Below, in pieces: positions 1-64,000 of a DNA stretch of 64,000 bases. Source of the stretch: Tidjanibacter sp. (GTDB lineage: Bacteria > Bacteroidota > Bacteroidia > Bacteroidales > Rikenellaceae); assembly GCA_017466345.1 (NCBI GenBank), contig JAFTUI010000024.1:62001-126000 (forward strand), read 5' to 3'. A program made the position numbers and the translations under genes. Position 1 is the first letter of the stretch. Every line of letters begins with the position of its first letter. The notes beneath the pieces were generated by a model. It was not told the DNA's origin and made no database searches. It saw only the letters and a list, made by a program, of their open reading frames with translations.

Positions 1-1
1 T

Positions 2-808
2 GCTCGTGGAGCTAGTCGCAATATGCCCATCTCTGAGGTTGTTGCTGAGGCAGAGCGCATAGCTGGCGAGGGGCACAAAGAGATTGTCATCACGGGTGTT
101 AATACGGGCGACTTTGGACGCACTACGGGCGAGAGTTTCGCCGACCTTCTGAGGGCTTTGGACAATGTGGATGGTATTGAGCGCTACCGTATATCCTCCA
201 TTGAGCCCAACCTGCTAACAGACGAAATAATAAGCATTTGTGCTTCTTCCAAGAAGTTCCAACCACACTTCCACATCCCCATTCAAAGTGGATGCGACAG
301 AGTGCTTAAAGAGATGCGCCGTAGGTATAATACTGCGATGTTCTCGCAGCGTATTGAGGCTGTGCGCGAGGCTATGCCCAATGCCTTCATCGGCATTGAT
401 GTAATTGCCGGTTTCCCTGGCGAAACGGACGAGGAGGCAGAGCAGACCTACCGCTTTTTGGAGCGTTTGGAGCCCGCATTCCTCCACGTTTTCCCATTCT
501 CAGCACGCGCCAACACCCCTGCGGCAGCAATGAAAAATAAGGTGCAGGACTCGGTCAAAACCGCCCGTGCCGCACGCCTCGAAGAGCTTTGCGAGAGTCT
601 CCACCGCAAGTTCTATGAGAAATACATAGGCAGCGAGGCAAACGTTTTGTGGGAGAGCTCGCCTAAGGCAGGCTGGATGGTCGGCTTTACGGAGAACTAC
701 ATCAAGGTCAGAACTCCCTTCGACCGCTCGAAAATCAACACTATCGAAAGGGTAAAACTTCTCCGAGGAGAGAATATGTGCGAAATGTTGTGCGAAACAA
801 TAAAATAA
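2..808 (+). CDS. mtaB: tRNA methylthiotransferase MtaB, C-terminal part (5' truncated by window)
   Basis: Radical-SAM methylthiotransferase that converts t6A37 to ms2t6A in tRNAs reading ANN codons. The open frame enters from base 2 with the residues ARGASRN, which follow the radical-SAM cysteine cluster in this family, so the N-terminal MTTase domain and the CxxxCxxC cluster lie upstream of the window. Visible family features are the VITGVNTGDFG stretch, the HIPIQSGCD motif, the IGIDVIAGFPGET motif and a C-terminal TRAM-like segment. About 268 residues are present of the usual 430 or so. The related MiaB and RimO carry the same HxPxQSG motif, but the GVNTGDFG wording fits MtaB best. Confidence 0.85.
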   Translation, partial: ARGASRNMPISEVVAEAERIAGEGHKEIVITGVNTGDFGRTTGESFADLLRALDNVDGIERYRISSIEPNLLTDEIISICASSKKFQPHFHIPIQSGCDRVLKEMRRRYNTAMFSQRIEAVREAMPNAFIGIDVIAGFPGETDEEAEQTYRFLERLEPAFLHVFPFSARANTPAAAMKNKVQDSVKTARAARLEELCESLHRKFYEKYIGSEANVLWESSPKAGWMVGFTENYIKVRTPFDRSKINTIERVKLLRGENMCEMLCETIK

Positions 809-813
809 AGCAG

Positions 814-821
814 TATCTTTG
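814..821 (+). promoter_or_regulatory. Bacteroidota -7 box (TATCTTTG)
   Basis: This is an exact TAnnTTTG match 35 nt before the start of the HAMP protein gene and just after the mtaB stop. A TTG lies 23 nt upstream, slightly farther than usual. It may give the sensor/trkH/SPOR genes their own transcript. Confidence 0.45.
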
Positions 822-856
822 TTCTGCTATTATAAATTAAGGAGTAATTTAAGATT

Positions 857-1606
857 ATGAATACCATTCGTAGAAAAATATCCATAGGTTTTATAGCCCT
901 CTCTGTGGTGCTTTTTAGTGCCATTGTAATCAACATTTTCGAGATTGGTCGCCTACGCAGTAGCACCGAGGAGATCATCGCCGAAGGTGCCGAGAGCACC
1001 AACTATGCCAGCCGAATGCTCAATGCACTGCAAAAACAAAATAGGGCTGTGCTCAATATGGTGCTAACGGGGCTAACGACCATTTCTGACGACTATCACG
1101 AGGGAGTCTATGAGCTCAGCAGTTCCATCTCGGAGGCTATGGAGCACAACCCATCAAGCACTTTACTCCCAGCGATTAATGACGCCTACACGCTCTATCA
1201 CAACATTGTGGAACAGCACACCCTCTCGGAGGGGATAACTGACGACAGGGTGTGGTTTATGGAGAAGTATGTAGAGGCATATTATGCGCTCGATAGCGCC
1301 ATAAAAAGCTATATGACCTCGCCCAAGAGTTCGGTGGCAGTGCGTATGTCGAGGCTTGAAAGCAACATTTACAAGACCATTACACCAAGCGTACTTACGC
1401 TATTGGTAGCATTGTTGATACTCCTGCTCTTCTACTTCTTCATTGACACTTACTACACCAAGCCCGTAAAGAGAATGTCCAAAGCATTGGACAATTACAC
1501 CAAAAACAAGGTGCCCTATCAAGTGAAAATTGACGAGAAGAGCGAACTCTCCTCGCTGAACGACAACATTGTGGATATTATAAGTCACATCAAAAAACAA
1601 CAATAA
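857..1606 (+). CDS. membrane sensor-like protein with HAMP domain and no output domain
   Basis: This 249-residue protein has a first transmembrane helix at about residues 9-28, a helical extracytoplasmic region to about 174 resembling the four-helix-bundle sensors of chemoreceptors, and a second helix at about 175-197. A HAMP-like segment follows, containing the KPVKRMSKAL helix. It then stops: there is no kinase, cyclase or methyl-accepting domain. The sensor could act by protein contact. The next gene, trkH, begins 16 nt downstream, so a link with potassium uptake or osmotic sensing is possible but is inferred only from position. I cannot name a closer family. Confidence 0.7.
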   Translation: MNTIRRKISIGFIALSVVLFSAIVINIFEIGRLRSSTEEIIAEGAESTNYASRMLNALQKQNRAVLNMVLTGLTTISDDYHEGVYELSSSISEAMEHNPSSTLLPAINDAYTLYHNIVEQHTLSEGITDDRVWFMEKYVEAYYALDSAIKSYMTSPKSSVAVRMSRLESNIYKTITPSVLTLLVALLILLLFYFFIDTYYTKPVKRMSKALDNYTKNKVPYQVKIDEKSELSSLNDNIVDIISHIKKQQ

Positions 1607-1621
1607 TAATCGGAGTATCCT

Positions 1622-3067
1622 ATGCGTCTGCAAGTAGTTTTTAGATATATAGGAATGGTGCTACTCTTTGAGTCGGCATTTATGCTCCTCTCCGCCATTA
1701 TTTCCTATGCCAACGGCATTGATGGTGGCTTTGCGCCATTGTTGTTATCATTCCTACTCACGGCACTACTTGGTAGTTTTCCGTTGATTTTTGTAGGCAA
1801 AAGCCAACGCCTTAGTTCCAAAGAGAGTTACGCCATTGTGATTGGTGCCTGGCTCACTTCGTGCCTTGTCGGCACTTTCCCATACCTTTTGTGGGGTGGC
1901 GAGTTCTCCATAGTAAATGCTTGGTTCGAGAGTGTTTCGGGTTTTACCACCACCGGGGCTTCTATTCTCAACAACATTGAAGCCTTGCCCAAAGGTTTGC
2001 TTTTTTGGCGCTCTCTAACCAACTGGCTCGGTGGTATAGGAGTGGTTATGTTTGCGCTTGTGATTATGCCTATGATAGGACGTAGCCGTATGACGGTATC
2101 CAACTTGGAGATATCATCTATGGCTCGCGACAACTACCGCTATACATCCTCTACCATCATCAAAATTCTGATGGGCGTATATTTGGGTATAACCATCGCC
2201 AATATCGCCGCTCTCAAACTTGCCGGTCTAAGTTGGTTCGATGCCATAAATCACGGACTTACCACCTCTTCTACCGGTGGATTTAGCACCAAAAATGCCA
2301 GCATAGGTTACTTTGACAATGTATGGGTGGAAACTATTACTATCTTTTTTATGTTTCTCAGTAGTTTGCACCTTGGCATAACCTACGCCACCCTTGCAGG
2401 ACATCGCAATAACATATTCCGCAACGAGGGCTGCCGTTTCTATATCACAATAACGATTGTATTGTGCCTCATTATGAGCCTCAATTTGTGGTCCTCTGGC
2501 ACATATACCACCATTTGGCAATCACTACGACAAGGCATATTCCAAGGCGTATCCATAGTGACGAGTTCGGGTTTTGCCACTGCCGACACCAATCTTTGGA
2601 CTCCTCTATGTGTCTGCATACTCATCTACCTCTCTATGCAGGGTGGTATGGCGGGCTCCACGGCGGGTGGTCTTAAAAGTGACCGCATACTTATGGCGGG
2701 CAAGGTTATCAAGGCGCAAATCAAACAACAGCAACACCCGGGTGCCGTCATACGCATAAAGAACAATGGCGTGGTGCAAGACCAGAGCGTGGTCAATTTC
2801 GCCATTCTCTACATTGTCATCTATGTACTGATTATTTTGGTGGGTACGCTGATAAATACCGCTTGCGGACTCGATGCCATAACTGGATTTACCGCTTCTG
2901 TAAGTTCTATGGGTAATATCGGACCAGGCTTTGGGGAGATCGGCTCACTCGACAACTTCTCGGCAATGCCCGTTGTGGTCAAGATTGTCAGCACTTTGCA
3001 GATGCTTTTGGGACGTTTGGAAATTTTTGGTTTATTACATCTCTTTACAATGAAATGGTGGGTATAA
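1622..3067 (+). CDS. trkH: TrkH-family potassium uptake protein
   Basis: This is the inner-membrane K+-translocating subunit of a Trk/Ktr system. At 481 residues it has the usual length, with about ten hydrophobic helices and four pore-loop regions. The first pore loop reads SGFTTTGAS, the second TTSSTGGFST, the third TSSGFATAD and the fourth SSMGNIGPGFG; these glycine-containing loops form the K+ filter. The cytoplasmic gating partner TrkA is not in the window. Its last codons overlap the next gene by 13 nt, so translation of the two is probably coupled. Confidence 0.93.
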   Translation: MRLQVVFRYIGMVLLFESAFMLLSAIISYANGIDGGFAPLLLSFLLTALLGSFPLIFVGKSQRLSSKESYAIVIGAWLTSCLVGTFPYLLWGGEFSIVNAWFESVSGFTTTGASILNNIEALPKGLLFWRSLTNWLGGIGVVMFALVIMPMIGRSRMTVSNLEISSMARDNYRYTSSTIIKILMGVYLGITIANIAALKLAGLSWFDAINHGLTTSSTGGFSTKNASIGYFDNVWVETITIFFMFLSSLHLGITYATLAGHRNNIFRNEGCRFYITITIVLCLIMSLNLWSSGTYTTIWQSLRQGIFQGVSIVTSSGFATADTNLWTPLCVCILIYLSMQGGMAGSTAGGLKSDRILMAGKVIKAQIKQQQHPGAVIRIKNNGVVQDQSVVNFAILYIVIYVLIILVGTLINTACGLDAITGFTASVSSMGNIGPGFGEIGSLDNFSAMPVVVKIVSTLQMLLGRLEIFGLLHLFTMKWWV

Positions 3068-4653
3068 GAAGAGTCTTCATATCGTTGTTGTTGTGTGCGT
3101 TACCTCTTTGTGTGTTGGCGCAGAGCGAGCCCGATGGATTTGTCGGTCGTCAGCTGAGCCAACTCTCCGCCAGAGGCGAGAGACTCACTGAGGCCCTCAA
3201 TGGTGCACAGCAAGAGTACCAACAGCAGGCGAGCGACTCGCTCTCGAAGGTCATCTACGAACTCGAAAAGCAACTCTCTGCCATCGAGAATGCCATTGCA
3301 AGACTCAATGCTCAACAACAAAACGCAAAGAAAGAGGATGTTGCCTCGGAACAACCCACTACCATAGTTGAGCCCACCGAAAAGGAGATTATCCCCGAAG
3401 AGCCAACACCACACGAGGAGGTTGTTGTAGAAGAACAACCACAGCCCGAAACACAAGAAACACAAGAAACACAAGAAACGCAAGAAACGCAAGAGCCTCA
3501 GAATACGATTGTTGCAAGCGAAGAATTAAAGTCTTTATTCAGCACAACATCGCGCCGCTATGCGCTGATTGAGGGCGAAATTGCGGAGCTTATTGAGGAA
3601 TATGGCAAGGTTTACAACACCATCCTCGCAAGCCTTAAAGGCTACGAGGACGCCACATCGCTCAAAGTGCTCAACGCACACCACAAAGAGTATCTTGCGG
3701 CAGTGGAGCGCAGCGGGCGAATTGCCGATTCGATAGCACAACGCAGCGACCTTATGCTCACAAGCAAGACCAATTCCTACCTCGGTTTTGCCGACTCGTT
3801 GGGTATTGATACTCTCAGAGCACACTATAACGCACTTGCGGAGCAGACCGAAGCGACTATGAGCGAGAAGTTGGCAGGCAAGTGCACCGACATCGACCTT
3901 GCGATGTACCCTCACCGCTTGCGTAATACGATACGCTTGGAGGCGTTGCTTGCGCAAGACTTGGCGCCTGAGATTGCCGACTCACTTATGGCTCGCGCGG
4001 AGAGTTTCGACACCACCTTCACACTCTTTTCGCCCTATGGCACACCCAAACGCTCCAATGTGGAGTTCAAAGGTGTAACCATTAATAAGAAAGCAAAGGA
4101 AAAAGCCGTATCGTCACTCCCAACCATCAAGATACCATCCGAGGGCGAGTTGTACTCCATAACTGTTGCAAACTACGCCTCCCTACCCCCTTCGACAAAG
4201 GTTTTTAGGGGCGCAACACCTCTCCTACGCGAACGCCGAGAGGACGGACGTACCTACATCTACATAGGACTCTACCCCACTGCCCGTAGTGCACAAGACG
4301 ACATTGCACTGTTGCGTAAAGTGGGCTTTAAGCAGCCCGAACTTGTGATGTGGCGCGATGGTATCCGCAGGGACGACTTTGTGGATAGAAACTCTGCGCC
4401 CACAACCCCCAAGGCGGCAATGTGGCGTGTGGAGATTAGTGGTGCCACTACCGTACTGCCCACCGAGGTACTCGGAGCGATACGCGAGAAGGCTCCCCGC
4501 AAGGAGATTTCCAAGTTCAACGCCGCAGACGGTACCACACTCTATACTGTCGGTATCTTCACAAAGGAGAACGAGGCAAAGGCTGTTGCGACCGCCATCC
4601 GCCAAACCACCGACTCACTCTCAGTCGAGGTCGTACAAGTGGGCAAAAAATAA
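3055..4653 (+). CDS. secreted SPOR-like repeat protein
   Basis: This 532-residue envelope protein begins with a signal peptide (MVGIRRVFISLLLC, cleavage near ALAQ). A coiled-coil-prone N-terminal region (about residues 25-85) is followed by an acidic, proline-rich linker with five TQE repeats, then a helical middle region. The C-terminus holds two segments resembling SPOR (septal peptidoglycan-binding) units: one at about residues 360-430 around LYSITVANYASLP and TYIYIGLYPTARSAQDDI, another at about 460-530 around WRVEISGATT and LYTVGIFTKENEA. SPOR domains bind denuded glycan strands. The gene overlaps trkH. The SPOR assignment is by eye; the exact role is unknown. Confidence 0.6.
   Translation: MVGIRRVFISLLLCALPLCVLAQSEPDGFVGRQLSQLSARGERLTEALNGAQQEYQQQASDSLSKVIYELEKQLSAIENAIARLNAQQQNAKKEDVASEQPTTIVEPTEKEIIPEEPTPHEEVVVEEQPQPETQETQETQETQETQEPQNTIVASEELKSLFSTTSRRYALIEGEIAELIEEYGKVYNTILASLKGYEDATSLKVLNAHHKEYLAAVERSGRIADSIAQRSDLMLTSKTNSYLGFADSLGIDTLRAHYNALAEQTEATMSEKLAGKCTDIDLAMYPHRLRNTIRLEALLAQDLAPEIADSLMARAESFDTTFTLFSPYGTPKRSNVEFKGVTINKKAKEKAVSSLPTIKIPSEGELYSITVANYASLPPSTKVFRGATPLLRERREDGRTYIYIGLYPTARSAQDDIALLRKVGFKQPELVMWRDGIRRDDFVDRNSAPTTPKAAMWRVEISGATTVLPTEVLGAIREKAPRKEISKFNAADGTTLYTVGIFTKENEAKAVATAIRQTTDSLSVEVVQVGKK
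3451..3495 (+). repeat. 9-bp tandem repeat encoding TQE x5
   Basis: Five in-frame copies of ACnCAAGAr encode Thr-Gln-Glu (residues 133-147 of the SPOR-like protein). The three first copies are identical. Copy number could vary by slippage without shifting frame. Confidence 0.9.
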
Positions 4654-4677
4654 CATCAACACCCGCTGTTTTCCATA

Positions 4678-4698
4678 AGGGCAACTTCGGTTTGCCCT
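4678..4698. terminator. hairpin after the SPOR-like gene (weak terminator candidate)
   Basis: A 7-bp perfect stem AGGGCAA/TTGCCCT closes a loop containing cttcggt, 25 nt after the stop of the SPOR-like gene. No good T tract follows on either strand, so termination is only possible. It lies between convergent genes. Confidence 0.3.
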
Positions 4699-4700
4699 AT

Positions 4701-4720
4701 CCGCCTTGCCACAACTGCCA
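4701..4720. repeat. 20-bp dispersed repeat, copy A
   Basis: CCGCCTTGCCACAACTGCCA matches bases 61209-61228 at 19 of 20 positions. Both copies are intergenic and each follows a hairpin at the 3' end of a plus-strand gene. Confidence 0.5.
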
Positions 4721-4786
4721 CAAAGTCGCAGGTATTAAAAAAGATACCCGTGAGAAAAATAAGTAGCAATAAGGTTTGGGCGATTG

Positions 4787-5182
4787 TTAATCGTTGGTAA
4801 GCAATTCGACACCATTTACAAGCACCTTGGCGATGGAGACAAACCAAGCTGCTTTTGTTAATCCGGAGTCGGGAACAGTGTCCAGAATCGCAAACAACTC
4901 ATCCCACTCCTCGTCAGTGAGCATCCAAGTAATCTCTTTGAAGTGCAATTTCTTGTCCCCGTGCTGTACATAACACTCTCTGCGGTCGTATTTGTCGGTC
5001 TGTGTCCTTATTTTCAACTCTTCGATGGAGGCAGAAATCATATTTCCATTTTTAACCCTAATAGTCACAACGTCATCCTCAATTGTGAAATCCTCCAAAA
5101 TCCAACTTTTGGGGTTTGACCAATAGGCTTGAAGAAGTTTCTCCCACCATTTAAGTTCGCGTGTTTTGTAAATCTTTTTCAT
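4787..5182 (-). CDS. hypothetical protein (131 aa)
   Basis: I do not recognise this family. The protein is soluble, rich in Trp, Lys and Glu, has no signal peptide, and starts MKKIYKTRELKWWEK. An alternating hydrophobic/polar pattern in the middle (TIEDDVVTIRVKNG) suggests beta strands, followed by a helical C-terminus. It lies 20 nt downstream of a lipoprotein gene on the same strand, so they are probably co-transcribed. Confidence 0.6.
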   Translation of the reverse strand: MKKIYKTRELKWWEKLLQAYWSNPKSWILEDFTIEDDVVTIRVKNGNMISASIEELKIRTQTDKYDRRECYVQHGDKKLHFKEITWMLTDEEWDELFAILDTVPDSGLTKAAWFVSIAKVLVNGVELLTND

Positions 5183-5202
5183 ATTGTCAGTAGATATTTT
5201 GA

Positions 5203-5979
5203 TTAGTAAATGGCATAGTACATATCACTTTGCATCTCCTGCTCCAATTCTATAATGGAGTCGCCTGCATACAACTGCTTGATTTGAAATCCAGCGTCTT
5301 CATCCTCCTCTACATAGCGGAGCAGGACATAAAAATATCCGTCAATTTCGTAAGTCACATAATAGCCCGTGCAAGATTGGGTGGTGGCGTAGTCACAAAA
5401 CTCCCAATCCTTCATACTCACATACTCCTCCGCATCTGCATAGATGTAGTCCACATACGCTCTGCCGACCGCCTCATACACAGCCTTATACTCTTCTTTG
5501 TTTACAAATGTGTATGCGGATAAAATCTCTTCGTTTTTACCTTGATTAGATGATTGACTCATCTCAACAAGTCTATAAGCCTCTTCCATTGTCTCGGGTC
5601 TGTAAGAGGAATAAACCGTTGTCCAAGGAAACCAAGGAGCATTGTCAAAAGAGAAAATCTTTGTCCTGTTCAAATCCCATTCGTAAAGATTGCCATAGTT
5701 CGAGGCTTCCCTCTCCAATAATACTCTCCACGGATTCGCCATATAGGTGCCCTCTTCTCCGTATAGTTTAACGGGGCAATAGTCAGAGCGTAGTTGGGAG
5801 ATGGTCTCTTCGGCAAGAATCTGCCTAATGAAACTATTTTTCAAGTCGTACATAACATCGTTGTCGATGTTATTCATCATTACCCAAGCTTTGAGTTGAG
5901 GGGTGTCGGCATTGGGTTCCATACCACACGAGCAGAGAAACAGGCTCAGCAGTAAAACTAAACGTTTGTAGTTTTTCAT
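5203..5979 (-). CDS. putative lipoprotein, unknown function
   Basis: I chose the internal Met at 5979 because it begins a typical lipoprotein signal, MKNYKRLVLLLSLFLCSCG, with a lipobox cysteine near residue 18. A longer in-frame start at 6012 would place charged residues before the signal. The mature protein of about 240 residues is acidic and aromatic-rich (many Tyr, Asp and Glu) and has a WMM/FPWTTVYSSYRP region. I recognise no domain. It is probably anchored in the envelope. It is followed closely by the 131-residue gene, and the structured 6034-6235 element lies immediately upstream. Confidence 0.6.
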   Translation of the reverse strand: MKNYKRLVLLLSLFLCSCGMEPNADTPQLKAWVMMNNIDNDVMYDLKNSFIRQILAEETISQLRSDYCPVKLYGEEGTYMANPWRVLLEREASNYGNLYEWDLNRTKIFSFDNAPWFPWTTVYSSYRPETMEEAYRLVEMSQSSNQGKNEEILSAYTFVNKEEYKAVYEAVGRAYVDYIYADAEEYVSMKDWEFCDYATTQSCTGYYVTYEIDGYFYVLLRYVEEDEDAGFQIKQLYAGDSIIELEQEMQSDMYYAIY

Positions 5980-6033
5980 TGGGTTGTGTTTGTTTTGCCC
6001 ACCAACTCCCAATGTGCTATTATTATAAATAAA

Positions 6034-6235
6034 GAAAGTGTGGAGTTGATTAGTCTATCTGCGTAGAGGTTCTGGAATACCTATGGAACAAATAAACATA
6101 CCCCACACTCGTATCGTTGAGTATGGGGCAGAACACCCCAAAAAACATACAATACGGAGTGACGAGTGTGATGCTTTCCTTGTTCCATTGAAATTTTCCA
6201 GATTTCTACGCAAGGATAAAAGCTAATACACTTTC
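6034..6235 (-). ncRNA. rod-shaped structured RNA candidate, 6S-like
   Basis: This element fills most of the only gene-free stretch above 300 bp (6013-6406). It folds end to end on itself. Paired blocks, outside to inside, are 6034-6041 with 6228-6235, 6060-6067 with 6205-6212, 6071-6077 with 6196-6202, 6083-6091 with 6180-6188 and 6104-6112 with 6162-6170, all perfect, then an apical hairpin (6121-6150). A large bubble (6092-6103 opposite 6171-6179) sits in the middle. 6S RNA has this layout: a long rod with a central bubble mimicking an open promoter. Minus orientation is favoured because a T-rich run follows the last stem on that strand and TTTG-N19-TATCCTTG (6211-6241) lies at the 5' end. 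A MITE-type palindrome is the alternative. Confidence 0.45.
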
Positions 6236-6344
6236 ATCAAAAAATATATGGTGCCGAAGGCACAAAGTCCTACGACACCACAAATATAAGAAAACTTTTC
6301 GCAAAACGCGCAACGCACTTGTGGAACATTGCTCCGGCACAAAC

Positions 6345-6380
6345 AAAAATCCCTCTTACATATCTGCAAGAGGGATTTTT
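6345..6380 (-). terminator. intrinsic terminator of the GH26-like gene
   Basis: AAAAATCCCTCTT and its exact complement AAGAGGGATTTTT are separated by 10 nt, giving a strong stem with T tracts on both strands. It starts 26 nt after the stop of the minus-strand GH26-like gene. Confidence 0.85.
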
Positions 6381-6406
6381 CAAGAGGTAAAATTATTATC
6401 TATACC

Positions 6407-7780
6407 CTACTTCTCAAAATTCGGCAATTCATCACGCGAGATGACTCTTTCGTCCGCAAATGCGGCACTCCACCACTCCGCCGAGGCTGCTTGGTGCACA
6501 TAATCATCACTGCCGTCATTTGCGCCATCGTAGGCACTTACAAAAGCCCCCCACATTGCACCCGCATCCAACTGTTGACCAATCGGAGCTGTCTTCTGCA
6601 AATCGCTAATTAACAGCATTTTGTTTGGAAACCAATACTTCATATTTTCCCAACTGCCAAAACACGTATCAGCATAGTATTTATTGTGTAGTTCTCCCCC
6701 AACCATATCGACATACTCGTTGCCGGGGTAGTATTCCACATCATCTCCCACCAATGTCCATATCCAAATGAGATTTCTCACTCCACGGCTCTCGAAGTAG
6801 TCGAACATAGCACGCCACATTTGCCTATACTTTTTACCACCTTCACGTTCCCACCAATAATACGGTTCTTTGGTACTATGAGTGATATGGGGGATAGGAC
6901 GCCACAGCACCACAACGCCTTTTTGTTGCAAGAGGAGCAGAATATCTGCCATCTCCTCAAAATCGCGTTGCATCACTTGGCTCTCCCAACTACCCTCTTT
7001 GAGCATATTGCCTATACTTAGAGTAGTATCTTCGTTATTGAAAGTGCACGCACTACTTCCCTCTCGCTTGGGCACCATCCACAGCCACGTTGCAGCAACC
7101 AAGCCTCCCGACTGCCACCACTCCTCTACCATAGAGGTGTCGGTATAGTTCATCGAGGTCGAGGGCGAAGCATAGAGGTATCGGTAGTCAAACGAGGCTA
7201 TGGCGGGGTATTTTCCCGTCTTGCGATAGACCCAATCGCAGTCACTCGCTGTCCAGCGGTGGCTGATAGATGCTCCCGAAAGAACACTATTGCCATTGGA
7301 CTTCCACAAATAGTCATAGATAGACTGTGCCACGGGCAGGGCGTTGTCCGTCACTAAGTTGTAGTTTGGCGTGAGAGAAGGTCGATATGGCTTTTCATCG
7401 GTAGTAAATTGGATGATGCGCTCACTGTTCTCTCCTCCCGTAAGTTGGTCCAACACTGCTCCATAGCCCAAGGTCAGCGTGTAGGCTGTGGAATACTCCA
7501 AGCCTTCGTAGAGGTTGATTGTCAGCACTTTGTCATCTACCGACACTTCCATTGGTGCCGCAGGGTCCAACGCCACTGCTCCCACATTACCCTCACAAAT
7601 TGCCCTATTGAAGACTATGAGCACCTTTTGGGGAGTAGCCGCAACATCCACTGCTCCGCTAACAATCGACTGCGAAACGATGACGGGCGTCTCCTTATCA
7701 ACAATATCCTCGCCACCACCACAGCCCACAAACAGCAGTAGCGATACCAACGATACTATTATGTGTAATTTGCGCATCAT
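6407..7780 (-). CDS. GH26-like (mannanase-type) lipoprotein, catalytic residues apparently altered
   Basis: A lipoprotein signal ends at Cys20. An Ig-like domain of the SbsA/Big_5 type follows at about residues 31-128 (VDVAATPQKVLIVFNRAI is typical). A TIM-barrel domain of glycoside hydrolase family 26 character fills about 140-450: SVLSGASISHR near the start, LWRP at 292-295, YYWW at 307-310, LIWIWT at 337-342 and YVDMVG at 356-361. GH26 enzymes normally read WRPLHE with Glu as acid/base; here the text is WRPIPHIT, with four extra residues before YYWW. The nucleophile segment, normally containing Glu, reads LLISDLQ (389-395). The protein may bind rather than cleave mannan-like glycans. Family assignment is by eye. 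Confidence 0.7.
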   Translation of the reverse strand: MMRKLHIIVSLVSLLLFVGCGGGEDIVDKETPVIVSQSIVSGAVDVAATPQKVLIVFNRAICEGNVGAVALDPAAPMEVSVDDKVLTINLYEGLEYSTAYTLTLGYGAVLDQLTGGENSERIIQFTTDEKPYRPSLTPNYNLVTDNALPVAQSIYDYLWKSNGNSVLSGASISHRWTASDCDWVYRKTGKYPAIASFDYRYLYASPSTSMNYTDTSMVEEWWQSGGLVAATWLWMVPKREGSSACTFNNEDTTLSIGNMLKEGSWESQVMQRDFEEMADILLLLQQKGVVVLWRPIPHITHSTKEPYYWWEREGGKKYRQMWRAMFDYFESRGVRNLIWIWTLVGDDVEYYPGNEYVDMVGGELHNKYYADTCFGSWENMKYWFPNKMLLISDLQKTAPIGQQLDAGAMWGAFVSAYDGANDGSDDYVHQAASAEWWSAAFADERVISRDELPNFEK

Positions 7781-7823
7781 AATTTTTCAATAGTAAACAC
7801 ACAAGCCTGTGACATTCACGACA

Positions 7824-9611
7824 TTAGTCCATTTTGAGAACCGCCAAGAATGCCGACTGTGGCACCTGTACGTTACCAATCTGGCGCATACGTTTCTTAC
7901 CCTTCTTCTGTTTTTCCAGCAGTTTGCGTTTACGCGAAATGTCGCCACCATAGCACTTGGCGGTCACATCCTTACGCACCTGGCGCACCGTCTCACGAGC
8001 AATGATTTTCGCACCAATAGCCGCCTGAATAGCAATATCGAACTGCTGGCGTGGGATGAGTTCTTTGAGTTTTTCGCACATCTTCCTACCGAAATCGTAG
8101 GCGTGATCGGTAAAGATGAGCGAAGAGAGTGCATCCACAGGCTCGCCATTGAGCAGAATATCGAGTTTCGAGAGGCGACTCTCGCGGTAGCCAATCTGGT
8201 GATAGTCAAACGAGGCATAGCCGCGCGAGATACTCTTCAATTTATCGTAGAAGTCAAAGACAATCTCCGAGAGTGGCATATCGAAGTTAATCTCCACCCT
8301 CTCAGGTCCCAAAAATACCTGATTTACAAGCGTTCCGCGCTTGTCGATGCAGAGTTTAATGACCGCACCGAGGTAGTCGGTCTTTGTGATTATCTGCGCA
8401 CGGATATAGGGCTCCTCAATCTTATCCACCATTGTCAAATCGGGCAGACCCGAAGGGTTGTGAACATCCACCACCTCGCCCTTCTTGGTAGTAACCTTAA
8501 ACGACACGTTGGGCACGGTAGTGATAACATCCATATCGAACTCACGGTAGAGCCTCTCCTGCACAATCTCCATATGCAACAATCCGAGGAAGCCGCAACG
8601 GAAACCGAAGCCCAGCGCAAGTGAGCTTTCTGGCTCAAAAGTGAGCGAGGCATCGTTGAGTTGGAGTTTTTCGAGCGAAGCCCTCAGGTCCTCATACTCG
8701 CTTGCATCTACGGGATAGACACCCGCAAAGACCATTGGTTTTACATCCTCAAAGCCTGCAACTCCCTCTGAGCAAGGATTTTCAACGTGGGTAATCGTAT
8801 CGCCCACCTTCACATCCTTTGAGGCTTTAATACCCGACATAATATAGCCCACATTACCCGCCTTAATCTCGTCCTGCTGTACGAATTTGAGTTTCAGCAC
8901 GCCAATCTCGTCTGCATCGTACTCCGAGCCCGTATTGAAGAATTTTACTCTATCGCCCTTGCGGATAGTACCGTTCATCACGCGGAAGTAGCCGATGATG
9001 CCACGATAGGAGTTAAATACCGAGTCGAAAATCAGTGCCTGCAAGGGAGCATTCTCATCTCCTTTTGGGGCGGGAACCCTATCCACAATAGCATCGAGAA
9101 TATCCTCAATACCCACACCTGTACGAGCCGAGGCGCACAAAATCTCGCTCTCATCGCAACCAAGCAACTCCACGATTTGGTCCTTAACTTCATCGACCAT
9201 CGCCGACTCCATATCAATTTTGTTGATTACGGGGATGATTTCGAGGTCGTGTTCGAGAGCCAAATAGAGGTTCGATATGGTCTGAGCCTGAATGCCTTGC
9301 GAAGCATCCACCACGAGTAGTGCACCCTCACACGAAGCGATTGCACGCGAAACCTCGTAGGAGAAGTCAACGTGTCCGGGGGTGTCGATGAGGTTGAGCG
9401 TATAGACCTCGCCATCCCTCTCGTACTGCATCTGGATGGCGTGCGACTTGATGGTAATGCCCTTTTCGCGTTCGAGATCCATATCATCGAGCACTTGGTT
9501 TTGCAGTTCCCTTTCGGAGAGCGTACCTGTCTCTTCCAAAAGTCTATCTGCCAAAGTGCTCTTACCGTGGTCAATATGTGCGATAATACAGAAGTTGCGT
9601 ATATTCTTCAT
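7824..9611 (-). CDS. lepA: elongation factor 4 (LepA)
   Basis: Ribosome-associated GTPase that back-translocates or remodels stalled elongation complexes. At 595 residues it is full length. G1 reads [10 protein letters not shown]2/G3 include [10 protein letters not shown] and DTPGHVDF, and G4 reads NKIDM. The LepA-specific C-terminus ends in [16 protein letters not shown] and AFLAVLKMD. The start at 9611 fits family length and lies 23 nt downstream of a good -7 box. Confidence 0.97.
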
Positions 9612-9634
9612 TATTTCTCTGATGTATATTTGTG

Positions 9635-9664
9635 CAAATGTACGAATTTTCCACGAATTTCAAA
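9635..9664 (-). promoter_or_regulatory. lepA promoter
   Basis: On the minus strand TTTG (9661-9664) is followed after 18 nt by TACATTTG (9635-9642), a TAnnTTTG match, just upstream of the lepA start. Confidence 0.6.
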
Positions 9665-9691
9665 CACTCCCCTACCCCTCGTGGCAAAATG

Positions 9692-10723
9692 TTATTTCAC
9701 CCTAAGACGTTGTCCGATGCGGATAGGGGTGCTGCTCTTAATACCATTCAGGCGGCAGATGGCACCAACCGTAGTGCCATATTTTGCAGCGATTTTATAG
9801 AGATTATCGCCGCTCTTGACCTTGTAGTAGATAGCATCATTGACCGTTGGGCGGGGTTTGGAGGCAGCTTTTTCGAGGTTATCCACAATAGCCTCAGATG
9901 AGAGCGGATTGCCATTCTTATCAACAAACATATCGCCCATATCGCCCTCCTCTTCTTCGAGTGCCTCAGTAAGTTTAGACGACACATTGAAATACCCCCT
10001 TTCGAGGACAAAATTTTGCCATTTAAGCTCGCCCGTAGAGAAGTCAATAATCCTCTCGGGGTCGAAAGTAAGGTCGGCATATCTCACCTCGAAATGGAGG
10101 TGTGCTCCCCTACTGCGCCCCGTATTACCACCATAGCCAATGATTTGTCCTGCAACTACATAGTCGTTCACATCCACATTGAGTTTGCAGAGATGTCCGT
10201 AGTATGTTTCCAGACCATTTGGGTGGCGCAGAATAACGAGGTAGCCATAACCGCCAGAGTTGTAGCGAGCATAGCGCACCTTGCCCTCAAAGGTGGCATA
10301 GATAGGCTCTCCCGTGGGCAGACCAATGTCAATTCCCTTGTGCATACCCTTACCACGAGGACCATAACGCGAGGATATACGCCCCAAAACAGGTGCGTGG
10401 TAGTCGGCAAGCGACTCCACGAGTTTAATCTCCATCGTTTCGGGCACGTCTGCAATATTCACATCGCGGTATGCAAACACCTGATTTGTAACCCAATGGT
10501 CGTCATACACTCCACCACTTGCAAGCCTATCGTAATCGGGGATCCAATAACGCCAAGTGTTGTTCGTATAGGTAATGATTTTTGCTTTGGGATTTGCGGT
10601 ATCGAGGGTATCAAGAGGGACTTCGGGAAGTTCTTCGAGTTTGTAGGTGCGCTGTGCAAGAGCGGGAGCCGACCATCCGAACACCGCACACACTGCCACC
10701 AACATCACAAGTTTTCTTCTCAT
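9692..10723 (-). CDS. M23 metallopeptidase with C-terminal LysM
   Basis: A secreted peptidoglycan endopeptidase. A signal peptide (MRRKLVMLVAVCAVFGW, cleavage near ALAQ) precedes an M23/LytM domain at about residues 110-215, with the zinc motifs HKGIDIGLP and HLHFEVRY intact. A LysM peptidoglycan-binding repeat closes the protein, reading YYKVKSGDNLYKIAAKYG. It is the last gene of the probable yicC-gmk-nadD-ddl-DUF3109 run, 24 nt after the DUF3109 gene, which places wall remodelling beside D-Ala-D-Ala synthesis. Confidence 0.92.
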   Translation of the reverse strand: MRRKLVMLVAVCAVFGWSAPALAQRTYKLEELPEVPLDTLDTANPKAKIITYTNNTWRYWIPDYDRLASGGVYDDHWVTNQVFAYRDVNIADVPETMEIKLVESLADYHAPVLGRISSRYGPRGKGMHKGIDIGLPTGEPIYATFEGKVRYARYNSGGYGYLVILRHPNGLETYYGHLCKLNVDVNDYVVAGQIIGYGGNTGRSRGAHLHFEVRYADLTFDPERIIDFSTGELKWQNFVLERGYFNVSSKLTEALEEEEGDMGDMFVDKNGNPLSSEAIVDNLEKAASKPRPTVNDAIYYKVKSGDNLYKIAAKYGTTVGAICRLNGIKSSTPIRIGQRLRVK

Positions 10724-10747
10724 CTCTCTTTTCTTGGGGTAGTTTTC

Positions 10748-11326
10748 TTATTCGGTTTCGTTTGCAATCATTTCGGCAGCCTCGCATAATTGCGCATAGA
10801 ACTCCTCGCCAAAGCGCCTTTCGAGTGGTTCTTGGAGCGCTTTATAGAGTTTTACACCTTTACGCTTGCCACACGCAAAAGCACAGCGACAAATGTCCCA
10901 GCGATGTAGGTTGAGTCCATAGAAACCGTGCGAAAATTTCTTTACGCGAATGGGATATAAGTGGCACGAAATGGGCTTTTTGAACGAGGTTTTGCCTGCC
11001 CTATACGCCTTTTCTATGGCGCAGAGAGTCAGTCCGTTCTCCACCACCGAATAGGCACACTCGGCATCGTTCACAAGTGGAGTACAGTAGTCGCCATCGG
11101 TATCGACATACATAAAACCCTCGCGTTCAATGACGGCAATACCCTCGGGCGTCATAAAGGGTTTGTAATTTTCGTACTCCTCCTCCAAAATATCCACCTC
11201 CTCGATTTCGAGCGGAGCACCAGCGTTACCCTCCACACAACACTCGCCCCTGCACTCGTCAAGAGGACAGCAGAACTCTTCGGTAAGGATGTCCGTAGCT
11301 ATAATTTTGTCGTCTATCTCAATCAT
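10748..11326 (-). CDS. DUF3109 family cysteine-rich protein
   Basis: A 192-residue cytosolic protein with clustered cysteines: CCPLDECRGECC near the N-terminus, single Cys residues around DYCTPL and AECAYS, then CHLYPIRV and WDICRCAFACGK. This pattern is typical of DUF3109/YkgJ-like proteins thought to bind zinc or an Fe-S cluster; no reaction is established. I chose the start at 11326 because ATG there overlaps the ddl stop as ATGA, suggesting translational coupling; an ATG 9 nt upstream is also in frame. Confidence 0.85.
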   Translation of the reverse strand: MIEIDDKIIATDILTEEFCCPLDECRGECCVEGNAGAPLEIEEVDILEEEYENYKPFMTPEGIAVIEREGFMYVDTDGDYCTPLVNDAECAYSVVENGLTLCAIEKAYRAGKTSFKKPISCHLYPIRVKKFSHGFYGLNLHRWDICRCAFACGKRKGVKLYKALQEPLERRFGEEFYAQLCEAAEMIANETE

Positions 11327-12303
11327 TGATTGCATAGTGCGTCTTCAATTACAAGCGTTAGTACTTCGGTCATCGTCATACCCGCAGCACGGATTTGCTT
11401 AGGCACAATGCTACCACCACTCATACCTGGTATGGTGTTAATCTCAATCATATAGGGCTCGCCCTCTGGGGTAACGATAAAATCAACCCTTGCCAAACCT
11501 TTGCAACGGCAAGCCTTGTAGGCTGCGAGGGTCATTTCGTGCAACTTCTCGGCAATTTCAGGAGCAATATCGGCAGGCGTTATCTCATCGCTCATACCGG
11601 CAGTATATTTAGCCTCGTAGTCGAAAAATTCGTTCTTAGCCACCACTTCCGTAATAGGGAACAGATACTCTCTATCCTCCGTTACAAGCACACCACAAGC
11701 CATCTCCCTGCCTGCAATAAACTCCTCAATAAGCACCTCCGAACTCTCGTCAAACGCTTTGAAAATCGCCTCTGGAAGTTCCTCAGCACTCTTCACTTTC
11801 GTGACGCCACAGCTACTACCGCTTGCGTTGGGTTTTACGAAGAGAGGCAAACCGAGTTCGGCAACAATAGCATCGGGAGTAATCCAATCCTCCTCGCGCA
11901 AAAGAATGCCCTTAGCAAGTCCCACACCCGTATCGGCAACAGCCCTCTTGGTTGTAACCTTATCGAAAGTGATGACCGATGAGACCATATCGCACGAAGA
12001 GAATGGTACGCCCATCATCTCCAAGTATCCCTGCAAGTGTCCGTCTTCGCCAGGGGTACCGTGAATCATTATATAGGCAAAGTCAAACTCCACCCTCTCG
12101 GAGCCCACCGTGAGCGAAAAATCATTCAAATCCACCTTCCACTCGCCCTCAGCGTTGCGGTAGGTAAAGTTTCGTCCGTATACATCTATGAGCCACACAT
12201 TGTAGCGCTCCCTATCGAAAGCCTCTGCTACCTGTGCGGCACTCTGCAAGGCGATCTCCCTCTCTGAGGAATTACCACCAGCCAGCAATGCTATATTTTT
12301 CAT
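11323..12303 (-). CDS. ddl: D-alanine--D-alanine ligase
   Basis: ATP-dependent ligase making the D-Ala-D-Ala dipeptide for peptidoglycan precursors. Starting from the Met at 12303 gives 326 residues beginning MKNIALLAGGNSSEREIAL, the usual N-terminal GG-S-ERE motif. ATP-grasp features follow: LFVKPNASGSSCGV, a glutamate-rich loop VLIEEFIAGREMACGV, and the C-terminal ARVDFIVTPEGEPYMIEINTIPGMS that binds Mg-ATP. An upstream Met (12315) lies inside heptad repeats and is less likely. Confidence 0.96.
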   Translation of the reverse strand: MKNIALLAGGNSSEREIALQSAAQVAEAFDRERYNVWLIDVYGRNFTYRNAEGEWKVDLNDFSLTVGSERVEFDFAYIMIHGTPGEDGHLQGYLEMMGVPFSSCDMVSSVITFDKVTTKRAVADTGVGLAKGILLREEDWITPDAIVAELGLPLFVKPNASGSSCGVTKVKSAEELPEAIFKAFDESSEVLIEEFIAGREMACGVLVTEDREYLFPITEVVAKNEFFDYEAKYTAGMSDEITPADIAPEIAEKLHEMTLAAYKACRCKGLARVDFIVTPEGEPYMIEINTIPGMSGGSIVPKQIRAAGMTMTEVLTLVIEDALCNQ

Positions 12304-12332
12304 CTCAATTCTCAATTTTCAATTCTCAATTC
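12304..12332 (-). repeat. 7-bp tandem repeats (GAATTGA-type x4) before the ddl start codon
   Basis: On the minus strand four heptads of GAATTGA/AAATTGA run directly into the ddl ATG. A related AATTGAA heptad array sits before the gene at 41813. Confidence 0.75.
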
Positions 12333-12333
12333 A

Positions 12334-13086
12334 CTATGGATTGTAATAGTCTTTGTGGCGGAATGCCAAAATCTCCTCAATCATATCGAGCCACTGCTCC
12401 GCCTCGCAGTTTCCTTTATCAAGGCGCAGCACTGCTCCGAAGTGGTTTTTTGCTTCGCCAAATTCAGAGCGAGCAAAAGCCTCCTTTCCGAGCGATAATT
12501 CCTTCTCAACTTCTTTATTTTCCATATATAGTCCGTTTTCTTTTATATACTCCGCAACGCTTTGGGGTATAAGGCTTTGCCAATCATCCCCCGAGACTAT
12601 TTGTTGCCTTACAAGAGTGGATGAAATCTCCATTTTTGGAGCACCCTTCATAACCACAAAAGGCTCTCCGTACTCCTCGCCCTCTCCACGCGGGTAAATC
12701 AGTATCTTATCCTCTTTTATTAGCCTTTCGCCCTCGCGCCAAGTGTGGATAGAGCGAGCCACATCGCCACCACCAAGGATAGCAAACTCACGCTCGGGAT
12801 AGAGCACCCTTAGTCGGTCTATGGTTTTGACTGTATACGATGGACGCTCCATCGAAAACTCCACATCGCACACACGCATTTGAGACTCTCCGCCAACAGC
12901 CATTCTTGCCATCTCCAAGCGAGCCTCTTCGGGTGCAAGGTTGGCGGTCTGTTTGTGCGGATTGTGGGGCGAGACGACAAACCACACCTCATCGGCATAC
13001 CCACGCTCCACAACATAGCGAGCCACCGCCAAGTGACCATTGTGGATGGGATTAAATGAGCCGAAATAGAGTGCCGTAAGAGCCAT
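12334..13086 (-). CDS. nadD: nicotinate-nucleotide adenylyltransferase NadD with C-terminal TPR-like extension
   Basis: NadD adenylates nicotinate mononucleotide in NAD synthesis. Residues 1-187 are a complete NadD: LYFGSFNPIHNGHLA (the HxGH nucleotidyltransferase motif), SPHNPHK and the ISSTLVR motif (ISSTxIR class). A usual NadD would end at about SVAEYIKENGLY. Here the frame continues for 63 residues, starting with an internal Met (188) and containing one tetratricopeptide-like helix pair (GKEAFARSEFGEAKNHFGAV) and the end EILAFRHKDYYNP. This looks like a fusion with what is a separate small protein elsewhere, an inference from memory of the family. Confidence 0.9.
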   Translation of the reverse strand: MALTALYFGSFNPIHNGHLAVARYVVERGYADEVWFVVSPHNPHKQTANLAPEEARLEMARMAVGGESQMRVCDVEFSMERPSYTVKTIDRLRVLYPEREFAILGGGDVARSIHTWREGERLIKEDKILIYPRGEGEEYGEPFVVMKGAPKMEISSTLVRQQIVSGDDWQSLIPQSVAEYIKENGLYMENKEVEKELSLGKEAFARSEFGEAKNHFGAVLRLDKGNCEAEQWLDMIEEILAFRHKDYYNP

Positions 13087-13093
13087 CGGTGGG

Positions 13094-13654
13094 TTATTTT
13101 ATAAACTCTTCAACTATCCTGCGCACCTCTCCAACAGCCACTTCCAAGTCATCATTGACGATTACTCGGTCGAACCTATCGGCATACGAAAGTTCCTCGT
13201 CAGCCTTAGCAATTCGCTGTTCTATCTTTTCGGGCGAGTCGGTAGCCCTACCGATTAAGCGGTTACGCAACTCCTCCACCGAAGGTGGCATAATGAAAAC
13301 CGAAAGCGCATCGGAGCCGAAAATCTCTTTGAGTCTTACTCCACCCTTCACATCCACATCGAAGAGTATGGTGTGACCTTTCGCCCAAATTCGCTCCATC
13401 TCGCTACGCAACGTGCCATATTTGGTACCGGCATAGACCTCCTCCCACTCCACAAAGGCATCCTCGGCTATTCGCTTGTCGAACTCTTCGCCCGAGAGAA
13501 AGTAGTAGTCTTTGCCATTTTGCTCCGCACCACGGGGCGCACGCGAGGTTGCCGAGATAGAGAATTCCAAACCATCAACCAAACCCATAAGGTGATGTAC
13601 GATGGTGGTTTTCCCCGAGCCCGAAGGAGCCGAAAATATAATCAGTTTGCCCAT
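13094..13654 (-). CDS. gmk: guanylate kinase
   Basis: Phosphorylates GMP to GDP. A 186-residue protein of standard length, with the P-loop FSAPSGSGKTT at residues 7-17, the GMP-binding SATSRAPRGAEQNGKDYYFLS segment, and the LID region RATDSPEKIEQRIAKA. Its start codon immediately follows the yicC stop (no gap), so the two are translationally linked; nadD begins 7 nt downstream. Confidence 0.97.
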   Translation of the reverse strand: MGKLIIFSAPSGSGKTTIVHHLMGLVDGLEFSISATSRAPRGAEQNGKDYYFLSGEEFDKRIAEDAFVEWEEVYAGTKYGTLRSEMERIWAKGHTILFDVDVKGGVRLKEIFGSDALSVFIMPPSVEELRNRLIGRATDSPEKIEQRIAKADEELSYADRFDRVIVNDDLEVAVGEVRRIVEEFIK

Positions 13655-14539
13655 TTATAAGATATTGAGTACTTGTTCTTTAATCTTTTCGAGCTCATCC
13701 TTCATTTTAACTACCAAAATCTGAATTTCGGAGTCGTTTGCCTTGGAGCCCATAGTATTAATTTCGCGTCCCATTTCCTGAGCCACAAAACCAAGTTTGC
13801 GACCTACGCTATCTTCGCCTGCCGCCACCTCGCGGAAGTAGTCGCAATGCTTATCGAGGCGTACTTTTTCCTCCGTAATGTCGAGTTTTTCGAGGTAGAA
13901 AATCATCTCTTGTTCGAGACGGTTGGCATCGTAGTTTACCGCAAGCGTAGAGAGTTGATCGAGAATCCGCTGACGGATTACCTCTGTACGGCGCACCTCA
14001 AAGGGAATAACGCTCTGCTTGTAGCCCTGAATGAGGTCTACACGGTGCAAAAGGTCGGCAATAAGCACTGCACCCTCCTGCTCGCGGAACTTGTCGTGTG
14101 CCGCAAGAGCCTCATCAACAGCCTTCAAGAGAGCCTCACTCTCCTCCTTACCCACCTCATCCACCTCGCTCGAAACCACATCGGGCATACGCATAACCGA
14201 GGCAAGAACCTGCGACTGCACTTCGCTACTGCAACCCAACCCTGAGGCGAGAGCCATTGCCATCAGTTGCTCGCTATACTCCTTGAATAGTTCGGAATTA
14301 ATGTTCGCAGCCGAAGCCTTTGCCGAGGTGTTTTCCACAGTGATAAACATATCAACCTTACCGCGTTGCAAGACCTTTGCTGCGCGATTTCTTATCTCGT
14401 ATTCAAACTGACGATAACGGGCGGGCAGTTTAACCGAGAGGTCCAACTGTTTGCCGTTGAGTGAGCGCGTTTCTACGGTAATTTTGCGCTCCGAGGTTGC
14501 GATTTCGGACTTACCGAAACCTGTCATCGACTTAATCAT
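13655..14539 (-). CDS. yicC: YicC family endoribonuclease-like protein
   Basis: 294 residues, the usual length. It begins MIKSMTGFGKSE, the YicC N-terminal signature, and contains EVRSLNGK-like text (VETRSLNGKQLDLSVKLP) plus the C-terminal DUF1732 end GREINTMGSKANDSEIQ. E. coli YicC is an endoribonuclease linked to small-RNA decay. The yicC-gmk order is common in bacteria. It heads the minus-strand run toward ddl. Confidence 0.95.
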   Translation of the reverse strand: MIKSMTGFGKSEIATSERKITVETRSLNGKQLDLSVKLPARYRQFEYEIRNRAAKVLQRGKVDMFITVENTSAKASAANINSELFKEYSEQLMAMALASGLGCSSEVQSQVLASVMRMPDVVSSEVDEVGKEESEALLKAVDEALAAHDKFREQEGAVLIADLLHRVDLIQGYKQSVIPFEVRRTEVIRQRILDQLSTLAVNYDANRLEQEMIFYLEKLDITEEKVRLDKHCDYFREVAAGEDSVGRKLGFVAQEMGREINTMGSKANDSEIQILVVKMKDELEKIKEQVLNIL

Positions 14540-14564
14540 TCTCTTTTGGTTTGGTTCTGACCGA

Positions 14565-14572
14565 CAAAGATA
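14565..14572 (-). promoter_or_regulatory. -7 box for the yicC-gmk-nadD-ddl run
   Basis: Minus-strand TATCTTTG, 25 nt upstream of the yicC start. A TTTG-like run lies 23 nt farther up. It is divergent from the serC promoter. Confidence 0.55.
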
Positions 14573-14616
14573 GAGTATTTTTTCTTACATCACGACAAAA
14601 ATAAAGGTTGTTTAAG

Positions 14617-14647
14617 TTGTTTTACTCTAAAATATGGTGTATATTTG
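14617..14647 (+). promoter_or_regulatory. serC promoter
   Basis: TTG (14617-14619), 20-nt spacer, then TATATTTG (14640-14647), an exact Bacteroidota consensus. The remaining leader to the serC ATG is about 75 nt. Confidence 0.7.
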
Positions 14648-14726
14648 CGGATGCAATCTCCGATTGGATTTTGAACACAACAATTTTACTAATTTATACT
14701 AACTATTTTTAACCTATTCAATCACA

Positions 14727-15800
14727 ATGGTAAAACACAATTTCAATGCAGGACCTTCGGTTTTGCCCGATGTAGTTATCAAAAAAGCAGCCGAGGCTGT
14801 TTTGGACTTCAATGGTAGCGGTCTTTCGATTCTTTCGATTTCGCACCGCACCAAAGACTTTGACGCTGTAATGGATGAGGCAAAGGCTCTCTTCCGTGAA
14901 CTCTTGGAGATTCCCGACAACTACCAGATTTTCTTTGTTGGTGGTGGCGCAAGCACCCAGTTCTTCCAGATTCCCTACAACTTCCTTGGCACCAAAGCCG
15001 CTTATGTAAACACCGGCGTTTGGACAAAGAAGGCTATCAAAGAGGCTAAACTCTTTGGCGAGGTTGAGGTTATCGCTTCGGGCGAGGATAGCAATTTCTC
15101 GGCTATTCCTAAGGGCTACACCATTCCTACCGACTGTGACTACCTCTACACCTGTATGAACAACACCATCTATGGTACCGAGAATCACATCGACATCGAC
15201 TCGCCCATTCCTCACATCTGCGATATGAGTTCGGACATTTTGAGCCACCCTGTTGATGTTTCGAAATACGCTATCATCTATGGTGGTGCACAGAAGAACT
15301 TGGCACCTGCTGGTGTGACTTTCGTTATCATCCGTGACGATATGTTGGAGAAAGTTGTTCGCAACGTACCCAGTATGGTTCATCCCAAAACTCACGTTGA
15401 CAACAACTCGATGTACAACACTCCTCCCGTATTCCCCATCTACGTTCTCTTGGAGACCTTGCGTTGGATGAAGAGCATCGGTGGTATGAAGGAGATGTAC
15501 CGCATCAACTGCGAGAAGGCAGACCTTCTCTACAACGAGATCGACCGCAACGCCCTCTTCCGTGGCACCGCTGCTAAGGAGGACCGTTCGAGGATGAACA
15601 TCTGCTTCGTTATGAACCCCGAGTACGAGGAGTTGGCTGGCGAATTCTTGGAGTTTGCTAAGGCTCGCGGTATGGTTGGCATCAAGGGTCACCGCTTGGT
15701 TGGTGGTTTCCGTGCCAGCTGCTACAATGCACTCCCCTTGGAGAGCGTTAAGGCCCTCGTAGAGTGTATGCAGGAGTTCGAGAAACTTCACGTTAAATAA
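14727..15800 (+). CDS. serC: phosphoserine aminotransferase
   Basis: PLP enzyme converting 3-phosphohydroxypyruvate and glutamate to phosphoserine (and acting in pyridoxal synthesis). 357 residues, starting [15 protein letters not shown]; the FNAGP motif is characteristic. [14 protein letters not shown] binds phosphate and [12 protein letters not shown] carries the PLP lysine. The end [15 protein letters not shown] is typical. It is first in the serC-serA-DUF1015 run. Codon use is strongly biased toward GGC/AAC/ATC, suggesting high expression. Confidence 0.97.
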
Positions 15801-15824
15801 TTTTTCACGAAACTTTTAACCTAT

Positions 15825-15901
15825 CATAAAAGTCCACAGTATGCCTACCATTGTGCCATACACCTATGAGCATAAAAAGGAGCGAGCTGTGGACTTTTAT
15901 G
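15825..15901 (+). promoter_or_regulatory. 15-bp perfect inverted repeat between serC and serA
   Basis: CATAAAAGTCCACAG (15825-15839) and its exact reverse complement (15887-15901) flank a 47-nt loop. The right arm ends 14 nt before the serA ATG. As RNA this hairpin would sit at the serA ribosome-binding region and could control serA translation or stabilise the mRNA. Confidence 0.65.
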
Positions 15902-15915
15902 GCTTAGTAGAACCT

Positions 15916-16839
15916 ATGAAAATTTTAGTTGCAACCGAAAAACCCTTTGCAAAAGCAGCCGTTGAGGCTATTGCAAATGTTGTTAAAGAGGCGGGTATGG
16001 AACTCGCTCTGTTGGAGAAATACACCGAGAAAGCACAACTCTTGGAGGCTGTTAAGGATGCTGACGCACTTATCGTTCGTAGCGACAAAGTAACCGCTGA
16101 GGTTATCGCTGCTGCTCCCCAGCTGAAAATCGTTGTTCGCGCAGGTGCTGGTTACGACAATGTTGATTGCGCTGCTGCTTCGGAGCGTGGCATTGTTGTT
16201 ATGAACACCCCTGGTCAGAACGCAAACGCTGTGGCTGAACTTGCTCTCGGTCTTATGATCTATATGTCGCGTAACACCTTCAAACCCGGCACTGGTAAAG
16301 AGATTAGCGGCAAAAAACTCGGTATCCACGGCTACGGCAACATCGGTCAGATTGTTGGTCGCTATGGCAAGGCACTCGGTATGGACGTATACGCCCTCTC
16401 GCCTTCGATTACCGATATGAGCATCTTCGAGAACAATGGCGTCACTCGCGTTGAGACAGCTGAGGAACTCTACGCTAAGTGCGACTACATCTCGCTGCAT
16501 ATTCCCGCAACCCCCAAATACCTCAAATCGGTAGACCGTCACCTCTTAGAGAGTATGCCTAAGGGTGCCATCTTGGTAAACACTGCCCGCAAGGAGGTTA
16601 TCAACGAGGAGGACCTGATGGCTGTTCTTGGCGAGCGCGAAGATCTCAAATATGCAAGCGACATCGCTGCTGCTTGCCAAGCAGAACTCGTTGAGAAGTA
16701 TGGCAACCGCGTCTTTGCAACCCCCAAGAAACAGGGTGCTGAGACCGCCGAGGCTAACTATAACGCTGCTAAGGCTGCCGCTTCGCAGATTGTTGATTTC
16801 TTCGTAAACGGCAACCGTAAATTCCAAGTAAACAAATAA
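15916..16839 (+). CDS. serA: D-3-phosphoglycerate dehydrogenase-type enzyme
   Basis: NAD-dependent 2-hydroxyacid dehydrogenase, first step of serine synthesis. Starting at 15916 gives 307 residues beginning MKILVATEKPFAK. A longer start at 15841 would translate through one arm of the inverted repeat, so I rejected it. Features: VVRAGAGYDNVDCAAASERGI, the Rossmann motif LGIHGYGNIGQIVGRYG, and LVNTARKEVINEEDLM with the catalytic Arg equivalent earlier. It is a short form with no C-terminal ACT domain. Next to serC, the serine role is secure. Confidence 0.93.
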   Translation: MKILVATEKPFAKAAVEAIANVVKEAGMELALLEKYTEKAQLLEAVKDADALIVRSDKVTAEVIAAAPQLKIVVRAGAGYDNVDCAAASERGIVVMNTPGQNANAVAELALGLMIYMSRNTFKPGTGKEISGKKLGIHGYGNIGQIVGRYGKALGMDVYALSPSITDMSIFENNGVTRVETAEELYAKCDYISLHIPATPKYLKSVDRHLLESMPKGAILVNTARKEVINEEDLMAVLGEREDLKYASDIAAACQAELVEKYGNRVFATPKKQGAETAEANYNAAKAAASQIVDFFVNGNRKFQVNK

Positions 16840-16851
16840 TTTCGGGTTCCT

Positions 16852-18087
16852 ATGGTAAAAATTAAAGCATTTGCAGGTGTACGTCCACCTCAGGCTCTGG
16901 CACACGAGGTAGCCTCGCGCCCCTATGACGTTCTCAACTCTGTTGAAGCAAAAGCAGAGGCAGGCGAGAAGAGCCTTCTGCACATCATTAAACCCGAGAT
17001 TGACTTTGATCCCATCATTGACGAGCACGATGAGGCCGTATACTCAAAAGCCGTAGAGAACTACAAGGCTTGGAAGGAGAAAGGCTGGCTCGTTAAGGAG
17101 GAGAAGGAGTGCTACTACATCTACGCACAGACTATGAACGGCAAACGCCAATACGGTCTGGTTGCTTGCTGCCACTTCCAGGATTACTTGGAGGGACGCA
17201 TCAAAAAGCACGAACTCACCCGCGCCGACAAGGAGGAGGATAGGATGAAACACGTTAGGGCACAGAGTGCAAACTTGGAGCCCGTGTTCTTCGCTTACCC
17301 TGAGAGGGAGGATATGAACGCTATCGTAAACCGCGTTATCGCTGAGGCTCCTAAGTACGACTTCGTGAGCGAGGATGGCGTAGGTCACACCCTTTGGCTG
17401 GTTGATAGCGATGAGGATATCGAGAACATCACTGCCATTTTTGAGCAAATTCCCGCATTGTATGTGGCTGATGGTCACCACCGTACTGCCGCTGCCGCAG
17501 GTGTTGGCAAAGAGAGGATGCAGGCTAACCCCAACCACACCGGCGAGGAGGAGTACTGCTACTTCTTGGCAGTTATCTTCCCCGATGCTCAGCTCAACAT
17601 CATTGACTACAACCGCGTAGTGAAAGACCTGAATGGTTTGTCGAAAGAGGAGTTTTTGGCAGAGGTAGAGAAAGATTTTGTTGTTGAGAAGAAGGGCGCA
17701 GACATCTATAAACCCAATGCGCTCCACAACTTCGGTCTTTATCTGGATGGCGAGTGGTATTCGATGACTGCCAAAGAGGGCACTTATGACGACAACGACC
17801 CCATCGGTGTTTTGGACGTCACCGTTCTCTCGAACCTTGTTTTAGACAAGATTTTGGGCATCAAGGACCTCCGCAGGGACAAACGCATCGACTTCGTTGG
17901 CGGTATCCGCGGCTTGGGCGAGTTGCAGAAGAGGGTTGACAGTGGCGAGATGAAGGTTGCCTTCGCTCTCTACCCCGTTTCGATGCAACAACTCATCGAC
18001 ATCGCCGACAGCGGCAACATTATGCCCCCCAAGACCACTTGGTTCGAGCCTAAGTTGCGTAGCGGCGTTGTGATCCACGAGTTTTAA
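16852..18087 (+). CDS. DUF1015 family protein
   Basis: 411 residues, the usual length. Recognisable text includes the N-terminal FAGVRPPQALAHEVASRPYDVL, LYVADGHHRTAAA and the C-terminal FALYPVSMQQLIDIADSGNIMPPKTTWFEPKL, all conserved in DUF1015. The family resembles SerB/kinase-like proteins (some members phosphorylate or use serine), and it follows serC-serA here by 12 nt, suggesting a serine-related role. No catalytic activity can be read from the sequence. Confidence 0.92.
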   Translation: MVKIKAFAGVRPPQALAHEVASRPYDVLNSVEAKAEAGEKSLLHIIKPEIDFDPIIDEHDEAVYSKAVENYKAWKEKGWLVKEEKECYYIYAQTMNGKRQYGLVACCHFQDYLEGRIKKHELTRADKEEDRMKHVRAQSANLEPVFFAYPEREDMNAIVNRVIAEAPKYDFVSEDGVGHTLWLVDSDEDIENITAIFEQIPALYVADGHHRTAAAAGVGKERMQANPNHTGEEEYCYFLAVIFPDAQLNIIDYNRVVKDLNGLSKEEFLAEVEKDFVVEKKGADIYKPNALHNFGLYLDGEWYSMTAKEGTYDDNDPIGVLDVTVLSNLVLDKILGIKDLRRDKRIDFVGGIRGLGELQKRVDSGEMKVAFALYPVSMQQLIDIADSGNIMPPKTTWFEPKLRSGVVIHEF

Positions 18088-18129
18088 TAAGAACTAACTT
18101 ATACCTATTTATAATTAACTACTAAAAGT

Positions 18130-18357
18130 ATGGCAAAAATCAAGGGAACAATCGTTGTTGATACCGAGCGCTGCAAAGGCTGCGAGGTATGTGTTGCCTC
18201 TTGCCCCTGCGATGTGTTGGCACTCTCGCCCAACGTAAACGGCAAAGGCTATAACTACGCCCACATGGCAAACCCCGACAACTGCACCGGCTGTGCAAGT
18301 TGTGCAATTATTTGCCCGGACACTTGTATCACAGTTTACAGACAAAAATTTGAGTAA
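18130..18357 (+). CDS. 2-oxoacid:ferredoxin oxidoreductase, ferredoxin-type delta subunit
   Basis: A 75-residue protein with two 4Fe-4S motifs: CKGCEVCVASCPCDVL and CTGCASCAIICPDTCI. It passes electrons from the oxidoreductase core to ferredoxin. First gene of a four-gene operon; 5 nt before the alpha subunit. Confidence 0.95.
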   Translation: MAKIKGTIVVDTERCKGCEVCVASCPCDVLALSPNVNGKGYNYAHMANPDNCTGCASCAIICPDTCITVYRQKFE

Positions 18358-18362
18358 GCGCT

Positions 18363-19445
18363 ATGGGAGAAGTTAAATTGATGAAAGGCAACGAGGTTAT
18401 CGCAGAAGCTGCGATTCGTTGCGGTGCCGATGGTTATTTCGGCTATCCTATTACCCCCCAGAGCGAGGTAATGGAGACACTTATGGAGCGCAAACCCTGG
18501 GAGACTACCGGTATGGTGGTTGTTCAGGCAGAGAGCGAGGTATCGTCCATCAATATGGTTTATGGCGGTGCTGCTTGCGGTAAGAGGGTTATGACATCCT
18601 CTTCGAGCCCCGGTATCAGCCTTATGTGTGAGGGTATGACCTACTTGGCTGGTGCAGAACTTCCTTGCGTTGTTGTGAATGTTACTCGTGGTGGTCCAGG
18701 TCTGGGTACTATCCAGCCCGCACAGAGCGACTACAACCAGGCAGTCAAAGGTGGCGGTCACGGTGACTATAAGACCATCGTTTTGGCTCCTGCTTCGGTT
18801 CAGGAGATGCACGACTTCGTGTTTGATGCATTCGATTTGGCATTCAAGTATCGTAACCCCGTTATGATTCTTTCGGACGGTGTTATCGGTCAGATGATGG
18901 AGAAGGTGGAACTCGCCGAGCAGCGTCCCCGCTGGACTGACGAGGAGATTCGCCAGATGCATAGCAGTTGGGCTACTACCGGCAAGACCGCAGACCGCGA
19001 CTACAACATCATCACATCGCTCGAACTTGATCCCTACGCTCAGGAGAGCTTCAACTACAAAATTTTCGAGAAATACGCACGTTGCGAGCGCGAGGAGGTT
19101 CGTTTCGAGGAGTACAAGTGTGAGGATGCCGACTACCTCATCGTAGCTTTCGGTTCTTCGGCTCGTATCTGCAAGGAGACTATCGAGATTGCTCGCGCAA
19201 ATGGTCATAAGGTAGGTCTTATCCGTCCTATCACATTGTGGCCCTTCCCCAGCAAGAAGATTGCTGAGGTTGCAGCCAAGACCAAAGGCGTACTCGTAGC
19301 AGAGTTGAATATGGGTCAGATGGTTGATGATGTAAGACTCGCAGTCAATGGCGCAGTGCCCGTAGAGCACTATGGTCGTACAGGTGGTGCAGTTTATACC
19401 CCCGATCAGGTATATGAGGCACTCAAAACCAAAATCATTAAATAG
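18363..19445 (+). CDS. vorB: 2-oxoacid:ferredoxin oxidoreductase alpha subunit (VorB/KorA type)
   Basis: Pyrimidine-binding/alpha subunit of a CoA-dependent 2-oxoacid:ferredoxin oxidoreductase. 360 residues. Features: GADGYFGYPITPQSEVME, MTSSSSPGISLMCEG, the RGGPGLGTIQPAQSDYNQA loop, and the C-terminal transketolase-like domain ending in MVDDVRLAVNG and EHYGRTGG. Substrate is not fixed by sequence: Bacteroidales homologues are annotated either for 2-oxoglutarate or branched-chain 2-oxoacids. The reaction can run both ways, oxidising the acid or carboxylating acyl-CoA. Confidence 0.9.
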   Translation: MGEVKLMKGNEVIAEAAIRCGADGYFGYPITPQSEVMETLMERKPWETTGMVVVQAESEVSSINMVYGGAACGKRVMTSSSSPGISLMCEGMTYLAGAELPCVVVNVTRGGPGLGTIQPAQSDYNQAVKGGGHGDYKTIVLAPASVQEMHDFVFDAFDLAFKYRNPVMILSDGVIGQMMEKVELAEQRPRWTDEEIRQMHSSWATTGKTADRDYNIITSLELDPYAQESFNYKIFEKYARCEREEVRFEEYKCEDADYLIVAFGSSARICKETIEIARANGHKVGLIRPITLWPFPSKKIAEVAAKTKGVLVAELNMGQMVDDVRLAVNGAVPVEHYGRTGGAVYTPDQVYEALKTKIIK

Positions 19446-19455
19446 TTAAATCGTT

Positions 19456-20220
19456 ATGGCAGAATATATTGTTGAGAAAACCAAAGAGAATTTGGTATAT
19501 TCCAAGACTCCCGTCCTGACCGACAAAGTTATGCACTACTGCCCTGGTTGTAGTCACGGTACTATCCACAAACTCATAGCTGAGGTTATCGAAGAGATGG
19601 GTGTCCAGGAGAAGACCATCGGTGTTTCGCCCGTAGGCTGCTCGGTATTTGCATACAACTATCTGAATATCGACTGGATTCAGGCGGCTCACGGTAGGGC
19701 AGCAGCAGTTGCTACCGCAGCTCATAGGCTCTACCCCGATAAACTCATCTTTACCTACCAGGGTGATGGTGACTTGGCTGCTATCGGTACTGCCGAGAGC
19801 ATCCACGTTTGTAACCGTGGCGAGAGCATCGCAGTGTTCTATGTAAACAACGCGATTTATGGTATGACCGGTGGTCAGATGTCGCCCAATACCCTCATCG
19901 GTATGAAGACCGCAACCTGCCCCTATGGTCGTGATCCCCAGTTGCACGGCTACCCCTATAAGGTTGCTAACTTTGTATGCCAATTGCCTGGTGTATGCTA
20001 CGTTACTCGCCAGAGTGTTCACACTCCTGCGGCTGTACGCAAAGCAAAGAAGGCTATCCGCAAGGCTTTGGAGAACTCGCTTGCAGGCAAAGGTTTGTCG
20101 TTTGTGGAGTTCGTTGCAACCTGCAATAGCGGTTGGAAGATGAGCCCCGTACAGGCTAACAAGTGGATGGAGGAGAATTTGGTTGCAGAGTATCCTCTTG
20201 GTGATATCAAAGACGAATAA
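19456..20220 (+). CDS. 2-oxoacid:ferredoxin oxidoreductase beta subunit (TPP-binding)
   Basis: 254 residues. Carries the thiamine-diphosphate site: YCPGCSHGTIHKL near the N-terminus, SPVGCSVFAYNYLN, and the TPP/Mg motif YQGDGDLAAIGTAE followed by NNAIYGMTGGQMSP. It lacks its own ferredoxin domain, which is supplied by the 75-residue subunit. Confidence 0.95.
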   Translation: MAEYIVEKTKENLVYSKTPVLTDKVMHYCPGCSHGTIHKLIAEVIEEMGVQEKTIGVSPVGCSVFAYNYLNIDWIQAAHGRAAAVATAAHRLYPDKLIFTYQGDGDLAAIGTAESIHVCNRGESIAVFYVNNAIYGMTGGQMSPNTLIGMKTATCPYGRDPQLHGYPYKVANFVCQLPGVCYVTRQSVHTPAAVRKAKKAIRKALENSLAGKGLSFVEFVATCNSGWKMSPVQANKWMEENLVAEYPLGDIKDE

Positions 20221-20241
20221 ACCCTTAAACAGCAAAGAGAT

Positions 20242-20796
20242 ATGAAACAGGAATTGATTATTGCAGGTTTCGGTGGACAGGGTGTCCTCTCGACCGGTAA
20301 AATTTTGGCATACTCGGGTATGTTGCAGGGTTATGAGGTATCGTGGCTCCCCAGCTATGGTCCCGAGATGCGTGGTGGTACCGCTAACGTAACCGTTGTG
20401 GTTAGCGACCAGCCCGTAAGTTCGCCTATCGTTCAGATGTGTGACACCGTTATCGTTCTTAACCAGCAGAGTTTGGATAAGTTCGAGCAGAGCGTTCGCC
20501 CTGGTGGTAACCTCATCTACGATACCAATGGTATCACTCACCACCCCACTCGTAAAGACATCAACATCTACACCATCAATGCTACCGAGGAGTGCGCAAA
20601 GATGGGTAACGCCCGCTTGTTCAACACAATGATTTTGGGTGGCTACCTGAAAGTGTGCCCCATCGTAGATATGGAGTATGTGAAGATTGGCTTGAAGAAG
20701 TCGTTGCCCGAGCGTGCTTGGAAGACCCTTCCCGCCAACGAGCAGGCTATCCTTCACGGTGGCGAGATTATTAAACTCGTTCACAAAGCCGAGTAA
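20242..20796 (+). CDS. 2-oxoacid:ferredoxin oxidoreductase gamma subunit
   Basis: 184 residues, starting MKQELIIAGFGGQGVLSTGKIL, the signature of the gamma (POR) domain, which binds CoA. SYGPEMRGGTANVTVVVSD is also conserved. Last gene of the operon; a strong terminator follows after 117 nt. Confidence 0.95.
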   Translation: MKQELIIAGFGGQGVLSTGKILAYSGMLQGYEVSWLPSYGPEMRGGTANVTVVVSDQPVSSPIVQMCDTVIVLNQQSLDKFEQSVRPGGNLIYDTNGITHHPTRKDINIYTINATEECAKMGNARLFNTMILGGYLKVCPIVDMEYVKIGLKKSLPERAWKTLPANEQAILHGGEIIKLVHKAE

Positions 20797-20913
20797 GAAA
20801 GAAAGTTTTGGGGGTGTGGGGCTTGTCCCCCACTCCACCCAAGAGATCTCCACCGGTCAAATAGGAATATACAATACGGAAAAATCTATTTGGCCACTTA
20901 AAACTTCAAGGAG

Positions 20914-20946
20914 AGGGGGCGCACGAAAAGTGCGCCCCCTTGTTTT
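20914..20946 (+). terminator. terminator of the oxidoreductase operon
   Basis: AGGGGGCGCAC and its exact complement GTGCGCCCCCT close a GAAAA loop, followed by TGTTTTT. The 117 nt before it also hold a GC-rich imperfect hairpin (about 20812-20840) and a CAAATAG/CTATTTG pair (20858-20892). Confidence 0.9.
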
Positions 20947-20958
20947 TGGTAAATACAA

Positions 20959-20987
20959 CAAAGGTCGAGGAAATTCCTCGACCTTTG
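20959..20987 (-). terminator. hairpin after gpmI
   Basis: CAAAGGTCGAGGAA and its exact complement meet with one unpaired base between them, 23 nt beyond the gpmI stop. Short T runs follow on both strands. It probably terminates gpmI transcripts and backs up the oxidoreductase terminator. Confidence 0.65.
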
Positions 20988-21010
20988 TTTGACTTTGCGA
21001 TGTTCACATA

Positions 21011-22540
21011 CTACTTGAACTCCACAAGAGCCTTGCCAGTCATTTCGGCGGGCTGAGCCACACCCATAAGTTTCAGCACCGTGGGGGCAACGTCTGCCAG
21101 CACGCCATTCTCCACGCTCTTTACCCTATCCGATACCACAATGATGGGCACGGGGTTCAAAGAGTGAGCGGTATTGGGCGAGCCGTCCTCATTTACAGCG
21201 TTGTCGGCATTGCCGTGGTCGGCAATAACAACCACCTCGTAGCCATTCTCCACTGCTGTGGTAACAACGTCCTTCACGCACGCATCAACAGTCTTAACAG
21301 CCTTGTGGATAGCCTCCCACACGCCCGTATGCCCAACCATATCGCCATTTGCGAAGTTCAGGGCGATGAAGTCGAACTCCTGCTTTTTGAGTTCGGCAAC
21401 CAGAGCCTTAGCAACTTCGGGAGCACTCATCTCGGGTTGGAGGTCGTAGGTCGCAACCTTAGGAGAGGGTATCAAAATGCGACTCTCACCCTCGAACTCA
21501 GCCTCCCTACCACCATTGAGGAAGAAAGTAACGTGTGCATATTTCTCGGTCTCGGCAATACGCAACTGCTTCATACCGAGCGAAGAAACGTACTCGCCGA
21601 TGGTATTCTCCACATTCTCCTTGTCGAAGAGGATGTGCAGCCCCTCGAATTTTGCATCATAAGGAGTCATACAGCAGTAGTAGAGGGGAAGTGTGTGCAT
21701 ACCCTCCTCGGGCATATCCTGCTGAGTGAGCACGATGGTGAGTTCCTTAGCCCTATCGTTACGGAAGTTGAAGAAGATTACCATATCCTGAGCCTCAATC
21801 AAGCCGATGGGCTTATCGTTCTCATCAACAGCCACAATGGGTTTCACAAACTCATCCGTTACACCCTCATCATAACTCTCCTGCATAGCCGCCAACATAT
21901 CGCGCGAGTGCTTACCCTCGCCCTTAACAATTTGGTCGTAGGCAATCTTTACCCTTTCCCAGCGTTTGTCCCTATCCATTGCGTAGTAACGACCGATGAT
22001 AGAGGCAATCCTGCCGCCACTCACTTTGAGGTGATTTTCGAGAGCCTCAATATAGCCCTTGCCGCTCTGGGGGTCGGTATCCCTACCGTCCATAAAGCAG
22101 TGCACGAAGGTCCTATCCGACAGACCGTAAGCCTGAGCAATGTCAAAGAGTTTCTCCAAGTGCGACTGCTGGCTATGCACGCCACCATCGCTCACCAAGC
22201 CCATAAAGTGTACCTTCACGCCCTTCTCCTTAGCGTACTCAAAAGCAGCCTTAACCTCCTTATTCTCCATAATGGAGTTGTCGCGGCAAGCTCGGTTAAT
22301 CTTCACAAGGTCTTGATAGACCACCCTACCTGCGCCAATGTTGAGGTGACCTACCTCCGAGTTACCCATCTGTCCTTCGGGCAGACCGACATTCTCGCCA
22401 TCGGTGCGGAGTTCGGCATTGGGATATTTAGCCTCCAACGAGTTCATAAACTCGGGCTGTGCCGTATAGATAACGTCTGCTTTGGTGTGGTTGCCTTTTC
22501 CCCAACCATCCAAAATCATCAGCAATACTTTTTGTGCCAT
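21011..22540 (-). CDS. gpmI: 2,3-bisphosphoglycerate-independent phosphoglycerate mutase
   Basis: Mn-dependent glycolytic enzyme interconverting 3- and 2-phosphoglycerate. 509 residues. Metal and phosphoserine sites visible: [10 protein letters not shown] at the start, [21 protein letters not shown] (the Ser of GNSEVGH is phosphorylated), [20 protein letters not shown] and the C-terminal [12 protein letters not shown]. The alkaline-phosphatase-like fold and length match the family. Confidence 0.97.
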
Positions 22541-22575
22541 TTTCTTTTCTATTTTATTTTAACCTAACTTCTTTC

Positions 22576-22760
22576 TCCGCTTTTTGTAAAAAGCGGAACC
22601 AAAAACTTTTAGTGTAACCAACTCTGTGCGGTTCTTTTCACCGTCTTGCTTCGGAGCCACCTACATAAGAGCGTCACTCTGACGCCTTTTTGTAAAAAGT
22701 CGCCCAAAAACTTTTAGTGTAGCCAACGCCTTGTGGTTCTACCCACTGCCTTGCTTCGGA
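22576..22760. repeat. two diverged direct repeats (about 75 bp, offset about 106 bp) with palindromes
   Basis: Copy 1 (22581-22655) and copy 2 (22687-22760) share TTTTTGTAAAAAG, then an aCTTTTAGTGTA-type core, a GGTTCT block and an end CTTGCTTCGGA. Copy 1 begins with a perfect 22-bp palindrome, TCCGCTTTTT-GT-AAAAAGCGGA (22576-22597); copy 2 is preceded by GCGTCACTCTGACGC. The whole gpmI-alaS gap (22541-22779) is this repeat; no gene is seen in it. Confidence 0.65.
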
Positions 22761-22779
22761 ATGAGTTTGCTCAGCCTTA

Positions 22780-25395
22780 CTATTTTACAGCAGAGAGAAT
22801 CAACTCCTCAGCCACAGCGATAGCCTTCTCCAAACCTTCGGGGTTCTTACCGCCTGCCGTAGCATAGAAGGGCTGACCGCCACCGCCACCCTGCATCTCT
22901 TTGGCAGCAGTGCGTACAACATCGCCAGCCTTCACACCAGCCTTCACAAGGTTGTCGCCCACAGCAACAGCCAACTGAGGCTTGCCACCCTCGCGACTAC
23001 CCAAAACGATAGCCACATCGGGATTGGCGGTGCGCAGAGCATAAACGGCATCCTTGACCATCTCTACGGGCATATCAACAATCTTAGACACTACCCTCTT
23101 ATCGCCCAAGAGTTTACCAACCTCGGCAGCCACCAATTTTGCTTTCTCGGCACGGAAGCCCTCAATCTCCTTGCGGAGCTCGACATTGTCGTCCATCATT
23201 TTGCGGATAGCCTGCAACAATACGGGCGAGCCAACGGTCTTCTGAATCTCTTTGAGAGTCTCTTCAACCTTATAGCCAGCCTCCTCTGCCACCGAACCTG
23301 CGATAGCCTCAATTCGCCTTACGCCTGCCGATATTGCGCTCTCGCTGACAATCTTGAACTGACCGATAACACCCGTTGCGCTAACGTGAGTACCACCACA
23401 GAGTTCCACACTCTCTCCAAAGCGAATCATCCTCACCTTGTCGCCATATTTCTCGCCAAAGAGCATCATTGCACCCGCCTTCTGTGCCTCCTCAATGGAG
23501 CACTCGCGGTTTTCGTCAAGGGCGTAGTTTGCGCGAATCATACGGTTAACCTCACGCTCCACCTGGCGCAACTCCTCATCGGTTACCTTCTGGAAGTGCG
23601 AGAAGTCGAAGCGCAAGTACTCGGGGCATACAAGCGAGCCTTTCTGCTCAACGTGCGAGCCGAGTATGCTCCTCAGCGCTTTGTGCATTAGGTGGGTTAC
23701 GGAGTGGTGACGAGCCGAAGCGAGGCGGCTTTCCTCGTCTACCACTGCCACGAAAGTAGCCTCCACATTTTCGGGCAACTCCGAAACGATATGTATAGGA
23801 AGACCATTCTCCTTGATGGTGTCTACAACCGCAAGAGTCTTGCCATCTGCCGAGATGGTACCCTTATCGCCCACCTGACCACCGCTATTGGCATAGAAAG
23901 GTGTGCGGTCGAAGACGAGCTGATAGAGGGTCTTGCCCTTGGTTGTCACACGGCGGTAGCGCACGATTTTAACCTCTGCCGAGAGGTTGTCGTAGCCCAC
24001 AAACTCGGTAGTAGCACCCTGTACGAGTTCCACCCAGTCATCATTCTCCACTGCGGCAGCATTGCGCGAGCGAGCCTTCTGAGCCTGCAACTCCACATCG
24101 AATGCCTCCAAATCCACACTCATACCATTCTCCCTCGCGATGAGTTCGGTAAGGTCGATGGGGAAACCGTAGGTATCGTAGAGCGTAAATGCCGATTTGC
24201 CGTCAATTACCGAGCCACCGGCCTTGCGAGTCTTCTGCATAACACCCTCCAAGAGGTTGATACCCGTAGCGAGGGTTTTGAGGAATGCGCTCTCCTCCTC
24301 GCAAATAACGCTTACGATAAGATTCTGCTGAGCCCTGAGTTCGGGGAACTGCTCGCCCATCTGCTCTACAAGACCGGGAACAAGTTTGCAAATAAAAGGC
24401 TCGTTGAAACCGAGGTAAGTGTAACCATACCTTACAGCACGGCGCAAAATGCGGCGAATAACATAACCAGCCTTCACGTTGCTGGGCAACTGACCATCGG
24501 CAATCGAGAACGCGATAGTCCTCAGGTGGTCGGCAATAACCCTCATTGCAACATCTGCCTTCTCGTCATCGCCATAGCGTTTGCCCGAGAGGGCTGCAAT
24601 CTCGCTAATTCGGGTTTGGAACACATCGGTGTCGTAGTTGCTCTGCTTGTTCTGCAAAACCATACACAGACGCTCGAAGCCCATACCCGTGTCGATATGT
24701 TTGTGAGGCAGAGGCTCCAAAGAGCCGTTAGCCTTACGGTTGAACTGCATAAACACAAGGTTCCAAATCTCAATCACGAGATGGTGTCCCATATTTACCA
24801 TCTCCCTACCATCCTTCTCGGCACGCTCGGCATCGCTACGCAAGTCGAAGTGAATCTCGCTACAAGGACCGCAAGGACCCGTCTCGCCCATCTCCCAGAA
24901 GTTGTCGTGCTTGTTGCCAAGGATGATATGGTCCTCGGGCAGATACTGCTTCCACATATCGTATGCCTCTTGGTCCATAGGCACACCATCCTCGGGCGCA
25001 CCCTCAAATACAGTGGCATAGAGCCTATCCTTGGGCATCTTATAGACCTCGGTGAGGAGTTCCCAAGCCCAATCAATAGCTTCCTTTTTGAAATAATCAC
25101 CAAAGGACCAGTTGCCGAGCATCTCGAACATTGTGTGGTGATAGGTATCGTGTCCTACCTCTTCGAGATCGTTGTGCTTACCCGAAACGCGAAGGCACTT
25201 CTGGGTGTCGGCAGCACGATTATACTTCTTCTCGGCATTACCGAGGAAGATGTCCTTAAACTGGTTCATACCTGCGTTGGTAAACATCAGCGTAGGGTCG
25301 TTCTTCACTACCATAGGAGCCGAAGGAACGATAGTGTGCTGCTTGCTCTCGAAGAATTGGAGGAATTTCTTTCTGATTTCGTTTGATGTCATCAT
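22780..25395 (-). CDS. alaS: alanine--tRNA ligase
   Basis: Class II aminoacyl-tRNA synthetase. 871 residues, full length: catalytic core ([20 protein letters not shown] and [17 protein letters not shown]), the tRNA-recognition helices, an editing domain with [13 protein letters not shown] and [12 protein letters not shown] zinc/editing motifs, and a C-terminal DHHA1 domain ending [14 protein letters not shown]. Two Met codons open the frame (25395 and 25392); either may be used. Confidence 0.97.
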
Positions 25396-25440
25396 AATTC
25401 TATATTTTCTCTTTATACTATTATACTCAACTTTTCAAGG

Positions 25441-25471
25441 TTGCAAAATTACATATTTTACTCTAATTTTG
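25441..25471 (+). promoter_or_regulatory. promoter of the tandem M23 genes; overlapping divergent alaS -7 box
   Basis: Plus strand: TTG (25441-25443), 20-nt spacer, TAATTTTG (25464-25471). On the minus strand the same region carries TAATTTTG (25444-25451) reading toward alaS, so the two -7 boxes are mirror images within 28 bp. Confidence 0.6.
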
Positions 25472-25499
25472 TCACGCAAAAGGCACCATTTTTCAACAA

Positions 25500-26477
25500 A
25501 TGAGGAAAAAAGAGTACAAATTCAACCCTAAGACGCTCACTTATGAGCCCGTAGAACGCCCAAGAAGGCTAAAAAGATACCTTCTTGCGAGGCGTTGTCT
25601 GCTCTTTTTCATTGCCGCGATGGTGGTAAATCTCGTCTACTCGCTCTCCTACTATACCCCCAAGCTACGCACTTTGGAACAGCAGGGTGCAAAGATCGCT
25701 CATCGCTTTGCAGTCCTCGACTCACGACTTGGCTCCACAGAAGAAAAACTCGGCGAACTCGCCCATCGCGACAACCAAGTCTACCGTTCGCTCTTCGGTG
25801 CCGACACCCTCTCGCTGGAAGGTATATACACCCCCTATCACGCCTCCATCTACAATGGATACAATGGCGACTACAATGGCATTGTGAGGAGTGCGTGGCA
25901 GAGGCTCGATGCTCTCACACGCCTCACATATCGACAAAGTGTGTCGCTCGATGAATTGCAGGTGCTATCGAAAAACAAAGAGAAGATGGCTGCCTCCATC
26001 CCCGCCATTTGGCCTATCAATAAAAAAGACCTCAGGGGAGCTATCGGTGCATACGGACGCCGACTTCACCCCATCTACAAACGCTACATACAACACAAAG
26101 GCATCGACTTCGGAGGACGCAAGGGCGACCCCATATATGCTACGGGTAATGGCGTTGTGGTACACTCCGAGAAAGGACTCCGCCGCAAGGGTTATGGTCA
26201 GCAACTTGTTATAGACCACGGTTTTGGCTACAAGACCCGCTACGCCCACCTAAGCGAACGACTTGTGAAGATTGGGCAAGAGGTAAAGCGCGGCGAGCTG
26301 ATTGGTTATATGGGTTCTACGGGTGGCTCTACGGGTCCCCACCTCCACTACGAAGTCATCTATATGGGCAACCACGTTGACCCCATCAACTATTTCCGCC
26401 GCGATATGACCGAGGCAGAGTTTGAACACATCATCGAACAAGCTAAGACAACCACTTACGAAACACTCGAAGAGTAA
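25500..26477 (+). CDS. M23 family metallopeptidase, membrane-anchored
   Basis: 325 residues. A cytoplasmic basic N-terminus is followed by a transmembrane helix at about 36-55, a coiled-coil region (about 60-95), and an M23/LytM domain at about 180-295. Zinc ligands are intact: HKGIDFGGRKG and HLHYEVIYMG. This architecture is the Bacteroidota type of septal or lateral wall endopeptidase. It lies 2 nt before a second M23 gene with the same layout. Confidence 0.92.
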   Translation: MRKKEYKFNPKTLTYEPVERPRRLKRYLLARRCLLFFIAAMVVNLVYSLSYYTPKLRTLEQQGAKIAHRFAVLDSRLGSTEEKLGELAHRDNQVYRSLFGADTLSLEGIYTPYHASIYNGYNGDYNGIVRSAWQRLDALTRLTYRQSVSLDELQVLSKNKEKMAASIPAIWPINKKDLRGAIGAYGRRLHPIYKRYIQHKGIDFGGRKGDPIYATGNGVVVHSEKGLRRKGYGQQLVIDHGFGYKTRYAHLSERLVKIGQEVKRGELIGYMGSTGGSTGPHLHYEVIYMGNHVDPINYFRRDMTEAEFEHIIEQAKTTTYETLEE

Positions 26478-26479
26478 CT

Positions 26480-27433
26480 ATGAGCCGCCGCTATAACATA
26501 TATCCGCCGAGCGACAGCAGAGCAAGCCTCATAGGCTCTGCCATTGGACGTATGCTCTCTAACGTGCTCATATTTGGCACTTTATTGGTGGGGGTATATC
26601 TTCTCTTTACGCTCTTCGACACCCCTACTCAGCACCATCAACGCAAGCGCAACCAGCAACTATCCCACGACCTTGCTACCATTGAGAGCCGCTACGACAC
26701 TCTCCAACAGGTGCTCGACAATGTTATTGAGAGGGACAAAAATGTCTTCCGCATACTCTTTGAGTCGGAGCCTTACGAGTTTGACGATAACTCGGCAGAG
26801 ATTCGCTGGGACAACCAAGAGCGGCTCGCCACAATGAGCGAAACGGAGCTATATCACGAACTTGGCGAACGTATGAACCGTTTAGAGGCAGGCGAGAACT
26901 ACCTCTCATCGCTCTTTGAAGGTATGGGTAAGGCTGTGGATAGTATGGGCACGAAGGCTAATCACATCCCTGCTATTCAGCCAGTTATCAACCCACAATT
27001 AACGCTCCTTACCGCCCCCTATGGTATGCTAATACACCCATTTTACAAGAGCCTCGTCTCACATCAAGGTGTCGACTACACCGTCCCCGTAGGCTCGCGC
27101 GTCTTTGCCACTGCCGATGGAAAGGTCAAGGAGGTCAAAACAAGCAAAACAACCTCAGGACGCTATATCATAATAAATCACGGAGAGGGTTACGAAACAC
27201 AATATAGCCACCTCTCGCGCATAGATGTCAAAAAGGGACAAACGGTACGCCGAGGCGACATCATAGGTCTAACGGGTAATAGTGGCTTGTCGCTCTCGCC
27301 CCACCTTCACTACGAGGTAAGGTTCAATGGTATGAGGGTGGACCCCATCCACTACTTCTTTATGGAACTCACGCCACACGAATACAAGCGTATGATTGAA
27401 ATTGCGCAGAGCGGTATGCAATCGTTTGATTAA
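26480..27433 (+). CDS. M23 family metallopeptidase, membrane-anchored (second of tandem pair)
   Basis: 317 residues, same plan as the preceding gene: basic N-terminus, transmembrane helix at about 25-45, coiled coil, then an M23 domain with HQGVDYTVPVG and HLHYEVRFNG intact. The two proteins are clearly paralogous in the catalytic part but diverged in the linker (this one contains an acidic ESEPYEFDDNS stretch). Tandem duplication with specialisation, for example septal versus lateral wall, is an inference. Confidence 0.92.
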   Translation: MSRRYNIYPPSDSRASLIGSAIGRMLSNVLIFGTLLVGVYLLFTLFDTPTQHHQRKRNQQLSHDLATIESRYDTLQQVLDNVIERDKNVFRILFESEPYEFDDNSAEIRWDNQERLATMSETELYHELGERMNRLEAGENYLSSLFEGMGKAVDSMGTKANHIPAIQPVINPQLTLLTAPYGMLIHPFYKSLVSHQGVDYTVPVGSRVFATADGKVKEVKTSKTTSGRYIIINHGEGYETQYSHLSRIDVKKGQTVRRGDIIGLTGNSGLSLSPHLHYEVRFNGMRVDPIHYFFMELTPHEYKRMIEIAQSGMQSFD

Positions 27434-27448
27434 CAAAGAGGTTATCCT

Positions 27449-27751
27449 ATGCAAATTGAAGCAGAACTTTATGTAATAATACCCATTGTGTTAATCCTTG
27501 TTGCATTGGGAATTTTAATACTCATAGGCAAGGGTGATTGGGCTATTTCGGGCTACAACACAGCAAGCCCTGAGGAAAAAGCGCAGTACAACATCCGCCG
27601 CCTTAGGCTCCTTACGGGTCTTACGCTCCTTGTAGTTGCGGTAATTATGGTGCTCGATGCTATTCTAAATCTCAAATGGCTCATCATCGCCACCGTATTA
27701 CCCATCTGCCTGCTTGTCCTAATACTTGGTAACACTTGGGCTAAAAACTAA
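27449..27751 (+). CDS. DUF3784 family small membrane protein
   Basis: 100 residues with three hydrophobic helices (about 7-25, 52-69, 73-93) and a conserved cytoplasmic loop, GDWAISGYNTASPEEKAQYN, typical of DUF3784. Function unknown. It is 15 nt after the second M23 gene and probably in the same operon. Confidence 0.8.
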   Translation: MQIEAELYVIIPIVLILVALGILILIGKGDWAISGYNTASPEEKAQYNIRRLRLLTGLTLLVVAVIMVLDAILNLKWLIIATVLPICLLVLILGNTWAKN

Positions 27752-27759
27752 AATAATAT

Positions 27760-27790
27760 GGGCAGACAATGTTGGTTGTCTGCCCGTATT
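27760..27790. terminator. bidirectional terminator
   Basis: GGGCAGACAA and its exact complement are separated by 6 nt. AT-rich runs flank both sides. It lies between the convergent DUF3784 and lipoprotein genes. Confidence 0.8.
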
Positions 27791-27807
27791 ATTCTCATAT
27801 TATCGCT

Positions 27808-28305
27808 CTATTTTTTGGCAAGTTTAAGGGTCACATCATTGATAGCGGTGCCCTGATACCAGCCATTTTCGCCCTCGTCCTTATAGTCGTTGGAGTCTAC
27901 GGTAACCTCGACAGCTGCCGAAGCATAGTCGCCATTCTTCTCACCATCCACATCGTCTGCCACAATCTCGTGCTTATCGCGTGGGAAGGAGTTGTGCGAG
28001 AGCGTAACCATACCCTCTGCTGAGGTCACACCCACCGCAAGTGTATCAATATATGGCTCTGAGTTGATGTTGCCCGCCTCATCCCAACGATCTCTTACAC
28101 CTCGTTCTATGGCACTCACACGGATACCTTCAATGGGATTACCGCTTTCCAAATCCTCCACTTCTACATTGAAAACATAGTCAGCAGAGGGGCAGCCGTA
28201 CATTGCCGCAGGTCCACGAATAATATCCTCGATGGTTTCACACGAGGTTGCCATACTCGAAAAGCCGAGCACGCCGAGCAGCCATTTTACAACTTTACTT
28301 TTCAT
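27808..28305 (-). CDS. radical-SAM-associated putative lipoprotein
   Basis: 165 residues. The N-terminus MKSKVVKWLLGVLGFSSMA leads to a lipobox cysteine at 22. The mature start contains AAMYGCPSADYVF, close to the M/EYG-P motif of the Bacteroidales 'radical SAM-associated putative lipoprotein' family, then a carboxypeptidase-regulatory-like beta domain (NVEVEDLESGNPIEGIRVSAI). In other genomes such proteins sit beside a dedicated radical SAM enzyme; none is present here (neighbours are gltX and DUF3784). The family call is from memory of the motif. Confidence 0.65.
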   Translation of the reverse strand: MKSKVVKWLLGVLGFSSMATSCETIEDIIRGPAAMYGCPSADYVFNVEVEDLESGNPIEGIRVSAIERGVRDRWDEAGNINSEPYIDTLAVGVTSAEGMVTLSHNSFPRDKHEIVADDVDGEKNGDYASAAVEVTVDSNDYKDEGENGWYQGTAINDVTLKLAKK

Positions 28306-28387
28306 ACATCTTTGTTTTTAGTGGTAGACTTTCAATGTATAGACACTTGGGAGTCCCAAAACGTTGCACGGATTGGGCATTTTCTTC

Positions 28388-28424
28388 AAAAAAAAATTGC
28401 GCCCAACAGATTTATTGAGCGCAA
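28388..28424 (-). terminator. gltX terminator
   Basis: On the minus strand TTGCGCTCAA pairs with TTGGGCGCAA (one G-U pair, 8-nt loop), followed by nine T. It starts 28 nt past the gltX stop. Confidence 0.9.
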
Positions 28425-28451
28425 GTTAGTAATTATTGTGTAATTATGCAA

Positions 28452-29984
28452 CTACTCTGCTTTGGGCAGTGCGGCAAGGGCTGCATCCATACGGCGGAGC
28501 GACTCCTCTTTGCCGAGCACCTCACACATATCGTACATACCAAAGCCTTTGGGCTCGCCCACAATCGTGAGCCTCCAAGCGTTCATCACCAAGCCCATAC
28601 CAATCTGGTTCTCGGCAATCCACGCGCCGCAAACCCTCTCCATCTCGGCAGCAGAGAACTCTTCTATTCCTGCCAAGATGTTCCTCAGCTCGCCAATAAT
28701 GCGGGGAGCGTCGGCTTTCCAATACTTCTTGGTTGCCTTCTCGTCGTACGCCGCGGGAGCCTCGAAGAGGAACGAAGAGAGCGACCAGAACTCCTCGGGA
28801 AAGGTTGCCCTCATCTTAATCTGCGAAGCGATTTTAACAACTTTCTCACGCTCAATGTTGATGCCACGCTCGCGGAGCTGTGCCTCGTAGATGTCGGCAA
28901 TCTCCTCATTATTCCTTGCGTGCATATACTGAGCATTGAACCAATGAGCCTTATCGGGGCTGAAACGTGCGCCCGATTTACCTACCCTCTCCAACGAGAA
29001 TGCATCAATCAGCTCTTCCATAGAGAAAATCTCCTGCTCGGTACCGGGGTTCCAGCCCAGCAGAGCCAGCATATTGATAAACGCCTCGGGGAAGTATCCG
29101 TCCTCACGATAACCCCTCGACACCTCGCCCGAAGGAGCCACAAACTTCAAGGGGAATACGGGGAAGCCCAACTTGTCGCCATCGCGCTTGCTCAGTTTGC
29201 CCTGACCTGTGGGTTTCAAAAGCAGTGGAAGGTGTGCAAACTCGGGGCGGCTCTCCTCCCAACCGAAGGCACGATAGAGCAGATAGTGCAGGGGCAACGA
29301 AGGCAGCCACTCCTCGCCACGAATAACGTGCGAAATTTCCATCAGGTGGTCATCCACAATGTTTGCCAAGTGGTAGGTAGGAAGTGCGTCTGCCGACTTA
29401 TAGAGCACCTTATCGTCGAGCGTTGAGGTATTCATCTCCACGTGACCACGAATAAGGTCATCCATAGCCACAACCTCGTTCTCGGGCATCTTAAAACGGA
29501 TAACCCACTGGTCGCCACGCGCCTTGCGCTCCTCGACCTCCTCTGCCGAAAGGCGCAACGATGTGGCGAGCTTCTCGCGCACTGCATAGTTATAGCAGAA
29601 GGTTTCGCCCTTAGCCTCCATCTCAGCCCTCAGGTCGTTGAGTTCCTCGGGAGTATCGAATGCATAGTAGGCGTTGCCCGACTCCACAAGTTGCAGGGCA
29701 TATTTGAGGTAGATCTCTTTCCTTTCGCTCTGGCGATAGGGTGCGTGGGGACCTCCCTCGCGTACACCTTCGTCAATCTTGATGCCACACCATTCGAGCG
29801 ACTCCATAATATACTCCTCGGCACCGGGAACGTAGCGTGTCGAGTCGGTATCCTCGATGCGGAGGATGAAGTCGCCACCCCTCTGACGTGCAAAGAGGTA
29901 GTTATAGAGTGCGGTACGAACACCGCCAATGTGGAGTGCGCCCGTAGGAGATGGCGCAAAACGTACTCTTACTTTTCTGCTCAT
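28452..29984 (-). CDS. gltX: glutamate--tRNA ligase
   Basis: Class I synthetase. 510 residues with the HIGH-type motif [13 protein letters not shown] at residues 9-21 and the KMSKS-type KLSKRDG near residue 262. [10 protein letters not shown] and [15 protein letters not shown] are also conserved. It is preceded by GACGTTA heptad repeats 17 nt upstream of the start codon. Confidence 0.97.
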
Positions 29985-30000
29985 ATAATTTTGTTTTGTC

Positions 30001-30085
30001 TAACGTCTAACGTCCAACGTCTAACGTCTGTCTGTTTTCGACCGCAGGTCGCGACTTTTGACGTTCGACTTTTGACGTTTGACGT
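30001..30085. repeat. heptad and 14-bp tandem repeats between ychF and gltX
   Basis: Four copies of TAACGTC-type heptads (30001-30028), then a CGACC-GCA-GGTCG dyad (about 30040-30052), then two exact copies of CGACTTTTGACGTT (30052-30065, 30066-30079) and a partial third. The left and right halves are roughly complementary, so the unit is also an imperfect palindrome. No gene is seen in this 124-bp gap. Confidence 0.8.
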
Positions 30086-30108
30086 AAAGTTACTCGTTAA
30101 TTTTACTC

Positions 30109-31209
30109 TTAAACATTGAAGAGGAAGTGCATAATGTCGCCATCCTGCACGGTATATTCCTTGCCCTCGATGCCGATTTTACCAGCCTCGCGGCACGCTT
30201 TCTCGCTACCGAGATCCACATAGTCGTCATACTTGATAACCTCGGCACGAATAAAGCCACGCTCGAAGTCGGTGTGGATAACTCCCGCAGCCTGAGGGGC
30301 TTTGAAGCCTTTGGTGTAGGTCCACGCCCTCGACTCATCGGCACCCGTGGTGAAGAATGTTTCCAAGCCGAGCAGTGCGTATGCGGCTTTAATAAGGCGG
30401 CTCACGCCCGACTCCTCAATACCCAATTCCTCCAAGAAAATCTGACGCTCCTCGTAACTCTCCAACTCGGCAATATCAGCCTCCGTTGCAGCTGCCACAA
30501 TCAGCAGTTCGGCTTTCTCCTCGCGGATAGCCTCGCGCACTGCATCAACGTATGCATTACCCGATGTAATGCTTGCCTCATCCACATTGCAGACATACAA
30601 AACGGGTTTGTTTGTGAGCAGACACAACTCTGCTACCCACTTGGCGTCCTCCTTGTTGTCAATCTCCACCGAGCGTGCTGCCCTACCCTGCTCCATAGCC
30701 TCTTTGTAGCGGCAAAGGATTTCATACTGTCGTTTGGCAACCTTATCGCCCGAGGCAGCCTGCTTTTGGGTCTTACCTATGCGATTTTCGATGGTTTCGA
30801 GGTCTTTCATTATAAGCTCGGTGTCGATAATCTCTTTGTCCCTCACAGGGTTTACCGAGCCATCAACGTGGGTAATGTTTGCGTTGTCGAAGCACCTCAG
30901 AACGTGGATGATAGCATCCGTATTGCGAATGTTGGCAAGGAACTTATTGCCCAAGCCTTCGCCCTTCGATGCACCTTTTACCAGGCCTGCAATATCTACA
31001 ATCTCGATAGTTGTAGGCACCACTCGCTTAGGATTGTCAATTTCGGCGAGCTTCGTAAGCCTCTGATCGGGAACGGTAATGACGCCCACATTGGGATCGA
31101 TGGTGCAGAAAGGGAAGTTTGCCGCCTGCGCCTTGGCGTTGGACAAACAGTTAAAAAGGGTACTCTTACCCACATTGGGAAGCCCCACTATGCCGCATTG
31201 TAAAGCCAT
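30109..31209 (-). CDS. ychF: redox-regulated ATPase/GTPase YchF (OLA1 family)
   Basis: Universal P-loop NTPase that binds ribosomes and prefers ATP. From the Met at 31209, 366 residues start MALQCGIVGLPNVGKSTLF, the family N-terminus; the longer frame adds 11 unconserved residues. G-domain: DPNVGVI, DIAGLVKGASKGEGLGNKFL and the altered G4 NVDE. The C-terminal TGS domain ends AREAGKIG-like, then EYTVQDGDIMHFLFNV. Confidence 0.96.
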   Translation of the reverse strand: MALQCGIVGLPNVGKSTLFNCLSNAKAQAANFPFCTIDPNVGVITVPDQRLTKLAEIDNPKRVVPTTIEIVDIAGLVKGASKGEGLGNKFLANIRNTDAIIHVLRCFDNANITHVDGSVNPVRDKEIIDTELIMKDLETIENRIGKTQKQAASGDKVAKRQYEILCRYKEAMEQGRAARSVEIDNKEDAKWVAELCLLTNKPVLYVCNVDEASITSGNAYVDAVREAIREEKAELLIVAAATEADIAELESYEERQIFLEELGIEESGVSRLIKAAYALLGLETFFTTGADESRAWTYTKGFKAPQAAGVIHTDFERGFIRAEVIKYDDYVDLGSEKACREAGKIGIEGKEYTVQDGDIMHFLFNV

Positions 31210-31239
31210 ATAAATGTTCTTTTTTTCTAAAACTTTCGG

Positions 31240-31287
31240 CAAAGATAACCATAAATTTGCTTTCTAAAATCAAAATTTGTAATTTTG
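31240..31287. promoter_or_regulatory. divergent promoters for ychF (-) and the acidic protein gene (+)
   Basis: Plus strand: TTTG (31256-31259), 20 nt, TAATTTTG (31280-31287), reading toward the gene at 31322. Minus strand: TATCTTTG (31240-31247) reading toward ychF, with TTTG 23 nt farther up. Both -7 boxes match TAnnTTTG. Confidence 0.65.
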
Positions 31288-31321
31288 AGGGATATATTAA
31301 GCGAATTTAATTTCTCGAACT

Positions 31322-32296
31322 ATGAAAGATACCCTAAAAACCCTCGAACTGCTCGAAGAGCACATTGACCGCCTCGCCGAACAAGGCATTTATGAGATAG
31401 AGCGCGACCTCCTGTTGGAGAGCCTGCGCAGAATGTATACATCCGTTCTCTCCATTGACACCGTAGCCGAAGAAGAGAAGGTTATTGATGCCTTATTGGG
31501 TTTGCCCAAAGAGTTTTTTGAGCCAAGCGATGAAGAAATGTATGGCTGTCCTCCCGCGGATTTCAAGGAGATAATCCCCGAAGAGGAGGTTGCAGAGGAG
31601 CCCGAAGAGGAGGCAGAGCCTGTTACTGAGGAGGTTATAGCAGAGCTCGAAGAGGAAGTTATAGAGGAAACCGAAGAGGAGGAGCCAGCCACTGAGCCTG
31701 AACCTATCGCAGAAGAGACCGAGGTTGGCGATGAGATTGACCACGAGGTGTTAATCTCTCTCTACGATGACGAAGAGGACGAGGAACCCGCTGTTGAGGA
31801 AGAGAGCGAAGAGGAAACCGAAGTGGAGGTCGCTCCCGAAGAGCCAAAGGCGGTAGAAGAGGAGCCAGCAGATATAGAGGAAGAGCCTATTATTGAGGAG
31901 ATAGATGAAGAGGAGGATGAGGAGCCCACTGGAATAGCCGAAGGCGAGCCGACTGCGGAAAAAGAAGAGACACAATCGGTAGTATTGGGCGATGTGCTTG
32001 CTATGGAGCAGACCACCCTTGCCGACAATCTTGCCGAGCAGATGGGTACGGACGTAGCAACAGCTGTTGGTGCTAACCTCTCGCTTCGTCAGACTATTGC
32101 CATAAACGACAAGTTTATCCTTATGCGCGACCTCTTTGGTGGCAACAACGACTACTACGAGACAGCCATTGAGAAACTCGACTCGTTCGACAATCTCGAT
32201 GATGCAATGCTTTACATCTACGACCATTTCCATTGGAATCCCAACAGCGAGGGCGCACGCCTGCTGATGGAACTCTTGGCTCGTAAACTTTTTTAG
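31322..32296 (+). CDS. hypothetical acidic linker protein
   Basis: 324 residues in three parts. An N-terminal helical region (1-75, MKDTLKTLELLEEHIDRL) and a C-terminal helical domain (about 235-324, including NDKFILMRDLFGGNNDYYETAIEKL) are joined by about 150 residues of Glu/Pro/Val-rich low complexity. The C-terminal region looks like a conserved Bacteroidales domain of unknown function. No signal peptide; likely cytosolic. It is followed by rsmI with a 16-nt gap. Function unknown. Confidence 0.7.
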   Translation: MKDTLKTLELLEEHIDRLAEQGIYEIERDLLLESLRRMYTSVLSIDTVAEEEKVIDALLGLPKEFFEPSDEEMYGCPPADFKEIIPEEEVAEEPEEEAEPVTEEVIAELEEEVIEETEEEEPATEPEPIAEETEVGDEIDHEVLISLYDDEEDEEPAVEEESEEETEVEVAPEEPKAVEEEPADIEEEPIIEEIDEEEDEEPTGIAEGEPTAEKEETQSVVLGDVLAMEQTTLADNLAEQMGTDVATAVGANLSLRQTIAINDKFILMRDLFGGNNDYYETAIEKLDSFDNLDDAMLYIYDHFHWNPNSEGARLLMELLARKLF

Positions 32297-32312
32297 CAAT
32301 AAGAACTGAGCA

Positions 32313-33011
32313 ATGCCAAAACTTTATATCATACCGACACCTATCGGCAACCTCGAAGATATGACCTACCGAGCTGTAAGGCTACTCCGCGAGGTTGATA
32401 TTGTGCTTGCCGAGGATACTCGCACCTCGCAGGTGCTACTGAAACACTACGGTATAGAGCGCAAACTCTTCTCGCACCACAAATACAACGAACACCAAAC
32501 GGTGGAGTTCGTAGCCTCGCGCATCGAGGCGGGCGAAAGTGTGGCTCTTATCTCAGATGCGGGCACACCTGGTATCTCCGATCCAGGTTTTCTCTTGGTG
32601 CGCACCTGCTTAGAGAGGGATTTGGAGGTGGAAACTCTCCCCGGAGCAACTGCCTTTGTCCCTGCCTTGGTGCAGAGTGGCTTTCCCTGCGATAGATTTT
32701 GCTTCGAGGGCTTTTTGCCACAGAAGAAAGGACGCAAAAAACGCCTTAATGCCCTTGCTGAGGAGCCTCGCACAATGATTTTCTACGAATCACCGTTTAG
32801 GGTTTTGAAGGCTCTGGGCGAATTTTCGGAGGTCTTTGGCTCGGAGCGCAGAGTGAGTGTTTCAAGAGAGCTGTCCAAGAAATTTGAGCAAACAGTGCGT
32901 GGCACCATCAGCGAGGTCATTGCCCACTTTGAGGCGCATCCTCCCAAAGGCGAGTTTGTAATGATAGTGGAGGGTGCGGGTAAGAATGAAGATAATAGAG
33001 AAGAAGAGTAA
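32313..33011 (+). CDS. rsmI: 16S rRNA (cytidine1402-2'-O)-methyltransferase
   Basis: SAM-dependent methylation of C1402 in the ribosomal P site. 232 residues; starts MPKLYIIPTPIGNLEDMTYRAV, with LAEDTRTSQVLLKHY, ISDAGTPGISDPG and the LPGATAFVPALVQSGFP region conserved. TP-methylase fold. It is slightly shorter than the E. coli protein, as in other Bacteroidota. Confidence 0.96.
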   Translation: MPKLYIIPTPIGNLEDMTYRAVRLLREVDIVLAEDTRTSQVLLKHYGIERKLFSHHKYNEHQTVEFVASRIEAGESVALISDAGTPGISDPGFLLVRTCLERDLEVETLPGATAFVPALVQSGFPCDRFCFEGFLPQKKGRKKRLNALAEEPRTMIFYESPFRVLKALGEFSEVFGSERRVSVSRELSKKFEQTVRGTISEVIAHFEAHPPKGEFVMIVEGAGKNEDNREEE

Positions 33012-33030
33012 TGCATAGACAAATACAACA

Positions 33031-34452
33031 ATGGACGTAAATCAGGATAACAATAGATTGCCAGAGGTGGAGAATAACCCCACAAATAGACCGCGTATTG
33101 ACCTATTGGCTATGCTTAGGCGCATCGTCAAAAATACCCGCCAATTTATGCACGGCAGGTTCGATCTTCGCGAAGGAAGTGCCCCCCAAGCAGAGGTAAT
33201 CGAGGAGGTTCGCAAAGGCATCGACTTCAAAGGCACCAACCTATGGGTGTTGATGTTTGCCGTATTTATCGCCTCGCTTGGTCTGAACGTAAACTCTACG
33301 GCTGTGATTATTGGTGCGATGCTGGTATCGCCCCTTATGGGACCAATCACAGGCATAGGCTTGTCGTTGGGTATCAACGACTTCGAGATGCTCAAAGCCT
33401 CTTGGCGCAACTTTTTGCTAATGGTTGCCGTAAGCCTTATAACCAGCACAATCTACTTTTTTATTTCGCCAATTTCGACTGCACAGAGCGAACTTTTGGC
33501 ACGCACAAGCCCCACCACCTACGATGTACTGATAGCATTTTTTGGCGGTTTGGCGGGTATGGTTGCCCAAACTCGCAAGGATAAGGCTATGACGGTGGTG
33601 TCGGGTGTGGCTATTGCCACTGCGCTGATGCCTCCTTTGTGTACGGCTGGTTTCGGTATCGCAACAGGCAACTTCAATTTCTTCTTTGGTGCGCTCTACC
33701 TATTTACCATCAATGCCGTATTCATTGCAGTGGCAACCTACCTTGTAGTACTCTTTTTGCGCTACGAAAAGAAGACCATTCTCGACCCCGTACAGCAAAA
33801 AAAGAACACCCGCTACATCACGTTGGTAATCATTTTGGTTGGCGTTCCGAGCATATTGTTGGGCGCACAGATTGTACGCCGCACAACATTTGAGGAGAAT
33901 GTGGACAGATATGTCAGCAAAGTGTTCCAATTCAACCGCACAATGATTGTGGATTACTCCAAAGAGTTCCATTACGAGGATGATCTCTCGCGAGTAGAGA
34001 TTAGGCTCGTTGGCGAGCCCCTTTCGGAAGATGTCATCGACAATGCTCGCGCACAGATGGACGACTTCGGGCTCCACAAAACCGAACTAATTGTAAAGCA
34101 AGCCGATAGTGACGAAAGACTCGATATTAGCAAGTTGCAGAACAGTTACGCCGACATTATAGACGAAAAGAATAATACCATAAGGCGTTTGGAGCAGCGA
34201 CTTGCGACTGTCACACCCATTGACACGCTGTCGGGTGCAGACATTTCGCGTGAGTTGGCTATCGCAGTGGAGAATGTCGGCTCGGTATCGCTCTCGAAAC
34301 ACACTGCCTACAACAATGGCTCTGCCGAAGGTGTAAGAGTGGTTGCTATCGTTAGGGCAATCGATCCTGCCGAACCCATAGATTTGGAAAAGGTACGCCA
34401 ATTGCTGGCTGTACGCACCAAAAGCAACGACATTAAGGTAATTCAGGAGTAA
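33031..34452 (+). CDS. DUF389 (TIGR00341-type) membrane protein
   Basis: 473 residues. A cytosolic N-terminus, then the DUF389 region at about 70-245 with five or six transmembrane helices; conserved text includes ASLGLNVNSTAVIIGAMLVSP and IGIGLSLGINDFEMLKAS, plus ATALMPPLCTAGFGIATG. A C-terminal soluble part of about 200 residues (from about 275) with a coiled coil near ITEEKNNTIRRLEQ-like text follows. Function is not established for the family. Confidence 0.88.
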   Translation: MDVNQDNNRLPEVENNPTNRPRIDLLAMLRRIVKNTRQFMHGRFDLREGSAPQAEVIEEVRKGIDFKGTNLWVLMFAVFIASLGLNVNSTAVIIGAMLVSPLMGPITGIGLSLGINDFEMLKASWRNFLLMVAVSLITSTIYFFISPISTAQSELLARTSPTTYDVLIAFFGGLAGMVAQTRKDKAMTVVSGVAIATALMPPLCTAGFGIATGNFNFFFGALYLFTINAVFIAVATYLVVLFLRYEKKTILDPVQQKKNTRYITLVIILVGVPSILLGAQIVRRTTFEENVDRYVSKVFQFNRTMIVDYSKEFHYEDDLSRVEIRLVGEPLSEDVIDNARAQMDDFGLHKTELIVKQADSDERLDISKLQNSYADIIDEKNNTIRRLEQRLATVTPIDTLSGADISRELAIAVENVGSVSLSKHTAYNNGSAEGVRVVAIVRAIDPAEPIDLEKVRQLLAVRTKSNDIKVIQE

Positions 34453-34480
34453 CAACACAAAAAACAACAGAGAATAACAA

Positions 34481-35410
34481 ATGGCTCACAAAGAGAAAAA
34501 GAGCAGTAGTTTGGGACAGGATGTAGCTTACTACACCCTGCTTGGTGTGACCAAGTTGGTGGGCTACCTCCCCTACTTTGTACTCTATCGCCTGCTGGCA
34601 CCTTTTATATACTTCATCTTGCGCCACGTTCTGCGCTACCGTGTCGCGGTTGTAAGGCGAAATTTGCAAAACTCCTTCCCCGAAAAGAGTGAGAAGGAGA
34701 GAAGAGAGATTGAGCGCAAATTCTATCACCATCTCTCGGAGGTCTTTGTTGATGTTATTGATATGACAAGTATGTCGCCCAAGGAACTCAAACGCCGAAT
34801 GGTGGTGGAGAATATGGAGCAGACCGATAGGGAGATTGGTAATAGCAACTGGATTGCTGCCCTTGCTCACTTTGGCGAATGGGAGTATTTCTCGGTCTAT
34901 GCTATCGACCACCCCTACCACAACATTGGCGTCTATCATCCGCTGAGCAACAAGGTTATGGACCGCTTTATGCTCTACATACGCCGCCGCTTCGGTATGG
35001 AGGTGGCACCTATGAACTCACTTGCACGTCCCGTAGTGAAAAACCTTAAAGCGGGCGAGCAGATGGCTCTCGGACTCATTGCCGACCAACGTCCTCGTAT
35101 TGCGGATAGCGATAAGATATGGCGTACCTTCCTCAATCAAGACGCTCGCTTCTTTGGCGGCATAGGCAACTATGCCAAGCGTTTTGGTATGATGGTCTAC
35201 ACTCTTGACATAGAGAAAATTAAACCATCGCACTACAAGTGTAACTTCATACAGCTCTACGATGGCAAAGAGGATATATCCGAGGAGCAGATTATGGATC
35301 GCTATGTAGCCAAAATAGAGGAGATAATACGCCGCCGCCCAGAGTTGTGGCTATGGTCACACGATAGGTGGAAACACCGCAAGCCAGCAGAGCAACCTAC
35401 CATAGAATAG
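34481..35410 (+). CDS. LpxL/HtrB-type lysophospholipid acyltransferase
   Basis: 309 residues with one N-terminal membrane helix (about 30-50). The acyltransferase motif HFGEWE (H-x4-E) is at about residue 128, followed by NSLARPVVKNLKAGEQMALGLIADQRPR and a C-terminal RRPELWLWSHDRWKHR, matching late lipid A acyltransferases. It should add the secondary acyl chain to lipid A. The glycosyltransferase gene follows after 22 nt. Confidence 0.92.
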   Translation: MAHKEKKSSSLGQDVAYYTLLGVTKLVGYLPYFVLYRLLAPFIYFILRHVLRYRVAVVRRNLQNSFPEKSEKERREIERKFYHHLSEVFVDVIDMTSMSPKELKRRMVVENMEQTDREIGNSNWIAALAHFGEWEYFSVYAIDHPYHNIGVYHPLSNKVMDRFMLYIRRRFGMEVAPMNSLARPVVKNLKAGEQMALGLIADQRPRIADSDKIWRTFLNQDARFFGGIGNYAKRFGMMVYTLDIEKIKPSHYKCNFIQLYDGKEDISEEQIMDRYVAKIEEIIRRRPELWLWSHDRWKHRKPAEQPTIE

Positions 35411-35432
35411 CCGCACAAAGTTTTTTAACACA

Positions 35433-36428
35433 ATGCTCAACACCAAGGTCGTAATACTCAATTGGAATGGCGAAGAGTGGCTCTCGCGCTTTCTGCCTCG
35501 CATAGTGGCAACACTACCTGAGTGGGCTACGCTTGTGGTTGCCGACAATGGCTCTGAGGACTCTTCGGAGGAGATTGTGAGCCACCAAGAGGGTGTGGAG
35601 TGGTTACCGTTGGGCAAGAATTATGGCTTCGCCGAGGGGTACAACAGGGCTTTGGCGGAGATGGAGGGCGAGGTTTTCGTGCTTCTCAATAGCGATGTGA
35701 AGCCTGCCGATGGGTGGCTGACGCCACTTGTGGAGAGGTTAATGGAGAGTGATAAAATTGCTGCCGTTCAGCCGAAGATACTATCCTACTCAGAGCCCAC
35801 GAAGTTTGAGTATGCAGGTGCTGCGGGAGGTTTTATTGACCGCTATGGCTATCCTTTCTGTCGTGGGCGCATTATGAATATCACAGAGCAAGACAAGGGG
35901 CAGTACGATACTGCAACATCCATCTTTTGGGCAAGCGGAGCTTGTATGGCTATTAGAGCTGAGGCGTGGCGCAAGGCAGGAGGTTTGGATGGCGACTTTT
36001 TTGCCCATATGGAGGAGATTGACCTCTGCTGGCGACTGCAACTACTTGGTTACGAGATTGCAGCAGAGCCCCGCAGTGTGGTCTATCACGTTGGTGGAGG
36101 AACACTGCCCAACAATTCGCCACGCAAGATTTATCTCAACTTCCGCAACTCGCTCTGTATGTTGCACAAATGCCTTCCCGATGAAGAAAGGTGGCGACTT
36201 GGAGTGAGGATGTGGATGGATAGGCTCTCGTGGATGGTTTATGTGCTTACGGGCAAGTGGGCTTTTGCTCGTGAGGTCTGCCGAGCGCACCGCGACTACA
36301 AGCGTATGCGCCCATCGCTCGATGCAAAACGCCAACTACTACCCCACAATCTCCGCCCTACCACCATCTACAATGGGTGGATAGTATGGAAACATCTATG
36401 GGGCAAGAGAAGATTTGAACAATTATAG
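35433..36428 (+). CDS. family 2 glycosyltransferase
   Basis: 331 residues. GT-A fold features: VVILNWNGEEWLSRFLP at the start, VVADNGSEDSSEEIV, the DxD-like LLNSDVKPADGWL, and FAHMEEIDLCWRLQLLGY toward the acceptor side. Resembles rhamnosyltransferase-type enzymes of cell-surface polysaccharides. With the upstream acyltransferase it may act on lipid A core or another surface glycan; the sugar cannot be read from sequence. Confidence 0.92.
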   Translation: MLNTKVVILNWNGEEWLSRFLPRIVATLPEWATLVVADNGSEDSSEEIVSHQEGVEWLPLGKNYGFAEGYNRALAEMEGEVFVLLNSDVKPADGWLTPLVERLMESDKIAAVQPKILSYSEPTKFEYAGAAGGFIDRYGYPFCRGRIMNITEQDKGQYDTATSIFWASGACMAIRAEAWRKAGGLDGDFFAHMEEIDLCWRLQLLGYEIAAEPRSVVYHVGGGTLPNNSPRKIYLNFRNSLCMLHKCLPDEERWRLGVRMWMDRLSWMVYVLTGKWAFAREVCRAHRDYKRMRPSLDAKRQLLPHNLRPTTIYNGWIVWKHLWGKRRFEQL

Positions 36429-36451
36429 AAACCTTAATAATTTATAGTACT

Positions 36452-36877
36452 ATGGAAATTTGGCATATCTGGGCTATTGTAGCCGTACTTTTCGTCATTG
36501 GCGAGATCTTCACTTCTGGCTTTGCATTCATTTGCTTTGCCGTAGGTTGCATAGGTGGAGCCATTGCTGCCGCTGCGGGCGCGATTTTGGAGTGGCAACT
36601 TGGCATCTTTGCCATCGCCACGTTTGTTGCTTTCTTGTTGGTGCGCCCACTGCTTAAAAAACTATCGGCTAAGGACGAAATTGCAACCAATGCAGACGCG
36701 CTTATCGGTCGTACTGCAAAGGTTACCGAGTGCATAGAGGTTGGTGGCAAAGGTCGCGTGGCTATCGATGGCGACATTTGGCAGGCTGTGAGCCACGAGC
36801 AGACCGACATCGCCGAGGGCGAATGGGTGGAGGTCATCTCACGCGAGAGCATCGTCCTTACCGTAAAACGCAAATAA
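36452..36877 (+). CDS. NfeD-family membrane protein
   Basis: 141 residues: hydrophobic helices over about 6-72 (IWAIVAVLFVIGEIFTSGFAFICF first) and a C-terminal OB-fold-like domain (LIGRTAKVTECIEVGGKGRVAIDG). Short NfeD proteins partner with SPFH proteins in membrane microdomains. The SPFH gene follows 24 nt downstream, which supports the pairing. Confidence 0.9.
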   Translation: MEIWHIWAIVAVLFVIGEIFTSGFAFICFAVGCIGGAIAAAAGAILEWQLGIFAIATFVAFLLVRPLLKKLSAKDEIATNADALIGRTAKVTECIEVGGKGRVAIDGDIWQAVSHEQTDIAEGEWVEVISRESIVLTVKRK

Positions 36878-36901
36878 TCAACTCATTAAAACTATACAAC
36901 T

Positions 36902-37885
36902 ATGGGAACTCTCTATGTTATTATTGCATTGGTAGCCATTGTGGTTATCTATGTTCTGTCGGGTCTTACCATCGTTCAGCAGAGCGAAACCTGCATTGTT
37001 GAACGCCTCGGTAAGTACAACAAAACCCTCACTTCGGGCATCAACATCATTTGGCCCATCCTCGAAAAACCTCGCCGCATCTACACCCGCCACACCCAAC
37101 AAGATTGGAATGGCAATGTTGTGGTGTCGTTCCGCTACACTCCACGCATTGATCTTCGCGAGCAAGTGTACGACTTCCCTGAGCAGAATGTGATTACTAA
37201 GGATAACGTAACCACCCGCATCAACGCACTGCTCTACTTCCAGATTGTGGACCCCGTGAAGGCTGTTTACGAGATTAACAACCTGCCCAATGCTATTGAG
37301 AAACTCACTCAGACCACCCTGCGTAACGTCATTGGCGAGTTGGAGTTGGACGAAACTCTTACTTCGCGCGACACCATCAATGCCAAACTCCGCAACGTGC
37401 TGGACGAGGCAACCAACAAGTGGGGTGTGAAGGTTAATCGTGTTGAGTTGCAGGACATCACTCCTCCTTCGACCGTGCGTGATGCTATGGAGCAGCAGAT
37501 GCAGGCTGAGCGTGAGCGTAGGGCTAAAATCCTTCGTGCTGAGGGCGAGAAACAGTCGGCAATTTTGCAATCCGAGGGCGAGAAGCAGTCGCAAATCAAC
37601 TACGCAGCGGCCGAAAAGGAGGCTCAGATTCTCAAAGCACAGGGCGAGGCTGAGGCTAAGGTTTTACAGGCAAATGCTGAGGCTGAGGCTATTAGGCGAG
37701 TGAGCGAGGCTATTGCAAACACCAAGACCGACCCCGCAACCTACCTCCTCGCAGTGAAATATATCGAAACCCTCCGCGAGATGGCAAGCGGTCAGGATAG
37801 CAAGACGGTATATATGCCCTATGAGGCGAGCAGTGTTCTCGGCTCGCTCGGCGGCATCAAAGATCTATTTCCTGCCGGCAAATAA
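36902..37885 (+). CDS. SPFH/stomatin-like protein (QmcA type)
   Basis: 327 residues: an N-terminal membrane helix (3-20), an SPFH/band-7 domain at about 22-200 (SETCIVERLGKYNKTLTSGI, ITKDNVTTRINALLYFQI), then an alanine/glutamate-rich coiled coil (AEREERRAKILRAEGEK-like to about 270), and a glycine-containing tail. It likely forms oligomers with the NfeD protein and helps quality control of membrane proteins. Last gene before a terminator. Confidence 0.94.
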   Translation: MGTLYVIIALVAIVVIYVLSGLTIVQQSETCIVERLGKYNKTLTSGINIIWPILEKPRRIYTRHTQQDWNGNVVVSFRYTPRIDLREQVYDFPEQNVITKDNVTTRINALLYFQIVDPVKAVYEINNLPNAIEKLTQTTLRNVIGELELDETLTSRDTINAKLRNVLDEATNKWGVKVNRVELQDITPPSTVRDAMEQQMQAERERRAKILRAEGEKQSAILQSEGEKQSQINYAAAEKEAQILKAQGEAEAKVLQANAEAEAIRRVSEAIANTKTDPATYLLAVKYIETLREMASGQDSKTVYMPYEASSVLGSLGGIKDLFPAGK

Positions 37886-37913
37886 TTGATTGAAAACTAT
37901 TAATCTGCTACAC

Positions 37914-37952
37914 AAAACACCTCCTCTATATACATAGGGGAGGTGTTTTTTC
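37914..37952. terminator. terminator after the SPFH gene
   Basis: AAAACACCTCC and GGAGGTGTTTTTT form a stem with an internal CTATATACATAG pairing, followed by T6. A run of A on the left arm also makes it usable for the convergent GH20 gene. Confidence 0.85.
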
Positions 37953-37980
37953 GTACTGCTCACACACAAAACCACCTTTA

Positions 37981-39972
37981 CTATTTAGGATTTACCCTTA
38001 TTATTGGAAATTGGAGATAGACAAACCTATCGCCATTGCCGGTGGCAGTGGAGCGCAGGCGTATGTGATGTGTGGGTTTATCTACAAGGATAGTCGCCGA
38101 GCCATTGTCAAGTGGGGCCACCTCGCGGTAGGTCTTGCCATCGCCACTCAACTCCACCACCCCAAATGGGAATATACCGCGAGGAACGTGGCGATAGCCC
38201 GTAGTAAGTTCAATGGTCACATTATTAATCGGTTGCGAAAATGAGTAGAGTATCCAATCGCCATCGTGGCAGGTGCGTGTGGTGCGGCAGCCAAAATCGT
38301 TGGCATAGGCAGATAGTTTTGCAAGTGCCTTCTCATTACTTAGCGGCAACGAGGTTGTAATCTCCATTGCAGGGGTAATCTGCCTACCCTGAGACTTTGT
38401 GGGCACACCTCGCCGATAGCTGATACCCATCGCCTCCATTCGCCCCTTGTGACTCTCCAAGCGAGTTGAAAAACTCCCCCACTCTCGCCGACTCTGAGGC
38501 ATCCACCCAATCTCCGCCAGAGCGCAGATACGCGGGAAGGTCTGATACTCCAAGTAGTTATCGTATTTGTGGCTGTGAGTGAGGTAGAGTTCGCTCCAAA
38601 AGGCACCCGAAAAGCCCACGACATTGCGTTTTGCACGCTCGGAGTAGCCCAACTCTTCAAGGCTCACGGAGTAGCACTTTTCGAGTGTCACAACACCAGC
38701 CCAATTATGTCCGTCTTCGTTTTTGCTCTGGCGCATATCGAAGTAGAAATAGGGACCTGGCATAACAACTGTGGGATAGCCCGACTCGGCAACCTTGCGG
38801 CACTCTTCGAGCCCCTCCCACCCATAGATACGTACATCCTTTGAGAGAGTGCCACTCTCGGCAGACTCATTCCACATCGCCGCCCTCCGCCCATAGCGGG
38901 CAAGGATGGTAGCCACACGTTCCATAAAGTAATCTTGCAGTTGGTGGTAGTCGCTGAGCCCCAACTCTTTGTAGAGTGCCGAGCAGTGGGGACATTGCTT
39001 CCAGTAGGAGGTATCTACCTCATCGCCGCCAATGTGGATATACTCCGAAGGAAAGATGTCACACAACTCGCCCAAAATATCCTCCAACAAGCGGTAGTTA
39101 TCCTCGCGTGCCACGCACCACACATTGCGTTTGTCGTAGCCCGCAGCAGCCTCGGTATTCATCTCCACCGGACACAACACTTCTGGGTAAATTTTACCTA
39201 TCGTAAGGCTATGCCCTGGCAGATCAATCTCAGGAATGATGGTAATACCCCTTTGGTGGGCATACTCCACCAAGCCTCGCAACTCTTCTTGCGTATAATA
39301 CCCGCCATAACGCTCGCCCCAAGCACCATAAACCGACCAGATGGGCGAGTCGCCACCACGCCAACCGCCCACCTCGGCAAGTTCGGGATGGGATTTTATC
39401 TCCACTCTCCACCCCTCGTCATCGGTAAGATGCAGGTGTAGGGTATTTATTTTGTGGTGTGCAAGGTGGCTCACAAACTCCTCTATTTGTTCTATGGTAG
39501 AGAATGTGCGGGCAACATCGAGGTGCTGACCACGATAGGCGTAGGCGGGATAGTCCACAATCCTCAGACAAGGTAGCACACACGCCCTGCGAAAGCCACC
39601 CGCATAAATCTCTTTGGGAAAGAGTTGTAGCAGTGTGTGAAAGCCATTGAGCAGTCCTGCTCTATCAACACCCTCTACAAGTACTCCGCACTCGTTCACA
39701 CTGAGCACATAGCCCTCACTGGGGAGTTGTAGCGAGGGGTTGATGCGCAACACCACACCCGCAACACCGTAGCCTCCTGCAAGATAGCTATCCACATAGG
39801 GTTCAATGCTCGGCTCGCACCATACCGCAGTGGATGGCACAAGGCAATACTCGCCTCCTATGAGCTCCACGCTTACGGGCGCAGGCAACAACCCCAACCT
39901 CTCGGCAGGAGTAGCAAAGGCTTGCACCGAAACCATTGCAGCCAACAGCCATATATAGCATCTAATTTTCAT
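37981..39972 (-). CDS. family 20 beta-N-acetylhexosaminidase
   Basis: 663 residues from the Met at 39972, which opens a signal peptide (MKIRCYIWLLAAMVSVQAFA). A GH20b N-terminal domain (about 25-140) precedes the catalytic barrel (145-500) with HLHLTDDEGWRVEIKSHPEL, EIDLPGHS and the catalytic Asp-Glu in HIGGDEVDTSYW. The C-terminus (about 540-663) resembles a beta-sandwich carbohydrate-binding region. Likely periplasmic; removes terminal GlcNAc/GalNAc. The start lies 11 bp inside the end of the NamZ-like gene, so the two are translationally coupled. A longer start at 40029 would bury the signal peptide. Confidence 0.93.
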   Translation of the reverse strand: MKIRCYIWLLAAMVSVQAFATPAERLGLLPAPVSVELIGGEYCLVPSTAVWCEPSIEPYVDSYLAGGYGVAGVVLRINPSLQLPSEGYVLSVNECGVLVEGVDRAGLLNGFHTLLQLFPKEIYAGGFRRACVLPCLRIVDYPAYAYRGQHLDVARTFSTIEQIEEFVSHLAHHKINTLHLHLTDDEGWRVEIKSHPELAEVGGWRGGDSPIWSVYGAWGERYGGYYTQEELRGLVEYAHQRGITIIPEIDLPGHSLTIGKIYPEVLCPVEMNTEAAAGYDKRNVWCVAREDNYRLLEDILGELCDIFPSEYIHIGGDEVDTSYWKQCPHCSALYKELGLSDYHQLQDYFMERVATILARYGRRAAMWNESAESGTLSKDVRIYGWEGLEECRKVAESGYPTVVMPGPYFYFDMRQSKNEDGHNWAGVVTLEKCYSVSLEELGYSERAKRNVVGFSGAFWSELYLTHSHKYDNYLEYQTFPRICALAEIGWMPQSRREWGSFSTRLESHKGRMEAMGISYRRGVPTKSQGRQITPAMEITTSLPLSNEKALAKLSAYANDFGCRTTRTCHDGDWILYSFSQPINNVTIELTTGYRHVPRGIFPFGVVELSGDGKTYREVAPLDNGSATILVDKPTHHIRLRSTATGNGDRFVYLQFPIIRVNPK

Positions 39973-40903
39973 ATATAAGATACTCTTCTCGCTCGGCAAT
40001 AAACTGCGCCACATCATCACGCCACACACTCTCTATCTCCTCAGCTGTGTAGCCATAGGTTATCATCTCGCGTACATAACTTACACCCATTGACACATCG
40101 AACTCCTCGCCAACGAAGAACTCTTCCTCACTACTGCGCCCAGCGTAGGCGGAAACTACACGCGAAAGACTTATCTTACCATTCTCCACAATGGGCACTT
40201 CTACACAAAGTCCGCGTGAGAGCACTTCGGGAGTTAGCTCACCTCTCCGTGCATAGTTCAGACAGGGAACAACCGTCAGCGATACCTTAGCACCGCCCGC
40301 AAGCCATCCCTCGCCACTTATCATTAGCGACAGTTCGCCAAGTGTCATACCATACAGCAGAGGCAAAGGCAACACTCCTCCGCCACGGAAAGGTGACACT
40401 GCAATTGCACCATCAACCGAGTCGCCAAATGGATTGGGACTGTCGAGCACTACGAGTGGCACGCCAATATCGCCACACACCTGCATAATCCTCACGAGTG
40501 CCTGCAATGCGGACGACCACCTCACACCCTCGTCCCTTACATCGCAAACCACCACATCGCACCCAAAGACATCGTTTGCTTTGGGCTCTTGGTCGAGAAT
40601 GACTATCTCCACACCCAAATAGGAGTCACGGTGTGCTTGTGCGTTATCTCCATAGAAACCACCATCGGGAGTGAAGATACGTTTTATCTCCACACCACTT
40701 TTAAGCAGTGTGTCTACAATGTGGGTGTCATCAATCACTGCTGTGTGGTCGGTAAGTAACCCCACTCTTTTGCCTTGTAGTAGGTGTATGTAGTCGCCAA
40801 GTCGCCTATCGCCCCCCACAACTGCCACCTCCTGAGAGTGAACATCACAAAAGGCAGACAATGAGCACAACAAAGCGAGTATTGTTATTAAGAATTTTCT
40901 CAT
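39962..40903 (-). CDS. DUF1343/NamZ-like protein (exo-N-acetylmuramidase family, diverged)
   Basis: 313 residues with a signal peptide (MRKFLITILALLCSLSAFC). The order of motifs follows NamZ: KRVGLLTDHTAV, then a F-P-x-x-G box, DVRDEGVRW (for DxQDVGxR), VLDSPNPFGDSVDGA (for LDRPNP) and LLYGMTLGELSLM. NamZ releases MurNAc from glycan ends. Differences: the usual PEHG box reads PDGG (residues 79-82), so a conserved Glu and His are gone, and the protein is shorter than the usual 390-430 residues. Pairing with a GH20 gene fits peptidoglycan sugar scavenging; activity is uncertain. Confidence 0.8.
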   Translation of the reverse strand: MRKFLITILALLCSLSAFCDVHSQEVAVVGGDRRLGDYIHLLQGKRVGLLTDHTAVIDDTHIVDTLLKSGVEIKRIFTPDGGFYGDNAQAHRDSYLGVEIVILDQEPKANDVFGCDVVVCDVRDEGVRWSSALQALVRIMQVCGDIGVPLVVLDSPNPFGDSVDGAIAVSPFRGGGVLPLPLLYGMTLGELSLMISGEGWLAGGAKVSLTVVPCLNYARRGELTPEVLSRGLCVEVPIVENGKISLSRVVSAYAGRSSEEEFFVGEEFDVSMGVSYVREMITYGYTAEEIESVWRDDVAQFIAEREEYLIYEN

Positions 40904-40931
40904 TGTGGATGGTTTGTAATTTTATTTCTCA

Positions 40932-40969
40932 CAAAATTAAACAAATTTTTGGCGAAAAGAGTATCTTTG
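40932..40969. promoter_or_regulatory. divergent -7 boxes between NamZ-like (-) and mazG (+)
   Basis: Minus strand TAATTTTG (40932-40939) reads toward the NamZ-like gene; plus strand TATCTTTG (40962-40969) lies 35 nt before mazG. Neither has an obvious TTTG at the standard distance. Confidence 0.45.
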
Positions 40970-41004
40970 TCTTGTTAAACCGAAACTTTAAGTAAGAAAA
41001 CGAT

Positions 41005-41793
41005 ATGTACGAAAAGAAACTCGAAGCCGCAGCGCGACTGTTGGAGGTTATGGACACACTGAGGGAAAAATGCCCCTGGGATAGAGAGCAGACCTTCGAC
41101 AGCCTCAGGAGCAACACCATCGAGGAGTGTTTTGAGCTCACAGACGCCATTGCGGATCACAATATGGAGGGCATACGCGAAGAGTTGGGCGATGTGCTGT
41201 TGCACATTGTCTTCTACTCCAAGATGGGCGAAGAGATGGGCGCATTCGACTTTGCGGACGTATGCAACTATCTCTGCGATAAGCTTATCTATCGCCACCC
41301 CCACGTCTATGGCGATGTTCACGCCGACAACCCCGAAGAGGTTATCCACAATTGGGAAATGCTCAAACTGCGCGAAAAAGCCAAGAAAGAGCGCAAAGCA
41401 GCAGGTGGCGTGCTCTCTGGCGTACCTCGCTCGTTGCCCGCAATGGTCAAGGGCTATCGTATAGGCCAAAAAGCAGCCTCGGCAGGCTTCGATTGGGAGC
41501 AGAAAGAGGATGTATGGGCTAAGGTCAAGGAGGAGATTGAGGAGGTAGAAACCGAAATTAGGAACGGTAATAAGGAGGGTATTGAGGAGGAGATTGGCGA
41601 CCTCTTCTTCTCGCTCATCAATGCTTCGAGGCTCTATGGTGTAGATCCCGAAACCGCATTAGAGCGCACCAACAAGAAGTTTATGGCGCGTTTTTCGCAT
41701 ATCGAGCAGGGCGCAGCAAAGATGGGCAAAACCGTTGGCGAGATGACCCTCAATGAGATGGAAGCCCTCTGGCAAGAGGCAAAGAAAAATTGA
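41005..41793 (+). CDS. mazG: nucleoside triphosphate pyrophosphohydrolase MazG
   Basis: 262 residues with two MazG domains. The first has LREKCPWDREQTFDSLRSNTIEECFEL and the EExxE...ExxD metal site ELGDVLLHIVFYSKM; the second has EEIGDLFFSLINASRLY. Hydrolyses aberrant (d)NTPs to monophosphates. Standard length. The stop codon is embedded in the heptad repeats before the next gene. Confidence 0.96.
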   Translation: MYEKKLEAAARLLEVMDTLREKCPWDREQTFDSLRSNTIEECFELTDAIADHNMEGIREELGDVLLHIVFYSKMGEEMGAFDFADVCNYLCDKLIYRHPHVYGDVHADNPEEVIHNWEMLKLREKAKKERKAAGGVLSGVPRSLPAMVKGYRIGQKAASAGFDWEQKEDVWAKVKEEIEEVETEIRNGNKEGIEEEIGDLFFSLINASRLYGVDPETALERTNKKFMARFSHIEQGAAKMGKTVGEMTLNEMEALWQEAKKN

Positions 41794-41809
41794 AAATTGA
41801 AAATTAGAA
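41789..41809 (+). repeat. 7-bp tandem repeats (AATTGAA x2 + variant) before the carbonic-anhydrase-like gene
   Basis: AATTGAA AATTGAA AATTAGA runs from the mazG stop to 3 nt short of the next ATG (41813). The same heptad family precedes ddl on the other strand. Confidence 0.7.
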
Positions 41810-41812
41810 TAT

Positions 41813-42361
41813 ATGGCTGTAATTAAGAGTGTTAGGGGTTTTACCCCAAAGATTGGTAAGGGCACGATGGTGGCTGAGAATGCTACGATTGTGGGCAATG
41901 TAGAGATTGGCGAGGATAGCAGCGTATGGTTTGGTGCTGTTATTCGTGGCGATGTGAACGCTATTCGCATCGGTAAGAGGTGCAACATTCAAGATGGAGC
42001 GTGTCTGCACGCCACCTACGACCTCTCGCCCCACCCTTCGGTAACTATTCTGGGCGACAATGTGAGCGTAGGTCACAACGCCATCATTCACGGTGCGCAG
42101 ATAGGCGATGGTTGCCTTATTGGTATGGGTGCAACCGTACTCGACAATGCTAAGGTTGGCGAGGGTTGCATCATCGCTGCCAACGCTTTGGTGCTTTCGG
42201 GTGCAGTATTGGAGCCCAACGGACTCTATGCAGGTGTGCCCGCCAAGAGGCTCAAAGAGGTAACACCCGAACAGAGGGTAAATACCTTGGAGCGTACCAC
42301 ACGCGACTATATGCACTACGCATCGTGGTTCCCCGAATACAACATCGACAATAAGCAGTAG
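41813..42361 (+). CDS. gamma-carbonic-anhydrase-like hexapeptide-repeat protein (YrdA/PaaY type)
   Basis: 182 residues of left-handed beta-helix: hexapeptide repeats from about residue 20 to 150 (MVAENATIVGNVEIGEDSSVWFG). The histidines that bind metal in gamma-carbonic anhydrases are present in the SVGHNAIIHGAQIGDG region. Homologues show weak or no carbonic anhydrase activity, so the reaction is left open. Confidence 0.9.
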   Translation: MAVIKSVRGFTPKIGKGTMVAENATIVGNVEIGEDSSVWFGAVIRGDVNAIRIGKRCNIQDGACLHATYDLSPHPSVTILGDNVSVGHNAIIHGAQIGDGCLIGMGATVLDNAKVGEGCIIAANALVLSGAVLEPNGLYAGVPAKRLKEVTPEQRVNTLERTTRDYMHYASWFPEYNIDNKQ

Positions 42362-42421
42362 CGCACCACCCCGCAACCCAACATCACAAACCCCAAAACA
42401 AGGAGTAATAAAGACCTCTAT

Positions 42422-43630
42422 ATGACACATCCCAGACAATATCGCAAAGTGGCTATAAACTGCCTTATTGCCATAACCATATCTTTGGTGATGAACTTCT
42501 CCTATTTGGTGTTTGTGATGATCGGCGAGGACCGCGAGCCCGCGCCTAAGCACCCCATAAAGCCCAAGACCGAGCAGATTGTGAAGGACAAGTATAGTGG
42601 CGAAGAGGCGCAACTATCGCAAGAGGAGAGCGACACTCAAAAGGCTGAGGTTATTATTCGCGAAGAGAGCATATTGCGCCAAAGTCGTCAGCGCAACGAC
42701 ACACATCCGATGGCGACATCGCGTGGCAATCTCTTTATGGGAATAGACATACTCTTTTATATAATTGTGGCGATGCTCTTCCTGAGCATTATGACCAACA
42801 CAAGGCGACATCAACAAAATCGTTGGGTGCGCAGACTCTTGATGTGTGCTGTTGTGGCGGTGTTTGCTTATTTTCTATCTCCGCAGATGACTTGGAGGGG
42901 CGAGATTATATTGAACGCCTATGCCCGCCACCTATTCAACCCTATGACGATGCTCAAACTATCTACCACACTGATAGTCTGCGCACTCTATGGTAAAATC
43001 TACGAGCTTCTCTATGCCAAGCAAGAGGTTGAGATGGAGAATGAGAGGCTCAAAAACGAAAATCTCACTTGGCAGTATAACACACTCGTAAATCAGGTTA
43101 ATCCCCACTTCCTCTTCAACTCGCTCAACTCACTCTCTATGCTCGTAAGGGAGCACAAAACCGATGATGCAGTAACCTACATCGGGCAGATGAGCGACAC
43201 ATACCGCTATATTCTAGAGGAGGGACAGGTAGAAAAGACCACCGTAGGCGAGGAGTTGCGCTTTGTGGAGGCTTACGGTTACCTCTTGGAGATACGCTAC
43301 GCAGGCAAACTGCGCATCGTAACAAATGTCAGTGAGGAGTATCTTTCGTGGCAGATGCCCCCACTCTCCATTCAGCCACTCATTGAGAATGCTGTAAAAC
43401 ACAACACCATAACCACCTCGTTGCCTATGGACATTGAGATTTCCGCCGAGGAGGGCTATATTGTTGTACGCAACCCCATACATCCAAAACTCCAAGCCGA
43501 GGAGAGTACGGGTATTGGTCTGAGGAACCTTTCGAGCCGCTACGAGCTCATCGTGGGACGCAACATAGAGGTAGAGGCGAACGACAACCTCTTTGTGGTC
43601 AAACTACCATTAATAGCACCGCAGAAATGA
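42422..43630 (+). CDS. LytS-type sensor histidine kinase
   Basis: 402 residues. Four membrane helices (about 13-37, 100-120, 138-155, 178-198) with an extracytoplasmic charged loop (40-98) between the first two. A coiled coil (200-222) leads to the HisKA_7TM-less His_kinase domain: NQVNPHFLFNSLNSLS contains the phospho-accepting His, then QPLIENAVKHN and a degenerate GxGLRNL nucleotide-binding end (STGIGLRNLSSRYEL). Its last codon overlaps the response-regulator start (ATGA). The input signal is unknown. Confidence 0.93.
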   Translation: MTHPRQYRKVAINCLIAITISLVMNFSYLVFVMIGEDREPAPKHPIKPKTEQIVKDKYSGEEAQLSQEESDTQKAEVIIREESILRQSRQRNDTHPMATSRGNLFMGIDILFYIIVAMLFLSIMTNTRRHQQNRWVRRLLMCAVVAVFAYFLSPQMTWRGEIILNAYARHLFNPMTMLKLSTTLIVCALYGKIYELLYAKQEVEMENERLKNENLTWQYNTLVNQVNPHFLFNSLNSLSMLVREHKTDDAVTYIGQMSDTYRYILEEGQVEKTTVGEELRFVEAYGYLLEIRYAGKLRIVTNVSEEYLSWQMPPLSIQPLIENAVKHNTITTSLPMDIEISAEEGYIVVRNPIHPKLQAEESTGIGLRNLSSRYELIVGRNIEVEANDNLFVVKLPLIAPQK

Positions 43631-44370
43631 AAGCCATAATCATAGAAGACGAAACCGCTGCAAGTCGCAACCTGAAAGTGTTGCTTGCCTCCACACACCC
43701 AGAGATTGACGTCATTGCCACCTTGGAGAGTGTGTCCGAGAGCGTGGAGTGGTTTGAACACAACGAGGCTCCCGACCTTGTTTTTATGGATATTCATTTG
43801 GCTGACGGAAACGCCTTTCGCATCTTCGACAAAGTAACCATCTCGGCACCTATAATCTTCACAACCGCCTACGATCAATACGCTTTGGAGGCTTTCAAGG
43901 TAAATAGCATAGACTACATCCTCAAACCAATCAAACAAGAGGATTTGGAGAGGGCTGTGGCTAAATTCTCCTCACTCACACATATAGCCCAAGCCGACTA
44001 CTCGCGCCGCGTGAGTCAGATGGTTGAGCAGTCGCGTGCCAAGAGGGTATTGGTACATATTAAGGACAAGATTTTGCCGATTGGCGAGGAGGATATAGCC
44101 TTCTTCTACACCTCCAACGAGCAGGTAACACTCTCCACGCTCGATGGCAAACTCTACCCCACCAACGGTACCCTCGAAGGACTCTATGGGGAGTTTGCAG
44201 GCGAGCATTTTTTCAGAGCAAACCGCCAATTCATCATCGCCCGTAAGGCCATACGGGATATTTCGGTGTGGTTTGGTGGCAGGCTTGCTGTGAACCTCTC
44301 GGTAGCAACCCCAGAGCGAATTATCGTTAGCAAAGCCCGCGCCTCGGAATTTAAGGCGTGGTTGAAGTAG
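43627..44370 (+). CDS. LytTR-family response regulator
   Basis: 247 residues: receiver domain 1-120 with the phospho-acceptor Asp in DLVFMDIHLADG and the conserved Lys in DYILKPIKQEDL; LytTR DNA-binding domain at about 145-245 (HIKDKILPIGEEDIAFFYTSNEQV, HFFRANRQFIIARKAIRDI). LytTR proteins bind pairs of 9-10-bp direct repeats spaced about 21 bp apart; such a pair lies 27 nt downstream of this gene. Confidence 0.95.
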   Translation: MKAIIIEDETAASRNLKVLLASTHPEIDVIATLESVSESVEWFEHNEAPDLVFMDIHLADGNAFRIFDKVTISAPIIFTTAYDQYALEAFKVNSIDYILKPIKQEDLERAVAKFSSLTHIAQADYSRRVSQMVEQSRAKRVLVHIKDKILPIGEEDIAFFYTSNEQVTLSTLDGKLYPTNGTLEGLYGEFAGEHFFRANRQFIIARKAIRDISVWFGGRLAVNLSVATPERIIVSKARASEFKAWLK

Positions 44371-44396
44371 CATCATTCCGCCCTCTCGAAGAGGTC

Positions 44397-44466
44397 ATTT
44401 CACCCCCAAATTTGGGCGTTTCACCCCTATGGCGAACTCTTTTACGAGTTCGCTGTACTATTTTTG
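44397..44466 (+). promoter_or_regulatory. candidate LytTR operator and promoter of the Cys-repeat gene
   Basis: ATTTCACCCC (44397-44406) and GTTTCACCCC (44418-44427) are direct repeats exactly 21 bp apart, two helix turns, as LytTR dimers need. Downstream a perfect dyad GCGAACTC-N6-GAGTTCGC (44432-44453) covers the -33 region, and TATTTTTG (44459-44466) matches the -7 box. No -33 TTTG is seen, which suits an activator-dependent promoter. The dyad could instead be a weak terminator of the regulator gene. The link to this regulator is inferred from position and spacing. Confidence 0.55.
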
Positions 44467-44513
44467 TACCGCAGACAAGAAAAATGTTAGCCAATCATAA
44501 AAAACGAAGCATT

Positions 44514-45260
44514 ATGAAAACTATCCAGAAACTCACGATTGCAGCTGTGGCTATCGTATCGATGAACTCGTGCTGCGCACAGAACGACAAACCTAAGTTC
44601 GATGCCAAGGAGTACGCCAAACACAAAACCGAGCGTATCGACAACATTGTTGAACTCTCGGACGCTCAGGAGAAAGAGGTGTATGCTCTCTATCTTGCAC
44701 AGGGCAAAGAGATAAAGAAGAATATCAAAGCAGCCAAGAAAGAGTGTGGCGAAATGAAACGCCCCGACTGCAAAAAAGCAGAGGGTTGCGACAAGGCAAA
44801 GTGCGATAAGCCCTGCCCAAAGAAAGCAGAGGGTTGCGACAAAGCAAAATGCGACAAGCCCTGCCCCAAGAAAGCAGAGGGTTGCGACAAAGCAAAGTGC
44901 GACAAGCCCTGCCCCAAGAAGGCAGAGTGCTGTGACAAAGCAAAATGCGACAAGCCCTGCCCCAAGAAAGCAGAGTGCTGCGACAAAGCAAAGTGCGATC
45001 AGCCCTGCCCCAAGAAGGCAGAGTGCTGTGACAAAGCAAAGTGTGACAAGCCCTGCCCCAAGAAAGGCGAGTGCGCTAAGCCTCATAAGCCTATGCGCCG
45101 CCACCACTTCGTGTCGCCCGAATCGAAAAAAGCAACCTTCGAGAAGCTGAACACTATCCTCACTCCTGAGCAGAGTGCGAAACTTAAAGAGCTTCACACC
45201 AAACGTCACTCTCATTGCTCCGGGGGCAAAGAGTGCATCCCTACCCCCGCAGAGAAATAA
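44514..45260 (+). CDS. periplasmic CpxP/Spy-like protein with cysteine-rich tandem repeats
   Basis: 248 residues. I chose the Met at 44514, which opens a lipoprotein-like signal (MKTIQKLTIAAVAIVSMNSC, Cys20). Two helical segments flank the repeats: residues about 40-75 (NIVELSDAQEKEVYALYL) and 200-235 (FEKLNTILTPEQSAKLKEL), which look like the LTxxQ helices of CpxP/Spy chaperones. Between them (87-182) are six 16-residue repeats of the form KKAE(G/C)CDKAKCD(K/Q)PCP with 21 cysteines and strong net charge. Metal binding or redox buffering is likely but unproven. His-rich patches follow (RRHH, HSHCSGGK). It is preceded by a LytTR pair and followed by an outer-membrane barrel gene. Confidence 0.75.
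   Translation: MKTIQKLTIAAVAIVSMNSCCAQNDKPKFDAKEYAKHKTERIDNIVELSDAQEKEVYALYLAQGKEIKKNIKAAKKECGEMKRPDCKKAEGCDKAKCDKPCPKKAEGCDKAKCDKPCPKKAEGCDKAKCDKPCPKKAECCDKAKCDKPCPKKAECCDKAKCDQPCPKKAECCDKAKCDKPCPKKGECAKPHKPMRRHHFVSPESKKATFEKLNTILTPEQSAKLKELHTKRHSHCSGGKECIPTPAEK
44772..45059 (+). repeat. six 48-bp tandem repeats (Cys-rich units)
   Basis: Six in-frame 48-bp units, plus a partial seventh (45060-45074). Units 1-3 carry three Cys, units 4-6 four (Gly to Cys change after Glu). Near-identical DNA suggests recent expansion. Confidence 0.92.
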
Positions 45261-45311
45261 ATTTTCAAACACCCCCCCACTCAATTTATATAGTAGTTAG
45301 TCAGGAACGAG

Positions 45312-48200
45312 ATGAAGAGAATAATCTTGTTTATAGGATGTGTTATTTTGGGCATTGGTTTCGCCTTTGCCCAAAATAGCGGCATTCTCAAAGCGACACT
45401 CAAAGATAGCAAGAGTGGCGAGGGTATCAATGGCGCTGTCATCGAACTTACCTCTTCTGCCAATGGCAAGTCACAGTACTACACGAGTGGCTATCAAGGT
45501 AAAGTCGAGATCAAAAACCTTACCCCCACCACATACAATATGACCATTACCTTCTTGGGCTACAAGGAGTACACCAAGAGGGTAAAAATCGGTGCAGGCG
45601 TAAACAACCTCGGTGCGATAAAATTAGAGGAAGACGCCACCATCATTGAGCAGGTAGAGATTAATGGCTTTTTGGGCACTTCGACCAAAGGCGACACCGT
45701 AAGCTACAACGCTGCGGCATTCAAGACCGTACGCGATGCGAGCGTAGAGGGTTTGCTATCCAAGATGCCAGGCATTACCGTAGGTGGCGATGGATCGGTA
45801 ACAGCTCAGGGCGAGAGTGTCGAGAAGGTATTTGTGGATGGCAAAGAGTTCTTTGGCGAGGACGTATCAACAACCATCAAAACCATCCCTGCCGAGATGG
45901 TATCTAAGGTGGAGGTCTATGATAAACTCTCCGACAAGGCAGAGTTTACGGGTTTGGACGATGGCGAGGGCTATAAGGCTATCAACATCGTAACCTCACT
46001 CGGCAAGCGCCGAGGTGTCTTTGGCAAGGTCTATGGCTCATACGGTTACCCCGACAAATATAGCGTGGGTGGCAACGCCAACCTCTTCAATGGCGATGAG
46101 AAGATTTCGATTATCGCTATGGCTAACAACATCAACCAACTCAACTTCTCGTTTGAGGATATTGTTGGAGCCACCTCATCTGCAAACGTAGCCTCTTCGG
46201 GAGGTGGCGGTGGAGGTATGCACGGAGGAGGCGGTATGCGTCAGGCCCGCAACTTTATGGTGCGTCCTATGTCGGGCATTTCCACTGTGCAGTCTGTTGG
46301 TGTGAACTACGCCAACCAATGGGATAAGTTGGAGGTGCAGAGCAGCTATTTCTTCAACCACTCCACAACCATCAACGAGAATACCACAGACAAGACCATC
46401 CTTAGTAGCGACTCCTACAAGGAGCACTCGCTGAGCGAGAGTAGTTCCGATGGCGAGAACTGGAACCACCGTCTGAATTTGCGTCTGGACTATAAGTTCA
46501 GCAAGAGCAGCTCGCTGATGGTGCGTGCCAACGCCAGCTTGCAACAATACGAGAACACCATAATAGGGTCGGAAAATATCAGCAACGCCGCAACGGGCGA
46601 GGCTCTAAAAAGTATGACCTCCGAGAACAACGATGAACGCATCGGTACATACGGTAACATCTTCGCTCTCTACCGCACACGCTTGGGCAAACCAGGTAGG
46701 ACCATTACGGTAAATTCGAGGGTTAATTGGAACTCCAACGAGAGTCACAACATTCCCCTTTACAGTTTTACCATTCCTACCGACTCGCTCTATCAGAACA
46801 TAATAGACAACCTCAGTGGTAGCAACTCTTTCCGTGCCGAGGCGACCTATACCGAGCCCCTCAGCAAGCAGGTACAGATGGACTTTGAGTATGAATTCCG
46901 CCACAATATGGACAACCAGAACAAGGTGGCTCAGGTGTGTATCAACAATGTGGAGGACAAGACGCTCAGCACCCTACTCTCCAACATCTCCGAGAGTGGC
47001 TATACCATCCACCGAGTAGGTCCCGGCATTAACCTCTCGACCGACAAGGTTAAGTTCAACGCACAGGTGAGGTATCAGTACTCTTCGTTGGATAACTCTC
47101 AGACACTGCCCAAAGAGTTGTCGCAGTCCTACAATTTCAATGATGTAACCTATCGTGGCAACCTGACGGTCAACTTCAACCAGACTAACTCGCTGAGAAT
47201 GAGGCTACACTCACGCACGCAAAATCCCTCTATCGGTCAGTTGCAAGATGCTACGGACGTCAATGGTACGAGTTTTACAGCGGGTAATCCCGACCTCAAA
47301 CCGAGCTACACTCACAGCCTTATGACGTTCTACACCAATACGAACATCGAGAAGGGACAAACCTTTATGTTGCACGGTGGTATGTGGCTTACGACAAGGT
47401 CTATTGCCTCGTCTATTCAGATAAACAACCCCGCATTTACCAATCCCGTGACGGGTATGCCTTTGGGGGCGGGCGAGACATATAGTCGCTACGAGAATAT
47501 CTCAGGTTGGAACAACTGGAACATCTTTACGGGTGTGAGCTATGGCTTCCCACTGACTGCTCTCAAAAGCAACATTACGCTGTCACTCAACGCCAACTTC
47601 AACAACACTCCGAGCAAGATCAACGACTACCTGAACATTATGAAGGGTCAGTACTACACATCGGGTGTGCAGATTGGTAGCAATGTGAGCGAGAATTTGG
47701 ACTTTACGCTGGCTTACAATTTCAGCTACTCCATCAACGACAACTCTTCGGCTATCTACTCGCAGCTCAATAGGTACCTGAGCCACAATGCAAGGGCGAA
47801 CTTCAAATGGGTGGCTTGGAAGGGCTTTACGCTGACAGCAAATGCCACCTATAACCAATACAAAGGCATTACCGACAGCTACAACGAGGAGATATTGCTC
47901 TGCAACGCCTATATAGGCAAAAAACTCTTCAAGGACGAGCGTGGCGAGCTGAGCATTGGCGTGAACGACATTTTCAACCAGAACCGCGATTTCCGCCGCT
48001 CGGTAGGTGCGAACTACATCCAGAACACCACCAACCTCGCCATTGGCAGATATGTTGCAGTGCAGTTTGTCTACAACATTCGCGCATTTGGCAACGGGTC
48101 TTCGGCAAAGGATTTCGATAATATAGGTATGGGGGGTGCTTCACGCGGAGGCTTTCCTGGTGGTGGTCGCCCAATGGGTCCCCCACCCCATATGAGATAG
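45312..48200 (+). CDS. TonB-receptor-like outer membrane beta-barrel protein
   Basis: 962 residues. Signal peptide (MKRIILFIGCVILGIGFAFA), a carboxypeptidase-regulatory-like domain (about 22-110, NSGILKATLKDSKSGEGING), a plug-like region (about 115-225 with EGLLSKMPGITVGGDGSV and VEKVFVDGKEFFGED), then an OMP_b-brl_3-type barrel. A glycine/methionine/histidine loop (GGGGGGMHGGGGM) is inserted near residue 300 and the end is GGRPMGPPPHMR. No clear TonB box is visible. Ligand unknown; Met/His-rich segments would fit metal or peptide. Its start is 51 nt after the Cys-repeat gene with no terminator between, so they probably share one mRNA. Confidence 0.85.
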   Translation: MKRIILFIGCVILGIGFAFAQNSGILKATLKDSKSGEGINGAVIELTSSANGKSQYYTSGYQGKVEIKNLTPTTYNMTITFLGYKEYTKRVKIGAGVNNLGAIKLEEDATIIEQVEINGFLGTSTKGDTVSYNAAAFKTVRDASVEGLLSKMPGITVGGDGSVTAQGESVEKVFVDGKEFFGEDVSTTIKTIPAEMVSKVEVYDKLSDKAEFTGLDDGEGYKAINIVTSLGKRRGVFGKVYGSYGYPDKYSVGGNANLFNGDEKISIIAMANNINQLNFSFEDIVGATSSANVASSGGGGGGMHGGGGMRQARNFMVRPMSGISTVQSVGVNYANQWDKLEVQSSYFFNHSTTINENTTDKTILSSDSYKEHSLSESSSDGENWNHRLNLRLDYKFSKSSSLMVRANASLQQYENTIIGSENISNAATGEALKSMTSENNDERIGTYGNIFALYRTRLGKPGRTITVNSRVNWNSNESHNIPLYSFTIPTDSLYQNIIDNLSGSNSFRAEATYTEPLSKQVQMDFEYEFRHNMDNQNKVAQVCINNVEDKTLSTLLSNISESGYTIHRVGPGINLSTDKVKFNAQVRYQYSSLDNSQTLPKELSQSYNFNDVTYRGNLTVNFNQTNSLRMRLHSRTQNPSIGQLQDATDVNGTSFTAGNPDLKPSYTHSLMTFYTNTNIEKGQTFMLHGGMWLTTRSIASSIQINNPAFTNPVTGMPLGAGETYSRYENISGWNNWNIFTGVSYGFPLTALKSNITLSLNANFNNTPSKINDYLNIMKGQYYTSGVQIGSNVSENLDFTLAYNFSYSINDNSSAIYSQLNRYLSHNARANFKWVAWKGFTLTANATYNQYKGITDSYNEEILLCNAYIGKKLFKDERGELSIGVNDIFNQNRDFRRSVGANYIQNTTNLAIGRYVAVQFVYNIRAFGNGSSAKDFDNIGMGGASRGGFPGGGRPMGPPPHMR

Positions 48201-48240
48201 ACAAATGTTTGTAATATAGTAATGGTTATTTAGGTTAAAC

Positions 48241-48313
48241 ACCATTCGCAGACGAGAGAAAGCGAATGGTTGGGCGGAGGGATTTTTGTGGTTGCCCTCC
48301 GCCCGTTTTTTTT
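48241..48313 (+). terminator. tandem hairpins ending the LytTR-controlled operon
   Basis: First hairpin ACCATTCGC/GCGAATGGT (48241-48270). Second GGGCGGAGGG/CCCTCCGCCC (48272-48304), followed by T8. The second is a classic intrinsic terminator. Confidence 0.9.
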
Positions 48314-48352
48314 GCCACTTGTAACCACCGACCTGCGTAAAGAAGTGGGGCT

Positions 48353-48385
48353 GAAAAAAATCGGGTAGCGAAAACGCCACCCGAT
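48353..48385 (-). terminator. terminator of the lipocalin-like gene
   Basis: On the minus strand ATCGGGTGGCG and CGCTACCCGAT pair (one mismatch) around TTTT, followed by T7. It lies 24 nt past the stop at 48409. Confidence 0.85.
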
Positions 48386-48408
48386 AATAATGGATTATAG
48401 TTAGTATA

Positions 48409-48906
48409 TTACTGCACCTTCGTATATGCTCCCGACAAGCTCAGATCAATATCTTCTACTGTACAATAGCTAACATGCAATACATATTCATTATTATGAG
48501 AAACAATGAATACAGAACAATCAAATGAAATCATCGCCTCATCAGAGAAGTTCATATTTTTGATTTTAAGAAGACCTAATTCCAATCTGTACTCATAGGT
48601 AAAAGGTCGCAAATATGTTCGGTACACAAGATTATCATTTTCATCCCAAGTAGGTCGATATAGGGAATATACACCTGTACCATCTTGGTTGAAAGTAAAC
48701 GTAGTTTTGTATGTATAGCCATTACCAAGCATTGTTCGCTGCCAGCTACCCACAATGCTAACCTTCTCTTTGTCGGTGTTGTAGTCGTTGTCGCCATTGT
48801 CGGTGCTTGGTTTGTCAATAGTTGGATTGTACTCTTCGGGCTCCGAGCAAGCCACACCCAAAACCAACATTGAAAGCAAAAGTGCCACTTTCGTAAATTT
48901 CATCAT
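48409..48906 (-). CDS. lipocalin-like lipoprotein
   Basis: 165 residues. Lipoprotein signal with the lipobox VLGVAC (Cys20), an Asp/Asn-rich linker (21-48), then a small beta-barrel-like domain starting VSIVGSWQRTMLGNGY and continuing TFTFNQDGTGVYSLY, the GSW...F..dGt pattern of Bacteroidota lipocalin-like proteins. Ligand unknown. The two Met codons at the start are alternatives. Confidence 0.7.
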   Translation of the reverse strand: MMKFTKVALLLSMLVLGVACSEPEEYNPTIDKPSTDNGDNDYNTDKEKVSIVGSWQRTMLGNGYTYKTTFTFNQDGTGVYSLYRPTWDENDNLVYRTYLRPFTYEYRLELGLLKIKNMNFSDEAMISFDCSVFIVSHNNEYVLHVSYCTVEDIDLSLSGAYTKVQ

Positions 48907-48963
48907 AATTTGTTCGGTGTTAAATATCTACCCCAGCACCAAAGGGTAATCTATAAACAAAAA

Positions 48964-49057
48964 GAAAGCGTGGCGCTACAAGATTTATTTTACTTGGTTC
49001 AGTAGGTTGTCTGTTGAAGTTCCTACGTTCACACAGTGAAAATAAACTTACACTTTC
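48964..49057 (-). other. imperfect palindrome, possible structured leader RNA
   Basis: GAAAGCGT (48964-48971) can pair with ACACTTTC (49050-49057); inside it TTTATTTT pairs with AAAATAAA (48984-48991 and 49038-49045) and GTAGG (49002-49006) with CCTAC (49022-49026). A minus-strand -7 box TATTTTTG (49081-49088) lies upstream and a T-rich run follows the 3' end. The outer ends match those of the 6034-6235 element. The rest of the 281-bp gap holds only the terminator at 49148 and a T8-G8 tract (49125-49140). Confidence 0.35.
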
Positions 49058-49147
49058 CGCATAACATCAATACACTACTACAAAAATAGTAAACTTTTCC
49101 GCAGGGTGCACAGAATAGTGGATATTTTTTTTGGGGGGGGTATTCAT

Positions 49148-49180
49148 AAAAAGAGCTACATACGAGGTATGTAGCCCTTT
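49148..49180 (-). terminator. terminator of the 488-residue membrane protein gene
   Basis: On the minus strand GCTACATAC and GTATGTAGC pair around a 3-nt loop, followed by TCTTTTTATG. It lies 8 nt past the stop codon at 49188. Confidence 0.85.
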
Positions 49181-49187
49181 GGGGTGT

Positions 49188-50654
49188 TTATTTCATCTTC
49201 TCGATGCCGAGGATACCATCGCGAGTCATAACCACTCGGAAGCGGCGCAGCGACACATCTGAGCCATCAGTGAGTTGCATCACTATATTGATATAGTATA
49301 TCTTCTGCACCTTGACGGTAGTGAGGTTGCCATCCGAGCCGAGCGTATCAACGGGCACTTCGGGATTGTCCATCTTCTGCGTGAAGCGGTGCATATGGAA
49401 GCGCAAAATCTCGTTAATGCCATTGACCGTATAGACACTCGCCGCACTAAGTTGCTCGTTGTCAATCACAACTCGCTTGCGGTAGAGCAGAATTTTCTCC
49501 TCGAATATCTTATTCTCTGCCTCCACCAACGAGGAGCGTCCCCTGAGTTCCATAACCTCCTTAGGAGTCTTATGTTCGCTAATGAAGTCCACACCCTCCT
49601 TGATGACACCCACAGACTTGTCGTGAATTCTAACCTCCGCCTTGTTGTCGAAATACTTATTGCCGAGTCGGTGGGCAAAGTAGTAGCGCATAAGGTCTTT
49701 GATGCGGTCTTTGAGCATATAGCTAACCACCAGCACCACAAACAGCGGGCCCGTGATGTTGCCATATTTGAGTTGCGCAAACCACGCCACAGCAGTAGCA
49801 AAAATCATCGCTAAGCCTGCCGCAAGGCTATAATAGACCTGTTCTACTGCAAAACCATCGCGTTTCTTGTTGAGTTTTATGTAGAGTTCGCTCTCAACAT
49901 ACTTTTTCAGCAGTCCATAGCGGAACACGAGCGCACGATTACCCACAGCATCTTCGGGCTCCAAAAGTTCATACCCCTGCGAGAGTTTGTAGCTCTTCTC
50001 GGAGCGCAGCAAGCCAACCAACTTTTCGCGGATCGGGGCAAGCGACTTATCTCCAAATGAGTCAATATGTTTAACAACCCTAATGCTCTGCACATCAACA
50101 ATATGACTCATTATTTCATCGCCAAAAAGATAGTAGTTCCTAAGGCGTTGTTCTACCGTTGGGACATTGATGGTTTGATAGAGTCGGCGGTACTCCCCCT
50201 CTATTGCCCTCACACTTGCCACAAAATCGTCCGTAAGGTAGCCAATCTCATTGGCACTCTCCGACTTGGTAATATGTATCGAATGGTTGCGCAGTGCGCT
50301 CTTGAAAATTGCCACAAAGAGCTTAATCTGCGACTCGTAGTTCTCCTGATTTACTGCCGAAGGTTGGATTGCCAAACGCTCCAAAGCTCCGCGCAAAGTG
50401 ACAAAAGGCAGTGACGCAGGCTCGGCGAGTTCGCGAAGCAGGTAGACGGGCGTAATGAGCCTTACGTTCGACTTTATATCGCGGTAGAATTGGTCTTTAC
50501 CGTAGGTTTGCGGGTTAATATCGAGGCTATTAGGTACAAAAATCCACGAATTGACCACAAACTCGTGGCGTCCGACCTCTTCGTGGTTGCCCTCGAAACC
50601 GAACTTAAACTCAACCGAGAAATTATCGTGTTTTTTGGCGTGAATGTTTATCAT
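49188..50654 (-). CDS. hypothetical protein with two central membrane helices
   Basis: 488 residues, not recognised. A soluble N-terminal part of about 265 residues (FGFEGNHEEVGRHEFVVN early; a helical RNYYLFGDEIMSHIVD stretch) is followed by two closely spaced membrane helices at about 270-315 (LAAGLAMIFATAVAWF and ITGPLFVVLVVSYML), then a soluble C-terminal region of about 170 residues that looks beta-rich. Both soluble parts should be cytosolic. It has its own terminator. No neighbour suggests a role. Confidence 0.7.
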   Translation of the reverse strand: MINIHAKKHDNFSVEFKFGFEGNHEEVGRHEFVVNSWIFVPNSLDINPQTYGKDQFYRDIKSNVRLITPVYLLRELAEPASLPFVTLRGALERLAIQPSAVNQENYESQIKLFVAIFKSALRNHSIHITKSESANEIGYLTDDFVASVRAIEGEYRRLYQTINVPTVEQRLRNYYLFGDEIMSHIVDVQSIRVVKHIDSFGDKSLAPIREKLVGLLRSEKSYKLSQGYELLEPEDAVGNRALVFRYGLLKKYVESELYIKLNKKRDGFAVEQVYYSLAAGLAMIFATAVAWFAQLKYGNITGPLFVVLVVSYMLKDRIKDLMRYYFAHRLGNKYFDNKAEVRIHDKSVGVIKEGVDFISEHKTPKEVMELRGRSSLVEAENKIFEEKILLYRKRVVIDNEQLSAASVYTVNGINEILRFHMHRFTQKMDNPEVPVDTLGSDGNLTTVKVQKIYYINIVMQLTDGSDVSLRRFRVVMTRDGILGIEKMK

Positions 50655-50825
50655 CTGAGACCTCGTTAGTTAAAGGGTATTGTAGTCAAATAGTCGAGAT
50701 TGGAGGGTAGGAAAACCTTACTTCGAGCAGATTATAAATTCGGCGTAAGACAATCTTGCCCAAGCATTTGAGAGGTTTTTCCACCACCCCTCACTCGTCT
50801 ATTTTTGCGTATTTTTATTGGTCGC

Positions 50826-52445
50826 TTAGAACAAACCAGGGGTAAAGCCCAACCATTGGAGCACCGTCTCGCCCCACACGAGAATGAGCACCCAAGCGAT
50901 AGCCATCATCGTAATACCAAACTTGAAGGTATCGCTCCAACTATAATGGTTGGTGGTGTAGAGCAGTGCCGCAGGTTTGCTATTGAAGGGCAGAACATAG
51001 ACGTGCTCGATGAGCAGTGCCACCGAGAAAGCAAGGCTCATAATCGGATAACCGAACTTCTGAGCCGTAGCAATAGCGATAGGCACGAAAATCATAGTAC
51101 GCATATTCTTGCTCGAAAATACCAGAGCACTAATCAGCATAAAGCCCGTAAGTACCACATAGAGAACCCAATAGGGAGTATTAGCAGTGATGCCGAGGCT
51201 ATCGAATACCGCATCCACAATGGTAACGTGCAGGTCGGTAGCATTCAGGCCCGTACCCAGCACATAAGCACCAGCCGAGAAGAGCATAAGGTGCCAGGGA
51301 ATATCCACATCGTTCCACTTCACGATGCCGATACCGGGCATAAGAGCCACCACAGCACCAATAAATGCAACAGTTGTCTCGTCAATACCGTGCCACTCCT
51401 TCGTTACCCACAGCAGAAGTACTCCGACAAAAATCAACACCGACTTAATCTCTTCTAAGGTAACCTTGCCCATCGCATTCAGCTCCTCTCTGAGGCGTTC
51501 CATACCGCCCTCAATTTGGGGTTTGCGCTCCTCTTTCTTCAAGGGGAAGATGACCTTTGCACCAATAAACCAACCGAGGAAGAGTAGAATGAGTGCCAAG
51601 GGCAGAGCTGCCGAGAGCCAATCGGTGTAGGAGATGGTGTAGCCACCCACAACGCCTGCAATGAGCGACACCGCCAGCAGGTTAGCACCCGAACCGGTCA
51701 TAAAACCACTTGCACCGATATTCACTGCAAAGAGGTTTTGGAGCACCAAGTTACGACCAAAATTATTCCTATCTCCATTGCTTGCGCCATAGATAGCCGC
51801 CACAACCATAAAGATAGGCAGCAGGATGGTAGCCTTAACCGTAGTAGCCGAGATGAACATCGACAGCACAAGGTTGATGATTATGAAGCTGAAAAAGATA
51901 CCGCTCGCACTACGACCAAATTTCAGCACAAACCACAGCGCAAATCTCTTTGCAACCTTAGTTTTAACGAGCATACTCGCCAACACAAACGAGAGGATAT
52001 TGAGCCACATCACGGGGTGACCGAGCTGAGCGAAAGCCTCTTTCTGTGGTGCTACGCCTGTAAGCACAACGCCCAAGATTACCAACAGCGAGGTGAGGTA
52101 GTTGGGGATAGCCTCCGTAACCCACAGCACTATGGCTGCTGCAAAAATTGCCAGCATAGCGTAGTTGGCGCGTATAAACTCTGCCAGACCGAGCGTATCG
52201 AGCCTTTTGATAGCCTTGTCGCCCGTGAGCGAGTCGGCAGTAATGTCGTTCAGAAAGCCAATATCGAACACCCAATAGATAAGTACAAAGGCGAGAATAG
52301 CAAGCGGACCACCAAGTCGTGCCATCCACTTCTCGAAGCCGCTCTTCTGCATTTTTGGCAACTTCTCGACCTTATAGTTGTTCATATCCAGCGGATCGAA
52401 CACTTGCTGCTCCTCTTGGGGATTCAAATTAGTAGTTTCAGCCAT
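50826..52445 (-). CDS. SLC13/DASS family anion:Na+ symporter
   Basis: 539 residues with about 12 membrane helices. The DASS signatures appear as two inverted halves: NLLAVSLIAGVVGG after TGSGA, and a SAGAYVLGTGLNATDL segment in the second half. AIVLWVTEAIPNYLTSLLVI near helix 2 is typical. Substrates in the family are di/tricarboxylates, sulfate or phosphate. The cytosolic N-terminus (1-45) is polar. It follows a CYTH protein and shares its direction with an OprP-like porin, which makes phosphate or a related oxyanion plausible here. Confidence 0.9.
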   Translation of the reverse strand: MAETTNLNPQEEQQVFDPLDMNNYKVEKLPKMQKSGFEKWMARLGGPLAILAFVLIYWVFDIGFLNDITADSLTGDKAIKRLDTLGLAEFIRANYAMLAIFAAAIVLWVTEAIPNYLTSLLVILGVVLTGVAPQKEAFAQLGHPVMWLNILSFVLASMLVKTKVAKRFALWFVLKFGRSASGIFFSFIIINLVLSMFISATTVKATILLPIFMVVAAIYGASNGDRNNFGRNLVLQNLFAVNIGASGFMTGSGANLLAVSLIAGVVGGYTISYTDWLSAALPLALILLFLGWFIGAKVIFPLKKEERKPQIEGGMERLREELNAMGKVTLEEIKSVLIFVGVLLLWVTKEWHGIDETTVAFIGAVVALMPGIGIVKWNDVDIPWHLMLFSAGAYVLGTGLNATDLHVTIVDAVFDSLGITANTPYWVLYVVLTGFMLISALVFSSKNMRTMIFVPIAIATAQKFGYPIMSLAFSVALLIEHVYVLPFNSKPAALLYTTNHYSWSDTFKFGITMMAIAWVLILVWGETVLQWLGFTPGLF

Positions 52446-52587
52446 AACCGTATGTTGTTTTGTTAATTAGATTCTCATTAGGTGGCATCCCCCACCCCTG
52501 TCGCACTTGGGGCGACAGGGCGTAGGATGCATTTTGTGCAATAGATTTTTTGTACCCATCCGCCAAGGTGGCGTTGGGCAAACTGTT

Positions 52588-53058
52588 CTATTTCCAGTTT
52601 TTGTAGGGGTTCTTCATCAGCATCGAGTTGTAGTACTTCACATCTCCGGTAACCTCCTCGCCCAACCACTCGGGTTTTGCGAAGTTCTCGTCCTCCGATG
52701 CGAGTTCCACCTCAGCCACAATAAGACCCTCGTTGTCGCCGTAGAACTCATCTACTTCGTAGGTGTGCTCGCCAGCCTCCACAAGATAGCGTGTTTTGTC
52801 AATCACGCCGGGCTCGCAGATTTTCAAGAGTTCCTCCACCTCGGCGGTAGGAATCTCTTTCTCCCACTCGTAACGGCTTGCACCACTTGCCGAGCCGATA
52901 CCTTTAATGGTAATAAAACCTTTTTCGCCTTTGATCCTCACGCGAACAGTGCGCTCGGGTACGGACGAGAGGTAACCCTGAGTGATGCGGGTTGCCTTCT
53001 TAGCCAACGACTTGAACTCGCCGGCTACCAAGAATTTTCTCTCAATTTCCTGTGCCAT
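52588..53058 (-). CDS. CYTH domain protein (triphosphate tunnel metalloenzyme)
   Basis: 156 residues. The diagnostic ExExK motif is at residues 4-8 (EIERK), and basic/acidic strands of the tunnel follow: RTVRVRIKG, GFITIKG, RYEWEKEIP, DKTRYLV, YEVDEFYG and LIVAEVEL. Bacterial homologues of this length hydrolyse inorganic tripolyphosphate with Mg or Mn. 14 nt before it (upstream) lies a related-looking gene. Confidence 0.93.
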   Translation of the reverse strand: MAQEIERKFLVAGEFKSLAKKATRITQGYLSSVPERTVRVRIKGEKGFITIKGIGSASGASRYEWEKEIPTAEVEELLKICEPGVIDKTRYLVEAGEHTYEVDEFYGDNEGLIVAEVELASEDENFAKPEWLGEEVTGDVKYYNSMLMKNPYKNWK

Positions 53059-53072
53059 AGTCGTAGAGTTGT

Positions 53073-53717
53073 TTACTCGTTTGCCAAAGGTTTCTTGGTC
53101 ATACCAATCACACGTTTGATGGCCTGCAAGTAGTTGATGTTCTCAACGCCCTCCAAACCACAGTCGGCGATGGTCTTTTTGATGTCCTCAATCTCGGTCG
53201 ACTCGGAGTTGATGGTAACAACCTTTGCACCGTTGATAAGCACATTGCCAACCTCGCAGATGGTGTCATTTACCATATAGCCGAATCTCTCTTTGTGTAC
53301 CCTTACTGCTGCCAAGTCCTTGTTTGCCTCTACCATAGCGAGGAACTCCTCGAAGGTGTAGGTGTCCTTGGTAAGTGCGGGCATTTCTACCATAAATGCG
53401 GGGAATACCTCCTGCTCCAAAACCTCACGCGAGATGGGAAATTCACCCTTCATAAGGGGGTTCCACTGCTCCAAACCGTCAACGGTCTGAACATAGGTTT
53501 TAATATCCATCTTACCATCGCGGATTTTGGTGTTGTTGATGTCGTTGGCGCGGCTGATGATGTAGATTTCATCACTTGTGCGCCTCCAAACTTTCTCGGG
53601 CACAGGCACCGACAGGCGAGCCATACGAGCGTGTGCAGCCTCGAAGTTCTGACCGAAGGAGCGGAACTCAAAACGGGGTTTCGAGATTGCTCCAATCTCC
53701 ATTTTTTCTTTTGACAT
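53073..53717 (-). CDS. uncharacterised protein, possibly CYTH-like
   Basis: 214 residues from the Met at 53717; a longer frame (53786) would read through a hairpin. The centre reads IYIISRANDINNTKIRDGKMDI, then a GLEQWNPLMKGEFPIS stretch, a basic RVHKERFGYMVND and an acidic CEVGNVLINGAK. This alternation resembles the CYTH/VTC fold, but the ExExK motif is missing (the N-terminus has FEFRSFG). It is 15 nt upstream of the true CYTH gene. Tentative: a diverged polyphosphate- or nucleotide-binding relative. Confidence 0.5.
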   Translation of the reverse strand: MSKEKMEIGAISKPRFEFRSFGQNFEAAHARMARLSVPVPEKVWRRTSDEIYIISRANDINNTKIRDGKMDIKTYVQTVDGLEQWNPLMKGEFPISREVLEQEVFPAFMVEMPALTKDTYTFEEFLAMVEANKDLAAVRVHKERFGYMVNDTICEVGNVLINGAKVVTINSESTEIEDIKKTIADCGLEGVENINYLQAIKRVIGMTKKPLANE

Positions 53718-53754
53718 TGTGTTATTTGTTTTATGTATTAAGCAGTAAAGGAAT

Positions 53755-53777
53755 GCCCCACCCCAAAGGGATGGGGC
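53755..53777 (-). terminator. hairpin between the porin and CYTH-like genes (attenuator candidate)
   Basis: GCCCCA pairs with TGGGGC around an 11-nt loop that itself contains CCC/GGG complementarity. No T run follows on the minus strand. It may reduce read-through from the porin to downstream genes or protect the porin mRNA 3' end. Confidence 0.45.
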
Positions 53778-53818
53778 ACTCGCCAAAAATCATACAATAA
53801 ATTTGCCACTCTTATGGA

Positions 53819-55255
53819 TTAGAAAGCAACCTCGAAACGCATTGCGATCATACTGTAATCCAAACCAGTCTCGGGAACGTCAATGTCACCACCTGCGTCA
53901 GCGAACTCATCGTTGTCGTTGTACTGATAGTTAAGGATGAGTTTAACATTCTGGCTGGGATAGTAGTTCAAACCAACTGCGTAAGCGCGAGCAAAACCAC
54001 CACGATATTTGTCTGCAATGGCAGCTTTCTCGAAGTTGAAGTCACACTCCTCATAGCGCAAGCAGAGCTCAAGGTCGCCACATTTCTGACCACGATTTAC
54101 GCGAGTGTATTTTGCACCACCCTCATCGTAGTTCTGGTTACCACCAAAGAGAAGATAACCTGCCTGAACATACCAACCGTGACCGGTCAAATTGATTGAC
54201 TCGGGAACCTCCTCCATTTTTTTGAAGAGTTTTTTACCCCAGAATTCGGGATCACCATACTCTGCTGCAAGGCTCTGTTTCAGATAAGCAGTTTTCGAGA
54301 TGTAAGCAGCCTCATAGCGGAGAGCTTTGTAGTGACCTGCCAACTCGATGGTGTACATATCCTCGTGGTCTACACCCTGCAATTTCTTGCTATCGAGGTA
54401 TTTAACACGGTTGATATTGGTCGAGTTGCGGCTGTCAAAGCGAGCAATAGGATATGCAATATCTACTTCTTCTTTTTCACCATCCTCATTCTCTACCTCG
54501 TAAGTATCGAACTCATAAGAGGTAAGTTTAGGGTTGCGATACGAATAGGCAAAACCAATGTGGAGCGAACCATCCTCCATATTGTGCAAGGGACGCAATA
54601 CAGCCTTTGCGGTATAGGCCAAACCCTCGCTACGCTGCCAATCTTTGTTTGCATCCTCAAATGCAGTCTGCTCCTCGAAAGTCTTCAACTCGGGACCGGT
54701 GATACCTGCCGAAATCCAATAGAGGGGTTTCGAGTAGGTGAAGTTGATACCCAAGTGGCGCGAAGGAGCCAACGAGGTAATCATAGGACGCTCCATAAAC
54801 TGCAAGTAGCGGCTGGTGGTGTTGCGCTGAATCGAGAAGTTCTCTTTGAAGTTACCAACTTTAATCTCCAAGTCCTCTACGCCATTGAATTTGAGGTAAG
54901 CATCTTTAATCTCGGGCGTACCACTTGTCCAGTCGGTATCAATCTCACCATACCAATTATCGTCCAACTGTGCCTTAACAGCAAAACGGGTACGGCGAAG
55001 GCTCATACCATTACCAATCGAATACTCATCTTTGTCATAGCCAAAGAATGCGGCTGCATCTGCCTGGATACGAACATCGAACCACATTTTGTAGCCAGCA
55101 TCTTTATTCTGGAATACCATAATACCATCCTGAATGGTAGCCTCTACTGGCAGAGATTTAACCTCTTGACCATACTGGTTAACCTCGGTCTCCTGTGCCT
55201 GTGCTCCAAAAATCGAAGCAACAGCAACAGCTGCAATAAGTAAAAGTTTCTTCAT
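53819..55255 (-). CDS. OprP/OprO-type phosphate-selective porin
   Basis: 478 residues. Signal peptide (MKKLLLIAAVAVASIFGAQA). The barrel starts after a short N-terminal region; family features are MSLRRTRFAVKAQLDDNWYGEID, FNGVEDLEIKVGNFKENFSIQR and the terminal ALRFEV-like strand (YSMIAMRFEVAF, ending in Phe as outer-membrane barrels do). Expected to pass phosphate or polyphosphate. It has a consensus promoter and Asn/GGT-biased codons, suggesting abundant expression. Confidence 0.9.
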   Translation of the reverse strand: MKKLLLIAAVAVASIFGAQAQETEVNQYGQEVKSLPVEATIQDGIMVFQNKDAGYKMWFDVRIQADAAAFFGYDKDEYSIGNGMSLRRTRFAVKAQLDDNWYGEIDTDWTSGTPEIKDAYLKFNGVEDLEIKVGNFKENFSIQRNTTSRYLQFMERPMITSLAPSRHLGINFTYSKPLYWISAGITGPELKTFEEQTAFEDANKDWQRSEGLAYTAKAVLRPLHNMEDGSLHIGFAYSYRNPKLTSYEFDTYEVENEDGEKEEVDIAYPIARFDSRNSTNINRVKYLDSKKLQGVDHEDMYTIELAGHYKALRYEAAYISKTAYLKQSLAAEYGDPEFWGKKLFKKMEEVPESINLTGHGWYVQAGYLLFGGNQNYDEGGAKYTRVNRGQKCGDLELCLRYEECDFNFEKAAIADKYRGGFARAYAVGLNYYPSQNVKLILNYQYNDNDEFADAGGDIDVPETGLDYSMIAMRFEVAF

Positions 55256-55318
55256 TTGTTTGAGTTTTTAGTTAATAATTAGGGTTTATATAATGACTTT
55301 TATCTCGGTTGTAATACA

Positions 55319-55351
55319 CAAATATAACTCTTTTTGTTGAAAAAACACAAA
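55319..55351 (-). promoter_or_regulatory. porin promoter
   Basis: On the minus strand TTTG (55348-55351), 21-nt spacer, then TATATTTG (55319-55326), an exact consensus, 64 nt upstream of the porin start. The 232-bp gap (55256-55487) otherwise holds the C11-peptidase terminator and AT-rich DNA. Confidence 0.75.
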
Positions 55352-55429
55352 ATAATTTAACAATTATTTAACAATAGACGATATATCCCTTGCGAATATC
55401 TATAAATCAGATACTTATATGTGATAACA

Positions 55430-55456
55430 AAAAACTCCCCTCGTGAGGGAGTTTTT
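55430..55456 (-). terminator. terminator of the C11-peptidase operon
   Basis: AAAAACTCCC and GGGAGTTTTT pair around a 7-nt loop; on the minus strand T6 follows. It lies 32 nt past the stop at 55488. Confidence 0.85.
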
Positions 55457-55487
55457 GTCTATTTATGCCATATTTTGTTCATTTTGT

Positions 55488-56891
55488 CTATTTCAAGGCG
55501 TAGATCTTTTTCGCCCAAGCGGTCTGCAAATAGTGCGAAAGTGTGGTCGGAGCCTCGCTGATGGGGATATAGGTGCTAATACCACATAGCTCCAACTCTC
55601 CGCCAACCTTATATTCTATGTCGTCATAGCCCCACGAAATGCCATTGAGCGAATAGCCCACCGAGTATATATCTGCTGTGTGGACATTCCACCTAACAGC
55701 CTCGTCAAGAGCCGAGATAAATTGTTGCCTCAGTGCCTCATTGTCAGAGAGCTTGCATACGAAATCCTCCAAATCGTGAAATCCAGCGGGGCGCATCCTA
55801 TCTAACGGTTGCACGCCATCGAAATAGGGCAATTCTTCGCCATCATATATCGCTTTTTGGAGCCTACTCTCCACAAGTGCAAGGCAATCATCCACACCGG
55901 CGGAGGCATAAATTGCAGCAACAGCGTCTGCCAAAGCATCCAGCTTAGAGCAATCTATCATCGTAAGTGCCAGAGATTTGCGCGATGTGAAGTTATTATC
56001 CCTCATATATACATCCATAATCACATCGCCCAAGCGGCTAAGGTTTGAGGTGTGGCTCATAAGCGTTTGCACAATCTCGGTATAGGGCAATCCTACCGCC
56101 AAAATCTCAACGGGCGAAGCCACAATATAGTCGGCAACAGTGCGCATATCGTAGAGGAACTCCACCGAGGACATAAAGCAAGCATCTAAGATGATATAGT
56201 CGAAATGGATGGGAGAGAGTCCTTCGAGGAGTTCGGTCGAGCAGATAAAGCTGTCGTCCAAATCCCTATACCATCCGCCATCATCGCCAAGCGCATAGTC
56301 GTAGCCCATAGAGCGGGTTTGGGGCTTATCTCGCCACAAGTCAAAGAAGTATTCGTTCCCCACACTCTCACCTTGTTCCCCCAGAGGTGCCACCTTCTGC
56401 TGGTCATAGCCAATATCCGAAGAGGGGTCTGGAAACCATCCCGTACCGTGTCCCGATATTACTAAGCCATAGGAGCGGCTCGGCGCCAGTTCCTTCACAT
56501 CCTCCATCACACGCTTCATAACATCGGGTGTTGTGGAGGTCTGTCGTGGGTATGTTTTCAGGGTTTTGCAGTGGCGGATGTGCTCTCCACCTGCACCATA
56601 GGGCAGATAGCGCACCTCGTAGAGCTTCGAGCCCTCCGACTTATCGAGATAAATCACAAGTCGCGTGGCGGGCGAAGCACCAATCATTCCCTCCTCGGCA
56701 TCGAGGGCGTTGTTATAGATGCTCGTTGAAAGATTATTGTCGGCCAGCAGGTACATAACAAGCGTATGCTCCACCTCGTCAGTATCGAGGATGGTCATCT
56801 CGTCATCCTGCACAGCACACCCCGCCAGCGTTACCAATGCGAGTAACGACAGCAACCACCTATTTATATACGTACGGTTGTGGGGGTTCAT
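55488..56891 (-). CDS. clostripain-type (C11) cysteine peptidase lipoprotein
   Basis: 467 residues. Lipoprotein signal ending TLAGC (Cys25). The C11 fold is clear: VMYLLADNNLSTSIYN near the start, RLVIYLDKSEG, the catalytic His in LVISGHGTGWFPDP and the catalytic Cys in YIILDACFMSSVEFLYDM. C11 enzymes cleave after Arg/Lys. The C-terminal region (about 370-467) holds an extra domain with a predicted beta structure. It is 13 nt downstream of a DUF4919 gene. Confidence 0.9.
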   Translation of the reverse strand: MNPHNRTYINRWLLSLLALVTLAGCAVQDDEMTILDTDEVEHTLVMYLLADNNLSTSIYNNALDAEEGMIGASPATRLVIYLDKSEGSKLYEVRYLPYGAGGEHIRHCKTLKTYPRQTSTTPDVMKRVMEDVKELAPSRSYGLVISGHGTGWFPDPSSDIGYDQQKVAPLGEQGESVGNEYFFDLWRDKPQTRSMGYDYALGDDGGWYRDLDDSFICSTELLEGLSPIHFDYIILDACFMSSVEFLYDMRTVADYIVASPVEILAVGLPYTEIVQTLMSHTSNLSRLGDVIMDVYMRDNNFTSRKSLALTMIDCSKLDALADAVAAIYASAGVDDCLALVESRLQKAIYDGEELPYFDGVQPLDRMRPAGFHDLEDFVCKLSDNEALRQQFISALDEAVRWNVHTADIYSVGYSLNGISWGYDDIEYKVGGELELCGISTYIPISEAPTTLSHYLQTAWAKKIYALK

Positions 56892-56904
56892 AATCTCTTT
56901 TCTC

Positions 56905-57657
56905 TTAGCTAAGGGGGATATTATTGATTGTCCAGCCTCGTTTTTCGGGCTTCAATGGTTCCTCAGACCTTACCCAATAGATCCTCGAAAAGTCAAAATA
57001 GTAGCCCAAGTTCCCTCTCTCGTCTTTCATCGTAAGGAAGATATATTCGCAAGTACGCGACACCACCTCGCGGCTCTTAATATCCAGGCCACGCGCATAG
57101 AGCACATCGGCTGCGTGCGAAAACCACAAGACGTGCATTGGACTATGCTCCTTCTCGCCCGTGCCAGAACTCTCTATCGTTTTCAGCACCGCTTCAAGTC
57201 GCTCATAGCATCGTTTTTCGTTAATCGTATCGCCCAACGACCCGTAGGCGAAGGCAAGGAAGTTGAGGTTTTTGGGGCTGAACGGGTCACGCTCCATAAC
57301 CTGCATACCGCTCTCAATGAGCCTATTCATACGCTCTTCGGTAGGCTCGGTCATAATCTCCTCTACAACCGCCAGCACCTTATCTTCGGCTGCGATAGGC
57401 TCCAAAGGTTTGTAGAGGTCGCTATATGCGTAGCCATAGTAAAGGTAGTGCATCTCCTCCTCCGAAAGAGGCTGTTGCCACGAGAGGTATTTTGCCATAA
57501 GGCGGTCGAGAAAATATGGCGAGTCGTAGTCAATGGTGCGAGCCAAAACGTCATCATTGTCGGGCACGCGCACACTCTGTGCTGCGACCTCACAGATGGC
57601 AGCACACGTTGCCACCACGGCAACCAACAACCTTAAAACAAGCCTATTACGCCTCAT
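56905..57657 (-). CDS. DUF4919 family secreted protein
   Basis: 250 residues with a signal peptide (MRRNRLVLRLLVAVVATCAAICEVAA). The mature part is helical and TPR-like (RLIESGMQVMERDPFSPKNL, LNFLAFAYGSLGD), followed by the DUF4919 C-terminus with ICEYIFLTMKDERGN-like text and YYFDFSRIYWV. Function unknown. It sits 6 nt downstream of dapA on the same strand. Confidence 0.8.
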   Translation of the reverse strand: MRRNRLVLRLLVAVVATCAAICEVAAQSVRVPDNDDVLARTIDYDSPYFLDRLMAKYLSWQQPLSEEEMHYLYYGYAYSDLYKPLEPIAAEDKVLAVVEEIMTEPTEERMNRLIESGMQVMERDPFSPKNLNFLAFAYGSLGDTINEKRCYERLEAVLKTIESSGTGEKEHSPMHVLWFSHAADVLYARGLDIKSREVVSRTCEYIFLTMKDERGNLGYYFDFSRIYWVRSEEPLKPEKRGWTINNIPLS

Positions 57658-57663
57658 TCGCGA

Positions 57664-58551
57664 CTACCTAAAATTTCCTTCCTCAATACTCTGCGCCAAA
57701 GCCCCATAGAGTTCCTCCGATACGGGCACAAGTGGCAGTCGAAGATTATTTTTCACAACACCCCTTATGGTAAGAGCCGCCTTCACGCCCGAAGGATTGC
57801 CCTCGGCAAAGAGCATCTTAACCGTTGGGCGTATCTTCTCGAATTTCTCGTCATTAGCTCTACTACCGCCCCTTGCTTGCTCGCCAATGAGGTCTGCAAA
57901 ATAGTGTGGGAAAGCGTTAGCGGCCACCGATATAACACCCACACCGCCTGCCTGCATAATGGGCAGTGCGAGCGAGTCATCTCCCGATATGGTCAAAAAT
58001 CCCTCAGGAGCACTTGTGATTATCTCCTTAATTTGCACAATGTTGCCGCTTGCCTCCTTGATAGCCACCACATTGGGGCAGTCGCGGGCAATCCTGAGCG
58101 TTGTAGCAGCCTCCATATTCACACCCGTTCTGCCGGGGACATTATAGAGAATAATTGGGCGTGGCGAACGCTCGGCAATATATTTATAGTGTTCGTAGAG
58201 TCCTCGCTGCGAGGGTTTATTGTAGAATGGTGTGACGCTCAGTATGGCATCCACGCCATCGAGGTTGGTCTGGTCTATGAGTTCCACCACCCTTGCTGTA
58301 TCGTTACCACCGACACCCACAACAAGAGGCAATCTACCCGCATTGCGAGCCTTGACAGCCCTCAACACAGCCACCCTTTCGGGCATAGCAAGCGTGGGGG
58401 TTTCGCCCGTGGTGCCCATAACAACAAGGTAGTCCACCCCACCCTCAATAACATAATCCACAAGCCTGTCGAGCGCTGCATAATCCACCTCGCCCGAATC
58501 GGTAAAGGGGGTAACAAGCGCAACGCCAAGTCCACTGAGTCTATCTTTCAT
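57664..58551 (-). CDS. dapA: 4-hydroxy-tetrahydrodipicolinate synthase
   Basis: Condenses pyruvate and aspartate semialdehyde in the lysine/diaminopimelate pathway. From the Met at 58551, 295 residues begin MKDRLSGLGVALVTPFTDSGE. The TTGE motif (MGTTGETPTLAM), YNVPGRTGVN and the Schiff-base lysine in VVAIKEASGN are present. A longer start at 58566 adds five unconserved residues. Supplies meso-DAP precursors for the wall. Confidence 0.96.
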   Translation of the reverse strand: MKDRLSGLGVALVTPFTDSGEVDYAALDRLVDYVIEGGVDYLVVMGTTGETPTLAMPERVAVLRAVKARNAGRLPLVVGVGGNDTARVVELIDQTNLDGVDAILSVTPFYNKPSQRGLYEHYKYIAERSPRPIILYNVPGRTGVNMEAATTLRIARDCPNVVAIKEASGNIVQIKEIITSAPEGFLTISGDDSLALPIMQAGGVGVISVAANAFPHYFADLIGEQARGGSRANDEKFEKIRPTVKMLFAEGNPSGVKAALTIRGVVKNNLRLPLVPVSEELYGALAQSIEEGNFR

Positions 58552-58588
58552 ATCTATTCTCTTCACTTTAATTCCGAAGTTTAGGTCA

Positions 58589-58596
58589 CAAAAATA
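58589..58596 (-). promoter_or_regulatory. -7 box for dapA-DUF4919-C11
   Basis: Minus-strand TATTTTTG, 37 nt before the dapA start and just after the ligA region. No good -33 TTTG is seen. Confidence 0.4.
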
Positions 58597-58607
58597 TATT
58601 TTTTCGT

Positions 58608-58811
58608 CTAAAATAGCGCACCCTGCACGGGAAGATTTTGCTTTGGTTCTTCCACAGGGGAGTTTTCTTGCTCTTCAACTGCCATCACACCACCCTCGGC
58701 AATCATCTGCTCGAAGTCGCTCTCGGAGATGATTTTCACGCCCAATTTAGTGGCTTTCTGCAACTTGGCAGGTCCTATCTTATCGCCCGCCAGCAGGTAG
58801 TCCGTAGCACC
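58608..58811 (-). pseudogene. ligA: ligA 3' remainder beyond an in-frame TAG
   Basis: In the same frame as ligA, 67 sense codons follow the TAG at 58812-58814 and end in a proper TAG at 58608-58610. They encode the rest of the BRCT domain (TDYLLAGDKIGPAKLQKATK, GVKIISESDFEQMI) and an acidic tail. The reading is uninterrupted and conserved, so either the stop is new, is read through, or is a sequencing error. Confidence 0.8.
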
Positions 58812-60803
<1,992 letters not shown>

Positions 60804-60844
60804 TTATAATTGCAGAAAATTTTGAGCAAATAAAGTAAAGAGAT

Positions 60845-61168
60845 ATGACAACGAAAGTAGTTAAAAGACGCTCCGTAGTGAGTTTTGCAAACCTTCCCGA
60901 GGAGTTGCAGGAGGCTGTTAAGAAGTTGTACCCCTATGGCTATAACGAGGCGATGATGCGTATCGAGAAACCCAATGGCGACTTTTTCTACGCCGTACCT
61001 TTCGAGACTGACGAGGTTAGTTACTTGGTCAAGGTAGCGGTCAAGATTGACGACCACATCGAGGAAGAGGAGGATAAGGACTATTATAGCGATGACCTCA
61101 AAGGCGCGGACGAGTTTGCCGACAACGAAGAGGACGAAGATATAGACAACCTGAGGGATGAAATCTAA
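60845..61168 (+). CDS. small acidic protein, Bacteroidota conserved
   Basis: 107 residues. A folded N-terminal part (1-78: RSVVSFANLPEELQEAVKKL, DFFYAVPFETDEVSYLVKV) precedes a highly acidic tail (EEEEDKDYYSDDL to the end). No signal peptide. I recognise the type from Bacteroidota genomes but not a function. It has its own terminator. Confidence 0.75.
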   Translation: MTTKVVKRRSVVSFANLPEELQEAVKKLYPYGYNEAMMRIEKPNGDFFYAVPFETDEVSYLVKVAVKIDDHIEEEEDKDYYSDDLKGADEFADNEEDEDIDNLRDEI

Positions 61169-61173
61169 CAAAA

Positions 61174-61203
61174 AACGCCACCGATTGCTCGGTGGCGTTT
61201 TTA
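61174..61203 (+). terminator. terminator of the small acidic protein gene
   Basis: AACGCCACCG and CGGTGGCGTT pair around a short loop, followed by TTTTA; it starts 6 nt past the stop. Confidence 0.88.
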
Positions 61204-61208
61204 TTTCC

Positions 61209-61228
61209 CCGCCTTGCCACGACTGCCA
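61209..61228. repeat. 20-bp dispersed repeat, copy B
   Basis: CCGCCTTGCCACGACTGCCA, differing by one base from 4701-4720, directly after a terminator. The rest of the 61204-61463 gap is AT-rich leader with the promoter at 61351. Confidence 0.5.
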
Positions 61229-61350
61229 TAGGCAGGCGGTTGGCATCTACCGCTCTTCGAAGTGTGGTGCAAAAAGCACCCACAAGGCACCGCTCGTTAA
61301 AATTTTGCAAAAAATTTGCGCCTTATATATAAATATATGTAAAAAAGTTA

Positions 61351-61358
61351 TACCTTTG
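61351..61358 (+). promoter_or_regulatory. -7 box of the peptide/lipoprotein operon
   Basis: TACCTTTG, an exact TAnnTTTG match, preceded by a very AT-rich stretch (61323-61350). The leader to the 50-residue peptide gene would be about 100 nt, long for this genome, so post-transcriptional control is possible. Confidence 0.55.
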
Positions 61359-61463
61359 CGGCAGAGCGCGCAAAGGAAAAGCGCAACTGCCACACTTATA
61401 GCAAGATAAACAAAAACAACAATATATTAACAAACAATTTTTTACCACAACAAACAAAAAACA

Positions 61464-61616
61464 ATGAAAAAACAGTACAACGAACCTCAAATCTACGTTG
61501 AGAACGTAGTAGTAGAGAACGGAATTGCCGTTTCGCCCGTTTGGGGCGACTATGGTGCCGCAGGTATGAGTGGCAACGAAGATGATGGCTATGTAGATTC
61601 TTATGGTGATTTTTAA
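61464..61616 (+). CDS. 50-residue peptide gene
   Basis: Encodes MKKQYNEPQIYVENVVVENG followed by IAVSPVWGDYGAAGMSGNED and a Gly/Asp/Tyr end. The opening pattern (MKK-Y-EP-I-VE-V-VE-G) recurs in small Bacteroidales proteins encoded before surface lipoproteins, as I recall. No signal peptide or membrane helix; the C-terminal half is Gly/Asp/Tyr-rich and looks disordered or core-peptide-like. 13 nt upstream of the large lipoprotein gene. Role unknown. Confidence 0.65.
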   Translation: MKKQYNEPQIYVENVVVENGIAVSPVWGDYGAAGMSGNEDDGYVDSYGDF

Positions 61617-61629
61617 TTCTATTGCAGTT

Positions 61630-64000
61630 ATGAAGAAACTTATGAAATCTTTGATGCTTTTTGCAGCAGCTGCAATGGCATTGACCTCGTGCGAGAACGA
61701 GGCTATGAACGAGGGTATTGAGGCTAATGATACCTACACTATGAATTTTGTTGCCGGTGCACCCGAGAGCAAGACTTCGGTGAATATTGCAGACAATATC
61801 GCGACTTTCTCGTGGGCAGAGGAGGGTGAGACCTTCACTTTCGTACAGAACACCGCCGAAGGTTTGAAGAAGGGCACGGCTGTGACTTTCAACTACAACG
61901 AAGGCTTGGCAGAGATTACCGCAACTTTCACTGAGGCTACCAGCCCCATTGTTGCAGTTTATCCCGAGGCTGCTTGGGTTACCAATGAGAATACCAACTA
62001 CAACAAGATTAAACTCATTGTTCCCAGCGACCAAGACATCCTCGTTGGCACTTTCGACCCCAATGCAGACCTTTTGGTTTCGAAAGAGGTAACTCCCGAG
62101 AATACTACCGACACCCATTTATTGGAGTTTGCTCGTTTGGTTGCAGTTGGTAAGATGACTATCAAAAACCTTCCCGTTGAAGGTACTGAGGTTATCGAGA
62201 AAGTAAATTTCTCCATCGACAGCGAGAACGCTCTTAGCGGTCGCCTCTATATCGACCTTGAAACAGCTGAGGTTAGCGAGTGGGGATATTACGGTCAGGC
62301 AAACAAGTATGTAAACCTCGTAGATGGTAATGTAACCGCAGCCGCCGAGAATGAGTTCTTCTTTACTTGTATGCCCGCAACTGTTGCAGCCGGCGAGACT
62401 TTCACTGTTGAGGTTACCACTAATGTTGCAACCTACACCCACAGTGTAACTATCCCCGAGGGTAAATCTATCGACTTCACATCGGGTCGCGTTAGCGCAT
62501 TTGGCGTAAATATGCAGGTTGCAGAACGAGTTGCAAACACCGCCATCGCTCTGCCTTGGACTGAGAGTTTCGACAATGAGGAGGCTGTTAGCAAATACGA
62601 TACTACCAATGGTGGTGGCACTACCGCATTTTATGCCGAGGCGCTTGCTGGTGGTACAACAGGCGAGATTCTGATTGCCAAAAGTGATGGTTCTATGACC
62701 GCAACCATCGCTTCGGATGGTACTGCCAAGACTCTCTACTTCTGGTTCAAGAGCAACAAGGACTTTATCGAGGTATCTTCCGCAACCGAGAATGTGACTA
62801 TCAACAAAGTTAATAGCAAATACTACACTATTACTCTTGCAGAGGGTGTTAAGCAGTTCAAACTGACTTTGACCAATAGTAATAGTGGCAATGCTCGTGT
62901 TGATGACATCGTTTTGACTACCGAGGCTCCTGCAATTGAGAGCATCACTCTTGACGGTGCAAAAACATCGTTCACTGTTGGCGACGCATTCACTTCCGAA
63001 GGTCTTACCGTCACAGCTGTTTACTCCAACGGTGCAACCGAAGATGTTACCGCATCGGCTGCCGTAGATAGCAGCGCAGTTGATATGAACACCGCTGACG
63101 ACTACACCGTAACCGTTGCCTATGGGGGCAAGACCGCTAACTACACCATTACCGTTAGCAAGCCAAGTGCAGTACAAACCAAGACTGTCACCTACACTGT
63201 AACTTCAAGTTCGGCTGTATCTGTAAGTGGCGAGGCTCCCACTGGTGCAAGTGCAACCTACCAATCGACATACAATACTAAGTGCCAATTGACCAACGGT
63301 AATAGTATGACACTCACGTTGTCTAACTACGCAGGTGTGAAGATTACTGGTCTTACTATGAGTATGAAGTCCAACTCATCCAAAGGTGCTGGTAACTACT
63401 CAATGAATGTGGGCAATACTACGATTTCCTCGATTGCAACGGCTAAATTCAATACTGCATCTTGGAACGGAGCTTGGTCGACATCGTATGTAGATGTTAC
63501 TCCCTCTGTTACCGCGACCACCGTTGGTGCTGATAAGAACATCGTTATTACCATTGCTGCTACTGAAAACTCTTTGTACTGCCAAAGTTTCACTTTGACC
63601 TACGAGGTCGGTGGTACTTCCGGTGGTGGCAGCGAGACTCCCGATCCCGAGCCTACTAAGTTGGATACTCCTACCAACTTGCAGGTGGAAACAAACGAAC
63701 TCGAAGTTAGTTTGTCATGGACTGGCTCTGCTAATGCTACATCTTACTATGTAACTTGTGGCGACAAGAACACGACAGTAGATACAACAAGCGCTCAGTT
63801 CACAATGGAGGCTGCTGGCACTTACAATATTACAGTAGTAGCTAAGGCAGATGGTTACACAGACTCTGATGCACTCAATGGCTCTGCAAATGTAACCGAA
63901 AGCACCGGTGGTGGCGATGTTACTACTCCTTCCGAGCAGACAGTGGAGATGGATATTAAAGGTACGACTGGTACTTTGGCGAGCGACAGCAGTTACATCA
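61630..64000 (+). CDS. large multidomain surface lipoprotein with Ig-like and FN3-like domains (3' end outside window)
   Basis: Open for at least 790 codons to the window end. Signal MKKLMKSLMLFAAAAMALTSC with lipobox Cys21. Residues about 35-300 form a beta-rich fimbrillin/Mfa-like N-terminal region. A beta-sandwich follows (about 315-435, IALPWTESFDNEEAVSKYD start), then a group-3 bacterial Ig-like domain (about 438-515: SITLDGAKTSFTVGDAFTSE), a second sandwich (about 520-660), a Gly/Ser/Pro linker, and an FN3-like domain (about 677-760: LDTPTNLQVETNELEVSLSW). Likely surface-exposed adhesin or glycan-binding protein. Start chosen for the lipoprotein signal. Confidence 0.85.
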   Translation, partial: MKKLMKSLMLFAAAAMALTSCENEAMNEGIEANDTYTMNFVAGAPESKTSVNIADNIATFSWAEEGETFTFVQNTAEGLKKGTAVTFNYNEGLAEITATFTEATSPIVAVYPEAAWVTNENTNYNKIKLIVPSDQDILVGTFDPNADLLVSKEVTPENTTDTHLLEFARLVAVGKMTIKNLPVEGTEVIEKVNFSIDSENALSGRLYIDLETAEVSEWGYYGQANKYVNLVDGNVTAAAENEFFFTCMPATVAAGETFTVEVTTNVATYTHSVTIPEGKSIDFTSGRVSAFGVNMQVAERVANTAIALPWTESFDNEEAVSKYDTTNGGGTTAFYAEALAGGTTGEILIAKSDGSMTATIASDGTAKTLYFWFKSNKDFIEVSSATENVTINKVNSKYYTITLAEGVKQFKLTLTNSNSGNARVDDIVLTTEAPAIESITLDGAKTSFTVGDAFTSEGLTVTAVYSNGATEDVTASAAVDSSAVDMNTADDYTVTVAYGGKTANYTITVSKPSAVQTKTVTYTVTSSSAVSVSGEAPTGASATYQSTYNTKCQLTNGNSMTLTLSNYAGVKITGLTMSMKSNSSKGAGNYSMNVGNTTISSIATAKFNTASWNGAWSTSYVDVTPSVTATTVGADKNIVITIAATENSLYCQSFTLTYEVGGTSGGGSETPDPEPTKLDTPTNLQVETNELEVSLSWTGSANATSYYVTCGDKNTTVDTTSAQFTMEAAGTYNITVVAKADGYTDSDALNGSANVTESTGGGDVTTPSEQTVEMDIKGTTGTLASDSSYI

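Follow-up and report, generated by a model that had tools for sequence, protein, structure and literature searches.

Bacterial metallothioneins and Csp-type copper stores carry many closely spaced thiols on small or four-helix folds. Spy and CpxP of E. coli are controlled by the Cpx and Bae systems, and both consist of two LTxxQ-type helical hairpins (PDB 3oeo and 3itf). Work on the E. coli YpdA/YpdB system gives an operator in which GGCATTTCAT occurs twice with a 21-bp period, a single target gene for YpdB, and a definition of LytTR sites as repeats of 9-11 nt that lie 11-13 nt apart (PMC4847170). A report on LytTR regulatory systems describes direct repeats approximately 12 bp apart upstream of the promoter and an autoregulatory mode of action (PMC6193735).

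Among the papers listed by our literature searches, none describes the four-gene arrangement reported here. It lies in a Rikenellaceae window (the whole 64-kb stretch of DNA that was analysed) and comprises a kinase, a regulator, a cysteine-rich (Cys) protein, an outer-membrane barrel and a terminator, in this order:

42422..43630, + strand, sensor histidine kinase of the LytS/YpdA type (Pfam PF06580, 3.6e-21; hydropathy and alignment of 21 kinases)
43627..44370, + strand, LytTR response regulator with receiver and LytTR domains (Pfam; tree)
44394..44427, + strand, candidate LytTR operator, GTCATTTCACC / GGCGTTTCACC, 21-bp period (uniqueness in window and genome; relatives; likeness to the YpdB site, PMC4847170)
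44428..44457, + strand, 12-pair hairpin separating the operator from the promoter element (folding, -16.3 kcal/mol, z -6.4)
44459..44466, + strand, presumed TAnnTTTG promoter -7 element, TATTTTTG (31 bp downstream of the operator)
44514..45260, + strand, Spy/CpxP-like (LTXXQ/DUF4890 kin) probable lipoprotein with a Cys/Lys array (profile of array-free Spy proteins; AF2)
44772..45059, + strand, six 16-residue repeats of the KKAE(G/C)CDKAKCDKPCP type (TRF; substitution counts; AF2)
45312..48200, + strand, TonB-dependent-transporter-like outer-membrane barrel, 962 aa (Pfam; Foldseek)
48272..48313, + strand, intrinsic terminator (folding)

For the Cys protein AF2 predicts two LTxxQ-type hairpins, as in Spy and CpxP, from which it differs in having a Cys/Lys array of ~110 residues between them and a lipobox, and in being accompanied by a LytTR system rather than Cpx or Bae. 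Its closely spaced thiols resemble those of metallothioneins and Csp-type copper stores, whereas the scaffold is an exported, probably lipidated Spy relative, and no metallothionein family was matched in Pfam or NCBIfam at E≤0.1. The candidate operator has the core and 21-bp period of the YpdA/YpdB site, and its single occurrence in the genome parallels the single target gene given for YpdB (PMC4847170); the putative targets are the Spy-like gene and that of the transporter-like barrel, while that of YpdB is the MFS protein YhjX. In some relatives the site precedes the kinase gene, which resembles the autoregulation described in PMC6193735, although the window has a kinase-receiver pair, unlike the systems described there.

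A preliminary description of this DNA had set out a kinase and regulator overlapping by ATGA, a regulated-looking promoter, an LTxxQ-like protein interrupted by six Cys-rich repeats, and a strong terminator behind the barrel, and all of these parts are present where it had placed them. By Pfam, a PF06580 kinase adjoins a receiver-LytTR regulator (Response_reg 4.4e-14, LytTR 2.5e-15), the composition of a LytS/LytTR pair. A 5TMR_LYT or GAF sensor domain is typical of LytS/YpdA. Neither is among the Pfam matches of the window kinase at E≤0.1, so it is not LytS sensu stricto, and in showing no further sensor domain by Pfam it differs from YpdA/YpdB. The regulator falls in a 35-row tree group with support of only 90/83 and without a firm inner order; the paralog placed outside this group has a long branch. 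PADLOC matched none of three proteins submitted.

The regulated-looking promoter corresponds to a 34-bp direct repeat at 44394-44427, with 10-nt repeats and an 11-nt spacer that fit the LytTR dimensions given above. The pattern occurs once in the 64 kb, so that the window holds a single operator of this kind, and 0 times in 100 shuffles. Genome-wide there is one site at up to 3 mismatches (reversed-pattern controls, 0), and we therefore rejected the idea that operators of this kind govern a large regulon in the source genome. In 61 genomes, 3 mismatches gave 31 matches versus 13 for the reversed control, and the 18 matches with two or fewer mismatches are all in Rikenellaceae genomes. Among relatives the candidate operator precedes the Spy gene, the barrel or the kinase. 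At 24 of 26 sites, chosen by operator similarity without use of spacing, it is followed after 30 or 31 bp by TAnnTTTG, which we take to be the Bacteroidota -7 promoter consensus. In a second genus the regulator precedes the barrel at 30 of 30 loci and a candidate operator is present at 29; TAnnTTTG lies 29-31 bp away in 20 of these 29, only at 52-53 bp in 2, and is absent in 7. The operator scores of genomes G001 (4.7), G004 (3.6), G015 (5.6) and the G031 Spy gene (1.2) are inside the range of shuffled 100 kb (best up to 6.3), and these sites are counted for place and spacing only, except that the G031 site additionally matches the pattern at 2 mismatches. The 44394-44427 repeat is treated as a candidate operator for the regulator. 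The hairpin at 44428-44457 is classed as terminator-like and possibly ends the kinase-regulator transcript; strong hairpins of different sequence occur in 3 of 9 relatives folded.

That the four genes are one circuit, as had been proposed, is supported by regulator-barrel linkage in many relatives and by the LytTR-type operator near a promoter element before the Cys/Spy gene, barrel or kinase. This linkage recurs across five genera examined, and an array-free Spy gene is often present too. Conservation of the exact four-gene set is limited to a single clade, ten genomes marked by the Cys array; elsewhere the third gene is array-free or missing, and in most relatives read the Spy protein has no array or there is none. 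Linkage persists in G017, although kinase and regulator lie there in inverted orientation on the opposite side of the barrel. Among 13 family members of other genera (G024-G036) it is found only in G025, G026 and G031, the last with an unlinked Spy gene that carries operator-like repeats; G033 has barrel and Spy, with neither a regulator at E≤1e-40 nor the operator. We propose an operator and target set (a Spy/DUF4890 protein and a TonB-type barrel) for a LytTR system that a single family of gut bacteria carries in at least five of its genera, wherein the same circuit with and without a thiol array constitutes a natural experiment.

Profile searches bear out the suggested CpxP/Spy kinship of the Cys protein (248 aa, 28 Cys). 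A profile of array-free Spy proteins (A3) matches it at E 3.3e-10, E. coli Spy at 9.8e-8 and CpxP at 1.1e-3, and by bridging the window protein and Spy establishes the sequence relationship. The Pfam LTXXQ/DUF4890 family scores the window protein under its cut-off (19.8 versus 24.3 bits) and a relative, L061, over it (33.5). AF2 predicts helices at residues 31-46, 50-79, 202-215 and 218-233, which would form two LTxxQ-type hairpins; pLDDT is below 50 for 161 of 248 residues, including residues 78-198 of the repeat-bearing loop between the hairpins. No Spy chain was among the matches listed by Foldseek and VIA for this model, and phmmer against PDB gave 0 matches at E≤1. The protein is probably a lipoprotein, since all 9 readable N-termini have a lipobox-type Cys where the signal peptide ends. 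However, 6 of the 9 carry a Gln 2-4 residues after the first Cys, so ordinary signal-peptidase cleavage may apply instead under the Q-rule (PMC5837995).

The array itself was recovered by TRF as a 48-bp unit repeated 6.3 times at 44771-45074. Between the six units pS is 0.49 per site and pN 0.024 (pN/pS ~0.05), values that identify the repeat as selected protein rather than DNA noise and that led us to reject both chance repetition and recent slippage; purifying selection acts on the array. In all seven complete proteins, the window's included, it contains 18-22% Cys and 28-34% Lys with Cys spacing mostly of 3-6, while the Cys proteins of G014, G020 and G023 in the same clade are cut by contig ends. 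Clade arrays hold 21-36 closely spaced, lysine-flanked thiols, and their length and spacing vary, which argues against a fixed metal cluster. Similar Cys arrays are also found on other scaffolds within the Rikenellaceae.

The sequence itself shows the order of the genes, the geometry and uniqueness of the operator, the kinship with Spy, the selection acting on the array and the transporter fold. We infer activation by the regulator, a lipid anchor, metal binding, the signal that induces the unit and the cargo of the transporter. In the scheme we favour, the membrane kinase would read a signal, probably on the periplasmic side, and activate the LytTR regulator, which would bind the repeats 21 bp apart directly upstream of the promoter and turn on a small transcription unit for the Spy-like lipoprotein and the TonB-dependent transporter. 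The two-hairpin Spy-like part would present a flexible loop of lysine-flanked thiols, kept reduced because disulfide-forming machinery seems absent, and at the outer membrane these could soak up thiophilic metals, for example Cu(I), Zn(II) or Cd(II). We consider the chances even that this is a dedicated two-component circuit driving a metal-buffering Spy-like lipoprotein and a transporter. Because Spy is array-free or missing in most relatives, metal binding by thiols is unlikely to have been the circuit's original purpose. A tentative and rather doubtful extension is a chaperone-metallothionein hybrid, in which the loop joining the hairpins of a Spy-family lipoprotein would have acquired a thiol array able to expand, so that in one clade an older envelope switch of the LytTR type came to buffer metal.

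An unlikely alternative is a general envelope-stress circuit. Here the kinase would respond to folding stress in the outer membrane or periplasm, the Spy-like protein would act as a chaperone for misfolded outer-membrane proteins or for the barrel itself, and the array would have a non-metal role. The Spy kinship, the array-free Spy in the Cys-protein slot of several relatives, and the usual position of the Spy-like gene beside an outer-membrane barrel all agree with this view, which nevertheless leaves unexplained both the selection for so many thiols in one clade and the similar arrays on other scaffolds in the family.

Returning to the metal-buffering circuit, the preliminary description had proposed that a thiophilic metal or thiol stress is sensed and buffered. 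This stands in part: selection maintains the array, its thiols are probably reduced, and CusA/CzcA operons contain two of the more distant relatives of the regulator, while metal binding by the array is our best guess, at about even chances. If true, the array would be an exported metal sponge on a chaperone fold. The two relatives (G055 and G032, in the same tree group) belong to related kinase-regulator pairs that adjoin CusA/CzcA and CusB, and in one case a CDF exporter as well, such that the pump replaces Spy and barrel. Other regulator relatives adjoin multidrug-type pumps, making the CusA link only suggestive. The window-type operator was not found in the stretches read at the two CusA/CzcA loci, and a crude search for repeats of period 20-22 at CusA and G029 loci gave none that were convincing.

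The barrel comprises carboxypeptidase-regulatory-like, plug-like and TonB-transporter-like barrel domains. Pfam OMP_b-brl_3 matches at 2.4e-22 (80 versus a cut-off of 27 bits), with TonB_dep_Rec_b-barrel (25 versus 27) and Plug (17.9 versus 23.9) below their cut-offs. Foldseek returned 238 matches at E≤0.001, the best being Cir (4e-18) and others PhuR, ChuA and FhuA, although the matches listed have TM 0.24-0.38 on the query and rmsd >10. The model thus conforms to a TonB-type outer-membrane fold, from which transport across the outer membrane is predicted. TonB-type transporters are importers by family, an odd component for a detoxification unit. The Gly/Met/His insert and tail once taken as metal evidence were rejected as metal sites, as a Gly-rich insert and a Gly/Pro/Arg-rich tail also occur in barrels of relatives that have no Cys protein. 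The terminator beyond the barrel is part of a two-hairpin region (-35.5 kcal/mol, z -4.0), with a G+C stem of 10 pairs followed by G and eight T.

Resemblance of the barrel to TonB-dependent importers, its position after a candidate metal binder and the single operator in the window would suit metal acquisition, wherein a metal complex would enter through the transporter when metal is scarce, to be taken over by the Cys protein and stored in the periplasm, but the metal exporters beside two more distant regulator relatives, and the lack of an array-bearing partner for most group barrels read, make this improbable. Searches of 24 genomes turned up neither DsbB nor VKOR (control searches matched in 3 and 6 of 14), and the array thiols are therefore probably reduced. 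Dense, probably reduced thiols, in an anaerobic gut where sulfide is abundant, might instead buffer oxidants, polysulfide or electrophiles rather than metals, which we regard as quite improbable given that Pfam finds no redox-partner domain in the four proteins.

For the doubtful chaperone-metallothionein hybrid, the kinase offers one further point of comparison. CpxP reports to CpxA, and by analogy an enlarged kinase loop would perhaps let the Cys protein report its own metal load. The window kinase has a 73-residue loop between its first two predicted membrane helices (hydropathy, alignment of 21 kinases). This first outer loop spans 72-102 residues in 8 of 8 array-clade kinases measured; among 13 array-less kinases it spans 20-26 residues in 10 and 134-137 in 2, and 1 was not measurable. 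Long loops are also present in the G006 and G012 kinases, which are accompanied by no Cys protein.

The four-gene locus is a real unit with its own candidate operator, and we interpret it as an envelope response under LytTR control, a new variant in that a Spy-type protein has been armed with thiols in one clade. The genes named in the preliminary description are all borne out, being a kinase matching His_kinase, a response regulator with a LytTR domain, a 248-residue Cys-rich protein (the Cys protein) and a 962-residue barrel. The genome that contains them is 1.82 Mb.

42422 to 43630, LytS-type kinase
43627 to 44370, LytTR regulator
44394 to 44427, candidate operator
44514 to 45260, Cys protein
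44772 to 45059, plus strand, six array units in the Cys protein
45312 to 48200, barrel

The ATG at 44514 was taken as the start of the Cys gene because the signal peptides of relatives align there; a longer form of the open reading frame (ORF) starts at a GTG upstream. MazG-like pyrophosphohydrolase and hexapeptide-repeat genes (41005-42361) precede the kinase here and in most relatives of the genus that were read, with no evident functional tie to it. Further downstream, a 488-aa protein (49188-50654, minus strand) has no match in Pfam (E≤0.1) or NCBIfam (E≤0.01).

By sequence kinship, the Cys protein is a Spy/CpxP-type scaffold opened by a Cys array. A profile (A3) built from five array-free Spy-like proteins of other genera matches its residues 1-94 at 3.3e-10 and again residues 174-232 at 3.1e-4; in the PDB it picks up Spy (9.8e-8) and CpxP (1.1e-3) of E. 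coli. Among ten relatives scanned, DUF4890 or LTXXQ exceeds the Pfam cut-off in three of five array-free and one of five array-bearing proteins, and the window protein scores under it. AlphaFold predicts helices at residues 31-46, 50-79, 202-215 and 218-233, mostly with pLDDT 83-95, and nothing ordered at residues 78-198; the whole-protein mean is only 53. Residues 78-187 hold 24 of the 28 Cys. The array varies among the seven complete proteins (the window's and those of six relatives) in its unit and in its Cys number (21-36), but in each of them Cys makes up 18-22% and Lys 28-34% of it, and the Cys spacing is mostly 3-6 residues. Between the window's units, nonsynonymous change is about one-twentieth of synonymous, by simple counting over fifteen non-independent pairs.

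The expectation that the four genes are conserved together holds for regulator-barrel linkage in many relatives and fails for the Cys protein, which is found in 10 of 24 genomes of the genus (G000-G023). The regulators of these ten form one clade (ten rows, 100/99), of which G010, broken by contig ends, is likely an eleventh member. Eight array-less genomes (G001, G004, G006, G007, G011, G012, G015, G016) keep the order MazG, hexapeptide, kinase, regulator, barrel; the gap between the last two genes is 8-323 bp and contains neither a Cys nor a Spy gene. In G002 an array-free Spy gene, whose product does contain a few Cys and His, follows the regulator, and the contig ends before any barrel.

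Beyond the genus, G025 and G026 also have an array-free Spy gene after the regulator. In a second genus the barrel is present in 56 of 61 genomes searched; in the 30 best-matching loci of these, the regulator precedes it in 30, Spy lies between in 14 (by profile) and the operator occurs in 29, often with one copy before Spy and one before the barrel. The Cys-protein profile matched 27 of 269 family genomes, namely the ten of the Cys clade and 17 others, 11 of which were classed: in four a Cys array sits on another scaffold or at the edge of a contig, and in seven the protein is Spy-like and array-free. Two exceptions, G031 and G033, are informative. In G031 Spy lies at a different genomic site and comes with an operator-type triple repeat; a 781-aa ORF (L080:6833-9178, minus strand) separates the kinase and regulator of this genome. 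G033, only 81% complete, keeps Spy and barrel, but neither an operator nor, at E≤1e-40, a regulator was found in it. A second Spy-like protein of G026 (L078:5044-5622, minus strand) has a Gly/Met/Arg-rich repeat in the loop equivalent to that of the window's array. Similar barrels are found in nine named loci, all from Tidjanibacter or Rikenellaceae assemblies; ruminant gut origin is stated for eight (two from one assembly), and one has no stated source.

Repeats of the type GTC(A/G)TTTCACCCC with a 21-bp period are present in all ten Cys-clade genomes, slightly altered in places and most of all in G020. In all ten the TAnnTTTG promoter element lies exactly 31 bp downstream. Across 26 candidate operator sites in 24 genomes, which precede a Cys or Spy gene, a barrel or a kinase (one, in G008, at a contig end), this element stands at 30 or 31 bp in 24; the exceptions are G025, where it is at 52 bp (31 + 21) with a third repeat in between, and one site of G031, where it is absent. 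In the second genus it lies at 29-31 bp in 20 of the 29 operator-bearing loci. The candidate operator occurs once in the window's genome, and its pattern is unspecific at up to three mismatches (31 matches versus 13 reversed controls, 61 genomes). It shares its core and 21-bp period with the site of the LytTR regulator YpdB of E. coli, which has a single target and binds GGCATTTCAT repeated at 21 bp (PMC4847170); the general LytTR rule in the same paper is 9-11-nt repeats with 11-13-nt spacers. A strong hairpin (44428-44457) between operator and promoter element is perhaps the terminator of the kinase-regulator transcript. At this place strong hairpins that differ in sequence are present in G019, G020 and G021, and the other six relatives fold about like their shuffled versions. 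Second operator-like sites in G012 (L121:1501-1532) and G006 (L111:1501-1532, minus strand) each precede a similar protein, matching Esterase and CBM48 in G012, which is a possible extra regulon member.

A Cys ends the signal peptide, as in lipoproteins, in all nine readable N-termini. The residues that follow do not fit C-X-K-(D/E)2, the surface-export signal of lipoproteins according to PMC5080379, which makes the Cys protein a likely, not certain, inward-facing lipoprotein. VKOR and DsbB were not found in 24 genomes (15 of the window's genus), where other oxidants are possible; the searches matched 3 and 6 of 14 control genomes, respectively. For the barrel, Foldseek gave 238 PDB matches at E≤0.001, and Cir, PhuR, ChuA, FhuA and other importers lead the best 50 of these with loose superposition (rmsd above 10); in a sequence search of solved proteins only two N-terminal domains match.

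More distant members of the regulator group in G055 and G032 follow a CusA/CzcA pump that carries a fused outer-membrane efflux domain (TIGR00914, 1098 and 1117 bits against a cut-off of 701) as well as a CusB-like protein, and in G055 a CDF exporter comes next. With G047 they form a 99/99 clade inside a 35-row group, which leaves out the window genome's own paralog at C25, a long branch, and has support of only 90/83. Other relatives stand beside multidrug-type pumps (G029, best NCBIfam match, under its cut-off; G035, by eye only). The metal link is therefore a lead, not proof. Metal buffering by the Cys protein is our best guess at a putative mechanism, with the chances about evenly balanced, and general envelope chaperoning is its main rival.

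Cys arrays also occur on other proteins. A stand-alone lipoprotein-like ORF with a Cys/Lys array (L218:1384-1743, genus g39) has 20 Cys in an open frame of 120 residues; it lacks Spy helices and has no NCBIfam match at E≤0.01. A META-domain (PF03724) lipoprotein-like ORF (L214:1501-2259, minus strand) has a Cys/Lys-array tail, and L215:1-249, at the edge of its contig, is the final part of another Cys array; these are instances of similar arrays carried by different scaffolds within one family. An MFS-type transporter (PF07690; L217:670-2448) contains a long inserted Cys/Lys/Glu array, with 32 Cys in frame. Spy-like proteins from other genomes with short Cys/His-rich tails or heads (L224:1450-1896, L228:1264-1863, L185:2586-3113) are possible halfway states toward the array.
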